Source: Parvibaculaceae bacterium (GTDB taxonomy: Bacteria; Pseudomonadota; Alphaproteobacteria; Parvibaculales; Parvibaculaceae). Taken from it: DNA of 64,000 nt. The DNA lies in NCBI GenBank assembly GCA_028283765.1, contig JAPWJY010000008.1, positions 1,369,001 through 1,433,000 of the forward strand. Direction: 5' to 3'. The translations under genes and the position numbers were made by a program. Below, piece after piece: positions 1 through 64,000 of the stretch. A model generated the notes under the pieces. It was given only the letters and a program-made list of their open reading frames with translations, made no database searches and was not told the origin of the DNA. Each line of letters begins with the position of its first letter. Position 1 is the first letter of the stretch.

Positions 1-1
1 G

Positions 2-76
2 GCGCTATTGGCGCTGACCGGATTTCTGGGCGTGGCCAGCATGTGGGCCAGCATCATGGGCGGCATTGCAGGCTGA
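2..76 (+). CDS. C-terminal end of an unidentified membrane protein (5' truncated)
   Basis: An open frame runs from the window edge to a TGA at 74-76 and encodes 24 residues that are almost all hydrophobic or small (Leu, Ala, Gly, Trp, Met, Ile). This looks like a final transmembrane helix. The rest of the gene lies outside the window, so no family can be named. In many alphaproteobacteria the lipoprotein exporter genes lolC/lolD precede dnaE, but this tail does not look like the LolD ATPase and I do not assign it. It ends 90 bases before dnaE on the same strand. Confidence 0.4.
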   Translation, partial: ALLALTGFLGVASMWASIMGGIAG

Positions 77-166
77 AACATGGGGATAAGTTTCCTCGCC
101 GCGTGACAGGGCGGTCGCCGCACGCGAAACTGCCATGGTTCCGGCAAAAGGGGAGTATGAAGCAGG

Positions 167-3100
167 ATGAGCGCGCCAAAGTTTGTCCACCTGAGGCTTC
201 ATTCCGCCTATTCGCTGCTGGAAGGCGCGATCAAGATAAAGGCGCTGCCCGATCTCTGCCGGGCAGACGCCATGCCGGCACTGGCGATCACCGACAGTTG
301 CAACATGTTCGGTGCGCTCGAATTCTCCGAGACCATGGCCGATGCAGGCATCCAGCCGATTATCGGCTGCACGCTCCCGGTGCGTCTGGAAGAGACCGGA
401 GAAGGCTTTTTTGCCACCGGTCAGCGCCGCGAACCCGACGGCAATCTGGTCCTTCTGGCCAAAAGCGCCGAGGGCTACAGCAATCTGATGAAGCTCTCCA
501 GCCAGGCCTTTCTCGATCCCCAAGCCGGAGAAGCGCCCCAGATCGGGATGGATCAGGTGAAGCGCCATGCGAATGGCCTGATCTGCCTGACGGGCGGTCC
601 TTCCGGCCTCATCGACAAGCTTCTCCTTGGCGGGCAGAAGCCTGCGGCCGAACAGTTGCTGGCCGAATTGAAGGGCCTGTTCGGCGACCGGCTTTACGTG
701 GAACTGCAACGCCACGGCATGGCCGATGAGCAGCAGGTCGAGCCCGATCTGGTCGAACTGGCCTATGCCCATGAACTGCCGCTCGTTGCGACCAATGAGC
801 CCTATTTCGCCCGTCCCGATGAATATGAAGCGCATGATGCCATGATCTGCATCGCGGCCAGCGCTTTCGTTTCCCAGAGCGACCGGCGCAGATTGACGCC
901 GGAACATCATTTCAGAAGCCAGGCGGAGATGGTGGCTCTCTTCGCCGATCTGCCGGAGGCCATTGCGAACACCATTGAGATCGCGCGCCGCTGCGCCTTC
1001 CGCCCCCGCACGCACAAGCCGATCCTGCCGAAATTCCGCGCGGCCGGCGAAGAGGCGGGCGACGTCAGCGAGGCCGACGAATTGCGCGCCCAGGCGCAGG
1101 AGGGGTTGCGCCAGCGTCTGGCCGTCATAGAGCATGCCGCCACGCGCGAGGAATATGAGGCAAGGCTGGCGTTCGAGCTCGATGTCATCATCAAGATGGA
1201 CTTTTCCGGCTACTTCCTGATCGTGGCGGATTTCATCAAATGGGCCAAGAATGAAGGCATACCGGTCGGTCCGGGCCGCGGGTCGGGCGCGGGCTCGGTT
1301 GTCGCCTGGGCGCTCACCATCACCGACCTCGATCCGTTGCGCTTCGGGCTGCTGTTCGAGCGCTTTTTGAACCCGGAACGCGTCTCGATGCCTGACTTCG
1401 ACATCGACTTCTGTCAGGACCGGCGCGATGAGGTGATCAGCTATGTGCAGGGGCGCTACGGCTTCGAGCAGGTCGCCCAGATCATCACTTTTGGAAAATT
1501 GCAGGCCCGCGCGGTCCTGCGCGACGTCGGCCGCGTTCTGCAAATCCCCTATGGTCAGGTGGACCGTCTCTCCAAGATGGTCCCCAATAACCCGGCCAAC
1601 CCGGTGACCCTGCGCGAGGCCATTCTGGGGGAACCGCGCCTGCGCCACGAGCGGGACACGGACGAGAATGTCGCCCGGCTGCTGGAAATCGGCCAGCGCC
1701 TCGAAGGGCTCTACCGCCATGCCTCGACCCATGCGGCCGGCGTGGTGATCGGCGACCGCCCCCTTGATGAGCTTGTGCCGCTTTACCGCGATCCGCGCTC
1801 CGAGATGCCGGTGACCCAGTTCAACATGAAATGGGTTGAGCCCGCCGGTCTGGTCAAGTTCGACTTTCTGGGCCTGAAGACGCTGACGGTGCTCGATCAG
1901 GCGGTCAAGCTGATCGCCCGGCGGGGGATCAGTGTCGATCTGCTGGACCTGCCGCTTCAGGATGAAGAAACCTTCGCCATGCTCGGGCGCGGTGAAACGG
2001 TGGGGGTGTTCCAGCTTGAAAGCTCGGGCATGCGCGATGTGCTGCGCAGGCTCAATGCCGACCGGTTCGAGGACATCATCGCGCTGGTCGCACTCTACCG
2101 GCCGGGCCCGATGGACAATATCCCGAGCTATATCGCGCGCAAGCACGGCACGGAACAGCCGGATTATCTGCACCCGATGCTTGAGGCGGTGCTGAAGGAG
2201 ACGTACGGCGTCATCATCTATCAGGAACAGGTGATGCAGATCGCGCAGATCCTGTCCGGCTATTCACTGGGCGAAGCCGACCTGTTGCGGCGCGCCATGG
2301 GCAAGAAGATCAAGGCCGAGATGGAGGCGCAGAAGGAGCGCTTCGTGACCGGCGCGGTGGCGAAGGGTGTCGACAAGGCGCAGGCCGCCCAGATTTTCGA
2401 GCTGGTGGACAAGTTCGCCGGTTACGGTTTCAACAAGTCCCATGCCGCCGCCTATGCGCTGGTCGCCTATCAGACGGCTTTCCTCAAGGCCCATTATCCG
2501 GTCGAGTTTCTCGCCGCCTCCATGAGCCTCGATCTCGGCAATACCGACAAGCTCAATATCTTCAAGCAGGACGCCCACCGGATCGGGGTGAAGATTCTGC
2601 CGCCGAGCGTGAATATTTCCGAAGCCGTGTTCACAGTGGTGAATGGCGATATTCCCTATGCGCTGGCCGCGATCAAGAATGTCGGCCGTCAGGCCATGGA
2701 TCATCTGGTCGAGGTGCGCGAGGCTGACGGGCCGTTCAGGGATGTCGGGGATTTCGCCCGGCGCATCCATCCGCGTTTCGTGAACAAGCGCGCGCTTGAA
2801 AACCTGATCAAGGCGGGCGCGCTCGATTGCCTCCACACGAACCGCGCGGCCCTGATCAGGTCCGTGGATCGGATTCTGGCCTTTTCGGCGCAGGCGGCGC
2901 AGGACCGCGAGAGCCAGCAGTCCAGCCTGTTCGGCGATACGCAGACGGTGGGGCAACCCGGCTTTGAGTTGTCGGACACCATTCCATGGGCGCCGATGGA
3001 GCGGCTGAGCGAAGAGTTCAACGCGATTGGTTTTTATCTTTCGGGCCATCCGCTCGACGATTACCAGACCAACCTCAAGCGGCTCGGCGCGGTCAATTTC

Positions 3101-3601
3101 ATGGAGCTGTCGCGGCGCGGTAACCGGACGGAGAAGATCGCGGGCACGGTGATCGCCCGGCAGGAGCGCAAATCGAAGAAAGGCAATCCTTTCGCGTTCA
3201 TCAATCTGTCGGACGCCTCGGGCCAGTTCGAATGCGTGCTGTTTTCCGAGGTGCTGGCCGCGTCCCGCGAACTGCTGGTGCCCGGCCAGTCGGTGCTGAT
3301 GTCGGTCGAGATCGATCGGGATGGCGACGATGTCCGCCTGCGCGCCCAGAGCGTCGCCGCGCTGGATCAGGCCGCCTCTCAGGCCGAGTCAGGGCTTCGC
3401 ATCTTCATCGACAATGAGCAGCCGCTTGCCCATTTGCGCGCGCGCCTTTCCGACCGGGGCAGGGGGCTGGTGCGGCTGGTGCTGTTGCGGGAAGGGGGCC
3501 GGGAGGTCGAACTGAAGCTTGATGGAGGCTACAGGATAACGCCCCAGATCAGGGGCGCGATCAAGGCGGTGCCCGGCGTGATCGACGTGCAGGAAATCTG
3601 A
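167..3601 (+). CDS. dnaE: DNA polymerase III subunit alpha
   Basis: Replicative C-family DNA polymerase, the catalytic subunit of the Pol III holoenzyme. The 1144-residue length is typical of DnaE. The N-terminus carries the PHP domain (LRLHSAYSLLEG near residue 10). The palm motif PDFDIDF gives acidic residues D410, D412 and D414, and the KFDFLGLKTL segment supplies D566, matching the three catalytic aspartates of the family. A helix-hairpin-helix region, the OB-fold (around IAGTVIARQERKSKKG) and a C-terminal domain follow. The ATG at 167 directly precedes the conserved start MSAPKFVHLR. A very long open frame lies antisense to it and is a GC-driven shadow. Confidence 0.98.
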   Translation: MSAPKFVHLRLHSAYSLLEGAIKIKALPDLCRADAMPALAITDSCNMFGALEFSETMADAGIQPIIGCTLPVRLEETGEGFFATGQRREPDGNLVLLAKSAEGYSNLMKLSSQAFLDPQAGEAPQIGMDQVKRHANGLICLTGGPSGLIDKLLLGGQKPAAEQLLAELKGLFGDRLYVELQRHGMADEQQVEPDLVELAYAHELPLVATNEPYFARPDEYEAHDAMICIAASAFVSQSDRRRLTPEHHFRSQAEMVALFADLPEAIANTIEIARRCAFRPRTHKPILPKFRAAGEEAGDVSEADELRAQAQEGLRQRLAVIEHAATREEYEARLAFELDVIIKMDFSGYFLIVADFIKWAKNEGIPVGPGRGSGAGSVVAWALTITDLDPLRFGLLFERFLNPERVSMPDFDIDFCQDRRDEVISYVQGRYGFEQVAQIITFGKLQARAVLRDVGRVLQIPYGQVDRLSKMVPNNPANPVTLREAILGEPRLRHERDTDENVARLLEIGQRLEGLYRHASTHAAGVVIGDRPLDELVPLYRDPRSEMPVTQFNMKWVEPAGLVKFDFLGLKTLTVLDQAVKLIARRGISVDLLDLPLQDEETFAMLGRGETVGVFQLESSGMRDVLRRLNADRFEDIIALVALYRPGPMDNIPSYIARKHGTEQPDYLHPMLEAVLKETYGVIIYQEQVMQIAQILSGYSLGEADLLRRAMGKKIKAEMEAQKERFVTGAVAKGVDKAQAAQIFELVDKFAGYGFNKSHAAAYALVAYQTAFLKAHYPVEFLAASMSLDLGNTDKLNIFKQDAHRIGVKILPPSVNISEAVFTVVNGDIPYALAAIKNVGRQAMDHLVEVREADGPFRDVGDFARRIHPRFVNKRALENLIKAGALDCLHTNRAALIRSVDRILAFSAQAAQDRESQQSSLFGDTQTVGQPGFELSDTIPWAPMERLSEEFNAIGFYLSGHPLDDYQTNLKRLGAVNFMELSRRGNRTEKIAGTVIARQERKSKKGNPFAFINLSDASGQFECVLFSEVLAASRELLVPGQSVLMSVEIDRDGDDVRLRAQSVAALDQAASQAESGLRIFIDNEQPLAHLRARLSDRGRGLVRLVLLREGGREVELKLDGGYRITPQIRGAIKAVPGVIDVQEI

Positions 3602-3645
3602 AGCTAGACTATGCCATCATGTATGATGTCCGGGAGTGAGGGCTG

Positions 3646-4083
3646 GTGCCGCTTCATCTGATCAAGCTGTGTGTCGGGGCGCCTGACGTCGATGACCTGC
3701 GGGACTGGCAACAGGCGCGCCTTGCTGAAAAGAAGCGGCTGAAACAGCCTCAGGAGCTTTTCCACACCACGCGCATGGTGCCGACGCGGATGAACGAGCT
3801 GCTGGAGGGCGGCTCGCTCTACTGGGTGATGAAGGGGATCATCCGCTGCCGCCAGCGATTGCTCGACATCCGGCCCTTTGTCGATGAGGAGGGCATCCGG
3901 CGCTGCCATCTGGTGCTCGATCCCGAAATCGTGCTGACCCGGCGGCGCGACCGCCGCGCCTTTCAGGGCTGGCGCTACCTCGATCCCAAGGATGCGCCCT
4001 CCGACGTTACCCCCGGCTCCGAAGACGATGACGAGATGCCGCCGGAACTGCGCGCCGAACTTGAGGCGCTGGGATTGCTCTAG
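3646..4083 (+). CDS. DUF1489 family protein
   Basis: A 145-residue soluble protein starting with GTG, 44 bases after dnaE and probably co-transcribed with it. The opening MPLHLIKLCVGAPDVDDL and the central segment with MVPTRMNELLEGGSLYWVMKG match my memory of the DUF1489 family, found mainly in alphaproteobacteria. Function is unknown. The middle is rich in basic residues (RRRDRRAFQGWRYL), followed by a very acidic C-terminus (SEDDDEMPPELRAELEALG). No signal peptide or membrane segment is visible. The family call is from pattern recognition only. Confidence 0.8.
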   Translation: MPLHLIKLCVGAPDVDDLRDWQQARLAEKKRLKQPQELFHTTRMVPTRMNELLEGGSLYWVMKGIIRCRQRLLDIRPFVDEEGIRRCHLVLDPEIVLTRRRDRRAFQGWRYLDPKDAPSDVTPGSEDDDEMPPELRAELEALGLL

Positions 4084-4108
4084 CCTTCTTCATCCGACGA
4101 TCCGCAAA

Positions 4109-4141
4109 CAAAAAAGGCACCGCTCAGGGTGCCTTTTCCGT
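4109..4141. terminator. Bidirectional intrinsic terminator between the DUF1489 gene and gltA
   Basis: A hairpin with arms AAAGGCACC and GGTGCCTTT around a short CGCTCA-type loop is flanked by A-rich sequence on the left and T-rich sequence on the right. It can therefore terminate in both directions. It sits exactly between two convergent genes. Confidence 0.85.
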
Positions 4142-4164
4142 TTATCAAAGATCGGGCCGTGGCA

Positions 4165-5475
4165 TCAGCGCTTGGCGATGTCCACATAGTCGCGGCGCGG
4201 CGAGCCGGTATAGATCTGGCGCGGACGGCCGATGCGCTGGTCGGGATCCTGGATCATTTCATTCCACTGGGCGACCCAGCCGACGGTGCGGGCAAGGGCG
4301 AACAGCACGGTGAACATGGTGGTCGGGAAGCCCATCGCCTTCAGCGTGATGCCCGAATAGAAATCGATGTTCGGATAGAGCTTCTTTTCGATGAAATATT
4401 CATCGCTGAGGGCGATGCGCTCAAGCTCGAGCGCCACATCGAGGAGCGGATCGTCCTTGATCCCGAGGGTCTGGAGCACTTCATGGCAGGTCTTCTGCAT
4501 GATGCGCGCGCGCGGATCATAGTTCTTGTAGACACGGTGCCCGAAGCCCATCAGGCGGAACGGATCGTTCTTGTCCTTGGCCTTGGCGACATATTCGGGA
4601 ATGCGGTCAACGGTGCCGATCTGCGAGAGCATGTTGAGCGCGGCTTCGTTGGCGCCGCCATGGGCCGGGCCCCAGAGGCAGGCGATGCCCGCGGCGATAC
4701 AGGCGAAGGGGTTGGCGCCCGATGAACCGGCGAGCCGCACCGTCGAGGTCGAGGCGTTCTGCTCATGATCCGCATGGAGAATGAAGATGCGGTCCATGGC
4801 GCGGGCCAGAATTGGATTGACCTTGTAATTTTCGGCCGGGACCGAAAAGCACATGTTGAGGAAATTTTCCGCATAATCGAGATCGTTGCGCGGATAAACG
4901 AGCGGCTGGCCCATGGAATATTTGAACGCCATGGCGGCGATCGTCGGAATCTTGGCGATCAGGCGGTGGCTGGCGATTTCGCGCTGGCGGGCGTCGTTGA
5001 TGTCCGTCGAGTCATGGTAGAAGGCCGACATGGCGCCGACCATGCCGCAGACGATGGCCATGGGGTGCGCATCCCTGCGGAAGCCCCGCAGGAAAAACGA
5101 CATCTGCTCATGCACCATGGTGTGATAGGTGATGGCCTTCTCGAATTTCTTGTAGGCGTCCGCCGACGGCAGTTCGCCTTCCAGAAGCAGAAAGCAGCTT
5201 TCGAGGAAGTTGCCATGCTCCGCAAGCTGCTCAATCGGATAGCCGCGATAGAGCAGGACGCCTTCATCGCCATCGATGAACGTAATCTGCGACTCGCAGC
5301 TCGCCGTCGAGGTGAAGCCGGGATCGTAGGTGAACTGGCCGGTCTGGCCATAAAGCTTCGAGATGTCGATGACGCTTGGCCCGACCGAGCCTTCATAGAC
5401 AGGAAACTCGTAAGTCTTGCCATCCGTCGACAGGGTGGCGCTTTTCTTCTCGCCGGTAGATCCCAGTTTGGTCAT
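4165..5475 (-). CDS. gltA: Citrate synthase (type II)
   Basis: Condenses acetyl-CoA and oxaloacetate to citrate, the entry step of the TCA cycle. The protein has 436 residues, the usual size of the hexameric, NADH-sensitive proteobacterial enzyme. The catalytic triad is visible: H272 in [11 protein letters not shown]313 in [14 protein letters not shown] and D371 in NIDFYSG. The N-terminal beta-rich extension (residues 1-60) typical of type II enzymes is present. The gene is convergent with the DUF1489 gene and shares its terminator. gltX lies upstream on the same strand, 105 bases away, which is a common alphaproteobacterial arrangement. Confidence 0.98.
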
Positions 5476-5580
5476 GCTACTATCCCATCCTCTATATCCT
5501 GCCGGAAGCGCCGTTTGCCGGTTCTGCCAAGCAACAAGGTTACTGACTATATTATGCTAATTGTCCCGTGACCCTTGCGG

Positions 5581-6993
5581 TCACGCCGCCTGATCCCTGA
5601 TACGGTCCAGTGACTCCGCGCGTCCCAGAGTCACCAGCACATCGAAAATGCCGGGCGATACCGTGCTGCCAGTTAGCGCCGCACGCAAGGGCTGAGCCAC
5701 CTTTCCGAGCTTCAAATTTTCCTCTTCGGCAAAAAAGCGCACGGCGGCATCCAGCGTTTCCGCGCTCCAGCTCTCGGTTGCGTCCAGTTTTGGGTAGAGA
5801 CGGCCGAGCAGGGCGCGCGCCTGTGCATCCAGAAGTTTGGAAGCTGTTTCATCGATGGGAATAGGGCGCTGCGCTCGCAGAAACTGGGCGGCCATGCCGA
5901 TTTCGATCAATGTTTTCGCGCGTTCCTTCAATCCCGGCATGGCGGCGAACAGTTTTGCAGCGAAGGCGTCATCCACATTCCAGCCGTGAAGCCGGGTCAT
6001 CAGCTCTATCACTTCATCCGTCAGACGCTGGTCCTCGCTCTGGCGGATATAGATACCGTTCAGACTTTCGAGCTTGGTGAAATCGAACCGGGAAGGTGAG
6101 CGGCCCAGATGCTCAAGATCGAACCATTCTATTGCCTGCTGGGTCGAAAAAATCTCGTCGTCGCCATGGCTCCAGCCCAGCCGCGCAAGATAGTTGCGCA
6201 TGGCTTCCGGCAGATAGCCCATATCGCGATAGGCATCGACGCCAAGCGCACCGTGGCGCTTGGAAAGCTTGGCGCCATCGCTTCCCAGAATCATCGGCAC
6301 ATGGGCGAATTCAGCCGGAGTCCATCCGAGTGCCGCATAAATCTGGCTCTGGCGGCCTGCGTTGGTCAGGTGATCGTCACCCCGGATGATGTGGGTGATG
6401 CCCATGTCGTGATCGTCGACCACCACCGATAGATTGTAAGTCGGCGTGCCGTCCGAGCGCAGCAGAACGAGATCGTCGAGCTGGTTGTTGGCGAAGCGCA
6501 CGTCCCCGACGACATGGTCGCGGACAATTGTTTCGCCTTCCTGCGGGGCGCGAAAGCGGACCACGGGCTTGACGCCGGCCGGCGCTTCCGAAGGATCGCG
6601 GTCACGCCAGCGCCCGTCATAGCGGACGGCGCGATTCTCGGCGCGCGCAAGGGCGCGCATCTCCTCAAGCTCCCCGGGGCTGGCGTAGCAATAATAGGCC
6701 TGACCCTTGGCCAGCAATTCCTCCACCACCTCGCGGTGGCGCTCCTGACGGGCAAACTGGAAGACAGGCTCGCCGTCCCACTCCAGACCCAGCCATTTCA
6801 GCCCTTCGAAGATCGCCGAAATGGCCGCATCCGTTGAGCGCTCGCGATCCGTGTCCTCTATGCGCAGCTTGAAATCACCACCATGCCTGCGGGCGAAAAG
6901 CCAGTTGAACAGCGCCGTGCGGCCGCCGCCGATATGCAGAAAGCCGGTCGGAGAGGGAGCAAAGCGGGTGATAATCTTCTTCGTGGGCGTCAT
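5581..6993 (-). CDS. gltX: Glutamate--tRNA ligase
   Basis: Class I aminoacyl-tRNA synthetase that charges tRNA-Glu. The ATP-binding HIGH signature appears as HIGG at residues 20-23, and the KMSKS loop as KLSKR at 242-246. The GluRS motif around [11 protein letters not shown] follows the Rossmann start. The length of 470 residues fits the family. I prefer the ATG at 6993 ([17 protein letters not shown]), with a GAAAAG ribosome site. An in-frame ATG at 7050 would add 19 non-conserved residues. A second glutamyl synthetase acting on tRNA-Gln may exist elsewhere in such genomes. The gene is divergent from comEC. Confidence 0.96.
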
Positions 6994-7210
6994 GATCTTT
7001 TCGGGTACCAGCTCATAATGTCGTGTGAGGGAGTTGCCAGGAATAGGCATTTGGCTCGTTTCTTGGCAAGCTCTTCAGGCAAGATACCGGATGGGGCCGG
7101 GATTATGACAAAAACGCTGCGGCAAGCCGCGTAGGGTCCATGTTCTTAGCATATTGCCGCGTTGCAGCGTAACCCTGGAAGCGCGTTTCCAGGCAGCCAT
7201 GGAGGGGAAC

Positions 7211-8977
7211 ATGGCGTTGCGGTGGGAGGGAAGCTGTGCGTCCTGGGGAGGACGCGGAGAAAAATATCTCAAGCCATTGCTTTTGTTAAGGAAAATTGCC
7301 CTCTGGTTCAGCCGTGAGATGGCGGCCGAGCGCGCGAGATGGATTCTCTGGGCCCCGGTACTGGTCGGGGGCGGTATCTCGATCTATTTTGCCCTGCCTT
7401 TTGAGCCGCCATTCATAGCCGGGGTGGCCTTGCTGGCAGGCACCTTTCTCGGGTGCCTTTTGGTCCGGCGCGCCACGGCCGGGTTGCCTCCCATGCTGGC
7501 CGCGCTCTGCGTTGCCGCCGGTTTTGCGGCTATCCAGACCGACACGCGGCTCTTTGGGACGGTTTTGCTTGAAAAACCCCTGACGGTGCAGATGACCGGC
7601 ATTCTGGTGCGCGTGGACGGGAGCCCGGAGCAGGGAGGCGTAAAGCTCACCATCGAACCCGTCACCATGGACGGGCTGCCTCCGGACCGGATGCCGCGCA
7701 GGCTGGAGGTGACAAGCCGGATCAGGGGAGGCGAAGATTTGTCTGCGGGCGATGTCGTCGGGTTCCGCGCCCGGCTCGTGCCGCCGCCGTCTCCCGTAGC
7801 ACCCGATGGCTTCGACTTCGCAAGACAAACCTTTTTTGCTGGCGTCGGCGGCATGGGCTTTGCCGTGAGCGCTCCGCAGGTGATCCGTTCTCATGAAAAG
7901 GGGGCGAGTATGGGAGCGGCGCTGGAGCGCCTGCGCAGCCGGATCACCATACGGGCTTCGACCCGCATTGGCGGCGATGACGGCGCGGTGGCGGCGGCCA
8001 TGATGACAGGGGAAACGGCGGGCATTTCCAAAGGCGCAAACGACGATATGCGCATATCCGGCCTTGCCCATGTGCTTTCCATTTCCGGGCTGCATATGGC
8101 CTTGTTCGCGGGCTCGATGTTCTGGGCCATGCGCATGCTGCTGGCGCTGATTCCTCCGCTCGCCCTCAATTATCCCATCAAGAAGTGGGCGGCCTGTCTC
8201 GCTCTTGGAGCGGCAACCTTCTATCTGATGATTTCCGTGCCGGCCGTCGCCACCCAGCGTTCCTACATCATGGCGGCGCTGTTGTTCATTGCCATTATTG
8301 CAGGGCGCGCAGCCATCAGCATGCGCAACATCGCCGTGGCGGCGCTCATCGTGTTGCTGATCTGGCCTGACAGCCTGATCGGGGCGAGTTTCCAGATGTC
8401 CTTTTCGGCAGTGATCGCCCTTGTCGGCGTCTATGAAAGCTGGATGCGGCGCAGGGCCGACAAATCAGGCGCAAAGGAAGGATCAAAGGTGCTGGTGGCT
8501 GTAAGCCTTGGCGGCTTCTGGCTGTTCGATGCGGCCATAACCAGCCTGATCGCGGGAACAGCCACCGGAGCGTTCGCCGCCTTCCATTTCAATCGCATGT
8601 CATCCTACAGTCTGATCGCAAACGTGCTGGCAACGCCGCTGATCGGTCTTGTCATCATGCCCGCCGCGCTCGTGGCGCTGATGCTGATGCCATTCGGGCT
8701 CGACGGTTATGTGCTCGATGTGATGGGGCTGGGCGTCAAGGGCATGCTGGGCATCGCGCATGAGGTCGCAAGCTGGCCGGGCGCGACGGTTCCCGTCCGG
8801 TCGGGTCCGGTCCCGGCCCTGATCCTTCTCAGTTTCGGTGGGCTCTGGCTCATGCTCTGGCGGCGGCGCTGGCGCTATCTGGGGCTCGTACCGCTGGCGC
8901 TTTCCCTGTTTATCTGGACGACGGCGCCCCGGCCGTTTGCGCTGATCGGGCGGGAAGGGGAGATTGTGCCGCCGTAA
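7211..8977 (+). CDS. comEC: ComEC/Rec2 competence protein, N-terminal and channel part (frameshifted)
   Basis: Inner-membrane channel for uptake of transforming DNA. Visible in order are two or three N-terminal helices, a soluble OB-like region (about residues 110-230), and the Competence domain with the hallmark HVLSISGLHMALFAG and many helices. I place the start at ATG 7211 because GGAGGGG sits just upstream; a TTG at 7154 is also in frame. The frame ends at TAA 8975-8977 in the middle of the expected protein. The missing end continues in the -1 frame from 8983 on. The break lies at the GGGG run 8957-8960. Together the two parts give the normal length of about 720 residues for this family in alphaproteobacteria. 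Confidence 0.88.
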   Translation: MALRWEGSCASWGGRGEKYLKPLLLLRKIALWFSREMAAERARWILWAPVLVGGGISIYFALPFEPPFIAGVALLAGTFLGCLLVRRATAGLPPMLAALCVAAGFAAIQTDTRLFGTVLLEKPLTVQMTGILVRVDGSPEQGGVKLTIEPVTMDGLPPDRMPRRLEVTSRIRGGEDLSAGDVVGFRARLVPPPSPVAPDGFDFARQTFFAGVGGMGFAVSAPQVIRSHEKGASMGAALERLRSRITIRASTRIGGDDGAVAAAMMTGETAGISKGANDDMRISGLAHVLSISGLHMALFAGSMFWAMRMLLALIPPLALNYPIKKWAACLALGAATFYLMISVPAVATQRSYIMAALLFIAIIAGRAAISMRNIAVAALIVLLIWPDSLIGASFQMSFSAVIALVGVYESWMRRRADKSGAKEGSKVLVAVSLGGFWLFDAAITSLIAGTATGAFAAFHFNRMSSYSLIANVLATPLIGLVIMPAALVALMLMPFGLDGYVLDVMGLGVKGMLGIAHEVASWPGATVPVRSGPVPALILLSFGGLWLMLWRRRWRYLGLVPLALSLFIWTTAPRPFALIGREGEIVPP

Positions 8978-8982
8978 GAGGC

Positions 8983-9378
8983 GTGGACGGCGCACTGATC
9001 CTGACTTCGGCACGCCCCGTCTATACGGCTCAAAGCTGGCTTCGGCGGGATGGCGATGCGAGGCCGCCTGCTGAAGCCGCCGAAAGTCCGGCGCTCACCT
9101 GCGATGCGTCAGGGTGCGTTTATGCCGAAAGGGGCGCGCCCACGATCGCGTTTCCCAAGGACATCGACAGTCTGGACGAGGATTGCGCGCGTTCGGACCT
9201 TTTGCTGACAGGCTTGAAGCTGTCATGGCGGATCAAGCAGCGGTGCGGCGTTGGCGTGCTGATCGACGGGTTTATATTGATGAGGAATGGCGCGACGGCG
9301 ATCTATGATGAGGACGGATCATTCAGAATCGTTACAGCGGCAGAGGTGCGGGGGAAGCGCCCATGGACAATTCCCTGA
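8983..9378 (+). pseudogene. comEC: C-terminal part of ComEC, displaced by a -1 frameshift
   Basis: 131 residues in the -1 frame relative to the preceding frame, beginning 5 bases after its stop codon. The content matches the usual C-terminus of alphaproteobacterial ComEC: SWLRRDGDARPP, CDASGC, DEDCARSDLLL, and a closing RGKRPWTIP. The frame is open upstream through the junction (AAVRGVDGALILTS), so the split follows loss of one base near 8957-8960 or ribosomal slippage there. The GTG at 8983 has no convincing ribosome site, so independent translation is unlikely. The sequence alone cannot separate a real mutation from an assembly error in a G run. Confidence 0.75.
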
Positions 9379-9526
9379 ACAAGGGACCTGTAATGAAGCA
9401 TAAACCCCGGTTTTCCCCTGCGTCAGGCAGGACCGGCATATTTTCCCCTGAAGGGATGGCCGAAAACTGATAATCGTCAGGCAATAATTCAATAACATCG
9501 GGTTCACAGGGGAAGGCGCGCCAGCC

Positions 9527-10717
9527 ATGGAGTTCGGGTTCACCGCAGCAGATGAAGCCTTCCGGATGGAAGTCAGGGATTTCTTCCAGACGCAATATCC
9601 CCGGGAAGTCATCGACAAGATCAACCGGGGATATTCTCCTTCGAAGGAAGATTATCAGCACTCGGAGCGCGCTCTGGCGGCGCGCGGCTGGCTTGCGGTC
9701 AACTGGCCCCGGGAATTCGGCGGTACCGGCTGGACGGCGAACCAGAAATATATCTTTGACGAGGAACTGGAGCGTGCGGGCGCGCTCAATGTCGTGCCGA
9801 TGGGTCTGCTCTATGTCGGCCCCGTGATCTATACATTCGGAACCGACGAACAAAAGAAACGCTGGCTGCCCGGCATTCTGCAAAGCACCGTCTTCTGGGC
9901 TCAGGGATATTCCGAACCGGGCTCAGGCTCGGATCTTGCCTCGCTTCAATGTGCGGCGGTTTGCGATGGCGATGATTATATCGTCAATGGCACCAAGATA
10001 TGGACCAGTCAGGCGCAACATGCCGACTGGATTTTCTGCCTGTTGCGCACGGATAATGCGGGCCGGAAACAGGAAGGCATCACCTTCCTTTGTATCGACA
10101 TGACCACGCCCGGCGTGAGCGTGAAACCGATCGTCACGATCGACGGCAAGCACGTTCTCAACAGCGTCGAGTTTGCCGATGTGCGGGTTCCCATGGCGAA
10201 CCGGATCGGCGAGGAGGGCAAGGGCTGGGATTATGCCAATTACCTGCTTGGCCATGAGCGCACCTCCTACGCCCATGTCGCAGGCAAGCGCAAGCTGTTG
10301 CGGGAAATAAGGGAAGCGGCCAGCACCACCGGCGATGGCAGCCTTGCCCATGAGGCTGCTTTTCTCACCCGGCTGGCCGCGCTGGAAGCGCGCCTCGACG
10401 CTCTTGAAATCACCGTGCTGAGAACTCTGGCCTCCGTCTCGGAAGGCGGGTCGCCAGGCGATGAATCCTCCATCCTCAAGGTAATCGCCACGGAACTGGC
10501 GCAGGACATCACGGAACTGGGGGCTGAATCTTTCGGCTATTATGGCCTGATCAGCTTTCCCGATTCCGCCACGCCGCCATGGGCGGGCAATACGCCCGTG
10601 CCAGCCGGAGCCGCGCCCGCCGTGGCCCGCTATCTGGGCACGCGCGCCCAGTCGATTTATGGCGGCTCAAACGAAATCCAGAAGAACATTATCGCGCGGC
10701 GGATATTGAAGCTGTAG
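9527..10717 (+). CDS. Acyl-CoA dehydrogenase family protein
   Basis: FAD-dependent enzyme introducing an alpha-beta double bond into an acyl-CoA. The full three-domain architecture is present in 396 residues. The N-terminal helical domain (MEFGFTAADEAFRMEVRDFF) is followed by the middle beta domain (GYSEPGSGSDLASL, then NGTKIWTSQAQHAD), and the C-terminal helical domain ends in IYGGSNEIQKNIIARRILKL. The position that holds the catalytic glutamate in medium-chain enzymes (YEGT) is glycine here (YGGS), so the base must come from elsewhere, as in several FadE-type families. AGGGGAAGG lies upstream of the ATG. The substrate is unknown and there is no obvious operon partner. Confidence 0.93.
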   Translation: MEFGFTAADEAFRMEVRDFFQTQYPREVIDKINRGYSPSKEDYQHSERALAARGWLAVNWPREFGGTGWTANQKYIFDEELERAGALNVVPMGLLYVGPVIYTFGTDEQKKRWLPGILQSTVFWAQGYSEPGSGSDLASLQCAAVCDGDDYIVNGTKIWTSQAQHADWIFCLLRTDNAGRKQEGITFLCIDMTTPGVSVKPIVTIDGKHVLNSVEFADVRVPMANRIGEEGKGWDYANYLLGHERTSYAHVAGKRKLLREIREAASTTGDGSLAHEAAFLTRLAALEARLDALEITVLRTLASVSEGGSPGDESSILKVIATELAQDITELGAESFGYYGLISFPDSATPPWAGNTPVPAGAAPAVARYLGTRAQSIYGGSNEIQKNIIARRILKL

Positions 10718-10805
10718 GCGGGGGCACCCCACGGTTTTTATGTCGTTTTCCCGATTCCTGGACTAAAAGAGGTGGAGTTGAGGATCGCATAAAAGTGGGG
10801 TTGTT

Positions 10806-11450
10806 TTGAAGAACTTCAGCCGGGACCATGTCACTCTGGCGGCGATGCTGGCCGCAGTTGCGGGCTATGTCGATGCAGTGGGTTTTATCGAGTTGAATGG
10901 CCTGTTCGTGTCCTTCATGAGTGGCAATTCGACCCGTCTGAGCACCAATATCGCGCTTGGCCACTGGTACATCGCGAGCCGGGTAGGGACGTTGATTCTG
11001 CTTTTCATCATCGGTTCGGGCTTTGGCGCGCTGATTGCCCATTTCGGCGGGCCGACGCGCCAGAGGCGTGTTTTGTTCGTTGAGGCGGCGCTGCTGGCTG
11101 TGGCGGCCATATGCCATGGCTCGGCCTTCTCCTTCATTTCCATTCCGGCGATGGTGCTGGCGATGGGGGTGGAAAATGCGGTTTTCTTCAAGGAAGGGGA
11201 CACAAGCGTCGGCCTCACCTATATGACGGGCGCGGTGGTGAAGGTTGGGCAACGTCTGGCGCTTGCACTGGTTGGCGAGGCGCGTTGGGGCTGGGTATCG
11301 CATCTCCTGTTATGGCTCTCGCTTTGCGCAGGCGCGATCACAGGCACGCTCGTCTATGGCTGGCTGGGCATGAATTGTCTGTGGCTGCCCGGCATCGCTG
11401 CCTTTACCCTCGGCTGCATCATTGTGCGGCCCCGGTTCCAGTTCGCGTGA
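10806..11450 (+). CDS. DUF1275 (YoaK-like) membrane protein
   Basis: A 214-residue integral membrane protein with about six predicted helices. The opening segment LAAMLAAVAGYVDAVGFIELNGLFVSFMSGNST is the hallmark of the DUF1275 family, whose function is not established. The predicted start is TTG at 10806, 6 bases after a GGGG tract. The next in-frame methionine would cut into the conserved first helix. It lies 88 bases after the acyl-CoA dehydrogenase on the same strand and 79 bases before the HlyD gene. Confidence 0.85.
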   Translation: MKNFSRDHVTLAAMLAAVAGYVDAVGFIELNGLFVSFMSGNSTRLSTNIALGHWYIASRVGTLILLFIIGSGFGALIAHFGGPTRQRRVLFVEAALLAVAAICHGSAFSFISIPAMVLAMGVENAVFFKEGDTSVGLTYMTGAVVKVGQRLALALVGEARWGWVSHLLLWLSLCAGAITGTLVYGWLGMNCLWLPGIAAFTLGCIIVRPRFQFA

Positions 11451-11529
11451 GCCTCATCCTGTTAATTAAAAGGCAAGTAAATCCGTCTAGACAGTTCTGC
11501 CATGGGTATTTCCAGGCAGAGGTCGGCCA

Positions 11530-12780
11530 ATGGGTGAGTCATTCTTCCGCGAGGAAGTGATCCTTGCCCGGCGCAGAGTCCATGGCGAGGTGATCCTGAC
11601 GGCGCCCCCCGGGATCTGGGCCGGGGCTCTCGTTTTTGCGCTTTTCATGATGGTGCTTGGGCTTATCCTCGTCTTCGGCACTTTCACACGCCGGGAAAGG
11701 GTGACGGGCTATCTCAGTCCGGCAGGCGGCATCACCAGAATCTATGCTCCCCAACCAGGTGTCGTCACGGCATTCCCTCTCACTGAAGGCATGCTGGTCG
11801 CCAGGGGAGATCTGCTCTTCACGATTGAAGGCAAACGCTATCGGACCGCCGAAAGCGGAGATGCCAGCGAGGACGTGGTGAAGGCGCTGGACCGCCAGGA
11901 GGGTTTTCTTTCTGAAAGAATAGACCGGCAGGTGAAGCTGATGACGGCACGCACCGGTCATTACCGCGATCTGGCTGAAAAGATGGCCAGTGAGGTGCGC
12001 GCCCTAGAGGATCAGATGGACCAACAGCGTCATATTCTGGCGCTGGTGCGCGAAGACCACGAAGCCGCGCGCGTACTGGTGGAAAAAGGGCATGCAACGC
12101 GGACCGGTTTGCGGCGCCTGCAACAGCAGGTGGTCGCTCATGAGCAGCACCTCAAGGAACTTGAGACGGAGCATTCCGCAAAAAAGATAAATCTTGCCCG
12201 CAATGCCTATGAGGCGGCCCAGTCACCTGCTCTTGTTGATGACCAGATTGCGCAACTGAAGATCTCCGTCGAGGAAATCCGCCAGCGGATCATAGAGATG
12301 GAAACAAAGAGAACGATAACCATCCGCGCACCGGTTGCGGGCCGGGTGTCCTTCCTTCAGGCGGCAACAGGCGCAGTCGTCGGCCAGCACATCCCTTTGC
12401 TGTCTCTCGTTCCCGAGCCCTGCGAACTTCTGGCTGAGCTTTATGTGCCGAGCCGGGCTACAGCTTTTATCGAGGTTGGTCAGGAGGTACGCCTTTTTTA
12501 CGATCCCTATCCATTCCAGAAATATGGTTCTTTTGCCGGGCATATTGTCGAGGTAGCTGATTCACCCCTCTCCCCGTCAGAGATCAACGGCGTCGTGAAA
12601 AGTGACCAGCCCTGCTACAGGGTCAAGGTCAGTCTCGATCATCAGCATGTGAATGCCTATGGCGTCAGCTATCCCTTGCGTCCCGGCACTGCATTGAGCG
12701 CTGACATCATTGTGGATCGCAGGCCGTTTTATGAATGGGCCCTTGATCCTTTTTACAGCCTGAAAGGCCGGATGAGCTGA
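11530..12780 (+). CDS. HlyD-family secretion adaptor (membrane fusion protein)
   Basis: Periplasmic adaptor of a type I secretion or peptide-export system. It has a short cytoplasmic N-terminus, one transmembrane helix at about residues 30-55 (GALVFALFMMVLGLILVFG), a split lipoyl/barrel-sandwich domain (YAPQPGVVTAFPLTEGMLVARGDLL, later IRAPVAGRVSFLQAATG), and a long heptad-rich coiled coil between about residues 110 and 255. The C-terminal beta-barrel region contains YDPYPFQKYGSFAGHI. The 416-residue length and layout resemble CvaA of the colicin V exporter. It is followed immediately (TGA then ATG, no gap) by the peptidase-ABC exporter, so the two are translationally coupled. Confidence 0.9.
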   Translation: MGESFFREEVILARRRVHGEVILTAPPGIWAGALVFALFMMVLGLILVFGTFTRRERVTGYLSPAGGITRIYAPQPGVVTAFPLTEGMLVARGDLLFTIEGKRYRTAESGDASEDVVKALDRQEGFLSERIDRQVKLMTARTGHYRDLAEKMASEVRALEDQMDQQRHILALVREDHEAARVLVEKGHATRTGLRRLQQQVVAHEQHLKELETEHSAKKINLARNAYEAAQSPALVDDQIAQLKISVEEIRQRIIEMETKRTITIRAPVAGRVSFLQAATGAVVGQHIPLLSLVPEPCELLAELYVPSRATAFIEVGQEVRLFYDPYPFQKYGSFAGHIVEVADSPLSPSEINGVVKSDQPCYRVKVSLDHQHVNAYGVSYPLRPGTALSADIIVDRRPFYEWALDPFYSLKGRMS

Positions 12781-14889
12781 ATGACGCATTCGCTCGATCC
12801 GCTTCATTTTCTGCGGCGCAGCCAGGTACCGATGATTTATCAGACGGAAGCGGCGGAATGCGGACTGGCCTGCCTTGCCATGGTGGCGAATTTCCATGGC
12901 CATGATCTGGATCTGATCTCCCTGCGCCAGCGCTTTTCAACATCCATGACAGGTCTCAAGCTGACTGAAATGCTTCGTCACGCGCGCTCGCTCGGGTTGA
13001 CGTCCCGTTCCTTGCGGCTTGAACCAGAAGATCTGAAAAAACTCTCCACGCCCGCTATCCTGCATTGGGACATGAACCATTTCGTTGTCCTGACGCGGGT
13101 GACCTCGAAATGGATTTACATCAACAATCCCGCCACGGGTATGCGCCGCTACAGGCAACGCGAAGCCGGCAGGCATTTTACCGGCGTAGCGATGGAGTTT
13201 GCCCCGGCAATGACGTTCGCGCCGAGGCGGGAACGAAACAAACTCTCGTTGACATCGCTATGGAGCCGTTCGTCCGGCATGAGCCGGGCGCTTGCCATAG
13301 GGGCCGTCTATACGCTGGTGCTGCAATGCCTTGGCCTGCTCAGTCCGTTTTACGTTCAGCTTGTGATCGACGAGGCCATCATAAAGCGTGATGGCGATCT
13401 GCTGCTGGTGCTTGCCTGTGCGTTTGCCGGTCTCATTGCCATTTCAACATTTGCCAGTGCCTTGCGCGATTATGCGATTTTACATATTGGCAACCGGCTC
13501 GGATTCCAGATGTCGGCCAATCTGTTCCGTCATCTGTTGTACCTTCCGCTTTCCTATTTCGAACGCCGGAATCTGGGCGATATTATTTCCCGCTTCGGTT
13601 CTCTGGAGCCAATCCGCCAGACCATGACGACGGTTGTCATCGCCTCTTTCGCGGATGGTCTTCTGGTCGTTTCCACATTCTGCGTCATGGTTTTTTATGA
13701 TCTGAAACTTGCCGCCATCGTGCTCGCGTCCGTCATGCTTTACGTCCTGTTGCGTCTGGTTCTGTTCATGCCGTTCCGGCAACTGAACGAGGCGGAGATC
13801 ATGCAATCGGCCAGACAATCCACGATCTTCATGGAGACGATCCGCAGCATCCAGAGCATCAAGATATTTTCCCGCGAGACCGAGCGCCAGGCATTGTGGG
13901 AAAATGCCTATGCCCGGCAGATCAATGCCGGCGCGCGCTCGACAATGCTGGGCATTTCATTCCAGTCGATAAATGCGCTGCTGGCCGGGCTGGAAAATAT
14001 TCTCGTTGTTTATTTTGCGGCGCTGCTGATCCTTGCGGATGGCTTCACCATCGGGATGCTTTCCGCGTTCATGGCCTACAAGGGACAGTTTTCGGAAAAA
14101 TCGCGCAACCTCATCGAGGCGGGAGTCCAGTATTATCTGTTGTCGCTCCATCTGCACAGGCTTTCCGACATCGCCTTGGCCGAGCCGGAATTTTCCCCAC
14201 GCGATCTGACGGTCTACGGACGGGAAATGAAGGGAAAGATCGAGGTGCGGAAATGCAGCTTTCGCTATTCAGAAAGCGATCCCTATATCTTCACGAATAT
14301 GAATCTTGTCGTTTCAGCCGGTGAATATGTTGTCCTTGCAGGGCCTTCCGGCTGCGGCAAGACCACTTTGCTGAAAATGATGATGGGGCTGCTGCTGCCG
14401 GAGGAAGGAAACGTCCATGTCGACGATATGCCGCTCCGCCAGTACGGGCTGGCGAATTATCGCGCCCATGTTGCCGCCGTCATGCAGGAAGATCATTTGA
14501 TGAGCGGCTCCATCGCGCGCAATATCGCCTGCTTCGACAGCGAGATGGATTTCGGGCGGATCAGCGAATGCGCGAAAGCGGCAAATTTACATGAGGAAAT
14601 CATGCAGATGCCGATGGGTTATGAATCCCTGATCGGCGATATGGGGACAATTCTTTCTGGCGGACAGAGACAGCGTCTGCTGATCGCGCGCGCGCTTTAC
14701 CGGCGTCCGGCCATTCTGTTTCTGGATGAGGGCACGGCCAATCTGGATCTTGAAAGCGAGCGAAGGATTTCACAAACGCTCCAGGCCATGCAGATCACCC
14801 GTATTGGCGTAGCTCACCGCCCGGAGATGATAAGATCGGCGGACCGGGTGATCTCCATGCCCGCCCCGTCAGCTTCCGCCAGTGCATGA
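12781..14889 (+). CDS. Peptidase-containing ABC exporter (C39 type, CvaB-like)
   Basis: Exports a peptide and, in this family, removes its double-glycine leader. Domains: N-terminal C39 peptidase (residues 1-145), six-helix ABC membrane domain (about 165-440), and an ATPase domain with Walker A GPSGCGKTTLLK, signature LSGGQRQRLL and Walker B ILFLDEG. In the peptidase, Q21, C27 (EAAECGLACLAM) and H100 (MNHFVVL) are present. The position of the catalytic aspartate (DPA in relatives) reads NNPATG, so it is N116. No double-glycine precursor is recognisable in the gaps around the two genes. The partner is the HlyD adaptor just upstream; the outer-membrane channel must be encoded elsewhere. Confidence 0.92.
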   Translation: MTHSLDPLHFLRRSQVPMIYQTEAAECGLACLAMVANFHGHDLDLISLRQRFSTSMTGLKLTEMLRHARSLGLTSRSLRLEPEDLKKLSTPAILHWDMNHFVVLTRVTSKWIYINNPATGMRRYRQREAGRHFTGVAMEFAPAMTFAPRRERNKLSLTSLWSRSSGMSRALAIGAVYTLVLQCLGLLSPFYVQLVIDEAIIKRDGDLLLVLACAFAGLIAISTFASALRDYAILHIGNRLGFQMSANLFRHLLYLPLSYFERRNLGDIISRFGSLEPIRQTMTTVVIASFADGLLVVSTFCVMVFYDLKLAAIVLASVMLYVLLRLVLFMPFRQLNEAEIMQSARQSTIFMETIRSIQSIKIFSRETERQALWENAYARQINAGARSTMLGISFQSINALLAGLENILVVYFAALLILADGFTIGMLSAFMAYKGQFSEKSRNLIEAGVQYYLLSLHLHRLSDIALAEPEFSPRDLTVYGREMKGKIEVRKCSFRYSESDPYIFTNMNLVVSAGEYVVLAGPSGCGKTTLLKMMMGLLLPEEGNVHVDDMPLRQYGLANYRAHVAAVMQEDHLMSGSIARNIACFDSEMDFGRISECAKAANLHEEIMQMPMGYESLIGDMGTILSGGQRQRLLIARALYRRPAILFLDEGTANLDLESERRISQTLQAMQITRIGVAHRPEMIRSADRVISMPAPSASASA

Positions 14890-14904
14890 TGATGGAGAGG
14901 GCTC

Positions 14905-15864
14905 TCAGGGCTTTGGAAAATAGGCCGGGAGCAACCGCCACATCAGCCACTCGCCGGGTTGGGCGCGGATATATTTCCCAAGTTCGGCGGCGATAAGTTT
15001 CATCAGCCGTTCGACGGCCTCGCTGCGGGTTTCACCCGGCAGGGGAGCGCAGGAAAGAGGCGCGCGGAAATGCAATGTTTCATGGCCTTTGCTGGTGCGG
15101 AAAAGAGCGCAGATGACAAGGGTGGCGGAGGTCACGACGGCCAGCCTGACCGGTCCCGACGAAAGGTGGAGCCGGTGCCCGAACAGGTTCACCTGCGTGC
15201 TCACGCCAAAATGGGGCGGCAGGTCGATGGGCGTCAGCAGAGCACCGCCGCGTCGCAAGGTGGAAAGCGCCTTCACTGCCGAAGAGCGGTCGCTGTGGCG
15301 CAGCACGGTGAAGCGGCCCGTATATTGTGACAGGTGACGGAATGCCCGCCTTTCCATGTCCGTTTCTTCCAGTCGTCGAAAGAGGGCGGCATCACGCTCC
15401 GGCCCCAGAAGCTCCGCCAGTTTGGCACCGGCGGACATGAATGAGCCCATATGAATGCCGAGAATGACAATCGGCCCCTTGAGGGTGCGAAAGAAAATAT
15501 CGATCCCGGCATGATCGTAATTGATGGCAGAGAGACGTTGCCGGGTTGCGTCCGGATCCCCATAGGCAAGCAGCGCATAGTCGCACCAGAAACGGGTACC
15601 TGCGCTGAACGCGTCAAGCGCAATCCCATGCGCCCTTTCTTCGGATTCCGACAGGAAATCGGCGATCAGGCGCGTCATCTGCCTGAGGTCTGGTTTCCAG
15701 AATGTTCTGTAGAGAAACGATCCGGCCTGGTCAAGGAGCCATGATAGGCGCCTGGAAGGCATATGCCGCAGAATATTGCAGCAAAATGCCGCCCATTTTT
15801 CTGCTGAAAAAGAAAAGGGTAGTGGGCCCGGAAAGTCTCGAGCCTTGAGAAATATGCGGCGCAT
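14905..15864 (-). CDS. Lipid A biosynthesis lauroyl acyltransferase-like (LpxL/LPLAT) protein
   Basis: A 319-residue protein resembling the LpxL/HtrB lysophospholipid acyltransferase superfamily, which transfers acyl chains on the inner-membrane surface. Supporting segments are GPIVILGIHMGSFMSAG (position of the HX4D/E motif), the following RRLEETDMERRAF, a GALLTPIDLPP block, and the C-terminal GEWLMWRLLPAYF. The acidic residue expected five positions after the histidine is methionine here, so activity is doubtful. The start is uncertain: 15864 avoids overlap with cysW, but no strong ribosome site is visible. It is convergent with the exporter gene, so it is probably not part of that operon. 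Confidence 0.65.
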   Translation of the reverse strand: MRRIFLKARDFPGPLPFSFSAEKWAAFCCNILRHMPSRRLSWLLDQAGSFLYRTFWKPDLRQMTRLIADFLSESEERAHGIALDAFSAGTRFWCDYALLAYGDPDATRQRLSAINYDHAGIDIFFRTLKGPIVILGIHMGSFMSAGAKLAELLGPERDAALFRRLEETDMERRAFRHLSQYTGRFTVLRHSDRSSAVKALSTLRRGGALLTPIDLPPHFGVSTQVNLFGHRLHLSSGPVRLAVVTSATLVICALFRTSKGHETLHFRAPLSCAPLPGETRSEAVERLMKLIAAELGKYIRAQPGEWLMWRLLPAYFPKP

Positions 15865-15887
15865 GGGGGAATGATGCAGGGGAAAGA

Positions 15888-16757
15888 TTAATCTTTCCTG
15901 TCGGGACGTGATGCGATCGCCTGGCCAGCTTCGTGGCCATAACGCTCGACCAGCCATTTCGCCACCAGCGTGACAAGCGCAATGGCGGCGAGAAGGGTGG
16001 AGGCGGCGAATGCGCCCACGACATTATAATCGTTGAACAGAAGCTCGATCTGCAAGGGCAGGGTGTTGGTCTGGCCCCGGATGGAGCCGGAAACCACGGA
16101 GACGGCGCCGAATTCGCCCATGGCGCGCGCATTGCACAGGATCACGCCATAGAGCAGCGACCATCTGATGTTGGGAAGCGTAACCCGGAAAAACATCTGA
16201 AGGCCATTGGCCCCCAGCGACATGGCGGCTTCCTCGTCATCGCTCCCCTGGGTCTGCATGTGCTGGATCAGTTCATGGGCGACAAAGGGCGTGGTGACGA
16301 ACAGGCTGACGAGAATGATGGCCGGGATGGCGAACATGACCTGAAGACCATGCGCATTGAGAAAGGTGCCCCAGAACCCCTGCATGCCATAGAGAAAAAG
16401 ATAGGCCACGCCGACGACGATAGGCGAGATGGAAAAGGGCAGCTCGATCAATGATATGAGCGCCTGCCTGCCGGGAAACTCGAAGCGCGTGATCGCCCAT
16501 GCGGCGCAAAGCCCGAAAATGATATTGACCGGCAGCACGATCAGGGCCGTCAGCAGGGTGAGCCAGACGGAATTGAGCGTGTCGGGCTCCATGATTTTCT
16601 CAAGATAGGCGTCAACGCCCATCGAGAAGGCGCTGGTGAAGATGAGCACGATGGGCAGGCCGATGATGAGAAGAGCCAGCGCGCCGCCTGTCGCGATCAG
16701 CGGCCATTTGATCCAGGGGCGGGAGCCCACCCGGTGAGGACGGTCAGATACGATCAT
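15888..16757 (-). CDS. cysW: Sulfate ABC transporter permease CysW
   Basis: Second inner-membrane permease of the sulfate/thiosulfate importer. The 289-residue protein has about six helices and the binding-protein-dependent transport (EAA) loop, EEAAMSLGANGLQMFFRVTLPNI. The segment GEFGAVSVVSGSIRGQTNTLPL is characteristic of CysW. I place the start at ATG 16757, which overlaps the cysT stop as ATGA and has GAGGGCGG upstream, so the two are translationally coupled. An upstream in-frame ATG at 16784 would overlap further. The ATPase gene cysA, normally next, is not here; the next gene on this strand is the acyltransferase-like gene. Confidence 0.95.
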   Translation of the reverse strand: MIVSDRPHRVGSRPWIKWPLIATGGALALLIIGLPIVLIFTSAFSMGVDAYLEKIMEPDTLNSVWLTLLTALIVLPVNIIFGLCAAWAITRFEFPGRQALISLIELPFSISPIVVGVAYLFLYGMQGFWGTFLNAHGLQVMFAIPAIILVSLFVTTPFVAHELIQHMQTQGSDDEEAAMSLGANGLQMFFRVTLPNIRWSLLYGVILCNARAMGEFGAVSVVSGSIRGQTNTLPLQIELLFNDYNVVGAFAASTLLAAIALVTLVAKWLVERYGHEAGQAIASRPDRKD

Positions 16758-17584
16758 TCCGCCCTCATGTAGCGCAGATGCCATGACTGGATGGCATTGG
16801 TGACGAGAAGCAGCACGAACGAGATGACCAGCAGCACGGTGGCGTAGGCGGCAGCGGCGGGATAGTCGAACTCCTCAAGCCGGATGAAAACCAGCAGCGC
16901 CGTGATCTCCGTCTTCATCGGCAGATTCCCTGCGATGAAGATGACGGCGCCGAATTCCCCAAGGCTGCGGGCGAAGGAGAGCGAACAGCCAGCCAAGAAT
17001 GCCGGAAAGAATGCGGGAAAGAGCACGCGGGTGAAGACCTGCCGCCCGTTGCCGCCAAGCAGAAAACCGGCTTCCTCAAGTTCCGGATCGAGGTCCGCCA
17101 GCACCGGCTGCACGGTGCGCACCACGAACGGCAGGCTGGTGAACGTCATGGCCGCGACGATGCCCGCCTGCGTGTAGACGATCTTGACGCCCAATGGATC
17201 GAGATACTGGCCAACCCAGCCATTGCGGGCGAAAAGCGTGACGAGCGCGATACCGGCGACAGCGGTTGGCAGGGCGAAGGGAAGTTCGATGGCAGCATCG
17301 AGCAGTCGACGGCCAGGAAACTCGTAGCGCGAGAGAATCCACGCCAGCAGCAGGCCCAGCACCGCATTGATGGCGGTTGCCCAGGCAGCGGCCCCCAGCG
17401 TCACGCGATAGGATTCCAGCGCGCGCGGCGCGGTGACGATGGCCAGAAAATCATCAAGGCTCAGGCTGGCCGTCTTCAGCAGCAGGGCGGCTATCGGCAA
17501 CAGCACGATCAGCGTGACATAGGCGCCGGTGCAGCTCAGGGTCAGCCCAAAGCCGGGCAGGGCGTTTTTTCGGGCCTTCAACAT
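16754..17584 (-). CDS. cysT: Sulfate ABC transporter permease CysT (CysU)
   Basis: First inner-membrane permease of the sulfate/thiosulfate importer, 276 residues with about six helices. The segments ELPFALPTAVAGIALVTLF and SFARSLGEFGAVIFIAGNLP match CysT. The EAA loop is the EEAGFLLGGNGRQVFTRVLFP region. It lies between sbp and cysW on the minus strand. A hairpin with a T run separates it from sbp, which would let the binding protein be made in excess over the permeases. Confidence 0.95.
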   Translation of the reverse strand: MLKARKNALPGFGLTLSCTGAYVTLIVLLPIAALLLKTASLSLDDFLAIVTAPRALESYRVTLGAAAWATAINAVLGLLLAWILSRYEFPGRRLLDAAIELPFALPTAVAGIALVTLFARNGWVGQYLDPLGVKIVYTQAGIVAAMTFTSLPFVVRTVQPVLADLDPELEEAGFLLGGNGRQVFTRVLFPAFFPAFLAGCSLSFARSLGEFGAVIFIAGNLPMKTEITALLVFIRLEEFDYPAAAAYATVLLVISFVLLLVTNAIQSWHLRYMRAE

Positions 17585-17607
17585 GTTTGGCGTGCCGGAT
17601 ATTCCAT

Positions 17608-17642
17608 GAAAAACGGTCGCGCCATGTCTGGCACGACCGTTC
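17608..17642 (-). terminator. Intercistronic terminator/attenuator between sbp and cysT
   Basis: On the minus strand, arms AACGGTCG(T) and (G)CGACCGTT enclose a loop of about 13 bases and are followed by TTTTT. It lies 30 bases after the sbp stop and 24 bases before cysT. A leaky terminator at this place is a common way to produce more binding protein than permease. Confidence 0.7.
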
Positions 17643-17671
17643 CTGCAGTTCCAGTAAAACCCGCTGGCCTT

Positions 17672-18679
17672 TTATTGGCCGGTGAAGACCTGGTCGAGAT
17701 AGCCGCCCGATTTCAGGTAATCCTTGTTGACCTTGTCCCAGCCGCCGAAAACATCATTGACCGTGATCAGCTTTACGGAAGGGAATGTCTGGCCCGCCTT
17801 CGCCGCGACCGCCTTGTCATTGATGCGGTAGAAATGTTTGGCGATGATGGCTTGCGCTTCCGGCGAATAGAGGAAGTTCAGATAGGCCGTGGCGACAGCG
17901 CGCGAACCGCGCTGGTCGACAACCTTGTCCACCACCGCAACGGGAAACTCGGCCAGCAGGCTCACCGGCGGCGTCACCACCTCATAGCCGTCCTTGGCAT
18001 ATTCCTGCGCCACGCCATAGGCTTCCGCCTCGAACGTGATGAGCACGTCGCCGATTTCACGATTGGCGAATGTCGTGGTCGCGGCGCGCCCGCCGGTGTC
18101 GAACACCGGCACATTGGCGAGCAGGGCCTTGGCGAACTGGTTGGCCTTGGCCTGGTCGCCGCCAAACTTGTTCAGGGCATAGGCCGTGGCTGCCAGATAG
18201 GTGTAACGCCCGTTGCCGGAGGTTTTCGGATTGGGGAAAACCACCTGCACGCCCGGCTTCACCAGATCGCTCCAGTCATGGATGTTCTTCGGGTTGCCCT
18301 TGCGCACCAGAAAGACCGGCAGCGAGTAGAAGGGCGAGGCATTGTCGGGAAACTTCTTCTGCCAGTCGGCGGCGACGAGATCGCCCTTGTCATGCAGCAC
18401 CTGCACGTCGGTGACCTGATTGAAGGTCACGACATCGGCCTGAAGCCCTTCGAGGATGGCCCGCGCCTGCTTGGAAGAGCCGCCATGCGACTGCTCGACG
18501 TTGATGGCCTGGCCGGTCTTTGCCTGCCATTCCTTTGAAAATACCGGATTGAGGTCGACGAACAGCTCACGCGACACGTCGTAGGAGACGTTCAGGATGC
18601 TTGTCGGCTCCGCGGCATGGGCGGGCATGATTGCGGTCAGGCCCAGTCCAATCGCCAGACTCAGGGTTTTCCAGTTCAT
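17672..18679 (-). CDS. sbp: Sulfate ABC transporter substrate-binding protein
   Basis: Periplasmic binding protein of the sulfate importer. It has an N-terminal signal peptide (MNWKTLSLAIGLGLTAIMPAHA) with cleavage likely after AHA, then the family pattern LNVSYDVSRELF, EQSHGGSSKQARAI, VFLVRKGNPKNIHDWSDL and GDVLITFEAEAY. At 335 residues it has the length of Sbp/CysP. I use the ATG at 18679, where the signal peptide starts cleanly; an in-frame ATG at 18703 would add eight residues and overlap the palindrome upstream. Sbp and CysP cannot be separated by eye. First gene of the sbp-cysT-cysW operon. Confidence 0.95.
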   Translation of the reverse strand: MNWKTLSLAIGLGLTAIMPAHAAEPTSILNVSYDVSRELFVDLNPVFSKEWQAKTGQAINVEQSHGGSSKQARAILEGLQADVVTFNQVTDVQVLHDKGDLVAADWQKKFPDNASPFYSLPVFLVRKGNPKNIHDWSDLVKPGVQVVFPNPKTSGNGRYTYLAATAYALNKFGGDQAKANQFAKALLANVPVFDTGGRAATTTFANREIGDVLITFEAEAYGVAQEYAKDGYEVVTPPVSLLAEFPVAVVDKVVDQRGSRAVATAYLNFLYSPEAQAIIAKHFYRINDKAVAAKAGQTFPSVKLITVNDVFGGWDKVNKDYLKSGGYLDQVFTGQ

Positions 18680-18695
18680 CGATGTTCCTCGAAAC

Positions 18696-18722
18696 TTATT
18701 CACAAATATTTATTGTGAATAA
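18696..18722. promoter_or_regulatory. Perfect palindrome upstream of sbp, candidate operator
   Basis: Arms TTATTCACAA (18696-18705) and TTGTGAATAA (18713-18722) are perfect inverted complements around a 7-base AT-only spacer. The palindrome ends 17 bases before the sbp start codon, inside the likely 5' leader or promoter. The AT-rich composition stands out against the GC-rich surroundings. It could bind a repressor or activator of sulfur genes; the regulator is unknown. Confidence 0.65.
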
Positions 18723-19037
18723 AATCATTTAATCAATTATTAATGTATATATTTCCGATAGGGAAAGCAATCCTGTGGATTTAGGGCAAGTGGGAGGATG
18801 GCCTTTCCTGCAAATGACGCTGCGTCACACAGGGCAAAACGGTGCACCGGTCCGGTCAGGTGACAACCCTTGAATCTGCATTATCAGTATGGGAATTATA
18901 TTGGTGAACTCCGGAGAGCGCTCCCGATGATGTGGGCGCGCATTGAATCCGATTCAGTTCATTTTCATGAGGCGAGCGGCGGGCTATCATCCGCCCCGCA
19001 TCTTGAAAACCGGGGATTAACCGGGGAGGAAAAACCA
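18723..19037. other. Intergenic region between sbp and the alcohol dehydrogenase
   Basis: About 315 bases between divergent genes. The left end is strongly AT-rich and probably holds the sbp promoter. The right end contains a GGGGAGGA ribosome site for the dehydrogenase. An open frame runs upstream of the dehydrogenase from 18870, but the extra sequence has no family similarity and no ribosome site, so I do not treat it as coding. No RNA gene was recognised. Confidence 0.5.
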
Positions 19038-20135
19038 ATGAAAATTACCGCCGCCGTCGCGCGTGGTACGGATCAGCCTTTCACGCTCGAAACACTGGAA
19101 CTCGAAGACCCCCGGGCCGACGAGATTCTTGTGCGCATTGTCGGCGTCGGGCTTTGTCATACGGATCTTGTGTTCAAGGCAGGGGCTGTCATCGCTCTGC
19201 CCGCCGTGCTGGGCCATGAAGGCTCGGGCATCGTGGAGAAGGTGGGCGCGAGCGTCACCAGGGTGAAGGCCGGTGACCGGGTCGCCATCTCTTTCCGTTC
19301 CTGCGGGGCCTGCGAGCGCTGCAACAAGGGAGAACCCGCCTATTGCCGGACCATGCCGATGCTGAACTATATCGGCATGCGGCCTGACGGGAGCAAGGCG
19401 ATCAGGGACGAGAGCGGACCTGTCGCCAGCAATTTCTTCGGCCAGTCCTCCTTTGCCAGCCATTGCCTCACCTATGAGCGCAATGTCGTGAAGGTTCCCG
19501 ATGATGTGCCGCTGGAACTGATGGGGCCGCTCGGCTGCGGCATCCAGACAGGCGCAGGCGGCGTGATGCGCTCGCTGGCCTGCGAGGAGGGATCGTCCAT
19601 CCTCATCATCGGTGGCGGCGCGGTGGGGCTCAGCGCCGTCATGGGCGCGTCCATTCAGGGCTGTGGCACCATTATCGTGCTGGAGCCTCATCCCGCCCGG
19701 CGCGCGCTGGCGCTGGAACTCGGGGCCACCCATGCGATCGATCCGGCGGCGAACCCTGACCTCATCGCCGCGGTGCGCGCGATCCTGCCCGATGGCGTGG
19801 ATTATGCCTTCGACACAACTGGCATTCCGGCCCTGCTGAATGCGACCATGGGCTGCCTTGGCTCCCATGCGGTGTTCGGCATCGTTGGCATTGCGCCGCC
19901 CGGCACGCCCGTTCCCGGGGATCTGGGCACCTTGATGACCTATGGCCACAGCATAAAAGGCATCATCGAGGGCGATAGCGAGCCGGACGTGTTCATCCCC
20001 CAGCTTATCGAGCTTTACCGGGCAGGCCGCCTGCCGTTCGACAAGCTCATCAGGACCTACCCGTTGAGCGAGATCAATCAGGCCATCGCCGACCAGCATC
20101 ATGGGGATTGCGTCAAGGTGGTGCTGCTGACGTAA
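19038..20135 (+). CDS. Zinc-dependent alcohol dehydrogenase (aryl/benzyl alcohol type)
   Basis: NAD-dependent medium-chain alcohol dehydrogenase of 365 residues. Catalytic zinc ligands are in GLCHTD and LGHEGSG plus a Cys in LGCGIQTGAGGV. The structural zinc site is the four-cysteine segment CGACERCNKGEPAYC. The Rossmann motif is GGGAVGLSAVMGA. The pattern GCGIQTGAGGVMRSL is typical of benzyl alcohol dehydrogenases of the XylB/AreB type, so an aromatic or terpenoid alcohol is a likely substrate, but this is inference. The start at ATG 19038 is supported by GGGGAGGA eight bases upstream. It is a single gene; the next gene, a PhnA-type protein, follows after a hairpin (arms GTGCTCCC at 20145 and GGGAGCAC at 20185). 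Confidence 0.92.
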   Translation: MKITAAVARGTDQPFTLETLELEDPRADEILVRIVGVGLCHTDLVFKAGAVIALPAVLGHEGSGIVEKVGASVTRVKAGDRVAISFRSCGACERCNKGEPAYCRTMPMLNYIGMRPDGSKAIRDESGPVASNFFGQSSFASHCLTYERNVVKVPDDVPLELMGPLGCGIQTGAGGVMRSLACEEGSSILIIGGGAVGLSAVMGASIQGCGTIIVLEPHPARRALALELGATHAIDPAANPDLIAAVRAILPDGVDYAFDTTGIPALLNATMGCLGSHAVFGIVGIAPPGTPVPGDLGTLMTYGHSIKGIIEGDSEPDVFIPQLIELYRAGRLPFDKLIRTYPLSEINQAIADQHHGDCVKVVLLT

Positions 20136-20218
20136 GGATGAAACGTGCTCCCCATCTGGCATGCGAGGGTGAAAGCGTGTAGACGGGAGCACCTTTATCA
20201 GCCATCGGGAAGCAGAAC

Positions 20219-20431
20219 ATGGACGTCAGGGACAGCAACGGCACAGTGCTGGTTGACGGGGATTCGGTTCACGTCATCAAGGATCTCAAGGTCAAGGGAA
20301 CCTCGGTGACGCTGAAGCGCGGCACTCTCATCAAGAACATTCACCTCACGGCAAACGAGGAGGAAATCGAATGCCGCGTCGAAAAGGTGAAGGGGCTGGT
20401 GCTCAAGACCTGTTTCCTGAAAAAGGCCTGA
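20219..20431 (+). CDS. PhnA/YjdM-type protein, C-terminal domain only
   Basis: A 70-residue protein consisting of the PhnA C-terminal domain alone: DSNGTVLVDGDSVHVIKDLKVKG, then TLIKNIHLTANEEEIECR and the end VKGLVLKTCFLKKA. The zinc-ribbon N-terminal half seen in E. coli YjdM is absent. Short forms like this are known in alphaproteobacteria. Despite the old name, a role in phosphonate use is not established. Convergent with trhO: the two stop codons are separated by 2 bases. Confidence 0.85.
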   Translation: MDVRDSNGTVLVDGDSVHVIKDLKVKGTSVTLKRGTLIKNIHLTANEEEIECRVEKVKGLVLKTCFLKKA

Positions 20432-20433
20432 AT

Positions 20434-21177
20434 TTAATCCCCGGTTTCGGGCTCGCGATATTCCTCAAGCCCGTGACCGAGCGCGACGCGCTCGTCAAAG
20501 ACAAAGCAGCCGCCCGTCCATTTGCTGTGTTCGGGCGGCACTTCTTCCAGATATTTCAGGATGCCGCCCTTGAGGTGGTAGACCGTCTCGAAACCCTTGG
20601 AGAGCATCCAGGCGCTGGCCTTCTCGCAGCGGATGCCGCCGGTGCAGAACATGGCGACCTGCTTGTGCCGGGCGGGATCAAGATTCGTTTCGACGAAAGC
20701 GCGGAAATCGCTGAAGCGCTCTATCCCCGGGTCCACGGCCCCCTCGAAGGTTCCCATCTCGACCTCGAAATGGTTGCGCGTATCGATCAGGACCACATCC
20801 GGCTGGCCGATAAGGCTGTTCCAGTCGCTGGCCATGACATAGGTGCCGGCTCGAGCCAAAGGATCGGTTTGCGGGTCTCCCAGCGTAACGATTTCTTTTT
20901 TCAGCCGTACTTTCATGCGCCTGAAAGGCTGTTCCTGCGCTGAGGAGAATTTGAGTTCGAGATTGTCGAGGCGGCCGCCAAAAAGAGGGCCGTGGCGCAG
21001 CTCGGCGACCAGCCTGTCAATGGCCGCATCGTCTCCCGCCACCGTGCCGTTGATCCCTTCATGGGCAAGCAGGAGCGTGCCGTGCAGGCCAAGCGCGGTA
21101 CACAGGTCGAGCAGCGGTTGCCTCAGGGCCTCATAGTCCGGCAGAGGCGTGAACTGGTAGAGCGCGGCGACTTTCAT
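20434..21177 (-). CDS. trhO: tRNA uridine-34 5-hydroxylase (rhodanese domain)
   Basis: Oxygen-dependent tRNA U34 hydroxylase, formerly YceA, acting on the wobble base. Visible are an N-terminal acylphosphatase-like domain ([32 protein letters not shown]), a central linker with [15 protein letters not shown], and a rhodanese domain with [22 protein letters not shown] and the active-site loop [11 protein letters not shown]. The start at 21177 begins at the conserved domain and gives 247 residues. The frame is open further upstream (ATGs at 21228 and 21318), but that sequence is low-complexity and unconserved. Confidence 0.93.
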
Positions 21178-21418
21178 GGGCCCTGATCTAGCAGGCGCGG
21201 CGGCGATGGAAAAGCGGGGATTGTTCATCGCCGGATTGCGACTCTGTGAACTGCGAAGGGGCGATGCCCCGGAACCCGGCTTTTCCCAATGCAAGGGCGA
21301 CCCTGCGTCAGGCTGCATGTTTGCCGGAGCGGTTTTTCTGGAGCGGGCGATGATGCTAGAAGACCCCGGTTATCGGAAAAGACACCGGAATGGTGCGTGC
21401 AGAAGGTGAGGCTTAATC

Positions 21419-22963
21419 ATGAGCGTGAGCGACAATACACCCATCATCATTGGCGTGGGGGAAGCCTCCGAACGGATCGATGCCCCTGACTATAGCGCGG
21501 CGTCGCCCGTGGAACTCGCGTCGCGTGCCGCGAGGGCGGCGCTGCTCGATGCGGGTTCGGCGGACCTTGCCGCTCATGTCGATCTTGTCGCCGCGATCCG
21601 CCAGTTCGAGATTTCGACGCCGGGTGCTGTCGCTCCTTTCGGTTGTGCGGACAATCTGCCCCGGGCCGTGGCCCGTCGCATCGGCGCGAACCCGACCCAT
21701 GCGATCCTTGAGGTAACCGGCGGGCAGGGGCCCCAGCATCTGGTGAACGAGCTTGCCCATGCGATCGCCGGGGGCAAGGCGAAGATGGCCCTGATCTTCG
21801 GCTCGGAAGCGATTTCGACCGTGCGCCATCTGATGGCCCAGGGCGAGAAGCGGGACTGGAGCGAGCAGATCGGCGGCCAGATGGAGGATCGTGGCTACGG
21901 CCTTGAAGGGCTGGTGACGCCGGATCTGATCAAGCATGGCCTGCGCATCCCGATCACGATCTATGCCTTGTTCGAGAACGCCCGTCGCGCGCGCCTCAAG
22001 CTCGACCGGGCAAGCTATGCCATGGAAATGGGCAAGCTGTTCGCGCCCTTCACCAGGGTCGCTGCGGCCAATCCTCACGCCATGTCGCCGGAAGCGTTGA
22101 CGGCGGAAGAACTTGTGACCGTGACGCCCCGCAACCGGCTTGTCGCCGATCCGTTCCCGCGCCGTGTAATAGCCCGCGATCAGGCCAATCAGGGGGCTGC
22201 CGTCCTGCTGACCTCGGTCGGGCAGGCGCGCGCGCTCGGCGTGCCGGAGGATCGCTGGATCTATCTCCATGGTGGCGCCGACGTGAAGGAACGCACGGTG
22301 ATCGAACGGCAGGATCTGTCGTCGAGCCCGGCGTCGGTGGCGGCGATCCGCACGGCGCTGGAGGTGGCGGGCATCGGCATCGGTGATCTCGCGAAGTTCG
22401 ATCTCTATAGCTGCTTTCCCATCGCCGTCTTCAACATCTGTGATGCGTTCGGCCTCAAGACGGACGATCCGCGCGGACTGACAGTGACGGGCGGCCTGCC
22501 GTTCTTTGGCGGCGCGGGCAATAACTATTCCATGCATGCCATCGCCAGCATGGTGCGCGCGCTGCGCTCAAAGCCCGATACGTTCGGTCTCGTGGGCGCA
22601 AATGGCGGCTTCCTGTCCAAATATTCCGTCGGCGTCTATTCGACGAAGCCCGCCGAGTGGAAGCCGTTCAGCAGCGCTTCTCTTCAGGCGGAGATCGATG
22701 GCTGGTCCGCGCCGGCCCTCAAGAGCGAGGCGGCGGGAGTAAGCGCTATCGTGGATAGCTATACCGTTGATTATGGCGGCGCGGTGCCCCGCGGCATCAT
22801 CATCGGCCATGACGCTGCAGGGGGCGAACGGGTCGTTGCGCTTTCCGACGATCAGGAGATCGTTGCACGGATGATCGCGGAGGAGCCTCTGGGCGCGGCG
22901 GTTCTCATCAGGACCGACGAGAAGGGCCGCAACAGCATCGAACAGTTCATCCCTGCAAAGTGA
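21419..22963 (+). CDS. Thiolase-like acetyl-CoA acetyltransferase (type 1, no nucleophilic Cys)
   Basis: A 514-residue member of the thiolase superfamily, related to SCP2-type and TLP1 proteins, with an extra C-terminal domain of about 110 residues after the thiolase fold. Thiolase landmarks include the paired-domain segment FDLYSCFPIAV and the C-terminal GGLPFFGGAGNNYSMHAIASM. The first-domain nucleophile loop, which carries the reactive cysteine in true thiolases, reads LEVTGGQGPQHLVNE with no cysteine. Enzymatic condensation or cleavage is therefore unlikely by the usual mechanism. A close paralogue lies at 43947-45485. It is convergent with the TetR gene and followed by a strong hairpin. 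Confidence 0.85.
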   Translation: MSVSDNTPIIIGVGEASERIDAPDYSAASPVELASRAARAALLDAGSADLAAHVDLVAAIRQFEISTPGAVAPFGCADNLPRAVARRIGANPTHAILEVTGGQGPQHLVNELAHAIAGGKAKMALIFGSEAISTVRHLMAQGEKRDWSEQIGGQMEDRGYGLEGLVTPDLIKHGLRIPITIYALFENARRARLKLDRASYAMEMGKLFAPFTRVAAANPHAMSPEALTAEELVTVTPRNRLVADPFPRRVIARDQANQGAAVLLTSVGQARALGVPEDRWIYLHGGADVKERTVIERQDLSSSPASVAAIRTALEVAGIGIGDLAKFDLYSCFPIAVFNICDAFGLKTDDPRGLTVTGGLPFFGGAGNNYSMHAIASMVRALRSKPDTFGLVGANGGFLSKYSVGVYSTKPAEWKPFSSASLQAEIDGWSAPALKSEAAGVSAIVDSYTVDYGGAVPRGIIIGHDAAGGERVVALSDDQEIVARMIAEEPLGAAVLIRTDEKGRNSIEQFIPAK

Positions 22964-22987
22964 ACTGGCCCCCAAAGTGAGCTTTAC

Positions 22988-23014
22988 GTCCCGGTTCCCT
23001 GAGGGAGCCGGGAC
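22988..23014. terminator. Strong hairpin between convergent thiolase-like and tetR genes
   Basis: Arms GTCCCGGTTCCC and GGGAGCCGGGAC pair over 12 positions (one G-U) around a TGA loop. There is no long T run on either side. Its position between two convergent stop codons supports a role as a shared terminator. Confidence 0.7.
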
Positions 23015-23026
23015 AATTCTGGTGGT

Positions 23027-23710
23027 TCAACCCGCCACCTGAAGCCGGTCGAGTACGATGGTGTGCAGATAATGGATGGCGGCCGCCTTGTCGAAACGCC
23101 TCGGCAGGATTGCCTGCCGGATGAGCGAACCATCCAGAAACGTCGAGATGAAGGTGATGACCTCATCCACGTTGCGCGTTTCGAAGATGCCCTGTTCCAT
23201 GCCGACACGCAGGGCGTTGCCCAGCACTTCCGCCTCGATATCATAGAAACGGCCGATGGCTTCATCGATCCGGTCAGAGCGATTATGGGTGGTGGCGTAA
23301 TCAAGACTGATCTTGATGAGCTTCTGCATCAGCTCGAACTGGAGAATGTGGTTCTCGATCCAGAGCGATATGACCTCGCGGGGTGAGACGGCATTGTTGC
23401 GGATCGCCTCGAAGGTCTGGAAAGCCTCATTGGCGGTTGCCTCGACCACGCGCAGGAAAAGCTCTTCCTTGCTGCCGAAATAATAATGGACGAGGGAGGC
23501 GTTCACGCCGATCGCGCTGGCGATGTCCTTGATCGTCACGGTCGAATAGTTCTGCGCGGAGAACAGATCAAGCGCCGCCTTCAGCATGGCGTCTGCATTG
23601 TCGACCGACGAATTCCGGGGCCTTCCCAGTCTTTTTCGGGTTTCTTGCGCAGGTTTACGGATCGTCGTCAATTTCACTCTGCCTGAATCACGGGGCGGGG
23701 CCTTGCTCAT
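23027..23710 (-). CDS. TetR/AcrR-family transcriptional regulator
   Basis: A 227-residue one-component regulator. The helix-turn-helix is at about residues 35-80 (MLKAALDLFSAQNYSTVTIKDIASAIGV, NASLVHYYFGSKEELF), the classic TetR pattern. The rest is a helical ligand-binding domain with no recognisable ligand class. I place the start at 23710 (MSKAPPRD); the frame remains open to 23785. The gene is divergent from the Rieske oxygenase operon, and the 271-base gap holds a direct repeat and a palindrome. The likely role is a repressor of that operon responding to its substrate; this is inferred from position. Confidence 0.9.
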   Translation of the reverse strand: MSKAPPRDSGRVKLTTIRKPAQETRKRLGRPRNSSVDNADAMLKAALDLFSAQNYSTVTIKDIASAIGVNASLVHYYFGSKEELFLRVVEATANEAFQTFEAIRNNAVSPREVISLWIENHILQFELMQKLIKISLDYATTHNRSDRIDEAIGRFYDIEAEVLGNALRVGMEQGIFETRNVDEVITFISTFLDGSLIRQAILPRRFDKAAAIHYLHTIVLDRLQVAG

Positions 23711-23776
23711 CCTATAGAGCGGGAACCGGCAAAGTGTAAGACCTATTGCGCAAAGGGGCCCGTGGGCCCATTCGCA

Positions 23777-23818
23777 CCTGCACAATGCCTAATCGATTCC
23801 CTGCACAACATCTAACCA
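23777..23818. promoter_or_regulatory. Two 23-bp-spaced direct repeats between tetR and the oxygenase operon
   Basis: CCTGCACAA occurs at 23777-23785 and again at 23800-23808, and similar bases follow each copy (ATGCCTAAT and CATCTAACC). The spacing of 23 bases is about two helical turns. This suggests adjacent sites on one face of the DNA for a regulator or an activator. No matching repeat was noticed elsewhere in the window. Confidence 0.45.
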
Positions 23819-23841
23819 TACTGAACGCATTGTAGCCATTG

Positions 23842-23857
23842 GATTAATTAATTAATC
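23842..23857. promoter_or_regulatory. Perfect 16-bp palindrome, candidate TetR operator
   Basis: GATTAATTAATTAATC is its own reverse complement. It lies between the divergent tetR gene (start 23710) and the oxygenase gene (start 23982), 125 bases before the latter, in an AT-rich patch. TetR proteins usually bind palindromes of about this size near their own promoter. Because it is a simple TTAA repeat, chance is a real alternative. Confidence 0.45.
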
Positions 23858-23981
23858 AATCGGACAATTTATTATTGCCACTGCGAAAAACAGCCGTACA
23901 CTTTTCATCAGGTTTACGGATGGTTGTTGGTCAGATTGTGAGTTGCCGGACGGTTACGTCCCTACCGGGAGAGGGTGCGCG

Positions 23982-25154
23982 ATGAATATGATGGCGAATG
24001 GTTCGACAAAGCTCGGAGATGAAGTTCAGCTCGATGATCTGCTGGGTGCTGTGAAGGCAGGCGCGCACCAGGATCTGGAACATTCCGAAACCCTGCCGCC
24101 CATGGCCTATGTTTCCGAAGACTTCTTCAACATGGAAGTCGAGCGGGTGTTCAAGCCCGGCTGGGTCTGCGTCGGCCATGTCTCGCAGGTGCCGGAAGAG
24201 GGCAGCTATTTCACGCTCGACCTGTTCGGCGAAATGCTTGTCATCGTGCGCGCCGCCGATGGCATCCGCGCCATGTCGCGCATCTGCCTGCATCGCTGGG
24301 CGCCCATAGCCGAAGGCTGCGGCAAGACGAAGCTGTTCTCCTGCCCCTTCCACAAATGGGGCTTCGCGCTCGATGGCCGCCTGCTCGGCGCGCCGCTGAT
24401 GGAGGGCGTGCAGTTCGACGTGGAAGGCCGCCAGTTGCCGCAGGTCCGCACGGAAGTGCTTGAAGGGTTCATTTTCGTCAACTTCAGCGGTGACGCCGCG
24501 CCCGTCGGACAGGCGTTCACGGGCTTCGCGGAGCGCATCGGCAAGTTCAAGATCGGTGAACTGGTGCTGGCCGGCGAGCTCAGCTACGAGTGCGATTTCA
24601 ACTGGAAGATCATGATGGAGACATTCATGGAATGTTACCATCATATCGCGGCCCACCCCAGCACCTTCGAAGCCTCGTTCCCGGCGCGTCTTTCCTATAT
24701 CGAGGATGATCGCAAGACATGGACGATGGGTGCCTCGCCTGCGCGCGACAGTGTTCCCGACGATAAAATCCGCGTCGGCCTGCCGCTTCTGTCCGACGAT
24801 CTGACAACGGAGGAGAGCCGGGCCTTCTTCCTCTATCAGGCTTTCCCCTCGCATCTGGTCTCGATCTGGCCGGACCGCGTCTACATGTTCCGCTGCCAGC
24901 CGAGGAGCGCCGGGCGGACATCCCTGCAGACGTACGTTTTCGTCCGGCCGGAGGCGCGCGAGCTCCCGAACTTCGCCGAGATCATGAAGCAGGAGATGGA
25001 TTTCTTCGTCACGGTCAATGCCGAGGATATTGCCGTCAACGAGATGCAGCAGAAGGGTGCCGCCACCTCGACGGCGCAGGTGGGGCGCCTGAGCCATCTT
25101 GAAAAGGCCGTCTGGCAGCTCGCCGACTATATCCGCGACCGTATGGACGCCTGA
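23982..25154 (+). CDS. Rieske non-heme iron oxygenase, alpha subunit
   Basis: Terminal oxygenase of a Rieske ring-hydroxylating or N-dealkylating system, 390 residues. The Rieske [2Fe-2S] ligands are C102 and H104 (CLHRW) and C121 and H124 (CPFHKW). The mononuclear iron region is NWKIMMETFMECYHHIAAH, with H220 and H225 as likely iron ligands and E217 as the acidic bridge. A C-terminal SRPBCC-type domain follows. There is no beta subunit nearby, as in single-subunit enzymes such as glycine betaine or carnitine oxygenases. I place the start at ATG 23982 after GAGAGGG. First gene of an operon that continues with a glutamine synthetase-like ligase and a reductase. Confidence 0.93.
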   Translation: MNMMANGSTKLGDEVQLDDLLGAVKAGAHQDLEHSETLPPMAYVSEDFFNMEVERVFKPGWVCVGHVSQVPEEGSYFTLDLFGEMLVIVRAADGIRAMSRICLHRWAPIAEGCGKTKLFSCPFHKWGFALDGRLLGAPLMEGVQFDVEGRQLPQVRTEVLEGFIFVNFSGDAAPVGQAFTGFAERIGKFKIGELVLAGELSYECDFNWKIMMETFMECYHHIAAHPSTFEASFPARLSYIEDDRKTWTMGASPARDSVPDDKIRVGLPLLSDDLTTEESRAFFLYQAFPSHLVSIWPDRVYMFRCQPRSAGRTSLQTYVFVRPEARELPNFAEIMKQEMDFFVTVNAEDIAVNEMQQKGAATSTAQVGRLSHLEKAVWQLADYIRDRMDA

Positions 25155-25245
25155 GACGTCACATCCCTATCCGATTTCATACGACCCGAAACTGTGGAGC
25201 GGGCGCACAGCGGAGCTGTGTCTCACTCCAGACAGGAGACCAGAG

Positions 25246-26601
25246 ATGAACATGATGTTATCCGGGCAGAGCCCGCTTGAGACCATGCTGCGCGAGAAGC
25301 AGATCGAGTTTCTGCTCGCGAGCTATGTCGATATGCACGGCGTGCCCAAGGGCAAGGTCGTTCCCGTCGATCATCTCGACCAGATGCTGAAAGGCTCCGA
25401 GCTTTTCACTGGCGCTGCACTGGAGGGCGTGCCTCAGAGCGTGCACGACAATGAAGTGTCCGCCATGCCGGATGCGGATTCCGTCGCCGTGCTGCCATGG
25501 AAGCCCAATGTCGCCTGGTTCGCCAGCGATCTCTGGCTCGACGGCAAACCCTTCAGCGCGTGCAGCCGGGGCATCCTCAACCGGCAGATGAAATCCGCCG
25601 CCGATCTCGGCTACACCTTCAATCTCGGTATCGAGGCGGAATTCTATGTCCTGCGCGAAACGGAGCAGGGCCGGATCGAGCCTGTCTCGCCGCGTCTGCT
25701 CAGCAAGCCTTGCTATGACATCGCCAGCGCGCTCGACAATGTCGAGTGGCTGACGGAACTGGTGTCGGCCATGAACGGGCTTGGCTGGGACGTCTATTCC
25801 TTCGATCAGGAAGACGGGCAGGGGCAATTTGAAATCGACTTCCAGTATGCCAATGCCGTCGCCATGTCCGACCGGTTCGTATTCCTGCGGATGATGGCGA
25901 ACCAGATCGCGCGCAAGCATGGCTGCTTCGCCAGCTTCATGCCCAAGCCCTATGCCGACCGCACCGGCAGCGGCGCGCATCTCAACATGTCGCTGGCCGA
26001 TCTTGCGAGCGGCAGCAACCTTTTTGCCGACAAGAACGATCCGCGCGGCTGCGGCCTTTCGGAACTTGGCTATCACTTCATCGCCGGCGTGGTGAAGCAT
26101 CTGCCCGCGATCTGCGCGGTGGTGGCGCCGACCGTCAACAGCTACAAGCGCCTCGTCAAGCAGGGGAGCATGTCGGGTTTCACCTGGGCTCCGATCTTTG
26201 CCTGTTATGGCAACAACAACCGCACCAACGCTGTGCGCATTCCAAGCGCCGGTGGCCGCATCGAGCTGCGCTCGGCTGACAGCGCCTGCAATCCCTATCT
26301 GGGTGCGGCTATGGTGCTCGCCGCCGGTCTTGAGGGCGTGCGCGCCCGGATGGACCCGGGCGAACCCAACCGCGACAACATGTATGAAGCGACGCAGGCG
26401 GAACTGACCGCACGGGGCATCCGCCAGTTGCCGCGCACGCTGGGCGAGGCGCTCGACGCCTTTGCCGAAGATCCGCTGTCGGTCGAGGTGTTCGGGGCCG
26501 ACATGCAGAAGTCATGGCTCGACTACAAGCGAGACGAATGGCTTTCCTATTCCGCCCATGTTTCGAACTGGGAAACGGAGCGGTACCTGAAATTTTTCTG
26601 A
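25246..26601 (+). CDS. Glutamine synthetase-like ligase (GlnT / gamma-glutamylamide synthetase type)
   Basis: ATP-dependent ligase of the glutamine synthetase superfamily, 451 residues. Active-site elements are present: GIEAEF (E130, E132), GQGQFEID (E196), GSGAHLNMS (H245), NSYKRLV, and the arginine-rich RIPSAGGRIELRSADSACNPYL. It differs clearly from the housekeeping GlnA at 37479-38888 and lacks the tyrosine context used for adenylylation there. Relatives include gamma-glutamylmethylamide synthetase and aniline-pathway GS-like proteins that glutamylate an amine. Its place between a Rieske oxygenase and its reductase suggests it acts on an amine substrate or product. The start at ATG 25246 follows ACAGGAGAC. 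Confidence 0.9.
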   Translation: MNMMLSGQSPLETMLREKQIEFLLASYVDMHGVPKGKVVPVDHLDQMLKGSELFTGAALEGVPQSVHDNEVSAMPDADSVAVLPWKPNVAWFASDLWLDGKPFSACSRGILNRQMKSAADLGYTFNLGIEAEFYVLRETEQGRIEPVSPRLLSKPCYDIASALDNVEWLTELVSAMNGLGWDVYSFDQEDGQGQFEIDFQYANAVAMSDRFVFLRMMANQIARKHGCFASFMPKPYADRTGSGAHLNMSLADLASGSNLFADKNDPRGCGLSELGYHFIAGVVKHLPAICAVVAPTVNSYKRLVKQGSMSGFTWAPIFACYGNNNRTNAVRIPSAGGRIELRSADSACNPYLGAAMVLAAGLEGVRARMDPGEPNRDNMYEATQAELTARGIRQLPRTLGEALDAFAEDPLSVEVFGADMQKSWLDYKRDEWLSYSAHVSNWETERYLKFF

Positions 26602-26655
26602 TCCTTTTCCCACCGGGTGGTTTCCGCCCGGTGGGGAAGAGAGACGGGGTCTGAC

Positions 26656-27486
26656 ATGGCGACCACATCCACCGTTGCGACCGGACCGGGCATAGAGCCT
26701 GTGCGCCAGAAATCTGCGGGGCTTCCTCGTTCCCGCATTCTTTCCATGCATCACTGGACAGAGCGTCTGTTCAGCATGACCGTTTCGCGCGATCCGGCTT
26801 TCCGTTTCGAGAACGGCCAGTTCGTGATGATCGGCATTGAGGTGAACGAGCGTCCGCTGCTTCGCGCCTACAGCATCGCCAGCCCCAATTATGAGGAGCA
26901 TCTGGAATTTCTCAGCATCCATGTCCCCGATGGGCCGCTGACCTCCAGGCTTCAGAAGTTGCAGGTGGGCGACGATGTCATCGTCGGCAAGAAGCCGACG
27001 GGCACCTTGCTCGTGGATAATCTTCTGCCCGGCCGGAACCTCTATTTGCTGTCCACGGGAACAGGCCTTGCCCCTTTCATGAGCCTGATCCGCGCGCCGG
27101 AAATCTATGAAAAGTTCGAGCGCGTCATTCTCACCCACACATGCCGGAGCGTCGGTGAGCTCGCCTACCATGATTACATTCGCGATGAGCTTGCCGATCA
27201 TCCCCTTGTCGGCGATCTGGTGAGGGAGCGGCTGGTTTATCACCCGACCTGCACCCGCGAGCTGTTCCGCCATCAGGGCCGGATCACCGATCTGATGGAA
27301 AGCCGCAAACTGTTTGATGACCTCAAGTTGCCGTTTCCCGATCCGGATCTGGACCGGTTCATGGTCTGCGGCAGCGAGGCGATGATCGCCGACAGCGTCA
27401 GCTTTCTTGCCCGGCACGATTTCGCCGAAGGCAACAGCGGCCAGCCCGGCTCCTACGTGATCGAAAAGGCGTTCGTCGAACGCTGA
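26656..27486 (+). CDS. Ferredoxin-NADP(H) reductase family flavoprotein
   Basis: FAD-binding oxidoreductase of 276 residues resembling bacterial Fpr. The flavin motif is RAYSIASPNYEEHLEF, the pyridine-nucleotide site is LLSTGTGLAPFMSLIR, and the C-terminus (GSYVIEKAFVER) matches the Fpr tail. Unlike reductases of many single-component Rieske systems, it has no plant-type [2Fe-2S] domain at either end. A separate ferredoxin is probably needed and none is seen here. Start ATG 26656 lies in a good context, 54 bases after the ligase gene. The likely job is electron supply to the oxygenase. Confidence 0.9.
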   Translation: MATTSTVATGPGIEPVRQKSAGLPRSRILSMHHWTERLFSMTVSRDPAFRFENGQFVMIGIEVNERPLLRAYSIASPNYEEHLEFLSIHVPDGPLTSRLQKLQVGDDVIVGKKPTGTLLVDNLLPGRNLYLLSTGTGLAPFMSLIRAPEIYEKFERVILTHTCRSVGELAYHDYIRDELADHPLVGDLVRERLVYHPTCTRELFRHQGRITDLMESRKLFDDLKLPFPDPDLDRFMVCGSEAMIADSVSFLARHDFAEGNSGQPGSYVIEKAFVER

Positions 27487-27543
27487 ATGTTTCCCGAACT
27501 ACCCGCCGCCGTCATCGCTCCCATCGAAATGAAGAGGCACCCC

Positions 27544-28533
27544 ATGAAACGTTTACTTCTTGCTGCCGGTCTTGCGTTCGGACTTTCCGCCCTCACGCCC
27601 GCGTGGGCTGCGGATATTCCGGCAACGCCGGAAGACGGCCCGGTCCGAATGGCGACCAACCCGTGGCTGGGCTATGGCCCATGGTACATAGCGCAGGAAA
27701 AAGGCCTGTTCAAAAAGAACGGGCTCAGCGATGTGTCCATCACCAATTTTGATTCAGGCAAGGAGATGATGGCCGCGATCAGCAGCGGGCAGGTGGATGC
27801 GGCGAATTTCGCCACCAACAACATTCTCCAGCTCATGCAGGTTGCCAATGACGCGGCGGTTGTCGTTCTGCTGGAGGATTTCAGCCTGACGGCGGACGCC
27901 ATCCTGAGCAAGGACATCAGCGACATCAAAGGCATCAAGGGTAAGCAGGTCGCCTTTGCCGAAGGCGAAACGAGCGATGTGCTGCTCAACTACGCCCTTG
28001 CCAAGAATGGCATGACCATCGACGACATCACCCGTGTGCCGATGCCCGCCGCCCAGGCTGGCACTGCGCTGATCGCAGGCCAGGTGCCCGTTGCCGTCAC
28101 CTATGAGCCCTATATCGGCTCGGCGCTGGCACAGGACAAGGACGCCAAGATCATCTATTCGGCAGGCGAGGATCCGGGCCTCATCAGCGACGTGCTGGTC
28201 GTCTCAAAGGAGATGCTTGAAAAGAGGCCGGGGCAGGTGCTGGCGCTCATCAACAGCTGGCGGGATTCCGTCAACTATTACCAGACGAATACGCAAGATG
28301 GCCGCGCCATCATCGCCAAGGCCGTCGGCGCGCCGCTGGAAGATCTGAAGACCGCCTTCGATGGCGTCAGGTTCTACTCGCTCGCGGACAACAAGAAATA
28401 TCTGTCGGGTGAATTCCAGACCAAGGTCGTTCCCGACATTCAGAAGGCCATGATCGCGGCCAAGATGCTGGATGGTCCTGTCGATACGAAAGCCATGATC
28501 GACACGCGCTTTGTCGAAGCCGCAAAGGACTGA
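27544..28533 (+). CDS. ABC transporter substrate-binding protein (NitT/TauT/SsuA type)
   Basis: Periplasmic binding protein of 329 residues. The signal peptide MKRLLLAAGLAFGLSALTPA ends at AWA-ADIP. The mature part opens with RMATNPWLGYGPWYIAQEKGLF, the usual start of the NitT/TauT/SsuA family that binds taurine, sulfonates, nitrate or pyrimidine precursors, and continues with SGQVDAANFATNNI. I choose ATG 27544, preceded by GAAGAGGC, over an upstream in-frame ATG at 27487 because the signal peptide starts here. It is in an operon with the permease and ATPase that follow and with the oxygenase genes before it. The ligand is not predictable. Confidence 0.92.
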   Translation: MKRLLLAAGLAFGLSALTPAWAADIPATPEDGPVRMATNPWLGYGPWYIAQEKGLFKKNGLSDVSITNFDSGKEMMAAISSGQVDAANFATNNILQLMQVANDAAVVVLLEDFSLTADAILSKDISDIKGIKGKQVAFAEGETSDVLLNYALAKNGMTIDDITRVPMPAAQAGTALIAGQVPVAVTYEPYIGSALAQDKDAKIIYSAGEDPGLISDVLVVSKEMLEKRPGQVLALINSWRDSVNYYQTNTQDGRAIIAKAVGAPLEDLKTAFDGVRFYSLADNKKYLSGEFQTKVVPDIQKAMIAAKMLDGPVDTKAMIDTRFVEAAKD

Positions 28534-28575
28534 TCCCCAAGTATCCCACAACAGCGATCAAGTGGAGCTACCAGT

Positions 28576-29394
28576 ATGGCGTACGCGGAAAAGCAGGCCC
28601 AGTCCTGGAAAAAAGGCCGATCTGGATTCAGGATGAGCGTGAGGATGCGCAATCTAGTTCTTGCGCTCACCAGCTTTACTGCGTTGATCGTCATCTGGAT
28701 GCTCATAACCGGAACAGGGGCGGTCCGGCCCCTGTTCCTGCCGGGACCTCCCAAGGTCCTCGCCACCCTCTACAAGACGGCGATGAGCGGGCAGCTTGCC
28801 GCGGATCTGTGGATCAGCCTGTGGCGCATCATGATCGCCTTCGCCATGTCGTGCGTCGTCGCCATTCCCGGCGGCATCATGATCGGCTCCTATAAAACCG
28901 CGAGCGCGCTGGTTCAGCCCGTGGTCGATTTTATCCGCTACATGCCCGTTGTCGCCTTCGTGCCGCTTTCCATCCTGTGGTGCGGCACCGGCGAATGGCA
29001 GAAATATGTGATCATCTTTGTCGGCACCTTTTTCCAGCAGATATTGATGGTGCAGGATTGCGTCAAACGGGTGCCCAAGGAGCTTGTCGACGTCGGCCGC
29101 ACGCTGGAAATGCCCGAGCACCAGATCATGCTAAGGATCGTGCTGCCCGCCGCCGCGCCCGGCATCTGGGATGCGATGCGGACGACTCTTGGCTGGGCCT
29201 GGTCATGGCTGGTGCTGGCCGAACTCGTCGCCGCCAACAGCGGTCTTGGCTACCGCATCACGGTCGCGCAGCGTTATCTCCAGACTGATCTGATTATCGG
29301 ATATGTGCTGCTGCTGGGCGTTCTCGGCCTGATCACCGACCAGCTCATGCGTGGTGCGGAAAAGCGCATGTTCGCCTATCTGGGAGCACAATGA
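28576..29394 (+). CDS. ABC transporter permease (NitT/TauT type)
   Basis: Inner-membrane permease, 272 residues, with about six helices; the first is at residues 27-48 (LVLALTSFTALIVIWMLITG). Family features are RPLFLPGPPKVLATL and the EAA loop VGRTLEMPEHQIMLRIVLPAAAPGIWDAMR. It sits 42 bases after the binding protein, and its stop overlaps the ATPase start as ATGA, so the two are translated in coupling. Confidence 0.94.
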   Translation: MAYAEKQAQSWKKGRSGFRMSVRMRNLVLALTSFTALIVIWMLITGTGAVRPLFLPGPPKVLATLYKTAMSGQLAADLWISLWRIMIAFAMSCVVAIPGGIMIGSYKTASALVQPVVDFIRYMPVVAFVPLSILWCGTGEWQKYVIIFVGTFFQQILMVQDCVKRVPKELVDVGRTLEMPEHQIMLRIVLPAAAPGIWDAMRTTLGWAWSWLVLAELVAANSGLGYRITVAQRYLQTDLIIGYVLLLGVLGLITDQLMRGAEKRMFAYLGAQ

Positions 29395-30191
29395 TGATCG
29401 CTTATCCCAAGCTGAAGGTTGAGGGTGTTTCAAAATTCTATGGCGATCCCTCCGCGCCGGTTGTCGTCGTCGATCATGTCGATATGCGGCTTGCCGATAA
29501 TGAGTTCGTGGCGCTTGTCGGGGCGTCCGGCTGCGGCAAGAGCACGATCCTTTCCATCGTCGCGGGCCTTCAGAAGGAATATCAGGGCGTCGTCCTTGTC
29601 GATAACAAGGAAGTGAACGGCCCGGGGCGCGACCGGGGCGTCGTCTTCCAGAGCTATACGCTGATGCCCTGGCTCACCGCGCTGGAGAATGTGGAATTCG
29701 CGCTGCGCGCCACCGGCACGCCGCGCAAGGAGCGGAAAAAGCTCGCCATGGATTATCTGGCGCTGGTCGGGCTCGACAAGTTTTCGGAGCGTTATCCAAG
29801 CCAGTTGTCCGGCGGCATGAAGCAACGTGTCGCCATCGCGCGGGCTCTTTCCTACCACCCTAAAATTCTGCTGATGGACGAGCCTTTCGGTGCGCTCGAT
29901 GCGCTGACGCGCCGCCACATGCATGAACTTCTGACGGCATTGTGGGAACGTCACCGCATGACGGTGCTCTTCGTCACCCACGATGTGGAGGAGGCGATCT
30001 TCCTGTCCGACCGGGTGCTGATCATGAGCAACCAGCCCGGCCGGATCAAGGAGGAGGTGGTCGTCGATCTGCCGCGTCCCCGCACCCATGATCTGCTGAC
30101 GACGCCGGTTTTTACCGGGCTTCAGCAGCGCGTGCTTACCTCCATTCGCGAGGAATCGATCAAACTCGCCAAGCTCGACGGGCTCGCCTGA
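29391..30191 (+). CDS. ABC transporter ATP-binding protein (NitT/TauT type)
   Basis: Nucleotide-binding subunit, 266 residues. Walker A is GASGCGKST, the Q loop is GVVFQSYTLMPW, the signature is QLSGGMKQRVAIARAL, and Walker B is ILLMDEPFGALD, followed by VLFVTHDVEEA. The C-terminus (IKEEVVVDLPRPRTHD) is typical of SsuB/TauB-like proteins. The ATGA overlap with the permease marks one transport unit. Confidence 0.95.
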   Translation: MMIAYPKLKVEGVSKFYGDPSAPVVVVDHVDMRLADNEFVALVGASGCGKSTILSIVAGLQKEYQGVVLVDNKEVNGPGRDRGVVFQSYTLMPWLTALENVEFALRATGTPRKERKKLAMDYLALVGLDKFSERYPSQLSGGMKQRVAIARALSYHPKILLMDEPFGALDALTRRHMHELLTALWERHRMTVLFVTHDVEEAIFLSDRVLIMSNQPGRIKEEVVVDLPRPRTHDLLTTPVFTGLQQRVLTSIREESIKLAKLDGLA

Positions 30192-30224
30192 GCCTCCACA
30201 CCGGCACATATCAAGGAACAGAAG

Positions 30225-30986
30225 ATGGATTTGGGTTTGAAGGGTCTGAAGGCGATCGTGACCGGCGGCACCAAGGGCATCGGCGGCGCTGTCGCCGAGA
30301 CATTTGCCCGCGAGGGCACTGATGTCGCCATCTGCGCGCGCTCGGCGGCGGACGTCGAGAAAATGGTGGCCGAGTTGCAGGCGCTTGGCGTCAGGGCGAT
30401 CGGCCGGGCCGTCGATGTCAGCGACGGCGATGCCTTGCAGGCATGGGTCCGCGATGTGGCGGCGGAGTTCGGCGGCATCGACATTGTGGTCGGCAATGTC
30501 AGCGCGCTCTCGATGGAGGATACCGAAGCAAGCTGGAACCTCGGTTTCCAGATCGACCTGATGCATTGCGTGCGGATGGTGGATGCGGCCATGCCCTATC
30601 TGGAACAAAGCAAGGCGGCCTCCGTTGTCGTCATTTCCAGCGTCTCCGGGCGCGAGGTGGATGCGATGTCGGGACCCTACGGGGCGTTCAAGGCGGCGCT
30701 GGTCCATTATGCCAAGGGCCTGTCGTTCCGCTATGCGGGCAAGGGATTGCGCGCAAATGCGGTCTCGCCCGGCGACACCTATTATGAGGGTGGCGTCTGG
30801 ACGCCGATGGAGCGCGACGATCCCAAGCTCTTTGCAGAATGTCTCGCGCTCAGCCCCATCGGGCGCATGGCCGAGCCGCAGGAAATCGCCAATGGCATCG
30901 TCTTCCTGTCCAGTCCGGCCGCAAGCTTCATCAATGGCACCAATCTGGTGATCGATGGCGCGCTGACCCGGGGCGTGCAACTTTAG
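30225..30986 (+). CDS. SDR-family NAD(P)-dependent oxidoreductase
   Basis: Short-chain dehydrogenase of 253 residues. The cofactor motif is TGGTKGIGG, the catalytic serine lies in VISSVSG, and the catalytic Tyr-Lys pair in YGAFK. The C-terminal pattern FINGTNLVIDGALTRGVQL is standard for the family. It follows the ABC ATPase by 33 bases and precedes the hydrolase by 5 bases. In this operon it could oxidise an alcohol or carbinol made by the Rieske oxygenase; the substrate is not known. Confidence 0.93.
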   Translation: MDLGLKGLKAIVTGGTKGIGGAVAETFAREGTDVAICARSAADVEKMVAELQALGVRAIGRAVDVSDGDALQAWVRDVAAEFGGIDIVVGNVSALSMEDTEASWNLGFQIDLMHCVRMVDAAMPYLEQSKAASVVVISSVSGREVDAMSGPYGAFKAALVHYAKGLSFRYAGKGLRANAVSPGDTYYEGGVWTPMERDDPKLFAECLALSPIGRMAEPQEIANGIVFLSSPAASFINGTNLVIDGALTRGVQL

Positions 30987-30991
30987 GGCCC

Positions 30992-31999
30992 ATGGAAGAT
31001 CACGAGATATTTCCGCTTGGCGATGTCGTGCTTCAGAGCGGCGATGCTCTGGAGCGCGCGCATATCGCCTACAAGACCTTTGGCGCGCTGGATTCCCAGG
31101 GTGGCAATTGCATCGTGCTGCCGACCTATTATACCGGCACGCATCATTCCTATGATGCCATGATCGGTCCGGACCGCGCACTCGATCCTGAGCGTTTTTT
31201 CATTGTTATCCCCGATATGTTCGGCAATGGCCTGTCGAGTTCGCCCAGCCTGCTCGATGATCCGCAAGGGCGTGCCCGTTTCCCGAAAATATCGGTGGTG
31301 GACAATGTGCTCTGCCAGCACCGGCTGATCGCCGGTCATCTGGGCGTAAAGAAAATCGCGCTGGCGGCCGGCTGGTCCATGGGGGGCATTCAGGCCTTCC
31401 ACTGGGCGGCCATGTTTCCTGAAATGGTTGAGGCCCTGCTGCCATGGTGCGCCACGGCGCGATGCTGGCCGCTCAATCGCGTCTTTCTGGAGGGCGTGCG
31501 TGCGGCGCTCGAAGCTGATCCGGTTTTCGCCGGCGGAGCCTGTCTCACGTCGCCGGTGGCGGGGCTCAAGGCGTTCGGGCGCGTCTATGCGGGATGGGCC
31601 TATTCGGCGGCCTTTTTCCGGGAGGCGCTTTACCGCGATCTCGGCGCGGCAACGCTGGAAGAATTTCTGGTCGCGTGGGAAGACGAGCATCTGGCATGGG
31701 ACGCCAATGATCTTCTCACCATGCTGTGGACATGGGCCCATGCCGATATCGGCCATATTCCCGGTGCCGGTGGAGATTATACCGTGGCGCTCTCCGCCAT
31801 CCGCGCCCGCACCCTGCTCATGCCCTGTGACAGGGACAGCTATTTCACCGTCGAGGAGGCCGAAATGGAGGCGCGCCACATAGCTGGAGCCGGGATTCGC
31901 ACTTTCCATTCCGCCTATGGCCACTGCGCCGGTGCGCCGGGCCGTTTCACCGCCGATATGGATTTTCTGGAGACGGCGCTGCGGGAACTGCTGGCGTAA
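30992..31999 (+). CDS. Alpha/beta-hydrolase, homoserine O-acetyltransferase (MetX)-like
   Basis: A 335-residue member of the alpha/beta-hydrolase fold that resembles MetX. The nucleophile elbow is AAGWSMGGIQAFHWA, the acid is likely in LLMPCDRDSYF, and the histidine is in YGHCAGAPG. True homoserine acetyltransferases sit with met genes. This one is the last gene of the oxygenase-ligase-transporter operon, so a hydrolytic role on an ester or amide intermediate is plausible. The start at ATG 30992 lies 5 bases after the SDR stop; the frame is open far upstream but that part overlaps the SDR. Confidence 0.85.
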   Translation: MEDHEIFPLGDVVLQSGDALERAHIAYKTFGALDSQGGNCIVLPTYYTGTHHSYDAMIGPDRALDPERFFIVIPDMFGNGLSSSPSLLDDPQGRARFPKISVVDNVLCQHRLIAGHLGVKKIALAAGWSMGGIQAFHWAAMFPEMVEALLPWCATARCWPLNRVFLEGVRAALEADPVFAGGACLTSPVAGLKAFGRVYAGWAYSAAFFREALYRDLGAATLEEFLVAWEDEHLAWDANDLLTMLWTWAHADIGHIPGAGGDYTVALSAIRARTLLMPCDRDSYFTVEEAEMEARHIAGAGIRTFHSAYGHCAGAPGRFTADMDFLETALRELLA

Positions 32000-32029
32000 A
32001 CATCCGGCTTGCAGGCAGGGCCAGCCCCT

Positions 32030-32800
32030 CTACTTCAATATCGTGAAGCCCTGTTTTTTAAAGCAGGCTTCGCCTTCCTTGCTCGCCAGAAAGGCAAGGA
32101 ATTTCGAGGAGGCATCGCCCTTCGCTTCCCTGGTCAGCGCGAACGGATAGATGATCGGCGGATGGCTGTCTTCGGGGAAAGTCGCCACAATCCGGACATC
32201 GGGATCGGCGCTGACATCCGAGCCATAGACCACCCCGATGGGCGCTTCCCCCCGCGAGACGAAGGCGAGCGCCGAGCGGACATTCTCGGCTGAGGCGAGC
32301 TTTGGCTCCATCTGCGGCCACAGGCCGAGTTTGGTGAAGGCGGCCCTGGCGTAGATGCCGACGGGCACGGAGGCGACATCTCCGGTCGCCCACCGGCTGT
32401 CGCCGATGGCACCCAGCAGAGCTTCGGCGGTCAGCGGCAGTGTCTGGAAGGGAGCATCCTTGCGGGCGACCACCACTAGCGTATTGCCGAGCAGGTCGAT
32501 CCGCGTCGCGGGCTGGATCAGGTCCTTCTTCGCCAGATAATCCATCCATTTGGTATCGGCGGAGGCGAAGACATCGGCCGGCGCGCCGCTTTCGATCTGT
32601 TTGGCCAGCACCGAGGAGGCGGCATAGGTGGCCCTGATCTCAATGCCGGTCTCTTTCGTGAAGGCGACGCCCGCCTCATCCACCGCGTTCTTGAGGCTGG
32701 CGGCGGCGAAAATCGTCACGCTCTCACCGGCAAGGGCAGGGTGAGCCAAAGTCCCGAGCAGCAGCAAGGCGAAGGCGAAGCGGATGTACGAGCGCAGCAT
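32030..32800 (-). CDS. modA: Molybdate ABC transporter substrate-binding protein
   Basis: Periplasmic molybdate/tungstate-binding protein of 256 residues. It has a signal peptide ending at LAHPALA-GESV, then the conserved VTIFAAASLKNAVDE, YAASSVLAKQIESGAPADVFASAD and VPVGIYAR blocks of ModA. The permease modB and ATPase modC are not adjacent, so it either works with components encoded elsewhere or is a solitary copy. It is convergent with the preceding hydrolase gene and lies upstream of nothing related on its strand. Confidence 0.92.
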   Translation of the reverse strand: MLRSYIRFAFALLLLGTLAHPALAGESVTIFAAASLKNAVDEAGVAFTKETGIEIRATYAASSVLAKQIESGAPADVFASADTKWMDYLAKKDLIQPATRIDLLGNTLVVVARKDAPFQTLPLTAEALLGAIGDSRWATGDVASVPVGIYARAAFTKLGLWPQMEPKLASAENVRSALAFVSRGEAPIGVVYGSDVSADPDVRIVATFPEDSHPPIIYPFALTREAKGDASSKFLAFLASKEGEACFKKQGFTILK

Positions 32801-32844
32801 GGAGTCCCTCCCGGCGATGGCCCATAAGGGCGAGCGCTGGAACT

Positions 32845-33240
32845 CTATGCCTTGCCGCGCGCGGCGTCGATGCTGAGAATGCCCGCGCCAAAGGCCGCAT
32901 ACTGAAGCAGGCCGCCAGTAATGGCGAGGTTCTTCAGGAAGTGAATCATCTGGTTCTGGTCGGCAAAATCATGATGGAAAACGAGCGCCGTCACGAGGGT
33001 GAAGAGCGCGAGAACCAGCGCCACCGGACGGGTGCGATAGCCTGCGAGCAGCAGCAGGCCGCCGCCGATCTCGACCAGCAGGGCGACCAGATAGCTGATG
33101 TCGGGCAGGGGCAGCCCGGCGGAGGCGATATAGGCCTTGGTGGCGGCCGGCGCGGCCACCTTCCCAAGACCCGCAAGCAGGAACAGGAGTGCGATCAAAA
33201 GCCGTCCGATTGGGGACAGATAGCGGACAGGACCGGTCAT
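32845..33240 (-). CDS. DoxX family membrane protein
   Basis: A 131-residue protein with four predicted helices. Hallmarks are the opening SPIGRLLIALLFLLAGLGKVAAP and LVALLVEIGGGLLLLAGYRTRPVAL, followed by HHDFADQNQMIHFLKNLAITGGLL. Family members are inner-membrane proteins of unclear redox-related function, often near quinone reductases. wrbA lies upstream on the same strand beyond a strong hairpin. Confidence 0.9.
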   Translation of the reverse strand: MTGPVRYLSPIGRLLIALLFLLAGLGKVAAPAATKAYIASAGLPLPDISYLVALLVEIGGGLLLLAGYRTRPVALVLALFTLVTALVFHHDFADQNQMIHFLKNLAITGGLLQYAAFGAGILSIDAARGKA

Positions 33241-33303
33241 GCGGATAATTCCTGATTATTGATGGGACTGTGCCTTGAGGTTTATCGGGCAGGCATCAGG
33301 AAG

Positions 33304-33335
33304 CGGACGCGATTTCAGGGGGGAAATCGCGTCCG
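33304..33335. terminator. 13-bp perfect hairpin downstream of wrbA
   Basis: Arms CGGACGCGATTTC and GAAATCGCGTCCG pair perfectly around an AGGGGG loop. It lies 50 bases after the wrbA stop (minus strand) and upstream of the DoxX gene. There is no T run, so it may be a terminator needing Rho or an mRNA-stabilising structure. Confidence 0.65.
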
Positions 33336-33384
33336 GTCCGGACACCGGTGGATCGATGGACAAGAAGAGAGAAGCGAGAAAGGA

Positions 33385-33984
33385 TCAGCCGAACAGTTTG
33401 GCCGCGGTCCTGGCGATCAGTTCGCCCTGATGGCGGGCGCCCTCAAGCTCGATGGCGCTCGGCTGGCGCGAACCGTCGCCGCCGGTCAGCGTGGTCGCGC
33501 CGTAGGGGCTGCCACCCACTATTTCATCCAGCGTCATCTGGCCCTGATGGCTGTAGGGCAGGCCGACGATGGTGAGGCCGAAATGCAGCAGGTTGGTGAT
33601 GATCGAGAACAGCGTCACTTCCTGGCCGCCATGCTGGGTCGCGGTCGAGGTGAAGGCGCCGCCGACCTTGCCGTTGAGCGCGCCGCGCGCCCACAGGCCG
33701 CCGGCCTGATCGAGGAAGTTCGCCATCTGCGAGGACATGCGGCCAAAGCGCGTGCCCGTGCCGACGATAATGGCGTCGTAATGTTCCAGATCCGCGATGC
33801 TGGCGACCGGAGCTGCCTGATCGAGCTTGTAATGGGAGGCCTTCGCCACCTCTTCGGGAACGAGTTCCGGCACGCGCTTGATGTCCACGGTCGCGCCTGC
33901 CGAGCGGGCACCCTCCGCGATGGCGTTCGCCATGGTTTCGATGTGCCCGTAGGCAGAATAGTAGAGGACGAGAACTTTGGGCAT
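33385..33984 (-). CDS. wrbA: NAD(P)H:quinone oxidoreductase, type IV (WrbA)
   Basis: Flavodoxin-like FMN enzyme that reduces quinones by two electrons, 199 residues. FMN-binding segments are [33 protein letters not shown] and [10 protein letters not shown]. The later [22 protein letters not shown] is typical of WrbA. The start at ATG 33984 begins directly at the conserved [10 protein letters not shown]; a longer in-frame opening to 34128 would overlap the divergent LysR gene. The LysR gene 127 bases away is its likely regulator. Confidence 0.95.
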
Positions 33985-34111
33985 TGGTGAACTCCTTGGA
34001 GGACAAGCGCATGGGCGCAGAGAGGCTGCGCCGAAACTTGCAAAAAGATAGCCATTGGTTCCTTGAAATAAAATCCGTATAATTTCGACACAACTATTCA
34101 GGAAATTAGAT

Positions 34112-35050
34112 ATGAATGGCCCCGGCACGCCTACTCTGGACCAGCTTCAGGTACTGCTTGCGGTGGTCGAAACCGGCAGTTTCGCCGCCGCCGCCCGGCA
34201 TCTGGGCCGGGCCACCTCGGCCATCAGCTATGCCATCGACACGCTGGAGTCACAGCTCGATCTGGTGCTGTTCGACCGGGGCACCACCCGCAAGCCCAGG
34301 CTGACGCCGCAGGGTGAAGCGGTGCTGTCGGAAGCCCGCCTCGTTACCCATGGCGTGGACAGGCTCCGGGCGCGGGTGAGAGGGCTGGCGGAGGGGCTGG
34401 AGGCGGAAATTTCGCTGGTTGTGGATGTGATGTTTCCCACGGCCCGTCTGGTCGATGCCTTGCAGGCGTTCCAGACGGCTTTTCCGACAGTTCCGTTGCG
34501 CCTGCATGTCGAGGCTTTGGGCGCGATCACCCAGCTTGTGCTCAACGGCACGGCCAGTATCGGCATCAGCGGACGCTTTCATCTGAACGGCCAGGGCGTG
34601 GAACAGATCCAGATCGGTGGCACGCGCCTGATCCCCGTGGCGGCCCCCTTTCATCCGCTGGCCTGCCCGCAGGCGCAGATTCCGGGGGCGGGGCGCGACC
34701 ATATCCAGCTTGTGCTGACCGACCGTTCGCCGCTGACCGCTGGAATTGACTTCGGTGTAATCGGGGTCAAGACATGGCGTCTCGCCGATCTCGGCGCGAA
34801 ACATGCGCTGCTGCTGGCGGGGGTCGGCTGGGGCAACATGCCTGAAACCATGATCCGGGAAGATCTCGATGCTGGCCGGCTGGTGGAACTGAAATTGCCG
34901 GACTGGGGCGGCGGCATTTACGGCATGTCCATCATTCGCCGCACCGACAGCCATCCGGGCCCGGCAGGCCAATGGCTGATAGACCGCTTCGTCAGGCAGC
35001 TTGACGGCCTGCCGGATGAGGAGAGGGAACCTTATGTCACGGAGCCGTGA
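34112..35050 (+). CDS. LysR-family transcriptional regulator
   Basis: A 312-residue regulator. The winged helix-turn-helix is at residues 5-65 ([45 protein letters not shown]), and a periplasmic-binding-like effector domain follows. It is divergent from wrbA with a 127-base gap, the common layout in which a LysR protein controls its neighbour. The effector is unknown. Confidence 0.93.
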
Positions 35051-35136
35051 GGGGAGAGAAGTCAGGTTGATATTATGTTTGGCTCCTTAACATCACGAAC
35101 CTCAATCACCTTCTCCAAAGTCGTTGACATCAGAAA

Positions 35137-35571
35137 TCAGCAGTCCTTGCTTCCATAGGCCCACTCTTTAACTCGATCCTTCAAAGGAACACCGAACAGA
35201 GCATTTTGCCAAACAATCGTTTTAACCTCTGTCGTGCCGCCCTTGATTTCCTTCAGGTCTATTATTCCTTTTATTTCAGTGGCCATGGCAAGGAGCCCTG
35301 GGCGATGATAGGCCCACGTAAGAGTGGCGAATTTCGCAGACTCATCAATGTCAGTGTTAACATCAAAGTATGCTGGAGATGTCCAAGGTATGGCGAGACA
35401 TTTTCCCGCTGCGAATGAAATGTCTTTCAAAGTTTCAGGGAAAGGCTTTTGAATAATGAAAGAGCCTGTATCACTTGGATTCATCCGAATCTCATTTGGA
35501 TCGTCGGTTCCGCAAGCCGCAAGCAGACAGCTAATGGCGATGATTGTCAGAAGGCGGTTAATAACGGCCAC
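35137..35571 (-). CDS. Putative lipoprotein, hypothetical (copy A)
   Basis: A 144-residue protein with a lipoprotein signal peptide: charged start, hydrophobic stretch and lipobox LLAAC at residues 16-20. No family is recognised. It shares a layout with the next gene: lipobox, a CL pair after about 30 residues of mature sequence, a predicted beta-rich middle, and an ending EWAYGSKDC here against EKWGQGGKDC there. The paired cysteines (about residues 58 and 144) could form a disulfide. Codon use is less GC-biased than in the neighbours. The gene follows copy B on the minus strand with a 10-base gap, probably one transcript. Confidence 0.75.
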   Translation of the reverse strand: MAVINRLLTIIAISCLLAACGTDDPNEIRMNPSDTGSFIIQKPFPETLKDISFAAGKCLAIPWTSPAYFDVNTDIDESAKFATLTWAYHRPGLLAMATEIKGIIDLKEIKGGTTEVKTIVWQNALFGVPLKDRVKEWAYGSKDC

Positions 35572-35581
35572 TTGGTCTCGC

Positions 35582-36076
35582 TCAATTGAAATAGATTGTG
35601 GAAACGGGATTTACTCCGGGAGATGAATTAAGGGGCACCCCGCAGTCCTTGCCGCCTTGTCCCCATTTTTCAATCAGAGTGCCGAATTCTTTCCAGTTCT
35701 GAAAAGCAGGAGATACAAAAACAGAGACAAGAGCCCCTGTTTTTGTCGACATCACACTCACATGGGCCACGCCGATGTTCAGATTTTCCCTGTCGGCATA
35801 AGTAATATCGGCCTCATAAGTCGGATCTGTAAAAAGACCGTCCCCAAACGTCAATTGATGAAGTGACGCTTTTCCCGGCAAACACTTGACCATATTTGCG
35901 AGTATTTCCTGGGACACAGATTCATAATCCCGATTCACATCGAGTTTTTGAATCAGTGTCGATGTCTCCGCCACGTTCACAACCGTGCAGGCTCCAAGCG
36001 GTATCAAAAGAAAAAGCAGGCAGGAAAAAACAAGGAAGGAGCATGGCTTTCCCATCCAGATACTTTCATTTGACAT
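35582..36076 (-). CDS. Putative lipoprotein, hypothetical (copy B)
   Basis: A 164-residue protein with a hydrophobic signal segment and lipobox PLGAC at about residues 26-30. The mature part contains MVKCLPGKASLHQLTFGDGLF, YEADITYADRENLNIG, VSVMSTKTGALVSVFVS and ends after EKWGQGGKDC with a short tail. It looks like a diverged tandem duplicate of copy A. No known family was recognised. The lower GC of this two-gene unit compared with the rest suggests later acquisition. Confidence 0.75.
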   Translation of the reverse strand: MSNESIWMGKPCSFLVFSCLLFLLIPLGACTVVNVAETSTLIQKLDVNRDYESVSQEILANMVKCLPGKASLHQLTFGDGLFTDPTYEADITYADRENLNIGVAHVSVMSTKTGALVSVFVSPAFQNWKEFGTLIEKWGQGGKDCGVPLNSSPGVNPVSTIYFN

Positions 36077-36636
36077 ATTGCGTGATTAGTCCCCTCGCAG
36101 AATGATATTTCTGCGGAATAATTTTTGTCAATCTGATCTGGACTTGCGCGCGTCTTTTCCGACCGGCTTTATTGTCGGCGGCGATAGCAGGGGAAAATCA
36201 GATGAGAGCGACCCCGATGGGGCAAAGCCCGCAACCCCGCTCTGGCGGAAGCCCCGGTTTCTGTCAGGCGTTCCTCGCGGGGTTGCATATGGATGTGCGA
36301 TCCGCACTCGCCCGCGCTATTGAGCCGGGCAATCTCGGTGCCAATGCCTGCGTGCTCATCGGCAATTGCACGGGTCACTGCTTTCTGCGCGCTTTCTCGG
36401 CCTAAAATTAAAGCTGACTGGCAACGCTTCAGATGCGCGGACGGGCTGTGGCGTCAAAGTGATAATTATCGAAGTGCGTCCGGTTCCTTTCAAAGGAACC
36501 CTGCGTGCGTAGGTGGGGTCATCTTCAAAACCTCCTTCTTCGAACCATCAAAGGCTAGGAAGATGGACGGCATTTGTCAATGCGGCTGATATGGAATGGC
36601 GGCCCGCTTTGAGATTCAGCCTCGGGCGGGAAAGCG
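36077..36636. other. 560-base region without a supported gene, with several inverted repeats
   Basis: The left end is AT-rich and probably holds the promoter of the lipoprotein pair. The middle has a GC-rich inverted repeat (GCAACCCCGC at 36231-36240 and GCGGGGTTGC at 36277-36286) and a small CCCCGATGGGG hairpin. At 36482-36500 there is a perfect palindrome, GGTTCCTTT C AAAGGAACC. Short open frames exist on both strands but none shows family similarity or a good ribosome site. Confidence 0.5.
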
Positions 36637-37332
36637 CTACTTGTTAATCAGCCAGCGGAATGATCGATGTATGAATGCCCTGCCATCCCGGCTTACAGGC
36701 TCGCCATGGGCCATCAGCACTTTTTCGGTGGGCCACGCCAGTACATGCTGAATGGAAGCGCGGGCTGCGCGGCGATCTGTAAAGGCGGCGCGAAATTTAC
36801 GAGGCACCGATGGCTCGGCCGCCACCATCAGGTCCAGACGGGCAATGAGCGACCGCCAGCCCTTGAACCATCCGGGTGGAAACTGCTGAATCAGATCAGT
36901 GAAGATCGCCGTCCTGCTCTCGCGATGAAAGAAGATGACTTCCGTTGTGATCCGGTTGCCCCACATGATCGAAAAGTCGATCTGCTCCGCCCACGCCTCA
37001 ATTGGACCATCGCTGAAATCGCCATCGAATCTGATGTCCTTGCGCTTCTCCCGCAAGCCCGGCGGAGCATAGACTCTGGCTTCGGGATAAGCCTGCTGCC
37101 AGTCGCCGAGAAATGTATGGTGAAGGGAATTGGGGGGAGCCAGATAGCGCACGGCACCCAATGCCCGAACCGCCGCGTGAAGCTCATCTGAAAGTTCTGC
37201 AGGCGACCAAAGGACCAGATCGCCATTGGCCAGCCTGATGACCGCCATGCGCGTGGGATACCGGAATCCCGCCGCCGCTGTGACCGTCGACCCGTTCGCA
37301 ATCCAGATATTTGGACCGAACTCTTCCAGCAT
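36637..37332 (-). CDS. DUF4336 domain-containing protein
   Basis: A 231-residue soluble protein, recognised by MLEEFGPNIWIANGSTV, GFRYPTRMAVIRLANGDLVLWSP, YLAPPNSLHHTFLGDW, ARVYAPPGL and EVIFFHRESRTAIFTDLI. The order resembles a metallo-beta-lactamase-like fold with an altered metal site (NSLHHTF in place of HxHxDH). Function is unknown. I place the start at ATG 37332 because GGGAG lies eight bases upstream; the frame stays open to 37458, across the glnA terminator, and that part is unconserved. Confidence 0.85.
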   Translation of the reverse strand: MLEEFGPNIWIANGSTVTAAAGFRYPTRMAVIRLANGDLVLWSPAELSDELHAAVRALGAVRYLAPPNSLHHTFLGDWQQAYPEARVYAPPGLREKRKDIRFDGDFSDGPIEAWAEQIDFSIMWGNRITTEVIFFHRESRTAIFTDLIQQFPPGWFKGWRSLIARLDLMVAAEPSVPRKFRAAFTDRRAARASIQHVLAWPTEKVLMAHGEPVSRDGRAFIHRSFRWLINK

Positions 37333-37423
37333 GGCAGTCACTCCCTGCCTGATGTTCGCATATGCATAGATATGGCAATTCCAGAGCGAACGGAACACGC
37401 CCGGCAGTTTCGCCGGGATGAAA

Positions 37424-37456
37424 CGAAAAAGGCCGGAGTTTTTCAACTCCGGCCTC
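37424..37456 (-). terminator. Intrinsic terminator of glnA
   Basis: On the minus strand, arms AGGCCGGAGTT and AACTCCGGCCT enclose a GAAA loop and are followed by TTTTTCG. It begins 23 bases after the glnA stop codon. A strong, classic terminator. Confidence 0.9.
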
Positions 37457-37478
37457 ATGTCAGTGGATCGCGGTGCGA

Positions 37479-38888
37479 TTAGACGCTGTAGTACATGTCG
37501 TATTCGACAGGGTGCGGCGTCATTTCATAGCGCAGGCATTCTTCCCACTTCAGCTCGGCATAAGCCTCGATCTGATCCTTGGTGAAGACGCCGCCCTTGA
37601 GCAGGAACTCATGGTCGGCTTCAAGGGCGAGCAGGCACTCGCGCAGCGAACCGGACACGGTCGGGATCTGCTTGAGTTCCGCCGGGGGCAGATCATACAG
37701 GTTCTTGTCCATCGCCTCGCCCGGATTGATCTTGTTCTCGATACCGTCGAGACCGGCCATCAGCATGGCCGAGAAGGCGAGATAGGGGTTCGCCGTCGGA
37801 TCGGGGAAGCGGACCTCGATGCGCTTCGCCTTGGGCGAGGTGCCGTGGGGGATGCGGATCGAAGCCGAACGGTTGCGGGCGGAGTAGGCCAGCAGCACCG
37901 GCGCTTCATAACCCGGGACGAGGCGCTTGTAGCTGTTCGTCGAGGGGTTGGTGAAGGCGTTCAGCGCCTTGGCGTGCTTGAGAATGCCGCCGATGTACCA
38001 CAGGCATTCCTGGCTGAGGTCGGCATATTTGTTGCCGGCGAACAGCGGCTTGCCGTCGCGCCAGATCGACTGGTGACAGTGCATGCCCGAACCATTGTCG
38101 CCGAACACGGGCTTGGGCATGAAGGTTGCCGTCTTGCCGAAAGCCTGGGCGACGTTCTGGATCACATATTTGTAGATCTGGAGGTGGTCGGCGGCCGTGG
38201 TCAGCTTGGCGAACTTGAAGCCGAGTTCGTGCTGGGCGGAGGCCACTTCGTGGTGATGCTTTTCAACGACCACGCCCATTTCAGCCATGACCGTCAGCAT
38301 CTCGCCACGCAGGTCCTGCGCGGAGTCGATGGGGTTGACCGGGAAATAGCCGCCCTTGGTGCGGGGACGATGGCCGAGGTTGCCGGTTTCGAACTCGCGG
38401 TCCGTGTTGGTGGGCAGTTCGATCGAGTCGACCTCGAAGCCCGTCTTGTAGGGCGAGGTGGAGAAGCGCACGTCATCGAAGATGAAGAATTCGGCTTCCG
38501 GGCCGAACACGACCGTGTCACCGATGCCGCTCGACACCACATAGGCCTCGGCGCGCTTGGCGGTTGCGCGGGGGTCGCGGTCATAGAGTTCGCCGGTCGA
38601 GGGCTCGACGATGTCGCAGATGATCGCGAGCGTCGTCTGGGCATAGAACGGGTCGATGGTGGCGGTGGCGAGATCCGGCAGGAGGACCATGTCGGACTCG
38701 TTGATCGCCTTCCAGCCGGCAATGGACGAACCGTCGAACATGGTGCCTTCGGCGAAGAATTCCTCGTCGCAGAAGCCGATGTCGAAGGTTACGTGCTGCA
38801 TCTTGCCGCGCGGATCGGAAAAGCGCAGGTCGATGTACTTGACGTCCTTGTCCTGGATGAGCTGTTGAATGGCAGCGTAATCAGCCAT
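37479..38888 (-). CDS. glnA: Glutamine synthetase, type I
   Basis: Housekeeping ammonia-assimilating enzyme: glutamate, ammonia and ATP give glutamine. The protein has 469 residues, the normal GSI-beta length. Key parts are the Asp50-loop region [11 protein letters not shown], the metal site [33 protein letters not shown] and the [15 protein letters not shown] block. Y398 in NLYDLPPAE is the adenylylation tyrosine, so activity is expected to be controlled by GlnE. It lies 99 bases downstream of glnB in the same orientation, and a terminator follows. Confidence 0.98.
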
Positions 38889-38987
38889 GTGATCCTCTTT
38901 TTTCCTGTACGCCAGATCATCTGGTGGTTTGGGGCGGTTCTTTGGTGCAGTTCCGCCGGCGGGCCGGGTTGGGTTATTGTTAAATAA

Positions 38988-39335
<348 letters not shown>

Positions 39336-39407
39336 TCAGTCCTTGGGTCGGAGCAGGCCTTTCGCTTTCGCGTCCGTGACCATGCCTCTCAGTTTGCCTG
39401 TATGGAT

Positions 39408-39423
39408 AGCATGGCTCGTGCCA
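39408..39423 (-). promoter_or_regulatory. Sigma-54 promoter for glnB-glnA
   Basis: On the minus strand the sequence reads TTGGCACGAGCCATGCT around these positions. The GG and GC dinucleotides are separated by exactly 10 bases, and the first block TTGGCACG matches the sigma-54 consensus fully; the second block (ATGCT) differs at one position from TTGCW. Expected transcription start is about 70 bases upstream of glnB. In related bacteria glnBA is activated by NtrC under nitrogen limitation. Confidence 0.75.
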
Positions 39424-39676
39424 ACTGGCGGGCGGCAGGCAAAAGCCTCTCAAACGTGGCGTCCGGCGCTCGCTCCCGCGATGGAGGGTAGTGGAAGAGC
39501 ATCTGGATGCCCCTTATAGAACAAGGATATTGCCTAAATATTGTGCGACTCGTACATAAAATAATCACTCTGCGACAATATTCCGCCCGCCATGACGAGG
39601 TTGCACCCGGCAGGGCGCTTTGCGATGCTCACCGGGCGGTCATCCTTCCCGCGGCTTTGAAAAGAGTATCAAGCAG
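39424..39676. other. Regulatory gap between glnB promoter and aminotransferase, with inverted repeat
   Basis: With the glnB leader this gap totals about 350 bases between divergent genes. It holds an inverted repeat, AATATTGT at 39537-39544 and ACAATATT at 39575-39582, and within it an imperfect dyad TTGTGCGACTCGTACAT at 39541-39557. These could be enhancer-like sites for NtrC or sites for a regulator of the aminotransferase. No close match to the NtrC consensus was seen. No gene is apparent. Confidence 0.4.
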
Positions 39677-40852
39677 ATGCGTGCCACCAACCCTGTCTTC
39701 AGCGGCTTGCCGACCACCATTTTCACCACCATGTCGGCGCTCGCGACGGAGCATCAGGCGATCAATCTGGGGCAGGGCTTTCCCGACGACGAAGGGCCGG
39801 ACGATCTGCGCGCCATGGCTGCCAGAGGATTGATCGAGGGACCGAACCAGTACCCTCCCATGATGGGATTGCCCACCCTGCGCGAGGCGGTGGCGACGGC
39901 AAACCGCCGCTTCCATGGTCTTGATGTGGACTGGCGCAGCGAGGTGCTGGTCACCTCCGGCGCGACCGAGGCTCTGGCGGATTGCCTGCTGGCGCTGCTC
40001 GCGCCCGGCGACGAAGCCATCATGATTGAGCCCGCCTATGACAGCTACCGGCCGATCATCGAGGCGGCGGGGGCGACGCCGGTCTCCGTGGCGCTGGAAG
40101 CGCCCCACTGGTCGCTGCCGGTGGACAAGCTCAAGGCCGCTTTCACCAGCAGAACCAAGCTGATCATTCTCAATAATCCGATGAATCCGACCGGCAAGGT
40201 TTTCAGCCGCGACGAATTGCAGCTGATCGCCGATCTGGTGATCGAGCATGACTGCTACGCAGTTTGCGATGAGGTTTACGAGCATCTGGTCTTTTCCGGC
40301 GCGCGGCATATTCCGCTCATGGCTTTCCCCGGCATGTATGAGCGCTGCGCGCGCATCGGTTCGGCGGGCAAGACTTTCTCGCTGACCGGCTGGAAGGTCG
40401 GCTATATCACGGCGGGCGCGGCCCTGATGGACGCCATCGGCAAAACCCATCAGTTCGTCACCTTCACCACGGTGCCCGCATTGCAGAATGCGATTGCCAT
40501 GGGGCTCGGCAAGGAAGACGCCTATTTTGAAAAGCTGGCGTCGAGCCTTGAGGCCAAGCGCGATCTGCTCGCGGCCGGTCTGCGGCGTGCCGGTTTCGAC
40601 GTCATGACGGCGGACGGTACCTATTTCCTCAACGTCGATTTCACGGCGCTGGGCTACAACGAGCCCGACACCGAATTCTGCCGCCGCATCACGAAGGAGG
40701 CCGGTGTCGCCGCCATTCCGCTGAGCGCCTTTTACGCCGACGGCGAAAACGCCCCGCGCAACCTCATCCGTTTCTGCTTTTGCAAGAAGGACGAGATTCT
40801 GGAGGAGGCCATCGCCCGGCTGGAACGCTTCGCCCGGGGGAAGGCGGCATGA
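39677..40852 (+). CDS. Class I/II pyridoxal-phosphate aminotransferase
   Basis: Fold-type I aminotransferase of 391 residues. The PLP lysine is in SAGKTFSLTGWKVG; other landmarks are NLGQGFPDDEGPDDLR, VLVTSGATEALADC, LNNPMNPTGKVFSRDEL and the C-terminal arginine in NLIRFCFCKKDE. The pattern is closest to methionine/kynurenine aminotransferases (YbdL/KAT type), but the amino acid cannot be fixed by eye. I use ATG 39677; the frame opens at 39620 but the added part is not conserved. The stop overlaps the next gene as ATGA. Confidence 0.92.
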   Translation: MRATNPVFSGLPTTIFTTMSALATEHQAINLGQGFPDDEGPDDLRAMAARGLIEGPNQYPPMMGLPTLREAVATANRRFHGLDVDWRSEVLVTSGATEALADCLLALLAPGDEAIMIEPAYDSYRPIIEAAGATPVSVALEAPHWSLPVDKLKAAFTSRTKLIILNNPMNPTGKVFSRDELQLIADLVIEHDCYAVCDEVYEHLVFSGARHIPLMAFPGMYERCARIGSAGKTFSLTGWKVGYITAGAALMDAIGKTHQFVTFTTVPALQNAIAMGLGKEDAYFEKLASSLEAKRDLLAAGLRRAGFDVMTADGTYFLNVDFTALGYNEPDTEFCRRITKEAGVAAIPLSAFYADGENAPRNLIRFCFCKKDEILEEAIARLERFARGKAA

Positions 40853-41514
40853 ACCCGGAAATCGGCACCTTGCGCCGCGCGCCCGAGGGCGAAGCGAGAT
40901 GGCTGGTTCTGTTCGCCCATGGTTATGGCTCTAACGGGCGCGATCTGATGAGTTTCGCCGATCTGTGGGCCGGGGCCATGCCGGGGGTCGCCTTTTCCGC
41001 GCCCTCCGCGCCAACGCCGTCCCCTGATGGTGGCTTTCAATGGGTGCCGAAACGGCCTCCCGCCGATCCCCGTTTCGCCATGGAGATTGCCGAAGCAGCC
41101 GCCGGATTCAATGATATCTGCGACCGGGAACTGGCACATGCAGGGCTTGACGCCTCGCGGCTGGCGCTGGTCGGCTTCAGCCAGGGCACCGTGCTGGCGT
41201 TGGAGGCGGGTCTGCGCCGCGCGGTCGCGCCGGCCGCCATTCTGGGCTATGCGGGCGGCCTTGCCGGGCGCGACCGGCTGAAGGACGAGATACTCTGCAA
41301 GCCGCCGGTCATGCTGGTCAATGGCGAGCAGGATGCGATAGCCCCGGTCTACGGCATGCAGATTGCGGTCAAGGCGCTGAGCGAAACAGGCCTTGCCGCC
41401 CAGGGCTTTGCCATTCCGGGCCTCGGCCATGAAGTCAACGCCGACGCGCTGATCATGGGCGGCCGCTTCCTGCTGTCGGCCTTTGCCTATCGCGAGAAGC
41501 ATGGCCTTGCCTGA
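40849..41514 (+). CDS. Alpha/beta-hydrolase, carboxylesterase/phospholipase type (YpfH-like)
   Basis: A 221-residue serine hydrolase. The oxyanion segment is LFAHGYGSNGRDL, the nucleophile elbow GFSQGTVLAL, the acid in NGEQDAIAPV and the histidine in GLGHEVN. This matches the small cytosolic carboxylesterase (Estase II / YpfH) family. The ATG overlaps the aminotransferase stop, so translation is coupled. Substrate unknown. Its end is followed by the promoter and leader of asd. Confidence 0.9.
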   Translation: MNPEIGTLRRAPEGEARWLVLFAHGYGSNGRDLMSFADLWAGAMPGVAFSAPSAPTPSPDGGFQWVPKRPPADPRFAMEIAEAAAGFNDICDRELAHAGLDASRLALVGFSQGTVLALEAGLRRAVAPAAILGYAGGLAGRDRLKDEILCKPPVMLVNGEQDAIAPVYGMQIAVKALSETGLAAQGFAIPGLGHEVNADALIMGGRFLLSAFAYREKHGLA

Positions 41515-41596
41515 AACGGCGGTCCCGAAACCCTTCACGAAACGGCCATAAAACCCCTCTTTACCTCCGCAGGGAGCCGGTATAGGTTCCCGCCCC

Positions 41597-41674
41597 ATGA
41601 AGACGATGCTCAAAAAAACCACCACCATCACCACGACCGCCATGGGCGGGTCGTCGAGGGTGGCTGCGCGCTGA
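41597..41674 (+). CDS. Threonine-rich leader peptide of asd
   Basis: A 25-codon open frame, MKTMLKKTTTITTTAMGGSS followed by RVAAR and a stop. Seven codons are for threonine, six of them in the window 41618-41638, interrupted by one isoleucine codon. This strongly resembles the E. coli thr leader peptide. It ends 27 bases before the 5' arm of an intrinsic terminator, and asd, a gene of the threonine/isoleucine/methionine/lysine branch, follows. A strong Shine-Dalgarno is not visible; AGG lies about 12 bases upstream. Inferred role: ribosome stalling at threonine codons when charged tRNA-Thr is scarce. Confidence 0.8.
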   Translation: MKTMLKKTTTITTTAMGGSSRVAAR

Positions 41675-41735
41675 GCAACGCCGGATGAGTTCCTCGAACG
41701 AGCCCCGCCAGACCTGGACGGGGCTTTTGGTTTTT
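41645..41735 (+). promoter_or_regulatory. Transcription attenuator of asd (antiterminator and terminator)
   Basis: Terminator: arms AGCCCCG (41701-41707) and CGGGGCT (41719-41725), then TTTTGGTTTTT. Competing antiterminator: GGCGGG (41645-41650) pairs with CCCGCC (41704-41709), and TCGAGG (41654-41659) pairs with CCTCGA (41692-41697), which removes the 5' arm of the terminator. A ribosome stalled at the threonine codons leaves 41645 onward free, favouring the antiterminator. A ribosome at the stop codon (41672) covers it, favouring termination. The geometry fits classical amino-acid attenuation. Confidence 0.78.
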
Positions 41736-41793
41736 CAGGGCTCCGTATTTCAGTCTCGCGACTGGCTTAAGGCATAATAAGGAGAATGAGATT

Positions 41794-42846
41794 ATGGGTT
41801 CCAGTTTGTCGTCGCCGTCCGTCGCCATCGTCGGCGCCACGGGCGCCGTGGGCGTTGAAATCCTGAAATGTCTCGATGAGCGCGATTTTCCGCTCTCGAA
41901 GCTGAAGCTGCTGGCCTCGCCCCGTTCCGTGGGCAAGACCCTGAGCTTTCGCGAACGGGCGCTGCCCGTCGAGGCGCTGGACGAGAAGAGCTTCGAGGGC
42001 ATCGACATTGCGCTCTTTTCGGCAGGCGGATCGACCTCGCGCAAATTCGCCCCGATCGCGGTCGATCACGGCGCCATCGTCGTCGATAATTCCTCGGCCT
42101 TCCGCATGGATACGTCCGTGCCGCTGGTCGTGCCGGAAATCAACGAGGGCGAGATCAGCGCTCACAAAGGCATCATCGCCAATCCCAATTGCGCCGCGAT
42201 CATTTCGCTGGTGCCGCTCTGGCCGGTCCACAAGCAGAACCGGGTGACGAGACTCATTCTCTCCACCTATCAGGCGGCCTCGGGTGCCGGGGCGGCGGCC
42301 ATGGACGAACTGGTCCAGTCCACCCGCGCCTATCTCGATGGCAGGCCCTATGAAAACACGGTCCTGCCGCATCCCTATGCCTTCAACCTGTTCAGCCACA
42401 ATACGCAGATCGATCCCGCGACCGGCTACAATGACGAGGAAACGAAGGTCATCAAGGAATCCCGCAAGATTCTGGGTGACACGGACATTCGCATCAACAT
42501 CACCTGCATCCGGGTGCCGGTGCTGCGCGCCCACGCCATTTCCATGACGTTTGAATGCGAGAACCCGATCGCCCCCGACGAGGTGCGCGCGCTGCTCGCC
42601 GGTGCGCCGGGCGTGAAGATCGTCGACGATGTCGAGCGCAACTATTTCCCGATGCCCATGGATGCGCAGGGGCAGGGCGACGTTCTGGTCGGCCGTATCC
42701 GGCAGGACGTATCCGATCCCTCCGGCCGCTCGATCTCGATGTTCGTCGCGGGCGACCAGCTTCTCAAGGGCGCAGCGCTCAACGCCGTCCAGATCGCCGA
42801 ACGTCTGGTCGAGCGCCATGTGGCGGAGAATCTGGTCGAGGCCTGA
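41794..42846 (+). CDS. asd: Aspartate-semialdehyde dehydrogenase
   Basis: Reduces aspartyl phosphate to aspartate semialdehyde with NADPH, the branch point to lysine, threonine, methionine and isoleucine. 350 residues. The cofactor motif is VAIVGATGAVG, the active-site cysteine is C133 in IIANPNCAAI, and a conserved histidine is in RVPVLRAHAISM. AAGGAG lies 9 bases before the ATG. It is preceded by a threonine-codon attenuator and followed by a strong terminator, so it is a single regulated gene. Confidence 0.97.
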   Translation: MGSSLSSPSVAIVGATGAVGVEILKCLDERDFPLSKLKLLASPRSVGKTLSFRERALPVEALDEKSFEGIDIALFSAGGSTSRKFAPIAVDHGAIVVDNSSAFRMDTSVPLVVPEINEGEISAHKGIIANPNCAAIISLVPLWPVHKQNRVTRLILSTYQAASGAGAAAMDELVQSTRAYLDGRPYENTVLPHPYAFNLFSHNTQIDPATGYNDEETKVIKESRKILGDTDIRINITCIRVPVLRAHAISMTFECENPIAPDEVRALLAGAPGVKIVDDVERNYFPMPMDAQGQGDVLVGRIRQDVSDPSGRSISMFVAGDQLLKGAALNAVQIAERLVERHVAENLVEA

Positions 42847-42879
42847 ACGGTCACAAGCTGATTATGTTTCCGGGACAAG

Positions 42880-42911
42880 CCCCGCTCCGACACCGTCGGG
42901 GCGGGGTTTTT
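42880..42911 (+). terminator. Intrinsic terminator of asd
   Basis: Arms CCCCGCTCCGAC and GTCGGGGCGGGG pair over 12 positions (one T-G) around an ACC loop and are followed by TTTTT. It lies 33 bases after the asd stop. Confidence 0.92.
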
Positions 42912-42959
42912 CGCAGGCGGGCAGACCGCTTTGCAGAGGCGACCTGCTGGTCATTCTGG

Positions 42960-43592
42960 CTACCCTCGCAAAATCTCTGCAACGATACTCTTGTGTTTGG
43001 GGCTTGCATTATGCGGATTGCCGGTCCCGAAAGGAGGTTTCGGGTCATACTCCATTGCAAGCTCGATCGAAGCCGCTATTTCATCGCCCGCAATGTGGCG
43101 GCAGATTGCAAGCCCAAGGTCGATACCCGCAGTGACGTCTGCTGACGTCCAATATTTCTCGTCTCGTGTTATCCTATCTCCCGTATATTCGGCACCGAAA
43201 TGCGCCATGTAATCACGCGCGCGCCAGTGCGTCGCCGCTTTTCGACCCCGAAGCAGATCGGCCGCGCCCAGAATGAGTGATCCCGAGCAGACCGACCCGG
43301 TGATCGCCGTGGTTCGATCCAGTCGCTTAATATTCGACCGAAGCGCTTCGCTGTTTATGCACTGCTGAATGCCTTCTGGCCTTCCACCGGGGATAAGAAG
43401 GACATCGGCTTCACTGACATTGGCTATGGCTGCAGATGGAGCGAGGGAAAGGAAACCATCACCTGTTCGGCATGGTACTCCTGTTTCACTAACGAAGACG
43501 ATTTCAGTGTTGGGCAATCGGGCAAGTGGATCACACACGCCGATGGGATCAAGCGCGGTTACACCATCAAATAACAATATTACGATTCTCAT
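42960..43592 (-). CDS. DJ-1/PfpI family protein (isonitrile hydratase-like)
   Basis: A 210-residue member of the DJ-1/PfpI glutamine amidotransferase-like fold. The opening MRIVILLFDGVTALDPIGVCDPLARLP, the LLIPGGRPEGI loop and the nucleophile elbow GSVCSGSLILGAA are typical of the InhA (isonitrile hydratase)/ThiJ branch. The cysteine in VCSGS is the likely catalytic residue. The start could be ATG 43592 or 43607. Composition is less GC-rich than in asd. It is convergent with asd and not linked to other genes. Confidence 0.88.
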   Translation of the reverse strand: MRIVILLFDGVTALDPIGVCDPLARLPNTEIVFVSETGVPCRTGDGFLSLAPSAAIANVSEADVLLIPGGRPEGIQQCINSEALRSNIKRLDRTTAITGSVCSGSLILGAADLLRGRKAATHWRARDYMAHFGAEYTGDRITRDEKYWTSADVTAGIDLGLAICRHIAGDEIAASIELAMEYDPKPPFGTGNPHNASPKHKSIVAEILRG

Positions 43593-43946
43593 GCCGTTTC
43601 CTTTCATGAAACGGCCCAGGCGAGCGGCCTTTGCTAAACCGCGCTCCCCGATGGTTTAACCATCTGCGTTCGCCAGTTACGCGGTAGTCCAATCCTGACG
43701 GTCAGGCAAAAATTTGCAAGCTGAATATGGCCGGTTTTGAGGTGGCCGGAATGAGTGAACGCCGATGATGTCGCCTTAATCAACAGCGCACAGACCTGCA
43801 CCGCTAGCCAGCAAGCGAAACCACGCATTCCATGACGCAGCGTCACAAGGGTTTTTAGCCGCCGTCTGGACAGGCCTGCGCCAATCCTTATGCTCTCCCT
43901 GAATTGTAAGGGGGCCTAACAAAAGGTTCCGCGTGGGAGGATGAAG
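43593..43946. other. Intergenic region between the PfpI gene and the second thiolase-like gene
   Basis: About 350 bases between divergent genes, moderately AT-rich. A minus-strand open frame of 70 codons exists at 43634-43846 but shows no family similarity and no ribosome site. GGGAGG at 43935-43940 is the ribosome site for the thiolase-like gene. No repeat or RNA was recognised. Confidence 0.4.
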
Positions 43947-45485
43947 ATGATCGACGAACGGACCCCGGTGCTGGTCGGCTGCGGCCAGCTTGTGCAGAAG
44001 GAAAAGGACGTTACGAAGGCAAGATCGCCGATCGATTTCATGGCTGACGCCGCAAGACTCGCCGCCGATGACACCGGGCTGGGCGCAAGGCTTTGGGACG
44101 CCGTCGATAATGTCACGGTCGTCCGCTTCATCACCGACAGCCCGGATTCAGGCCGTCTGCCTTTCGGCAAATACACCAACGCCCCAAGAACGTTGTCAAA
44201 CATTCTGGGCGCACACCCGGCGCGGGGCTGCTACGGCCCGACGGGCGGCAACACGCCCCAGTTTCTCGTCAACATCACGGCGCAATCCATCGCCGATGGC
44301 GAAACCGAAGTGGCGCTGGTCGCGGGCTCGGAGTGTTTCGCGACCATGATGCGCGCGGTCAATCAGGGCATCATGCTGCCCTGGGGCGATGACCCGGAAG
44401 GAAGCCCGCGCATCGACCTCGGCACCGAAAAGCCGAGCGTCACGGACGTCGAGAAGAAGCACAAGCTGCAATATCCGGTGAATGCCTATCCGCTGATCGA
44501 GAACGCCATCCGGGCGCACAAGGGCCGCACGGTTGCACAGCACCGGCTTGAGCTTGGCCGCCTGATGGCGAGCTTCACCGATGTCGCGGCGGCGCATCCG
44601 CAGGCCTGGTTTCCCATCCGGCGCACGGCTGAGGAAATCGCCACGCCGGGCGACGACAACCGCTATGTCGGCTTTCCGTATACGAAATACATGAACGCGA
44701 TCATGCAGGTCGATCAGGCCGCCGCCATCGTCATGATGTCGGTGAAGAAAGCCCGGGAACTCGGCGTAAGCGAGGATAAATGGGTGTTCCTGCATGGCTG
44801 TGCCGATGCCAATGACATCTGGTACATGAGCGAACGGCAGGATTTCCATTCATCGCCTGCTATCCGCGCCATGGGCAGGCAGGCGTTCGCGCAGGCCGGA
44901 TGGTCGGTCGATGACATCGATTATATCGATCTTTATTCCTGTTTCCCGAGTGCGGTGCAGATCGGCCGCCAGGAACTGGGCCTTGCCGAGGACGATCCGC
45001 GCCTTCTCACCGTCACTGGCGGCCTGCCTTATTTCGGCGGGGCGGGCAACGATTACGTCATGCACTCCATCGTCACCATGATGGAGAAGCTGCGGGCGAA
45101 ACCGGGCACGAAGGGGCTCGTCACCTCGAACGGCTGGTACATCACCAAGCATGGCATCGGGCTCTATTCCACGGAGCCCTTCAGGGGCAAATGGCGGCGC
45201 GTGGACCCCGCCCTCTATCAGGCGGAACTGGATGCGCAGCCGCGTGTGGACGTGGTTGAAAAACCGGATGGTCCCGCCATCATCGAAACCTACACGGTCG
45301 TTCATGGCCGCAAGGGGCCTGACTTCGCCATTGTCTTCGGCCGCCTTGAAGATGGCAGCCGCTTCATCGCCCACACGCCCAACGATGAGCTGACGCTGCA
45401 TGACATGGTCACCAACGAACAACTCGGCCGCAAGGGCAGGGTCACGTCCAGCGAAACCGGCCTGAATATTTTCACGCCCTTGTAA
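43947..45485 (+). CDS. Thiolase-like acetyl-CoA acetyltransferase (paralogue 2, no nucleophilic Cys)
   Basis: A 512-residue paralogue of the protein at 21419-22963, with the same length and layout: thiolase fold plus an additional C-terminal domain. Shared blocks include ERTPVLVGCGQLV, DYIDLYSCFPSAVQIG and GGLPYFGGAGNDYVMHSIVTMMEKL. The nucleophile loop reads CYGPTGGNTPQFLVNITA, again without the cysteine at the thiolase position. Start ATG 43947 is spaced 6 bases from GGGAGG; an ATG at 43941 touches that site. A terminator follows the stop. Its role is probably in acyl-CoA metabolism; the reaction is not known. Confidence 0.85.
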   Translation: MIDERTPVLVGCGQLVQKEKDVTKARSPIDFMADAARLAADDTGLGARLWDAVDNVTVVRFITDSPDSGRLPFGKYTNAPRTLSNILGAHPARGCYGPTGGNTPQFLVNITAQSIADGETEVALVAGSECFATMMRAVNQGIMLPWGDDPEGSPRIDLGTEKPSVTDVEKKHKLQYPVNAYPLIENAIRAHKGRTVAQHRLELGRLMASFTDVAAAHPQAWFPIRRTAEEIATPGDDNRYVGFPYTKYMNAIMQVDQAAAIVMMSVKKARELGVSEDKWVFLHGCADANDIWYMSERQDFHSSPAIRAMGRQAFAQAGWSVDDIDYIDLYSCFPSAVQIGRQELGLAEDDPRLLTVTGGLPYFGGAGNDYVMHSIVTMMEKLRAKPGTKGLVTSNGWYITKHGIGLYSTEPFRGKWRRVDPALYQAELDAQPRVDVVEKPDGPAIIETYTVVHGRKGPDFAIVFGRLEDGSRFIAHTPNDELTLHDMVTNEQLGRKGRVTSSETGLNIFTPL

Positions 45486-45488
45486 AAG

Positions 45489-45519
45489 GGCGCGCCGGAC
45501 TGGACGCGCCAGAATTTTT
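45489..45519 (+). terminator. Intrinsic terminator after the second thiolase-like gene
   Basis: Arms GGCGCG (45489-45494) and CGCGCC (45505-45510) are followed by AGAATTTTT. It lies directly after the stop codon and 16 bases before the end of the convergent FkbM gene. Confidence 0.7.
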
Positions 45520-45534
45520 CCAGAAACAAACGGG

Positions 45535-46689
45535 TCAAAAAATGATGGGCGGCTTCACCTTGTCAAAGGAGGTCAGCCGGTAAATGGTAGCGCCTCGCCA
45601 ATCGAGGGACACATCGCTACCCTGTAAAAACCGGAGATAAGGTTTGACTTGGGAATCCCTGCGCAAGGTAAACACCCAGTCACGATAAGAGGCTGCCATG
45701 AACTTTGTGTAGGTATGATAGCGGTGAATTACGCCGTTGTTTGTATCGATGCCGGCGAATATCTCATTGTCGCTGCCATTGGCTGAAAAATCTGCCTTGC
45801 AAAGGTAGCGCCCGGCCGGCAGAACAACCGGAGACCGTATCTCAATGTCTCCTCTCCCGGTCTGCTCGAAATGCGCCCGATCCAAGCGGGCGACTTCTGT
45901 CATGTCCGATCCGGAGAAATAAGGATCATCTTCGGCCTTTGTGGCATCCATATAAAGGATGTTGACAATATCCGTCCCAGGTAAAAAATCTCTGGCACTT
46001 TCAATCCGTCTGTAATTGGCAAGATCGACGGCCTTGTATCCTTTACTGGTCAGATATTCATGGCATCGCATGTCGCTGGGACTGCCTTCCAGTATGAGGA
46101 TCGGCTTGCTGTATTCGAACAGTCTGGCCATACCCTTCAAGGCATCAAGTTCGGCGCCTTCGATGTCCATCTTGATCAGTTTTGGCACCAGATTTGTAGC
46201 CTCGATGAAGTCGTCCAGAGCAAGAGTTTCCACCTCGTATTTGGCGCCTCCCTCAGCTCCCAGATCATTGTAGATCGAGTCGTTCAGGTGTGTACCGGGG
46301 TAGAGTGTGACAATTTCGTTTGAGGTGTGATAGACGGCGCGATAATACACATGGGCGTTGCTGCATCCAGCCGTCGTCAGATTGTAGACTGTCTTGTCGA
46401 TGATGCGGGGGCTGGCCTCGAAAGAGCAGACAATGCCCTTGGGGCCAACCAGGCGTGACATGAGCATGGAAAGAGCGCCCGCATTGGCTCCCACGTCAAA
46501 GACAACATCGCCCGGGCGGACATAATCCCGAATCGGCATCTGCACAGTGGGCTCCCAGTAGCTGGTTTCCCAGAATTTTGGAATCTGGAAACTGGCCTCA
46601 GGCGCAATCGAGGGAGCCGTCGTAATCGCAAGTGCCGCATCGGGTTTGCTATCCAGCAAACGCTTGGCCAAATTAACCAAAGACTTCAT
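45535..46689 (-). CDS. FkbM-family SAM-dependent methyltransferase with C-terminal extension
   Basis: A 384-residue protein. Residues 55-250 form an FkbM methyltransferase domain: SAM motif I DVVFDVGANAGALSMLMSRL, the acidic SFEASP, then LALDDFIEA, KLIKMDIEGAELDALKGM and ILILEGSP. FkbM proteins O-methylate sugars or polyketides. The last 120 residues (from about 265) are an unrecognised, probably beta-sandwich domain (LPAGRYLCKADFSANGSDNEIFAGID). The gene is less GC-rich than its neighbours and stands alone, so horizontal transfer from a polysaccharide locus is plausible. Confidence 0.85.
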   Translation of the reverse strand: MKSLVNLAKRLLDSKPDAALAITTAPSIAPEASFQIPKFWETSYWEPTVQMPIRDYVRPGDVVFDVGANAGALSMLMSRLVGPKGIVCSFEASPRIIDKTVYNLTTAGCSNAHVYYRAVYHTSNEIVTLYPGTHLNDSIYNDLGAEGGAKYEVETLALDDFIEATNLVPKLIKMDIEGAELDALKGMARLFEYSKPILILEGSPSDMRCHEYLTSKGYKAVDLANYRRIESARDFLPGTDIVNILYMDATKAEDDPYFSGSDMTEVARLDRAHFEQTGRGDIEIRSPVVLPAGRYLCKADFSANGSDNEIFAGIDTNNGVIHRYHTYTKFMAASYRDWVFTLRRDSQVKPYLRFLQGSDVSLDWRGATIYRLTSFDKVKPPIIF

Positions 46690-47015
46690 TATAATCCCTC
46701 GTGAGATAATGGACCGCGTTTGCGGGCCCGGCGGCGTATAAATTCAGCAGGCAATCCTGATTCAGATAAAGGATGAATAGAGGCAGCCCCCTGCTTCGGC
46801 CATTACCATACGAGACGGCTATCCTGTTTTGTAGCCAATATCCTGAGCACGATCAGGATTTTATGCTGAAATTCTGTATGTTGCCCGGGTTCTGTCAAAT
46901 CAGGGAGATGTCTGACGCCTGTTTGCCATCCTCTTAATCGCTTGCAATGCCCATGCTCCAGCGGCTCTATTCCGGGAATAAAATCAAAACAAGACCAAAC
47001 CGGGAGCAGGGACTG
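46690..47015. other. Intergenic region between FkbM gene and SDR gene, with one hairpin
   Basis: About 325 bases between divergent genes. At 46840-46859 the arms ATCCTGA and TCAGGAT enclose GCACGA and are followed by TTTTAT, a terminator-like hairpin on the plus strand with no plus-strand gene before it. It may end a small RNA or an attenuated leader. Nothing else recognised. Confidence 0.4.
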
Positions 47016-47813
47016 ATGGGTAAATTTGAAGGCAAGGTTGTCGTCATCACCGGCGGTGCGTCGGGCATCGGAGCGGCCGCCGCGCGGCGGTTTGCCGGGG
47101 AGGGCGCGACCCTCGTGCTCGCCGATCTCAACGAGGATGCGCTTGGAGAACAGCGCGAGGCGCTGGGCCTCACGCTCGGCAGCCATCGCCTGCTCACCCG
47201 CAAGGTGGACGTAAGCCAGCAGACCGACATAGAGGGGCTGATCGAGACAACCGTTGCTGAGTTTGGCCATCTCGACGTGCTGGTCAACAATGCGGGCGTC
47301 GGCTCGTTCGGCTATGTCACCGAGACGACACCGGAAGAATGGCGGCGGGTTTTTGCCATCGACCTTGATGCGGTTTATTTCGCCTGCCGTGCGGCCATGC
47401 CCCATCTCATCACAGCGCGGGGCAATATCGTCAACACGGCCTCCATTTCCGGCATCGCCGGGGATTACGGTTTCGCCGCCTATAATGCGGCGAAGGCCGG
47501 TGTCATCAACATGACGCGGACACTGGCGCTCGATCACGGCAAGGATGGCGTGCGCGTCAATGCGATCTCGCCGGGCCTTGTGCAGACGCCGCTTGCGGCA
47601 GCCCTCCATACCGACAACCGGATCATGGCGGAATATGCCCGGACCGTACCGCTGGCCCGCGCCGGGCAGCCCGATGAAATGGCGGCGGCGATCGAGTTTC
47701 TTGCCTCCGGTGATGCCTCCTATATCACCGGCATCAATCTCGTCGTCGATGGCGGGTTGACCGCGCACACCGGCCAGCCGAACTTTCATCGCTTCTTTCG
47801 CGAACAGGCGTAA
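47016..47813 (+). CDS. SDR-family oxidoreductase
   Basis: Classical short-chain dehydrogenase of 265 residues. The cofactor motif is TGGASGIGAAAARRF, with ADLNED suggesting NAD preference, then VLVNNAGVG, the catalytic serine in NTASISG and the Tyr-Lys pair in YNAAKAG. The C-terminus ends YITGINLVVDGG. The start at ATG 47016 follows GGGAGCAGGG. A histidine phosphatase follows 34 bases later in the same direction. Substrate unknown. Confidence 0.93.
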   Translation: MGKFEGKVVVITGGASGIGAAAARRFAGEGATLVLADLNEDALGEQREALGLTLGSHRLLTRKVDVSQQTDIEGLIETTVAEFGHLDVLVNNAGVGSFGYVTETTPEEWRRVFAIDLDAVYFACRAAMPHLITARGNIVNTASISGIAGDYGFAAYNAAKAGVINMTRTLALDHGKDGVRVNAISPGLVQTPLAAALHTDNRIMAEYARTVPLARAGQPDEMAAAIEFLASGDASYITGINLVVDGGLTAHTGQPNFHRFFREQA

Positions 47814-47847
47814 ACTGTAATCTGTTTGCCAGTACAGGGAGTGCTTC

Positions 47848-48438
47848 ATGCCCACCATCTATGTGATCCGGCACGGCAAGGCGGCGGCAGGCTGGGACGC
47901 GGACAAGGACCCGGGCCTCGACGCCACGGGTCAGGCCCAGGCGGAGGCTGCCGCAGTTGAAATTGCCCGGCGGACCGGCAGCCCGCTCCCTCTGGTCAGT
48001 TCGCCCCTGAAGCGTTGCCGCGAAACCGCGGTGCCCTTGGCGTCCGCCTGGAGCCTCGTTCCCGCCATCGAGCCGCGGGTCGCCGAAATTCCCTCGCCCA
48101 TCGACGATGTCGCGGCCCGGGTCGGCTGGTTGCGCAAGACCATGTCGGGAACATGGGCCGAGGCGACTTCGGCGGAGGCCAATGCCGACCATCTGCATTT
48201 CGTCCAGACCCTGCTCGACTGGCGCAGAAATCTGGCCGAGGCGGTGCTGGAACTGACGCAGGATACGATCATTTTCAGCCATTTCATCGCCGTCAACGTG
48301 CTCGTCGGCCATGCACAGAAGGATGACCGGGTCACCATATTCCAGCCCGACAATTGTTCCGTGAACATTTTCAACACGGATGGCGGCGTGCTCTCGGTTG
48401 TGGAACTGGGCCGGGAGGCCTCAACCAGGGTTAATTGA
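47848..48438 (+). CDS. Histidine phosphatase family protein
   Basis: A 196-residue phosphoglycerate mutase-like phosphatase. The phosphohistidine motif is VIRHGKA (H9). The second conserved arginine lies in SSPLKRCRETA, and the late histidine in IIFSHFIAVNVLVGH. This small size suits SixA/CobC-like enzymes; the substrate is not predictable. Its stop (TGA 48436-48438) overlaps the nnr start as TGATG, so it is coupled to nnr. Confidence 0.9.
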   Translation: MPTIYVIRHGKAAAGWDADKDPGLDATGQAQAEAAAVEIARRTGSPLPLVSSPLKRCRETAVPLASAWSLVPAIEPRVAEIPSPIDDVAARVGWLRKTMSGTWAEATSAEANADHLHFVQTLLDWRRNLAEAVLELTQDTIIFSHFIAVNVLVGHAQKDDRVTIFQPDNCSVNIFNTDGGVLSVVELGREASTRVN

Positions 48439-49955
48439 TGCCTGAGCTTCTCAGTGTCGCTGAAATGGGGGAAGCCGACCGGCTGGCGATCGCGGGCGGC
48501 ATTCCCGGCATCACGCTCATGGAGAATGCCGGGCGGGCCGTCGCCGCAGCGATTATCGCCCGCTTCGCGCCCTGCGAGACGGCGGTGCTGTGCGGGCCGG
48601 GCAATAATGGCGGAGACGGTTTCGTCGTCGCCCGTCTGCTCGCAGAGCAGGGCTGGCCGGTCAGGCTCTGGCTGCTTGGCGAGCGCGGCATGCTCAAGGG
48701 CGATGCGGCATCAGCAGCGGTGGCATGGTTTGGCGATGTTTTGCCGCTTCGTCCTGAGAGCATCGCCGGAGCCGGGCTCATCGTCGACGCCATTTTCGGG
48801 GCGGGACTCTCGCGGCCTGTCGAAGGCGTCGCGGCCGAGCTGATTGGGCGCGTGAACCGGGAAGGCATCCCGGTTGTTGCTGTGGATGTGCCCTCTGGCG
48901 TCGATGGCGACAGCGGGGCGGTCCGGGGGACGTCGTTCGAGGCTGCGCTCACGGTCAGCTTTTTCCGTCCCAAACCGGGACATTACCTTTATCCGGGCCG
49001 GGCCCGGTGCGGGGAACTGGTGATCGCCGGCATCGGCACCCCGCCCGCCGTGCTGGAAACGATCCAGCCCCAGGCCTTTCTCAATGGCCCGTCGCTCTGG
49101 GGAAGCCATTTCCCGCATATGAAGCTCGCCGGGCACAAATACGACCGGGGCCATGCGGTCGTTGTCAGTGGCGGCCCCACGTCGACAGGAGCCGCGCGGC
49201 TCGGGGCCCGGGCGGCTCTGCGGACCGGGGCGGGGCTGGTCACCGTCGCCTCGCCGCCGGAGGCCGTGCTGGTCAATGCGGCGCATCTGACCGCGATCAT
49301 GCTCAAATCCTTCAGGGGGCCGGAGGGGCTGGCGGGTATCCTTGCCGACCGCCGCCTCAATGCCTGCCTGATCGGTCCGGGCCTCGGGTTGGGGGAGGGC
49401 ACCCGGCCGCTGGTCCGGGCAGTGCTGGCCTCCGGCGCGGCCTGCGTCCTTGATGCGGATGCACTGACCGCCCATGCGGACGCCCCCCCGGTCCTTTTCG
49501 ATGAAATCGGGGCCAATCCGGGACGCCCCGTGGTCCTGACCCCGCATGAGGGAGAATTCCGGCGGCTTTTCCCCGACCTGGGCCCGGATCAGGCAGGCTC
49601 CAAACCTGCGCGAGCCCGGGCGGCGGCGGCCAGATCGGGCGCGATTGTGCTGCTCAAGGGCGCCGACAGCGTGATCGCCGCGCCGGATGGCCGGATCGCG
49701 ATCAACGCCAATGCCGGGCCGCAACTGGGCACGGCGGGTTCGGGCGACGTGCTGGGCGGGATCATCGCCGGTCTGCTGGCGCGCGGCATGGAACCCTTCA
49801 TGGCGGCGGCCTGCGGGGTCTGGCTCCATGGCGAGCTGGGAAACGCCCTTGGGACTGGCCTTATCGCCGAGGATCTGCCCGAGGCGATGCCCGGTGTGCT
49901 CAAACGGCTCGATCAAAGCTCTTTTGCTGGCGTTCCCCCGATACCCTTGATATAG
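48438..49955 (+). CDS. nnr: Bifunctional NAD(P)H-hydrate epimerase / ADP-dependent dehydratase
   Basis: Repairs hydrated NAD(P)H. Two fused domains in 505 residues. The N-terminal YjeF epimerase domain (1-210) has LMENAGRAVA, LCGPGNNGGDGFVVARLL and VDVPSGVDGDSG. The C-terminal ribokinase-like dehydratase domain (about 225-505) has GRGHAVVVSGG-type residues (DRGHAVVVSGGPTSTGAA), LIGPGLGLG, VLTPHEGEF and the catalytic GTAGSGDVLGGIIAGLLARG. ATG 48438 overlaps the upstream stop. In several alphaproteobacteria nnr precedes glnB; here it does not. Confidence 0.96.
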   Translation: MPELLSVAEMGEADRLAIAGGIPGITLMENAGRAVAAAIIARFAPCETAVLCGPGNNGGDGFVVARLLAEQGWPVRLWLLGERGMLKGDAASAAVAWFGDVLPLRPESIAGAGLIVDAIFGAGLSRPVEGVAAELIGRVNREGIPVVAVDVPSGVDGDSGAVRGTSFEAALTVSFFRPKPGHYLYPGRARCGELVIAGIGTPPAVLETIQPQAFLNGPSLWGSHFPHMKLAGHKYDRGHAVVVSGGPTSTGAARLGARAALRTGAGLVTVASPPEAVLVNAAHLTAIMLKSFRGPEGLAGILADRRLNACLIGPGLGLGEGTRPLVRAVLASGAACVLDADALTAHADAPPVLFDEIGANPGRPVVLTPHEGEFRRLFPDLGPDQAGSKPARARAAAARSGAIVLLKGADSVIAAPDGRIAINANAGPQLGTAGSGDVLGGIIAGLLARGMEPFMAAACGVWLHGELGNALGTGLIAEDLPEAMPGVLKRLDQSSFAGVPPIPLI

Positions 49956-50039
49956 AAGGCGCCAAATCGCCTGCGGGCGGGCCGGGTTCGCTTGGCCCGG
50001 GCAATGGCCGGATTGGGCAGGCTGAGGCTCTTTTTGCGC

Positions 50040-50124
<85 letters not shown>

Positions 50125-50206
50125 GCGAGCTGTCAGCACGCTCATCGAAAGCAAGATCAAGCGGCAGGGAGCCAGCTTCCCGGCCGCACCGACAATGGAT
50201 GGTATG

Positions 50207-51679
50207 ATGCAGGTCACGGAAACAAGCGCGGACGGTCTGAAGCGCGAACTCAAGGTTGTGGTCCCGGCGAGCGATCTCGCGGATCGTCAGGCAAAGAAGC
50301 TTGATGAACTCAAGAGCCAGATTCGCCTGAAGGGCTTCCGTCCCGGCAAGGTGCCGGTCAGCTATCTCCAGAAGACCTACGGCACGCAGGTCATGACGGA
50401 AGTCATTCAGGACGTCATCGGCGAGTCGAGCCTGAAGGCGCTGCAGGATCTGTCCCTGCGCCCCGCGCTCCAGCCCAAGGTCGATCTGGATGGCGACATC
50501 GAGGCTGTGGTCGCCGGCAAGGCCGACCTTGCCTATGGCATGTCCTTCGAGATCATCCCCGACATCACCCTCGGCGACTTCAAGTCCATCTCGGTCGAGC
50601 GCCCCGTGCTCAAGGTCGAGGACAAGGAAGTCGACGAGTCGGTCGAGCGTCTGGCCACCCAGCAGCGCAGCTTCGAGCCGCGCGAGGAGGGTGCCGCCGC
50701 CGAAACGGGCGACCAGCTCACCATCGATTTCCTTGGCAAGCTCGACGGCGTGCCCTTCGAGGGCGGCGCGGCCGAGGATGCCGACCTTGAGCTTGGCTCG
50801 GGCCGGTTTATCCCCGGTTTCGAGGAGCAACTCGTCGGATCGAAGGTCGGCGACGATGTTGTCGTGAACGTCACTTTCCCGGCGGAATATGGCGCGGAAC
50901 AGCTTGCCGGCAAGGACGCCGTGTTCGACGTCAAGGTCAAGGCCGTGAAGAAGCCGGTCGAGGCCGTCATTGACGACAAGTTCGCCGAGAACTTCGGCTT
51001 TGACGCGCTCGACAAGCTCCGCGACGCCGTACGCGCCCAGATCCAGGGCGAATATGATCAGGTCTCGCGCCAGAAGCTGAAGCGTAAGCTCCTCGACGCG
51101 CTGGACGATCTGCACGCCTTCGAGGTGCCGCCCTCCATGGTCGAGCAGGAGTTCACCCAGATCTGGTCGCAGCTCGAGCAGGAGCTGGAGCACCAGAAGA
51201 AGACCCTCGCCGATCTGGAAGAGCCGGAAGAGACGGTGCGCGCCGATTACAACCGCATCGCGGAGCGCCGCGTGCGCCTCGGTCTGGTGCTGGCCGAAAC
51301 CGGCGAGAAGAACCAGATCACCGTGACCAACGAGGAAATCAACCGCGCCGTCATGGAGCGCGCGCGCCAGTTCCCCGGTCAGGAACGCATGGTGTTCGAC
51401 TATTACCAGAAGAATCCGCAGGCCCTGAACGAGTTCCGCGCGCCGATCTTCGAGGACAAGGTCATCGACTTCATCGTCGAACTGGCCCAGGTCGCCGACA
51501 AGGAAGTCTCCCGCGAGGAACTGTTCGCCGAGGACGAGTCCGACGTGCTGCCGCACATCCCGCCTCACGATCACGCCCATGACCATGATCACGATCATGA
51601 CCACGCCGGTCACGATCATGAGGGGCATGCCCATGAACATGACGGCGAGACTTGCACGGATCCGACCCACAATCATTGA
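50207..51679 (+). CDS. tig: Trigger factor with histidine-rich C-terminal tail
   Basis: Ribosome-associated chaperone and peptidyl-prolyl isomerase. Visible are the N-terminal ribosome-binding domain with the signature GFRPGKVP (residues near 40), the FKBP-type PPIase domain (GDQLTIDFLGKLDGVPFEGG) and the helical C-terminal chaperone domain. The frame gives 490 residues, about 40 longer than usual. The extra tail (residues 449-490) is built of His-Asp, His-Ala and His-Glu pairs (HDHAHDHDHDHDH) and ends CTDPTHNH, suggesting metal binding. Start chosen at MQVTETSADGLKRE; ATGs at 50195 and 50204 are also in frame. Confidence 0.95.
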   Translation: MQVTETSADGLKRELKVVVPASDLADRQAKKLDELKSQIRLKGFRPGKVPVSYLQKTYGTQVMTEVIQDVIGESSLKALQDLSLRPALQPKVDLDGDIEAVVAGKADLAYGMSFEIIPDITLGDFKSISVERPVLKVEDKEVDESVERLATQQRSFEPREEGAAAETGDQLTIDFLGKLDGVPFEGGAAEDADLELGSGRFIPGFEEQLVGSKVGDDVVVNVTFPAEYGAEQLAGKDAVFDVKVKAVKKPVEAVIDDKFAENFGFDALDKLRDAVRAQIQGEYDQVSRQKLKRKLLDALDDLHAFEVPPSMVEQEFTQIWSQLEQELEHQKKTLADLEEPEETVRADYNRIAERRVRLGLVLAETGEKNQITVTNEEINRAVMERARQFPGQERMVFDYYQKNPQALNEFRAPIFEDKVIDFIVELAQVADKEVSREELFAEDESDVLPHIPPHDHAHDHDHDHDHAGHDHEGHAHEHDGETCTDPTHNH

Positions 51680-51699
51680 TTTTGGCGGTTTGACTGACA

Positions 51700-51732
51700 T
51701 GAAAGGCCCGGTGGCAACACCGGGCCTTTTTG
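51700..51732 (+). terminator. Intrinsic terminator of tig
   Basis: Arms AAAGGCCCGGTG and CACCGGGCCTTT enclose GCAA (wholly complementary) and are followed by TTTGTTT. It lies 21 bases after the tig stop. Confidence 0.92.
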
Positions 51733-51797
51733 TTTGGAAAATGAAGGGGCTATATCGAAACAGACGGGTCAATCTGATTGGTCAGGAAGGCCGCAAC

Positions 51798-52149
51798 ATG
51801 CGCGAAGTTCAGTCGTCCGGGGCCAAGGCGCATCTTCCCCAGCTTCTCGACGAGGTCGAGCGCGGTGCCACGATCATCATCACCCGCCATGGCCGGGCGG
51901 TCGCCCGCCTCGTGCCCGGAAACGGAACGCCGGGCCCGGCTCACGCAGGCCGATACGGCCGCTTTTCTGGCCGGGCTTGCCCGCCTCGGGGTGATCGTGG
52001 ACCAGATACCGGACGAGGCCGCCATTCTGTCTCTCGCCCGGCAACATCATCTGACGATCTATGACGCCGCCTGTCTGGAACTGGCGCAGCGAACCGGATT
52101 TCCGCTGGCAACGCTCGACAACGCGCTTGCGCGGGCGCACAGGCGATGA
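51798..52149 (+). pseudogene. Remnant of a Phd-type antitoxin / VapC-type PIN toxin pair, joined by a deletion
   Basis: The first frame encodes MREVQSSGAKAHLPQLLDEV and continues ERGATIIITRHGRAVARLVPG, the N-terminal half of a Phd/YefM antitoxin. At about 51925 it loses similarity. In the +1-shifted frame, ERRARLTQADTAAFLAGLARL, then PDEAAILSLARQHHLTIYDAACLELAQ and FPLATLDNALARA continue to a stop at 52149. That is the C-terminal half of a VapC PIN-domain ribonuclease, with its YDAA and TLD acidic residues. The antitoxin C-terminus and toxin N-terminus are missing. The best explanation is one deletion joining both genes out of frame. Confidence 0.75.
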
Positions 52150-52182
52150 AGCCGCCTCTGATCACGGATGCTGCCTGAAGCT

Positions 52183-53379
52183 TTACTTCGCCACCATCCG
52201 GGCCAGTTCCAGCCGGGCGCCCTGCAGTTCGATGAAGCCGGGGTGGCAGCGACTGGTTACGTTTTCGAAGGACGCTTTCGCATCGGCCATGCGGCCCTCG
52301 ATCAGTGAGACATACCCCACATAGAAGTTGGCCTCGCAGATATTGCCGAGTTCCTTGCTGTCTTCCGCGGCCTTGAGCACGGCGTTGGCCTTGATGTCGC
52401 CCAGATAGTAGGAAATGACCGGATAGGGCCACTGGCTCTGGTCAAGGCGGGCGGCATTGGAAAACAGTTCGTCGTGGTCTTCCTGCTTCGCGCGGGCATG
52501 GGCCAGATGCAGCCAGATCACGTCATAGGCGTCCGGCGTCCCCACGGTGAGGGAGATCGCCTTTTCATAATTCCCGACAGCGTCGGTGTACTGGCCCTTG
52601 AATACCTGTGTCAGTCCGAGACGGCTGTAGGCGAACGGGTCCTTCGGGGCCATTTTCATGGCTGTGTCGAAATCCGCGAACGCATGGGAGTAATCACCCA
52701 TATTGCTGTAGGTGAGCGCCCGGTTGGCATAGACCATGGGGTCGGAGGGATCGACGTTGATGGCATTGGCGTAAAAGATGAGCGCGCGGCCGGAATCGCC
52801 GACCATGTCATAGGCGGACGCCCTGGACGCATAGCCATGGCTGTCATAGGGATCGAGGCCGGGCAGGGCGTCGATGTCGGCGGAGGCCTCGCTCACGCGC
52901 CCGAGCATGGCGTAGGAGAGCGCCCGGCGCTCCAGCGCGAGGGGAAGGCCGGGCTGGATCTCCAGACATTTGCTGAAATCGGCGGCCGCATCCTCGAAAT
53001 CGGCCTGATTGAACAGAATCGTGCCGCGGCCGAAATAGGCGGGCAGAAAGCCGGGGGCAAGCTTGATCGCCTCGGAATAGGCGGCAATCGAGCCGTCAAT
53101 GTCGGCGGCCTTGCGCGCATATTCGCCCTTGAGGAAGAAAAGACGGGCCCTTTCGCCGCCGGTCACGCTTTTCCCGGCAAGCTTCCGGTTGACCTCATCA
53201 AGAGGAATCGGCGGCGGCTGGTCGTTGGTGCCGGCATTCGCCTGTGCAGCCGGCGGCGTTCCACCCCAGAAGCGAACGAAGCCGAGCCGGTCGGCGGCAA
53301 AGGCCAGCACGACAACGACCACGGCAACCCCGCCGATCACGGCAAGGCCTGTCTTCAATCCGGATGCAAAGCGACTCAT
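52183..53379 (-). CDS. Tetratricopeptide repeat protein, membrane-anchored
   Basis: A 398-residue protein. Residues 10-35 form an uncleaved signal anchor (GLAVIGGVAVVVVVLAFAA), followed by a Pro/Ala-rich linker and then about six to seven TPR units from residue 90, for example GSIAAYSEAIKLAPGFLPAY, DAAADFSKCLEIQPGLPLA and HAFADFDTAMKMAPKDPFAY. TPRs mediate protein contacts; the domain content resembles NlpI-type proteins but no specific function is claimed. I place the start at ATG 53379. It is divergent from the decarboxylase gene. Confidence 0.88.
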   Translation of the reverse strand: MSRFASGLKTGLAVIGGVAVVVVVLAFAADRLGFVRFWGGTPPAAQANAGTNDQPPPIPLDEVNRKLAGKSVTGGERARLFFLKGEYARKAADIDGSIAAYSEAIKLAPGFLPAYFGRGTILFNQADFEDAAADFSKCLEIQPGLPLALERRALSYAMLGRVSEASADIDALPGLDPYDSHGYASRASAYDMVGDSGRALIFYANAINVDPSDPMVYANRALTYSNMGDYSHAFADFDTAMKMAPKDPFAYSRLGLTQVFKGQYTDAVGNYEKAISLTVGTPDAYDVIWLHLAHARAKQEDHDELFSNAARLDQSQWPYPVISYYLGDIKANAVLKAAEDSKELGNICEANFYVGYVSLIEGRMADAKASFENVTSRCHPGFIELQGARLELARMVAK

Positions 53380-53800
53380 GGATGTCTGTCCGTTCCTGCT
53401 CGAAAGCCCGCATCGGCGCGGGGCGCCCATGCTGACGATGACGCCGGGCCTTGTCCACCTGTCTTAGTGAAGCAACCCCATGACCCCGTTAGACTCTCCA
53501 GAGAGGTCCCGATCTGGCCGGTGCGGCTTGTTTCAACGTCATTTCGTCATTATTCCGTCGCGTCAGAGCCATAATGGATCATGGGAAAGTCCCCTGTGGG
53601 ACACGCATGAAAATAAATGATCCGTAGGGGCATATTTCCTGTTGCGCCAGAGGCGGAATGCTTATATCCCGCGCACCTCAAGACGCACACGCACGTGCCG
53701 CTGGCCCCGTTGGGTGAAGAGCCCCAGTTGGTTTATGCAACGACGGAAGCGTCCTTTTTGGCTACTCCGGCTGATGGCCGGGACGGAAAGGGTGTTGACG
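53380..53800 (+). promoter_or_regulatory. Long 5' region of the ornithine/lysine decarboxylase gene with a short upstream ORF
   Basis: 421 bases separate the TPR gene from the decarboxylase. A short frame at 53658-53717 (MLISRAPQDAHARAAGPVG) has a good ribosome site, AGAGGCGGA, right before its ATG. A small hairpin (GTCCC CTGT GGGAC, 53589-53602) and further GC-rich inverted segments (CCGGCTGATGGCCGG near 53769) are present. Alphaproteobacterial speF genes are known to carry a conserved leader RNA (the speF motif). I could not verify the match by eye, so this is a candidate only. Confidence 0.45.
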
Positions 53801-55078
53801 ATGATTGCGACCGAAAAGGGCCTTGGTGCCCTCTCGCGCTTTTCTTCTTTTGAAAATGAAACCGTGGAAAACGACAGCGCGGCGTCCCGTCGTGCCGCGC
53901 TTGCCGTCGTGCCGAGCGCGCTGGCGCACACCGCCGAGCGCGGCGGCGTCTCCGGCAAGATCGCGGCCTATCTTGAAACGGCCGACTTGCCGAGCCCCTG
54001 CCTTGTCGTCGACGTCGACATCGTCGAGCAGAACTGGGTGGAACTTGCCCGCTCCCTGCCGACGGCGAAGATCTATTACGCGGTGAAGGCCAATCCCGCC
54101 AACGAGATCGTCTCGCGCCTTGCCGGGCTTGGCTCGTCGTTCGATACCGCCAGCATGGGCGAGATCGATCTGTGCCTTGAGCACGGCGTGCCGCCGTCGC
54201 GGCTTTCGTTCGGCAACACCATCAAGAAGGAACGCGACATTGCCGCGGCCTTCGCCAAAGGCGTGCGCATGTTTGCGTTCGATTCGATGGCCGAGCTTGA
54301 GAAGATCGCCCGCGTCGCGCCCGGATCGCGCGTCTATTGCCGTGTGCTGATGGAGTGCGAGGGAGCCGAATGGCCGCTGTCGCGCAAGTTCGGCTGCGAG
54401 CCACAGATGGCGGTCGATCTTCTGGTCGCCGCCCGCGACATGGGGCTCGATGCCTATGGCATCTCCTTCCATGTCGGTTCTCAGCAGACGGACCTTTCCC
54501 AGTATGACAAGGCGCTGTCTCACACATCGTCTCTGTTCGCGGCCTTGGGCGCGCGCGGGCTCGATCTGCGCATGGTCAATCTGGGCGGCGGCTTTCCCTC
54601 GCGCTACCGTACCGACGTGCCGACCATATCGGCCTATGGCGAAGCCATCATGACGGCGCTGACCCGCCATTTCGGCCACAGCCTGCCCGACATCATCATC
54701 GAGCCCGGCCGGGGCGTGGTGGGCGATGCCGGCGTCATTCAGGCGGAAGTGGTGCTGGTCTCGGAAAAGGGCGGCGCGGACGGACGACGATGGGTCTATC
54801 TCGACGTTGGCAAGTTCCATGGCCTGGCCGAGACGATGGACGAGGCGATCAAGTACCGCATCGAAACGCCCCATGACGGCAAGGAAACCTCGCCGGTCAT
54901 TCTGGCGGGACCGACCTGCGACAGCGCCGATATTCTCTACGAAAAGGCCGATTACCGCCTGCCGGTCGATCTGGTTGCCGGAGACAAGGTGCGGATTCTC
55001 GCCACGGGCGCCTATACCACGACCTATTCGGCGGTCTGCTTCAACGGCTTTCCGCCGCTGGCCAGCGTCTGCATCTAG
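53801..55078 (+). CDS. Ornithine/lysine decarboxylase (fold type III, PLP-dependent)
   Basis: Makes putrescine (or cadaverine). 425 residues; alanine-racemase-type barrel followed by a beta domain. PLP lysine is K96 in IYYAVKANP; other features are SFGNTIKKERDI, ISFHVGSQQTD, MVNLGGGFPSRY, EPGRGVVGDAG and the second active-site cysteine C373 in LAGPTCDSADIL. The first 45 residues are longer than in many relatives and are not conserved. The start at ATG 53801 has GGAAAGGG upstream. A GNAT acetyltransferase gene follows after a strong hairpin, a frequent pair in this group. Confidence 0.93.
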   Translation: MIATEKGLGALSRFSSFENETVENDSAASRRAALAVVPSALAHTAERGGVSGKIAAYLETADLPSPCLVVDVDIVEQNWVELARSLPTAKIYYAVKANPANEIVSRLAGLGSSFDTASMGEIDLCLEHGVPPSRLSFGNTIKKERDIAAAFAKGVRMFAFDSMAELEKIARVAPGSRVYCRVLMECEGAEWPLSRKFGCEPQMAVDLLVAARDMGLDAYGISFHVGSQQTDLSQYDKALSHTSSLFAALGARGLDLRMVNLGGGFPSRYRTDVPTISAYGEAIMTALTRHFGHSLPDIIIEPGRGVVGDAGVIQAEVVLVSEKGGADGRRWVYLDVGKFHGLAETMDEAIKYRIETPHDGKETSPVILAGPTCDSADILYEKADYRLPVDLVAGDKVRILATGAYTTTYSAVCFNGFPPLASVCI

Positions 55079-55129
55079 GTCCGAATCCGGCTCACGATGC
55101 CTTAACCGGCTCCCATCATCATCTTCATG

Positions 55130-55161
55130 CCCGAGCGCGCCTTCAACCGTGCGCGCTCGGG
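55130..55161 (+). repeat. 11-bp perfect hairpin between decarboxylase and GNAT genes
   Basis: Arms CCCGAGCGCGC (55130-55140) and GCGCGCTCGGG (55151-55161) enclose CTTCAACCGT. There is no T run, and the hairpin lies only 20 bases before the GNAT start. It may stabilise the upstream mRNA or limit translation of the second gene. Confidence 0.6.
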
Positions 55162-55180
55162 ATCATGGAGTCTGGACATC

Positions 55181-55723
55181 ATGAACAGTTTTTCTCTCAT
55201 TCCTGAAGAGCCCGGCCACAGCGCGGCCATCGATCGCCTGAACGACCGGGGCTTTGGCCGCGAGCGCTTCCGCAAGACGGTCTACAAGCTGCGCAAGGGT
55301 GTTCCGCCCGTCGCCTCCCTCTCTCTCGTCGCCCTCGACGCGGCAGGCCGGGTGGCGGGGTCCCTGCGCTTCTGGCCCGTGGCCATGGGCGTTGAAGCTG
55401 TGCCCGCCCTTCTGCTCGGGCCGCTGGTGGTCGATGAGACCCTGCGCGGCGGCGGCATCGGCTCGGCATTGATGAGGCGCGGGCTCGATCTTGCCCGGGC
55501 GCAGGGCCATCGCGCCGTCGTGCTGGTCGGCGATGAACCCTATTACCGCCGTTTCGGCTTCGAGCGCCGTCTGGCCCGGGATCTCCTGTTGCCGGGGCCT
55601 GTCGATGCCGAACGGTTTCTGGGCCTTGAACTGGCGTCCGGCGGCCTTGAGGGCGCGTCAGGGATGCTGAAGCCCGCAGGCGGCGGACGGCGTGTGGCCG
55701 CCACGGCGGGCAGGGCGGCCTGA
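55181..55723 (+). CDS. GNAT-family N-acetyltransferase (YhbS-like)
   Basis: A 180-residue acetyltransferase. The core contains ALLLGPLVVDETLRGGGIGSALMRRGLDLA, which is motif A with the acetyl-CoA pyrophosphate loop RGGGIGSAL. It continues with HRAVVLVGDEPYYRRFGFERR, as in YhbS. The Ala/Gly/Arg-rich C-terminus is low complexity. The start at ATG 55181 matches the beginning of the domain; the frame stays open to 55127, across the hairpin. It may acetylate a polyamine-related compound, given the neighbour, but this is speculative. Confidence 0.85.
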   Translation: MNSFSLIPEEPGHSAAIDRLNDRGFGRERFRKTVYKLRKGVPPVASLSLVALDAAGRVAGSLRFWPVAMGVEAVPALLLGPLVVDETLRGGGIGSALMRRGLDLARAQGHRAVVLVGDEPYYRRFGFERRLARDLLLPGPVDAERFLGLELASGGLEGASGMLKPAGGGRRVAATAGRAA

Positions 55724-55963
55724 CCGGCCTCGTCATCTCCGGCCTGATCATGCTATCCGGGGTCCGGTTCTTTTCCGCGATGCGGATCTGAGCCGGGCGA
55801 CGGGTTGTCTGCGGCCTCCCCGTTTCCCATGTATGGCGCTGCCCCTTCGTCCGGTGCATGATCGGACGAACGAATCAGGCAAAATCTGGAGGCGGGGTTG
55901 AGGCGTGGGCGGCATCAGGGGTGCCGCCGGAACCCGGATCCCGCAGGTCTTGGAAGGTATGGA

Positions 55964-56581
55964 ATGAACGATCCGCTAGCGACTTACATGAATCTGGTGC
56001 CAATGGTCGTCGAGCAGACGAACCGGGGCGAGCGCGCCTACGATATTTTCTCGCGCCTGCTCAAGGAGCGGATCATCTTCGTGGCCGGGCCCGTCGAGGA
56101 CGGCATGTCGACCCTGATCATCGCCCAGTTACTTTTTCTTGAGTCGGAAAACCCGAAAAAGGAAATCTCGATGTACATCAACTCGCCCGGCGGCGTGGTG
56201 ACATCGGGCCTCGCGATCTACGACACGATGCAATATATCCGCTCGCCGGTCTCGACCGTGTGCATCGGGCAGGCTGCCTCCATGGGCTCGCTTCTGCTCG
56301 CCGCCGGCGAAAAGGGCTTGCGCTATGCCCTGCCGAACGCCCGGATTATGGTGCATCAGCCGTCCGGCGGCTTTCAGGGCCAGGCAACGGATATCGTCAT
56401 CCATGCCAAGGAAACGATGGCCATCAAGGAGCGGCTGAACAGAATTTACGTTCACCACACCGGGCAACCATATGAGATTGTTGAAGAAAACCTTGAGCGC
56501 GACAATTTCATGAGCCCGGAACGGGCTCAGGAGTTCGGCATTATCGACCATGTCGGCGCGCTCAAGGCCGAAGAGGTATAG
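55964..56581 (+). CDS. clpP: ATP-dependent Clp protease proteolytic subunit
   Basis: Serine peptidase that forms the 14-subunit degradation chamber fed by ClpX or ClpA. 205 residues. The catalytic triad is S106 (QAASMGSLL), H131 (MVHQPSGG) and D180 (ERDNFMSPE). The N-terminal loop [21 protein letters not shown] is typical. The start at ATG 55964 lies just after GGAAGGTATGG. It is followed after 313 bases by clpX and then lon, a conserved quality-control block. Confidence 0.98.
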
Positions 56582-56894
56582 GGAAGGGGTGCGGCAGGGA
56601 GACGAAGACTGACACAGTTTCATATCTGTTTTTTGTCAGGACTCTTGCCGAAACGTCTTTCGAGTATGATCTTATGGATTCTTGATTTCTCCCGGCCGGG
56701 CGTGGTCCCATGATGGGCGGGAAAACGGGAATCAGAGTTTCCGGTTCCAGATGGCGGGATCTCCCCGCCGCCGGGACCGGGTGAAACGGCACGGTTCATG
56801 CTTCTTCTTGGGGAGGCGAACCGGCCAATAACGGGCAGATCGCCACGGGCCGAAGAGGCGTGGTCTGTCCGGCTTCACGGCCCAGGGAGTACGG
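56582..56894. other. Intergenic region between clpP and clpX
   Basis: 313 bases with no supported gene. A weak stem-loop (CTGACACAG with CTG...GTCAG around 56609-56638) with a TTTTTT run lies soon after clpP and may terminate some transcripts. GGGAG before the clpX ATG is the ribosome site. The gap suggests clpX has its own promoter, but I could not place one with confidence. Confidence 0.45.
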
Positions 56895-58160
56895 ATGAGC
56901 AAGGTCAGCGGCGGTGACTCCAAGAACACGCTGTACTGTTCCTTCTGCGGCAAAAGCCAGCATGAGGTCAGAAAGCTAATTGCGGGACCGACAGTCTTTA
57001 TTTGCGACGAATGCGTCGAACTGTGCATGGACATCATCCGCGAGGAAAACAAAAGCTCGCTGGTGAAGTCGCGTGACGGTGTGCCGACGCCGCAGGAAAT
57101 CAGCAAGGTGCTGGACGATTATGTGATCGGCCAGTCCCACGCCAAGCGTGTGCTGTCCGTGGCGGTGCATAACCATTACAAGCGCCTCAACCACGCCGCG
57201 AAGAACAACGACGTCGAACTCGCCAAATCGAACATTCTTCTGATCGGCCCGACCGGCTGCGGCAAGACGCTGCTCGCCCAGACGCTGGCGCGCATCCTCG
57301 ATGTGCCCTTCACGATGGCCGACGCGACGACCCTGACGGAAGCCGGCTATGTCGGCGAGGATGTCGAGAACATCATCCTGAAGCTGCTCCAGTCGGCCGA
57401 TTACAACGTGGAACGGGCCCAGCGCGGCATCGTCTACATCGATGAGGTCGACAAGATCAGCCGCAAGTCGGACAACCCCTCGATCACGCGCGACGTGTCG
57501 GGCGAGGGCGTCCAGCAGGCGCTGCTCAAGATCATGGAAGGCACGGTTGCCTCCGTGCCGCCCCAGGGCGGCCGCAAGCATCCCCAGCAGGAATTCCTTC
57601 AGGTCGACACGACCAACATCCTGTTCATCTGCGGCGGCGCGTTCGCCGGGATCGAGAAGATCATCGGCCATCGCCGCAAGGGCTCGTCCATCGGCTTCGG
57701 CGCCAAGGTGATGGCGCCTGATGACCGGCGCACGGGCGACGTTCTGAAGGATCTGGAGCCTGAGGATCTGCTCAAGTTCGGCCTTATCCCCGAATTCGTC
57801 GGCCGCGTGCCGGTGCTCGCCACGCTGGAAGACCTCGACGAAGCGGCGCTGATGCAGATCCTGACCGAGCCCAAGAATGCGCTCGTGAAGCAGTATCAGC
57901 GGCTGTTCGAGATGGAAAATGTCCATCTGACCTTCTCGGAGGATGCGCTCAAGGCCATCTCCCGCAAGGCCATCGAGCGCAAGACCGGCGCGCGCGGCCT
58001 GCGCTCGATCATGGAATCGATCCTGCTCGACCCGATGTACGACCTCCCGGCGCTTGAAGGCGTGGAAGAGGTGGTCATCAGCGCCGAGGTGGTCGATGGC
58101 AATGCCAAGCCGCTCTACATCTATGCCGAGCGCAAGGGCGACGTGGGCACCAGCGCCTGA
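56895..58160 (+). CDS. clpX: ATP-dependent Clp protease ATP-binding subunit ClpX
   Basis: AAA+ unfoldase that recognises substrates and feeds ClpP. 421 residues. The zinc-binding domain has C15, C18 (CSFCGKSQ), C37 and C40 (CDECVELC). Walker A is [13 protein letters not shown], Walker B region [10 protein letters not shown], and sensor/pore segments GYVGEDVE and IGFGAKV follow; IGF is the loop that contacts ClpP. Length and order are normal for proteobacteria. Confidence 0.98.
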
Positions 58161-58183
58161 GACGGACGCGATCCTTGAAACAC

Positions 58184-58215
58184 CGGGCGGCAGGAACTTC
58201 GGCTCCTGCCGCCCG
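58184..58215 (+). terminator. Strong hairpin after clpX
   Basis: Arms CGGGCGGCAGGA (58184-58195) and TCCTGCCGCCCG (58204-58215) are perfect complements around ACTTCGGC; flanking CAC/GTG can extend the stem. It starts 24 bases after the clpX stop. There is no T run, so it may terminate inefficiently or protect the mRNA end. Confidence 0.65.
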
Positions 58216-58282
58216 TTGTGTCAGGGAGAAGAAGGATCGGGAGAGGGCTTTCAAGGCACGAATTCGACCCTTTGGGCCGGAC

Positions 58283-58311
58283 CTTGAAATGGCCGATGGA
58301 TACACCATTTA
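58283..58311 (+). promoter_or_regulatory. Heat-shock (RpoH-type) promoter upstream of lon
   Basis: CTTGAAAT at 58283-58290 matches the sigma-32 -35 element, and CACCATTTA, about 15 bases after TTGAAA, matches the -10 element. The predicted start near 58318 leaves a leader of about 300 bases before lon. lon is a sigma-32 gene in many proteobacteria. A second TAGAAT -10-like element is at 58571-58576. Confidence 0.65.
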
Positions 58312-58622
58312 GCCTATATGCAAGTCGAAATCCGGAAGAGCCCGGACGCCGATTTGGGTAATGATCTGGACCTGTGGAAACCGTCTTCATGACGGCACTT
58401 TCAGCCAGACAAGTGATTCCTTCCTGCTCCCCGTTCCCGGGGAGACCGGCAGAAGCGCATGAGGGCCTTTCAGGTCCGGTGCGGGGGCCATCGAAGCCCA
58501 CCGGTTGTTTCATTTCCTGGAAAGAGGCTTGCTGGAAGAACGGGGGTGCAAAGGCTGCATCTCCTGGTGCTAGAATTGATGCGACCGGACCATCGGGACA
58601 AGGAAGAGAGTGCAGGTATCAA

Positions 58623-61061
58623 ATGACTGAGAAAACGAATCTCTCTCGCAAGGGATCCAAGGCAGGCGGAGACACGCCGCTGCCCGTGCTGCCCTTGCGT
58701 GATATTGTCGTGTTCCCGCACATGATTGTTCCGCTCTTCGTGGGCCGGGACAAATCTGTACGCGCGCTTGAAAGCGTGATGCAGGAAGATAAGCAGATCC
58801 TGCTGGTCGCGCAGAAGAACCCCGGGGACGACAACCCGGGCATTGAAGATATTTATGACGTCGGCACCATCGGTTCCGTTCTCCAGCTCCTGAAACTTCC
58901 CGACGGGACGGTGAAGGTGCTGGTCGAGGGCGTGCGCCGGGCCGAAATCAATCGGTTCACGGAGAATGAGGAATTCTTCGAGGCCTTCATCTCGCCCATC
59001 GACGAGGACGAGGGACCCGTTTCCGAGCTTGAGGCGCTTGCCCGCACCGCGGTCACGCAGTTCGAAAGCTATGTGAAACTGAACAAGAAGGTGCCGCCGG
59101 AGGTTGTGGGTTCGGTCTCGCAGATCGAGGATCCCTCGAAGCTTGCCGACACCATCGCCAGCCACATCAACATCAAGCTGAGCGAGAAGCAGGAGCTTCT
59201 CGAAATGGCGACGGTGGCCGAGCGGCTGGAGCGCGTCTATTCGCTGATGGAAGGCGAGATCAGCGTGCTTCAGGTCGAAAAGCGCATCCGCAGCCGCGTC
59301 AAGCGCCAGATGGAGAAGACGCAGCGCGAGTACTATCTGAATGAGCAGATGAAGGCCATCCAGAAGGAACTCGGCGACGGCGAGGAGAGCAAGGACGAAC
59401 TGGCCGAACTTGAACAGCGGATCGACAAGACCAAGCTGTCGAAGGATGCGCGCGAGAAGGCTCATGCCGAGCTGAAGAAGCTCAAGCAGATGAGCCCGAT
59501 GTCGGCGGAAGCAACCGTCGTGCGCAACTATCTCGACTGGCTCCTGTCCGTGCCGTGGAACAAGCCGAGCCGCGTGAAGAAGGACCTGAAGGCCGCCCAG
59601 GCCATTCTCGATGCCGATCACTACGGTCTTGAGAAGGTGAAGGAACGCATTGTCGAATATCTCGCGGTCCAGAGCCGGTCGAACAAGCTGAAGGGTCCGA
59701 TTCTCTGCCTCGTCGGTCCTCCCGGCGTCGGCAAGACCTCGCTTGGCAAGTCGATCGCCAAGGCGACGGGCCGCGACTTCGTGCGCATGTCGCTGGGCGG
59801 CGTGCGTGACGAGGCCGAGATTCGTGGTCACCGCCGCACCTATATCGGCTCGATGCCCGGCAAGGTCATCCAGTCGATGAAGAAGGTGAAGCACACGAAC
59901 CCGCTGTTCCTGCTCGACGAGATCGACAAGATGGGCGCGGACTTCCGGGGCGACCCGTCCTCGGCGCTGCTTGAGGTGCTGGATCCCGAACAGAATGATT
60001 CGTTCGCGGATCACTATCTCGAGGTCGATTACGACCTGTCGGACGTGATGTTCGTCACGACCGCCAACACGCTCAACATTCCGGGTCCGCTCATGGACCG
60101 GATGGAGATCATTCGCATCGCGGGTTACACCGAGGATGAGAAGGTCGAGATCGCGCGTGGCCACCTGCTGGACAAGGCTGTCGAAGCCCATGGTCTGCGC
60201 AAGGGGGAATGGTCGATCACCGATGGCGCCCTGCGTCAGCTGATACGGGTCTATACCCGCGAGGCGGGCGTGCGCAGTCTTGAGCGCGAGATCAACAATC
60301 TCGCCCGCAAGGCCGTGAAGGAGATCCTGACGTCCGACAAGAAGTCGATCGAGGTCAACATCGACAACATCGAGACCTATGCCGGTGTGCCCAAGTACCG
60401 CTTCGGCGAGACGGAAGGCGAAGATCAGGTCGGCGTGGTTACGGGTCTTGCCTGGACCGAGGTGGGCGGTGAGTTGCTGACCATCGAAGGCGTCATGATG
60501 CCCGGCAAGGGCGGCATGATCGTGACGGGCAACCTGCGCGATGTGATGAAGGAATCGATTTCGGCCGCGAGTTCCTATGTGCGTTCGCGGGCGACGCGGT
60601 TCGGCATCAAGCCGCCGCTGTTCCAGAAGATGGACATTCATGTGCACGTGCCGGAAGGCGCAACGCCCAAGGATGGTCCCTCTGCCGGTGTCGGCATGGC
60701 GACAGCCATCGTGTCGGTGCTGACGGGTATTCCGGTCCGCAAGGATGTCGCCATGACCGGCGAGATCACGCTGCGCGGACGGGTGCTGCCCATCGGCGGC
60801 CTGAAGGAAAAGCTCCTTGCCGCGCTTCGGGGCGGCGTCAAGAAGGTGCTGATTCCCCAGGACAATGTGAAGGACCTGTCCGATATCCCGGATAATGTGA
60901 AGAACGGGATGGAAATTGTCCCGGTTTCGACCGTGGATGAGGTTCTGGCCCATGCTCTGGCCCAACCCCTGGTCCCGATTGAGTGGGATGAGGAGGCTTA
61001 TGCCGCGGAACAGGCCGCTCTTCGTAACAAATCGGGTGCAGAAGGCATCACAGCCCATTGA
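58623..61061 (+). CDS. lon: ATP-dependent protease Lon
   Basis: Soluble AAA+ serine protease that removes misfolded and regulatory proteins. 812 residues: N-terminal substrate domain ([23 protein letters not shown]), coiled-coil linker ([16 protein letters not shown]), ATPase with Walker [14 protein letters not shown] (K371), and a protease domain with the catalytic serine S687 in [10 protein letters not shown] and the lysine pair K728/K730 in [10 protein letters not shown]. The frame is open upstream to 58374, but that part is unconserved; AGGAAGAGAG lies before the chosen ATG. A long antisense frame is a shadow. Confidence 0.98.
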
Positions 61062-61105
61062 GCTTACATCGAGTTTGCGGGATATTGCGCCGCAACTAAC
61101 CAGCG

Positions 61106-61136
61106 AACGGGGACCCAAAGTCCCCGTTCATTGTTT
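61106..61136 (+). terminator. Intrinsic terminator of lon
   Basis: Arms AACGGGGAC (61106-61114) and GTCCCCGTT (61120-61128) enclose CCAAA and are followed by CATTGTTTT. It begins 45 bases after the lon stop, so hup is transcribed from its own promoter. Confidence 0.85.
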
Positions 61137-61187
61137 TGAAAGAGAGCGATCGTCGGTGATTCTATAGAGTTTCCTTACGATTTTGCT

Positions 61188-61217
61188 TTGACCCCCTCGG
61201 AACCCCGTGGCTAGACT
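61188..61217 (+). promoter_or_regulatory. Sigma-70 promoter of the HU gene
   Basis: TTGACC (61188-61193) and TAGACT (61212-61217) are separated by 18 bases and lie about 45 bases before the HU start codon, downstream of the lon terminator. Both hexamers match the sigma-70 consensus at most positions. Confidence 0.65.
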
Positions 61218-61262
61218 GCCACCCTTATTGGGGCTCCGTCCCGGAATAGAAAGAGGTCCATA

Positions 61263-61538
61263 GTGAACAAGAACGATCTCGTTGAAGTCGTTGCCGAAAA
61301 GGCAGGGCTTTCGAAGGCAGATGCAACCAAGGCGATCGACGCCGTTTTCGAAGGCATCACCGAAACGCTGACCAAGGGCGAAGATGTTCGCCTCGTCGGC
61401 TTTGGCACATTCGACGTATCGAATCGTGCAGCCACTGAGGGCCGCAATCCCCGCACCGGCGAGAAGATCCAGATTCCGGCTTCCAAGCAGCCGAAGTTCA
61501 AGGCCGGCAAGGGCCTCAAGGACGCCGTCAACGCCTGA
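61263..61538 (+). CDS. hupB: DNA-binding protein HU
   Basis: Small histone-like protein that bends and compacts DNA, 91 residues. The opening MNKNDLVEVVAEKAGLSKADATKAIDAVF, the GFGTFDVSNRAATEGRNPRTGE segment with the DNA-intercalating RNPRTGE, and PKFKAGKGLKDAVN are standard HU. GTG at 61263 is the start codon, with GAAAGAGG upstream. It follows lon as in many alphaproteobacteria. Confidence 0.97.
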   Translation: MNKNDLVEVVAEKAGLSKADATKAIDAVFEGITETLTKGEDVRLVGFGTFDVSNRAATEGRNPRTGEKIQIPASKQPKFKAGKGLKDAVNA

Positions 61539-61663
61539 CCGGCGACGCCTGCCGATCGGCCCTGATTACCCCGCAGGGGTGTGAGCCGGTTCCGGGAAAA
61601 TAATCAATCTGTCTGCGAGCCGGCCATCACCCAGTGAGGCCGGTTCGTTGCATTTGGGCGTCT

Positions 61664-62920
61664 CTATTCCGCGGCGGCCGCGCCCGGCGGGCTGTTGCGC
61701 GGATCGAGTTCCACCGGGTCCGGCCCGGTGCGGGAGATGGCGATGGAGACGAAGTCCGCTCTTGATTCCGCAGGCACGGATTCTTTCCGGGTGATCCGGT
61801 AAAGCACGAAGAGGACAAAAAGTCCGTGAATGGACGCCATGAACAGGAAGATCGCCGGGAAACCCAGCAGGGGCGTAACCCATGAGGCGGCAACAGGCCC
61901 GATGATCGCGCCCCCTGCATAGGCCACCAGCAATCCGCTTGAGACGCTGACAAATTCGCGCGACCCGGCATTGTCATTGGCATGGGCCACGCACAGCGAA
62001 TAGAGCGTGAGGGCCGAACATCCGAAAAGGAATCCCGCCGGCAGCAACAGCCAGGGATGGCCGGAGGAGCCGGCGAGCATCAGCAAGGTCTCGCCCACTG
62101 CCGCGACGAGGCAAACCCCGATGATGACCTTGCGCCGGTCCACCCGGTCGGAAATGCGGCCGACGGGCCATTGGGCCAGCGCGCCTCCCAGAATGGCCGA
62201 TGTCATGAAATAGGAGGCGCCTGCAATGTCCAGTCCCGCGCGGGTGGCAAAGACCGGCCCCATCGTCCAGAACGGCGAATTGGTGAGCCCCACGACAAAG
62301 CAGCCGACGAAACCGACCGGCGAAAGCCGGTAGATCGCGCGCACGTCGATATTGACCGTCTGGATCGGCGCGGGCTGGACCGAGCGGGTGAGCGAAACCG
62401 GGATGAGGGCAGCCGACGTCAGAATCGAGACGATGGCGAACAGCACGAAACCGGCCGGGCTTGCCGCATTGAGCAGCAACTGGCCCAGCACGATGCCAAT
62501 GAAATTCACGATCAGGTAGATCGAGAACAGGCTGCCGCGGGTTTCATTGGTGGCCTTCTCGTTGATCCAGCTTTCAATGACCATGTAGAGGCCCGCAAAG
62601 CAGAAGCCGGTGAGCGCCCGGAAGAAGCACCAGGTGAGGGGCTCGACAATGAGCGCGAGCACCAGCGGAGCGGAGGAGGCGGCAGCCGCGAAGGCGCCAA
62701 AGCTGCGGATATGGCCCGCGCGGCGTACGACCCGGGGGCAAAACACGCAACCGGCCAGGAAGCCTGCAAAATAGGCTCCACCGATCCAGCCGAGCGTGGT
62801 CGCGGACAAATGATCGGCATCGGCACGTAGTGGCACGAGACTTCCAAGCAGGCCATTGCCGATCAGCAGGATGGCCGTTGAAAGATAAAGCGAAACAAAT
62901 GACGCGAAAGTACGATGCAC
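61664..62920 (-). CDS. MFS transporter (YcaD-like)
   Basis: A 418-residue major facilitator with 12 predicted helices. Typical pieces are GWIGGAYFAGFLAGCVFCPRVVRRAGHIRSF (loop 2-3), GLYMVIESWINEKATNETRG, and GRISDRVDRRKVII (loop 8-9). The pattern with ESWINEKA after helix 4 is characteristic of the YcaD family. The substrate is unknown. The C-terminal tail of about 30 residues is hydrophilic and variable. A short hairpin (AGCCGGCC/GGCCGGTT near 61618-61646) separates it from HU. Confidence 0.9.
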   Translation of the reverse strand: MHRTFASFVSLYLSTAILLIGNGLLGSLVPLRADADHLSATTLGWIGGAYFAGFLAGCVFCPRVVRRAGHIRSFGAFAAAASSAPLVLALIVEPLTWCFFRALTGFCFAGLYMVIESWINEKATNETRGSLFSIYLIVNFIGIVLGQLLLNAASPAGFVLFAIVSILTSAALIPVSLTRSVQPAPIQTVNIDVRAIYRLSPVGFVGCFVVGLTNSPFWTMGPVFATRAGLDIAGASYFMTSAILGGALAQWPVGRISDRVDRRKVIIGVCLVAAVGETLLMLAGSSGHPWLLLPAGFLFGCSALTLYSLCVAHANDNAGSREFVSVSSGLLVAYAGGAIIGPVAASWVTPLLGFPAIFLFMASIHGLFVLFVLYRITRKESVPAESRADFVSIAISRTGPDPVELDPRNSPPGAAAAE

Positions 62921-63103
62921 GATTGACTCATATTGATTGCAGGCCGCGAAGGGCAGGGAGGAACATACCGGCGAGGCTCACCTTCGCGCGGGCTTCGGGG
63001 GATTGCAATGGCAGGCCCATTCAAGTAGGAGAAGGGCTGTGAGGCTCAGGGCTCGCGTGGAAACCGGATTTCCGGGTTCATCAACGCATCCGGCCGTCGC
63101 AAC

Positions 63104-63179
63104 GGGCGGTTAGCTCAGCTGGCAGAGCATCTCGTTTACACCGAGAGGGTCGGCGGTTCGATCCCGTCACCGCCTACCA
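63104..63179 (+). tRNA. tRNA-Val (anticodon UAC)
   Basis: A 76-base tRNA. Acceptor arms GGGCGGT (63104-63110) and ACCGCCT (63169-63175) pair with one G-U, followed by A and encoded CCA. The D arm TAGCTCAGCTGGCAGAGC, anticodon arm TCTCG-TTTACAC-CGAGA giving anticodon TAC, and T arm CGGTTCGATCCCG are all standard. Confidence 0.98.
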
Positions 63180-63327
63180 TTTCGCCGGAATATCCGGCTG
63201 GTCTGTACAATCTTCTGAAAACTTGCACACTTTATGAAGCCCGCCTTCAAAGGCTGGGCCGAAATGCAGGGCTTATTGCCAGCCAAGACAGGCCCTACCT
63301 TGTTCCACGGAAGAAGGAGAAAAGATC

Positions 63328-64000
63328 ATGGCTACCTCCACCTCACGTACATTTTTTATCACGGGCGTTTCGACCGGGTTCGGCCGCGCCTTTTCCGAAG
63401 CCGCGCTCGAGGCCGGCCACCGCGTCATTGGAACGCTGCGTAACGAAGACGCACGGGCCGAATTCGACCGGCTTGCACCCGGAAGATCATTCGGACGGAT
63501 CCTCGATGTAACGGACGATGCCTCAGTTGAACGGGTCATCAACGAAGTCGAAAGCGGGATCGGCGCAATAGACGTTCTCATCAACAATGCCGGATATGGC
63601 CATGAGGGGCTCGTCGAGGAATCTTCGATCGAGGATCTTCGCCGCCAGTTCGAGGTGAATGTCTTTGGCGCGGTGGCGGTCGCCAAGGCGGTGCTGCCCT
63701 TCATGCGCAAGCGCCGCGCCGGGCACATCATCTCCATCACGTCGATGGGCGGCATCATCACCATGCCGGGCCTTGCCTATTATCACGGCAGCAAGTTCGC
63801 GCTCGAAGGGATCAGTGAAAGCCTGGGCAAGGAAGTGGCGAGCTTCGGCATCCACGTCACCGCCGTGGAACCCGGCGGTTTCCGCACCGACTGGGCCGGG
63901 CGCTCGATGGTGCGCGCGCCCCGCAGCATTCCCGATTATGACGAAAGCTTCGGACCGGTCCGCAAAAGGCGCGAAGGCTACAGCGGCCATCAGCCCGGCG
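63328..64000 (+). CDS. SDR-family oxidoreductase (3' truncated by window)
   Basis: The open frame runs from ATG 63328, preceded by AAGAAGGAGA, to the window edge (224 codons shown). The start gives SRTFFITGVSTGFGRAFSEA with the TGxxxGxG cofactor site. It continues with DVLINNAGYGHEGLVEE, the serine in SITSMGG and the YYHGSK active-site pair, then HVTAVEPGGFRTDWAGRSM. This is the short-chain dehydrogenase pattern of the group that acts on retinol- or steroid-like substrates, though the substrate is not predictable. The end of the gene lies beyond the window. Confidence 0.93.
   Translation, partial: MATSTSRTFFITGVSTGFGRAFSEAALEAGHRVIGTLRNEDARAEFDRLAPGRSFGRILDVTDDASVERVINEVESGIGAIDVLINNAGYGHEGLVEESSIEDLRRQFEVNVFGAVAVAKAVLPFMRKRRAGHIISITSMGGIITMPGLAYYHGSKFALEGISESLGKEVASFGIHVTAVEPGGFRTDWAGRSMVRAPRSIPDYDESFGPVRKRREGYSGHQPG

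Follow-up and report, generated by a model that had tools for sequence, protein, structure and literature searches.

We find that the asd gene of a Parvibaculaceae bacterium (41794-42846, + strand, in the window, as we call the whole 64,000-nt stretch of DNA analyzed) is preceded at 41597-41735 by an element that we identify, with high confidence, as an attenuator, an assignment well supported by comparison between genomes. We consider it likely that this is a ribosome-mediated attenuator which would sense the charging of both Thr-tRNA and Lys-tRNA, and which would control a second, amino-acid-regulated asd.

The element opens with a 25-codon ORF (41597-41674, + strand) that encodes the peptide MKTMLKKTTTITTTAMGGSSRVAAR and in which, as the initial annotation had counted, there are seven Thr codons and one Ile codon. 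It also contains three Lys codons (K2, K6 and K7) and two Met codons after the start codon; the Lys codons and one of the Met codons, all placed before the main Thr run, had gone unmentioned. A short ORF with clustered codons for pathway products thus stands ahead of its target gene, the arrangement expected of an attenuator. The leader starts 82 nt downstream of an esterase-like gene on the same strand (40780-41514) and ends 119 nt before asd. The product of the latter scores 397 bits against TIGR01296 (asd_B, cut-off 324), aligns with solved aspartate-semialdehyde dehydrogenases and retains the NPNC motif; we refer to it as leader-type Asd. Convergent to asd lies a DJ-1/PfpI-like gene (42960-43607, - strand), with a ZTP/ZMP riboswitch (RF01750, 60 bits) immediately 5′ of it at 43607-43690 on the same strand.

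Upstream of the leader we predict a promoter at 41560-41588 (+ strand), with a -35 box TTTACC (41560-41565), a 17-nt spacer and a -10 box TAGGTT (41583-41588) that ends 8 nt 5′ of the leader ATG. Nearly all relatives have a -35/-10 pair before the leader ATG, in most cases TTGACG or TTTACA followed by a spacer of 17 nt, their -10 box most frequently ends 8 nt before the ATG, and their median promoter score is reached by 0.2% of shuffles. Given that the predicted -10 box is so near the ATG, the transcript should begin no more than a few bases from the AUG and be nearly leaderless. The initial annotation had made its reading depend on transcription not starting downstream of 41597, and the conserved predicted promoter indeed lies upstream, not downstream, of this position. 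A simple promoter and terminator scan of the window, whose rules are strict, called nothing at the leader; the terminator was probably missed because its stem bulges near the loop.

The leader RNA can adopt three pairings. Region 1 (41618-41641) would pair with region 2 (41645-41664, GGCGGGTCGTCGAGGGTGGC) when free of ribosomes; region 2 would alternatively pair with region 3 (41692-41709, CCTCGAACGAGCCCCGCC) as an anti-terminator; and region 3 also provides the 5′ arm of a predicted intrinsic terminator, 3:4 (41701-41734), made of a stem at 41701-41725 followed by the U-rich tail TTTGGTTTTT (all on the + strand). The two anti-terminator helices proposed in the initial annotation, GGCGGG (41645-41650) with CCCGCC (41704-41709) and TCGAGG (41654-41659) with CCTCGA (41692-41697), are correct to the letter, as is the terminator 3′ of the leader, and the RNA folding recommended there gave z = -2.55 for 41597-41735, matched by 2 of 200 shuffles. 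Together with the stall-dependent contrast described below and the recurrence of the whole element before asd in dozens of genomes, this sets it apart from chance. The pairings 1:2, 2:3 and 3:4 are mutually exclusive, as in attenuators, judging from folding and comparison. We also considered that the ORF and stems act mainly through Rho access, RNA stability or asd translation rather than by intrinsic termination, which we regard as improbable: some leader families have the stem but no U-tract, and the structure downstream of the Rhizobiaceae leader differs, yet in the window and in most relatives a strong stem is followed by U residues, and neither the asd start codon nor its AAGGAG is part of the alternative stems. 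Five Thr/Lys asd leaders display a terminator-like stem without a U-tract, so that termination may work differently there.

We then modeled the effect of ribosome position on these structures, by folding the RNA up to the terminator loop after removing the part covered by a ribosome (leading edge 10 nt past the A-site codon) and reading out the probability that region 2 holds the terminator 5′ arm, P(2:3). In this model, P(2:3) for the window leader is 0.06 without a ribosome and 0 with a ribosome at the stop codon, while it reaches 0.64-0.76 with a stall anywhere from K6 through T13 and 0.49 at T14; a stall at K2 (0.36) falls outside the effective range. The modeled control codons are K6 K7 T8 T9 T10 I11 T12 T13 T14 (41612-41638, + strand). 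A simpler definition of the arm gives 0.04 for the free RNA, 0.60 for stalls at codons 6-12 and 0.00 at the stop codon, and the resulting stall-dependent contrast of 0.56 is matched by 6 of 300 shuffles. Averaged over 49 leaders, P(2:3) is as high for stalls on Lys codons as on Thr codons (0.84 each) and drops to 0.00 close to the stop codon; in the fold model, then, 2:3 is freed by a stall but not by a ribosome that has reached the stop codon. The mean without a ribosome is 0.53, with a wide spread, and hairpin 1:2 is weak in about half of the leaders, so the state without translation is not clearly “off” in these.

Based on these predictions, we propose that RNA polymerase would initiate a few bases 5′ of the AUG and that a ribosome would translate the leader behind it. 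When Thr-tRNA or Lys-tRNA is scarce, the ribosome would stall in codons 6-13 and cover region 1, allowing 2:3 to pair, which would block the terminator and let asd be transcribed. When both tRNAs are plentiful, the ribosome would proceed to the stop codon and cover region 2, and the terminator 3:4 would form; if the leader is not translated, 1:2 and then 3:4 would form. We infer leader translation, termination in vivo and the responses to Thr and to Lys from sequence comparison and folding, the Lys response being the least certain of them.

To examine the distribution of the element, Asd homologues were gathered by protein similarity, not by motif, and their upstream DNA was then read. A leader was found at most of the 80 loci collected in this way, and leaders with this anatomy stand before asd in Alphaproteobacteria as diverse as Bradyrhizobium (MFTTTKRTTKTTTASGARGGVRA), Reyranella (MMRFATKTTTTKTTTFGGPARTCA), Asticcacaulis (MTFVTRTTTTMKTKAQGPGIIARA) and Azospirillum, and in many metagenome-assembled genomes. 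Among 27 leader-type asd genes sampled over the class, 18 have a leader, 8 do not and 1 could not be judged. The closest relative, which belongs to the same genus and has an Asd 95% identical, encodes an identical leader peptide, its ORF differing by a single synonymous substitution. Six species of the sister genus, those whose Asd is most similar, have a leader (LKKQKATTT type); in about 19 others, with a less similar Asd, the leader-type asd is kept and no leader precedes it. The expectation that the Thr run and stems persist in close relatives is therefore borne out in part, by the identical peptide of the closest relative and the Lys/Thr leader of six sister-genus species, and fails in the other 19 or so. 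In a tree of 68 Asd proteins, a quick tree with many open forks, the leader state changes 7 times, against 18 in shuffles, which is consistent with an old leader that may have been lost several times, plus leaders on Azospirillum-type and Rhizobiaceae Asd.

A covariance model was built from the relatives plus the window, and the window leader matches it with E = 5.6e-20. Elsewhere in the genome of the window the model found no second Thr/Lys leader; its weaker matches there, which we rejected, are a branched-chain leader (MIKITNIVALLLL...) and probable chance matches. A leader peptide of the branched-chain type (MIKITNIVALLLLAVLAH...) is encoded at 1722052-1722182 (- strand) of contig C3 of this genome and at six other loci, and is conserved in the bacterial family to which the genome belongs. 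In four loci, a dapA-type gene is preceded by leader-like elements with a similar 3′ part and few Lys codons.

The stems also appear to have evolved together. Eight consensus pairs of the terminator hold in 98.9% of alignment cells, and three pairs have changed on both sides. RNAalifold, applied to the leader alignment, recovered the terminator alone, because the other two stems compete with the terminator or with each other; given this competition, the switch was tested by swapping partners between lineages and by masked folding. Because near copies weakened the signal of a swap over the full 35 rows, the test was rerun on 21 thinned lineages, a thinning that controls for shared ancestry only in part. 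The leaders' own partners were stronger than swapped ones for both 2:3 (z = -4.8) and 1:2 (z = -4.2), and 0 of 20,000 permutations were as good. These data bear on the idea that we are looking at the terminator of the upstream esterase gene plus a chance Thr-rich ORF, with asd unregulated by it. The presence of the esterase-like gene upstream on the same strand would suit such an arrangement, but it is asd, and no single upstream gene, that accompanies the conserved leader, promoter-like sequence and stems, and the stems coevolve, making this explanation very improbable. A chance origin of the ORF was rejected given that the peptide is conserved, and an assembly artefact was rejected given that independent genomes carry the same element.

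We next asked which amino acids the leader would sense. Among the control-region residues of 44 distinct asd leaders, Thr makes up 41% (3.5% background) and Lys 22.6% (2.4% background). Met is also raised (3.7% versus 1.6%, p = 3e-4), partly through second start-like codons, and no Ile enrichment was found in this set. As a comparison set, we used 9 leaders that the covariance model described above picked up ahead of a short thrS (TIGR00418 above cut-off in 6 of 6 tested), whose control regions contain 49% Thr and 3.7% Lys, each with no Lys or a single one. All 44 asd leaders have at least two Lys in the control region, versus 0 of the 9 thrS leaders. Part of the leader ORFs had been chosen by Thr+Lys density, a choice that would inflate Lys; among asd leaders chosen by Thr alone, 18 of 18 still have at least two Lys versus 0 of 9 (p = 2e-7, a value that overstates the case since the leader sequences are related). 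The pure-Thr leaders themselves, which share the RNA design, stand before a short gene for threonine--tRNA ligase at nine loci in several alphaproteobacterial families, and we found no published description of them.

The alternative to dual sensing is a thr-operon-type attenuator that senses Thr only, or Thr and Ile, in which the Lys codons contribute RNA pairing or an unstructured A-rich stretch. We regard it as the most serious rival, if clearly the less probable reading. In the window, the run closest to region 1 consists of Thr plus one Ile, and in several leaders the Lys-Arg codons (AAGCGC) can pair with the surroundings of the stop codon; rather than sensing, part of the Lys conservation could reflect pairing of AAGCGC with GCGCTT or the upkeep of an unpaired A-rich stretch. 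Speaking for Lys sensing, Lys in Bradyrhizobium-type leaders is mostly encoded by AAA (116 AAA and 34 AAG), a codon that is rare in the asd coding sequences of these genomes (33 and 1069), although A-rich sequence may have been selected for other reasons. In these leaders, the two Lys are kept in 29 of 29 and 28 of 29 distinct sequences, and, in the leader comparison, third codon positions are the most variable within the control codons; this variability is an indirect sign that the leader would be translated, as is the translation of its Sinorhizobium counterpart (PMC10117765). Against sensing of Thr alone, the thrS leaders share the RNA design yet have no Lys cluster, Lys occurs at several positions that differ between lineages, modeled stalls at Lys equal those at Thr in effect, and one leader has five Lys and two Thr. 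Thus, from sequence comparison, Thr is very probably sensed by the asd leader and Lys probably so, with a chance somewhat above even that sensing extends from Thr to Lys. The initial annotation had proposed an attenuator responding to Thr alone: the attenuator itself is upheld by its anatomy, its conservation, the coevolving stems and the stall model, while sensing of Thr alone is not supported, because the Lys codons are as consistent as the Thr codons and occupy equally effective stall sites. Thr-only leaders do exist, but before thrS.

Asd is the enzyme at the branch point to Lys and diaminopimelate (DAP), Thr and Met, and it had been noted as a difficulty that a Thr-responsive asd must also feed Lys. 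The puzzle is largely answered by the Lys codons of the leader together with a second asd in the genome. Indeed, all 28 sampled genomes with a leader-type Asd, including that of the window, have two asd matches, the second encoding a canonical Asd roughly 41-48% identical to the leader-type protein. In the genome of the window, the canonical asd (contig C4, 151120-152127; 41% identity) is located downstream of the end of a leuB-like gene and has no leader of the asd-attenuator type upstream. With this second gene present, the need for Asd in Lys and cell-wall DAP synthesis carries less weight as an objection. More tentatively, with slightly less than even confidence, we suggest that dual-input attenuators of this kind extend over the class, the leader acting as an OR gate, with shortage of Thr and of Lys as its inputs, that would drive a dedicated second asd, with the canonical asd covering constant need, and that they have apparently arisen on three Asd clades (leader-type, Azospirillum-type and Rhizobiaceae).

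As a rule, an attenuator responds to a single amino acid or to those of a single branch, whereas the asd leader appears to read codons for two separate branches at once, which would place the shared step under direct control. For a large class to which nitrogen-fixing symbionts belong, it offers a likely regulator of asd, and it suggests why many of these genomes retain two asd genes.

The closest classical counterpart is thrL of Escherichia coli and other Gammaproteobacteria (RF00506), which likewise combines a Thr-rich leader peptide, alternative stems 1:2, 2:3 and 3:4, a U-tailed terminator and a target in the aspartate pathway. The asd leader differs in preceding asd and not thrA or thrABC, in having Thr and Lys where thrL has Thr and Ile, in its predicted promoter 8 nt before the AUG and in the absence of an Rfam match. 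The window leader matched no Rfam family at gathering or relaxed thresholds, nor did 20 related leader loci at the gathering score; for RF00506 (Thr_leader) in particular, relaxing the threshold to E = 10 brought up nothing in the window, and the 20 related loci gave nothing at the gathering score. A second counterpart is trpL/rnTrpL of Sinorhizobium meliloti, whose RNA and peptide also act in trans; by analogy, one may speculate that the near-leaderless short RNA of the asd leader does so as well. Both are alphaproteobacterial attenuators with the ORF at or near the transcript 5′ end, as predicted for the asd leader and as described for the leaderless trpL (PMC10117765), the latter differing in that it senses Trp. 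The Caulobacter crescentus ilvIH operon also has a leader ORF with transcription attenuation (PMC4117421), for other amino acids and another operon.

The nearest published relative by codon content is the S. meliloti sORF SEP5, with six Thr and three Lys codons before a gene given as “aspartate dehydrogenase”; it is translated, was suggested to be a leader peptide and was described as conserved only in Sinorhizobium (PMC10117765). We located the ORF matching SEP5 in an S. meliloti record, directly 5′ of a gene annotated as aspartate-semialdehyde dehydrogenase. The ORF that stands before asd in Rhizobiaceae is longer, has KTTTKTV at its end and is followed by another RNA structure (two loci, at 1669-1839 in one of them); in S. 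meliloti this ORF appears to be SEP5. Like the asd leader, SEP5 has Thr and Lys codons in an ORF upstream of asd, here within the 5′-UTR; unlike it, SEP5 is longer, bears these codons at its very end, is followed by a different RNA and belongs with the canonical Asd clade, and the window leader does not share its combination of terminal Thr/Lys codons and downstream RNA. Apart from the SEP5 remark (PMC10117765), our searches of the open literature yielded no account of an alphaproteobacterial asd attenuator, although subscription-only papers, e.g., Vitreschak et al. 2004, may hold one. Taken together, the proposed mechanism is classical and the widespread family of asd leaders appears almost undescribed, such that the isolated remark on Sinorhizobium SEP5 gains a wide setting.
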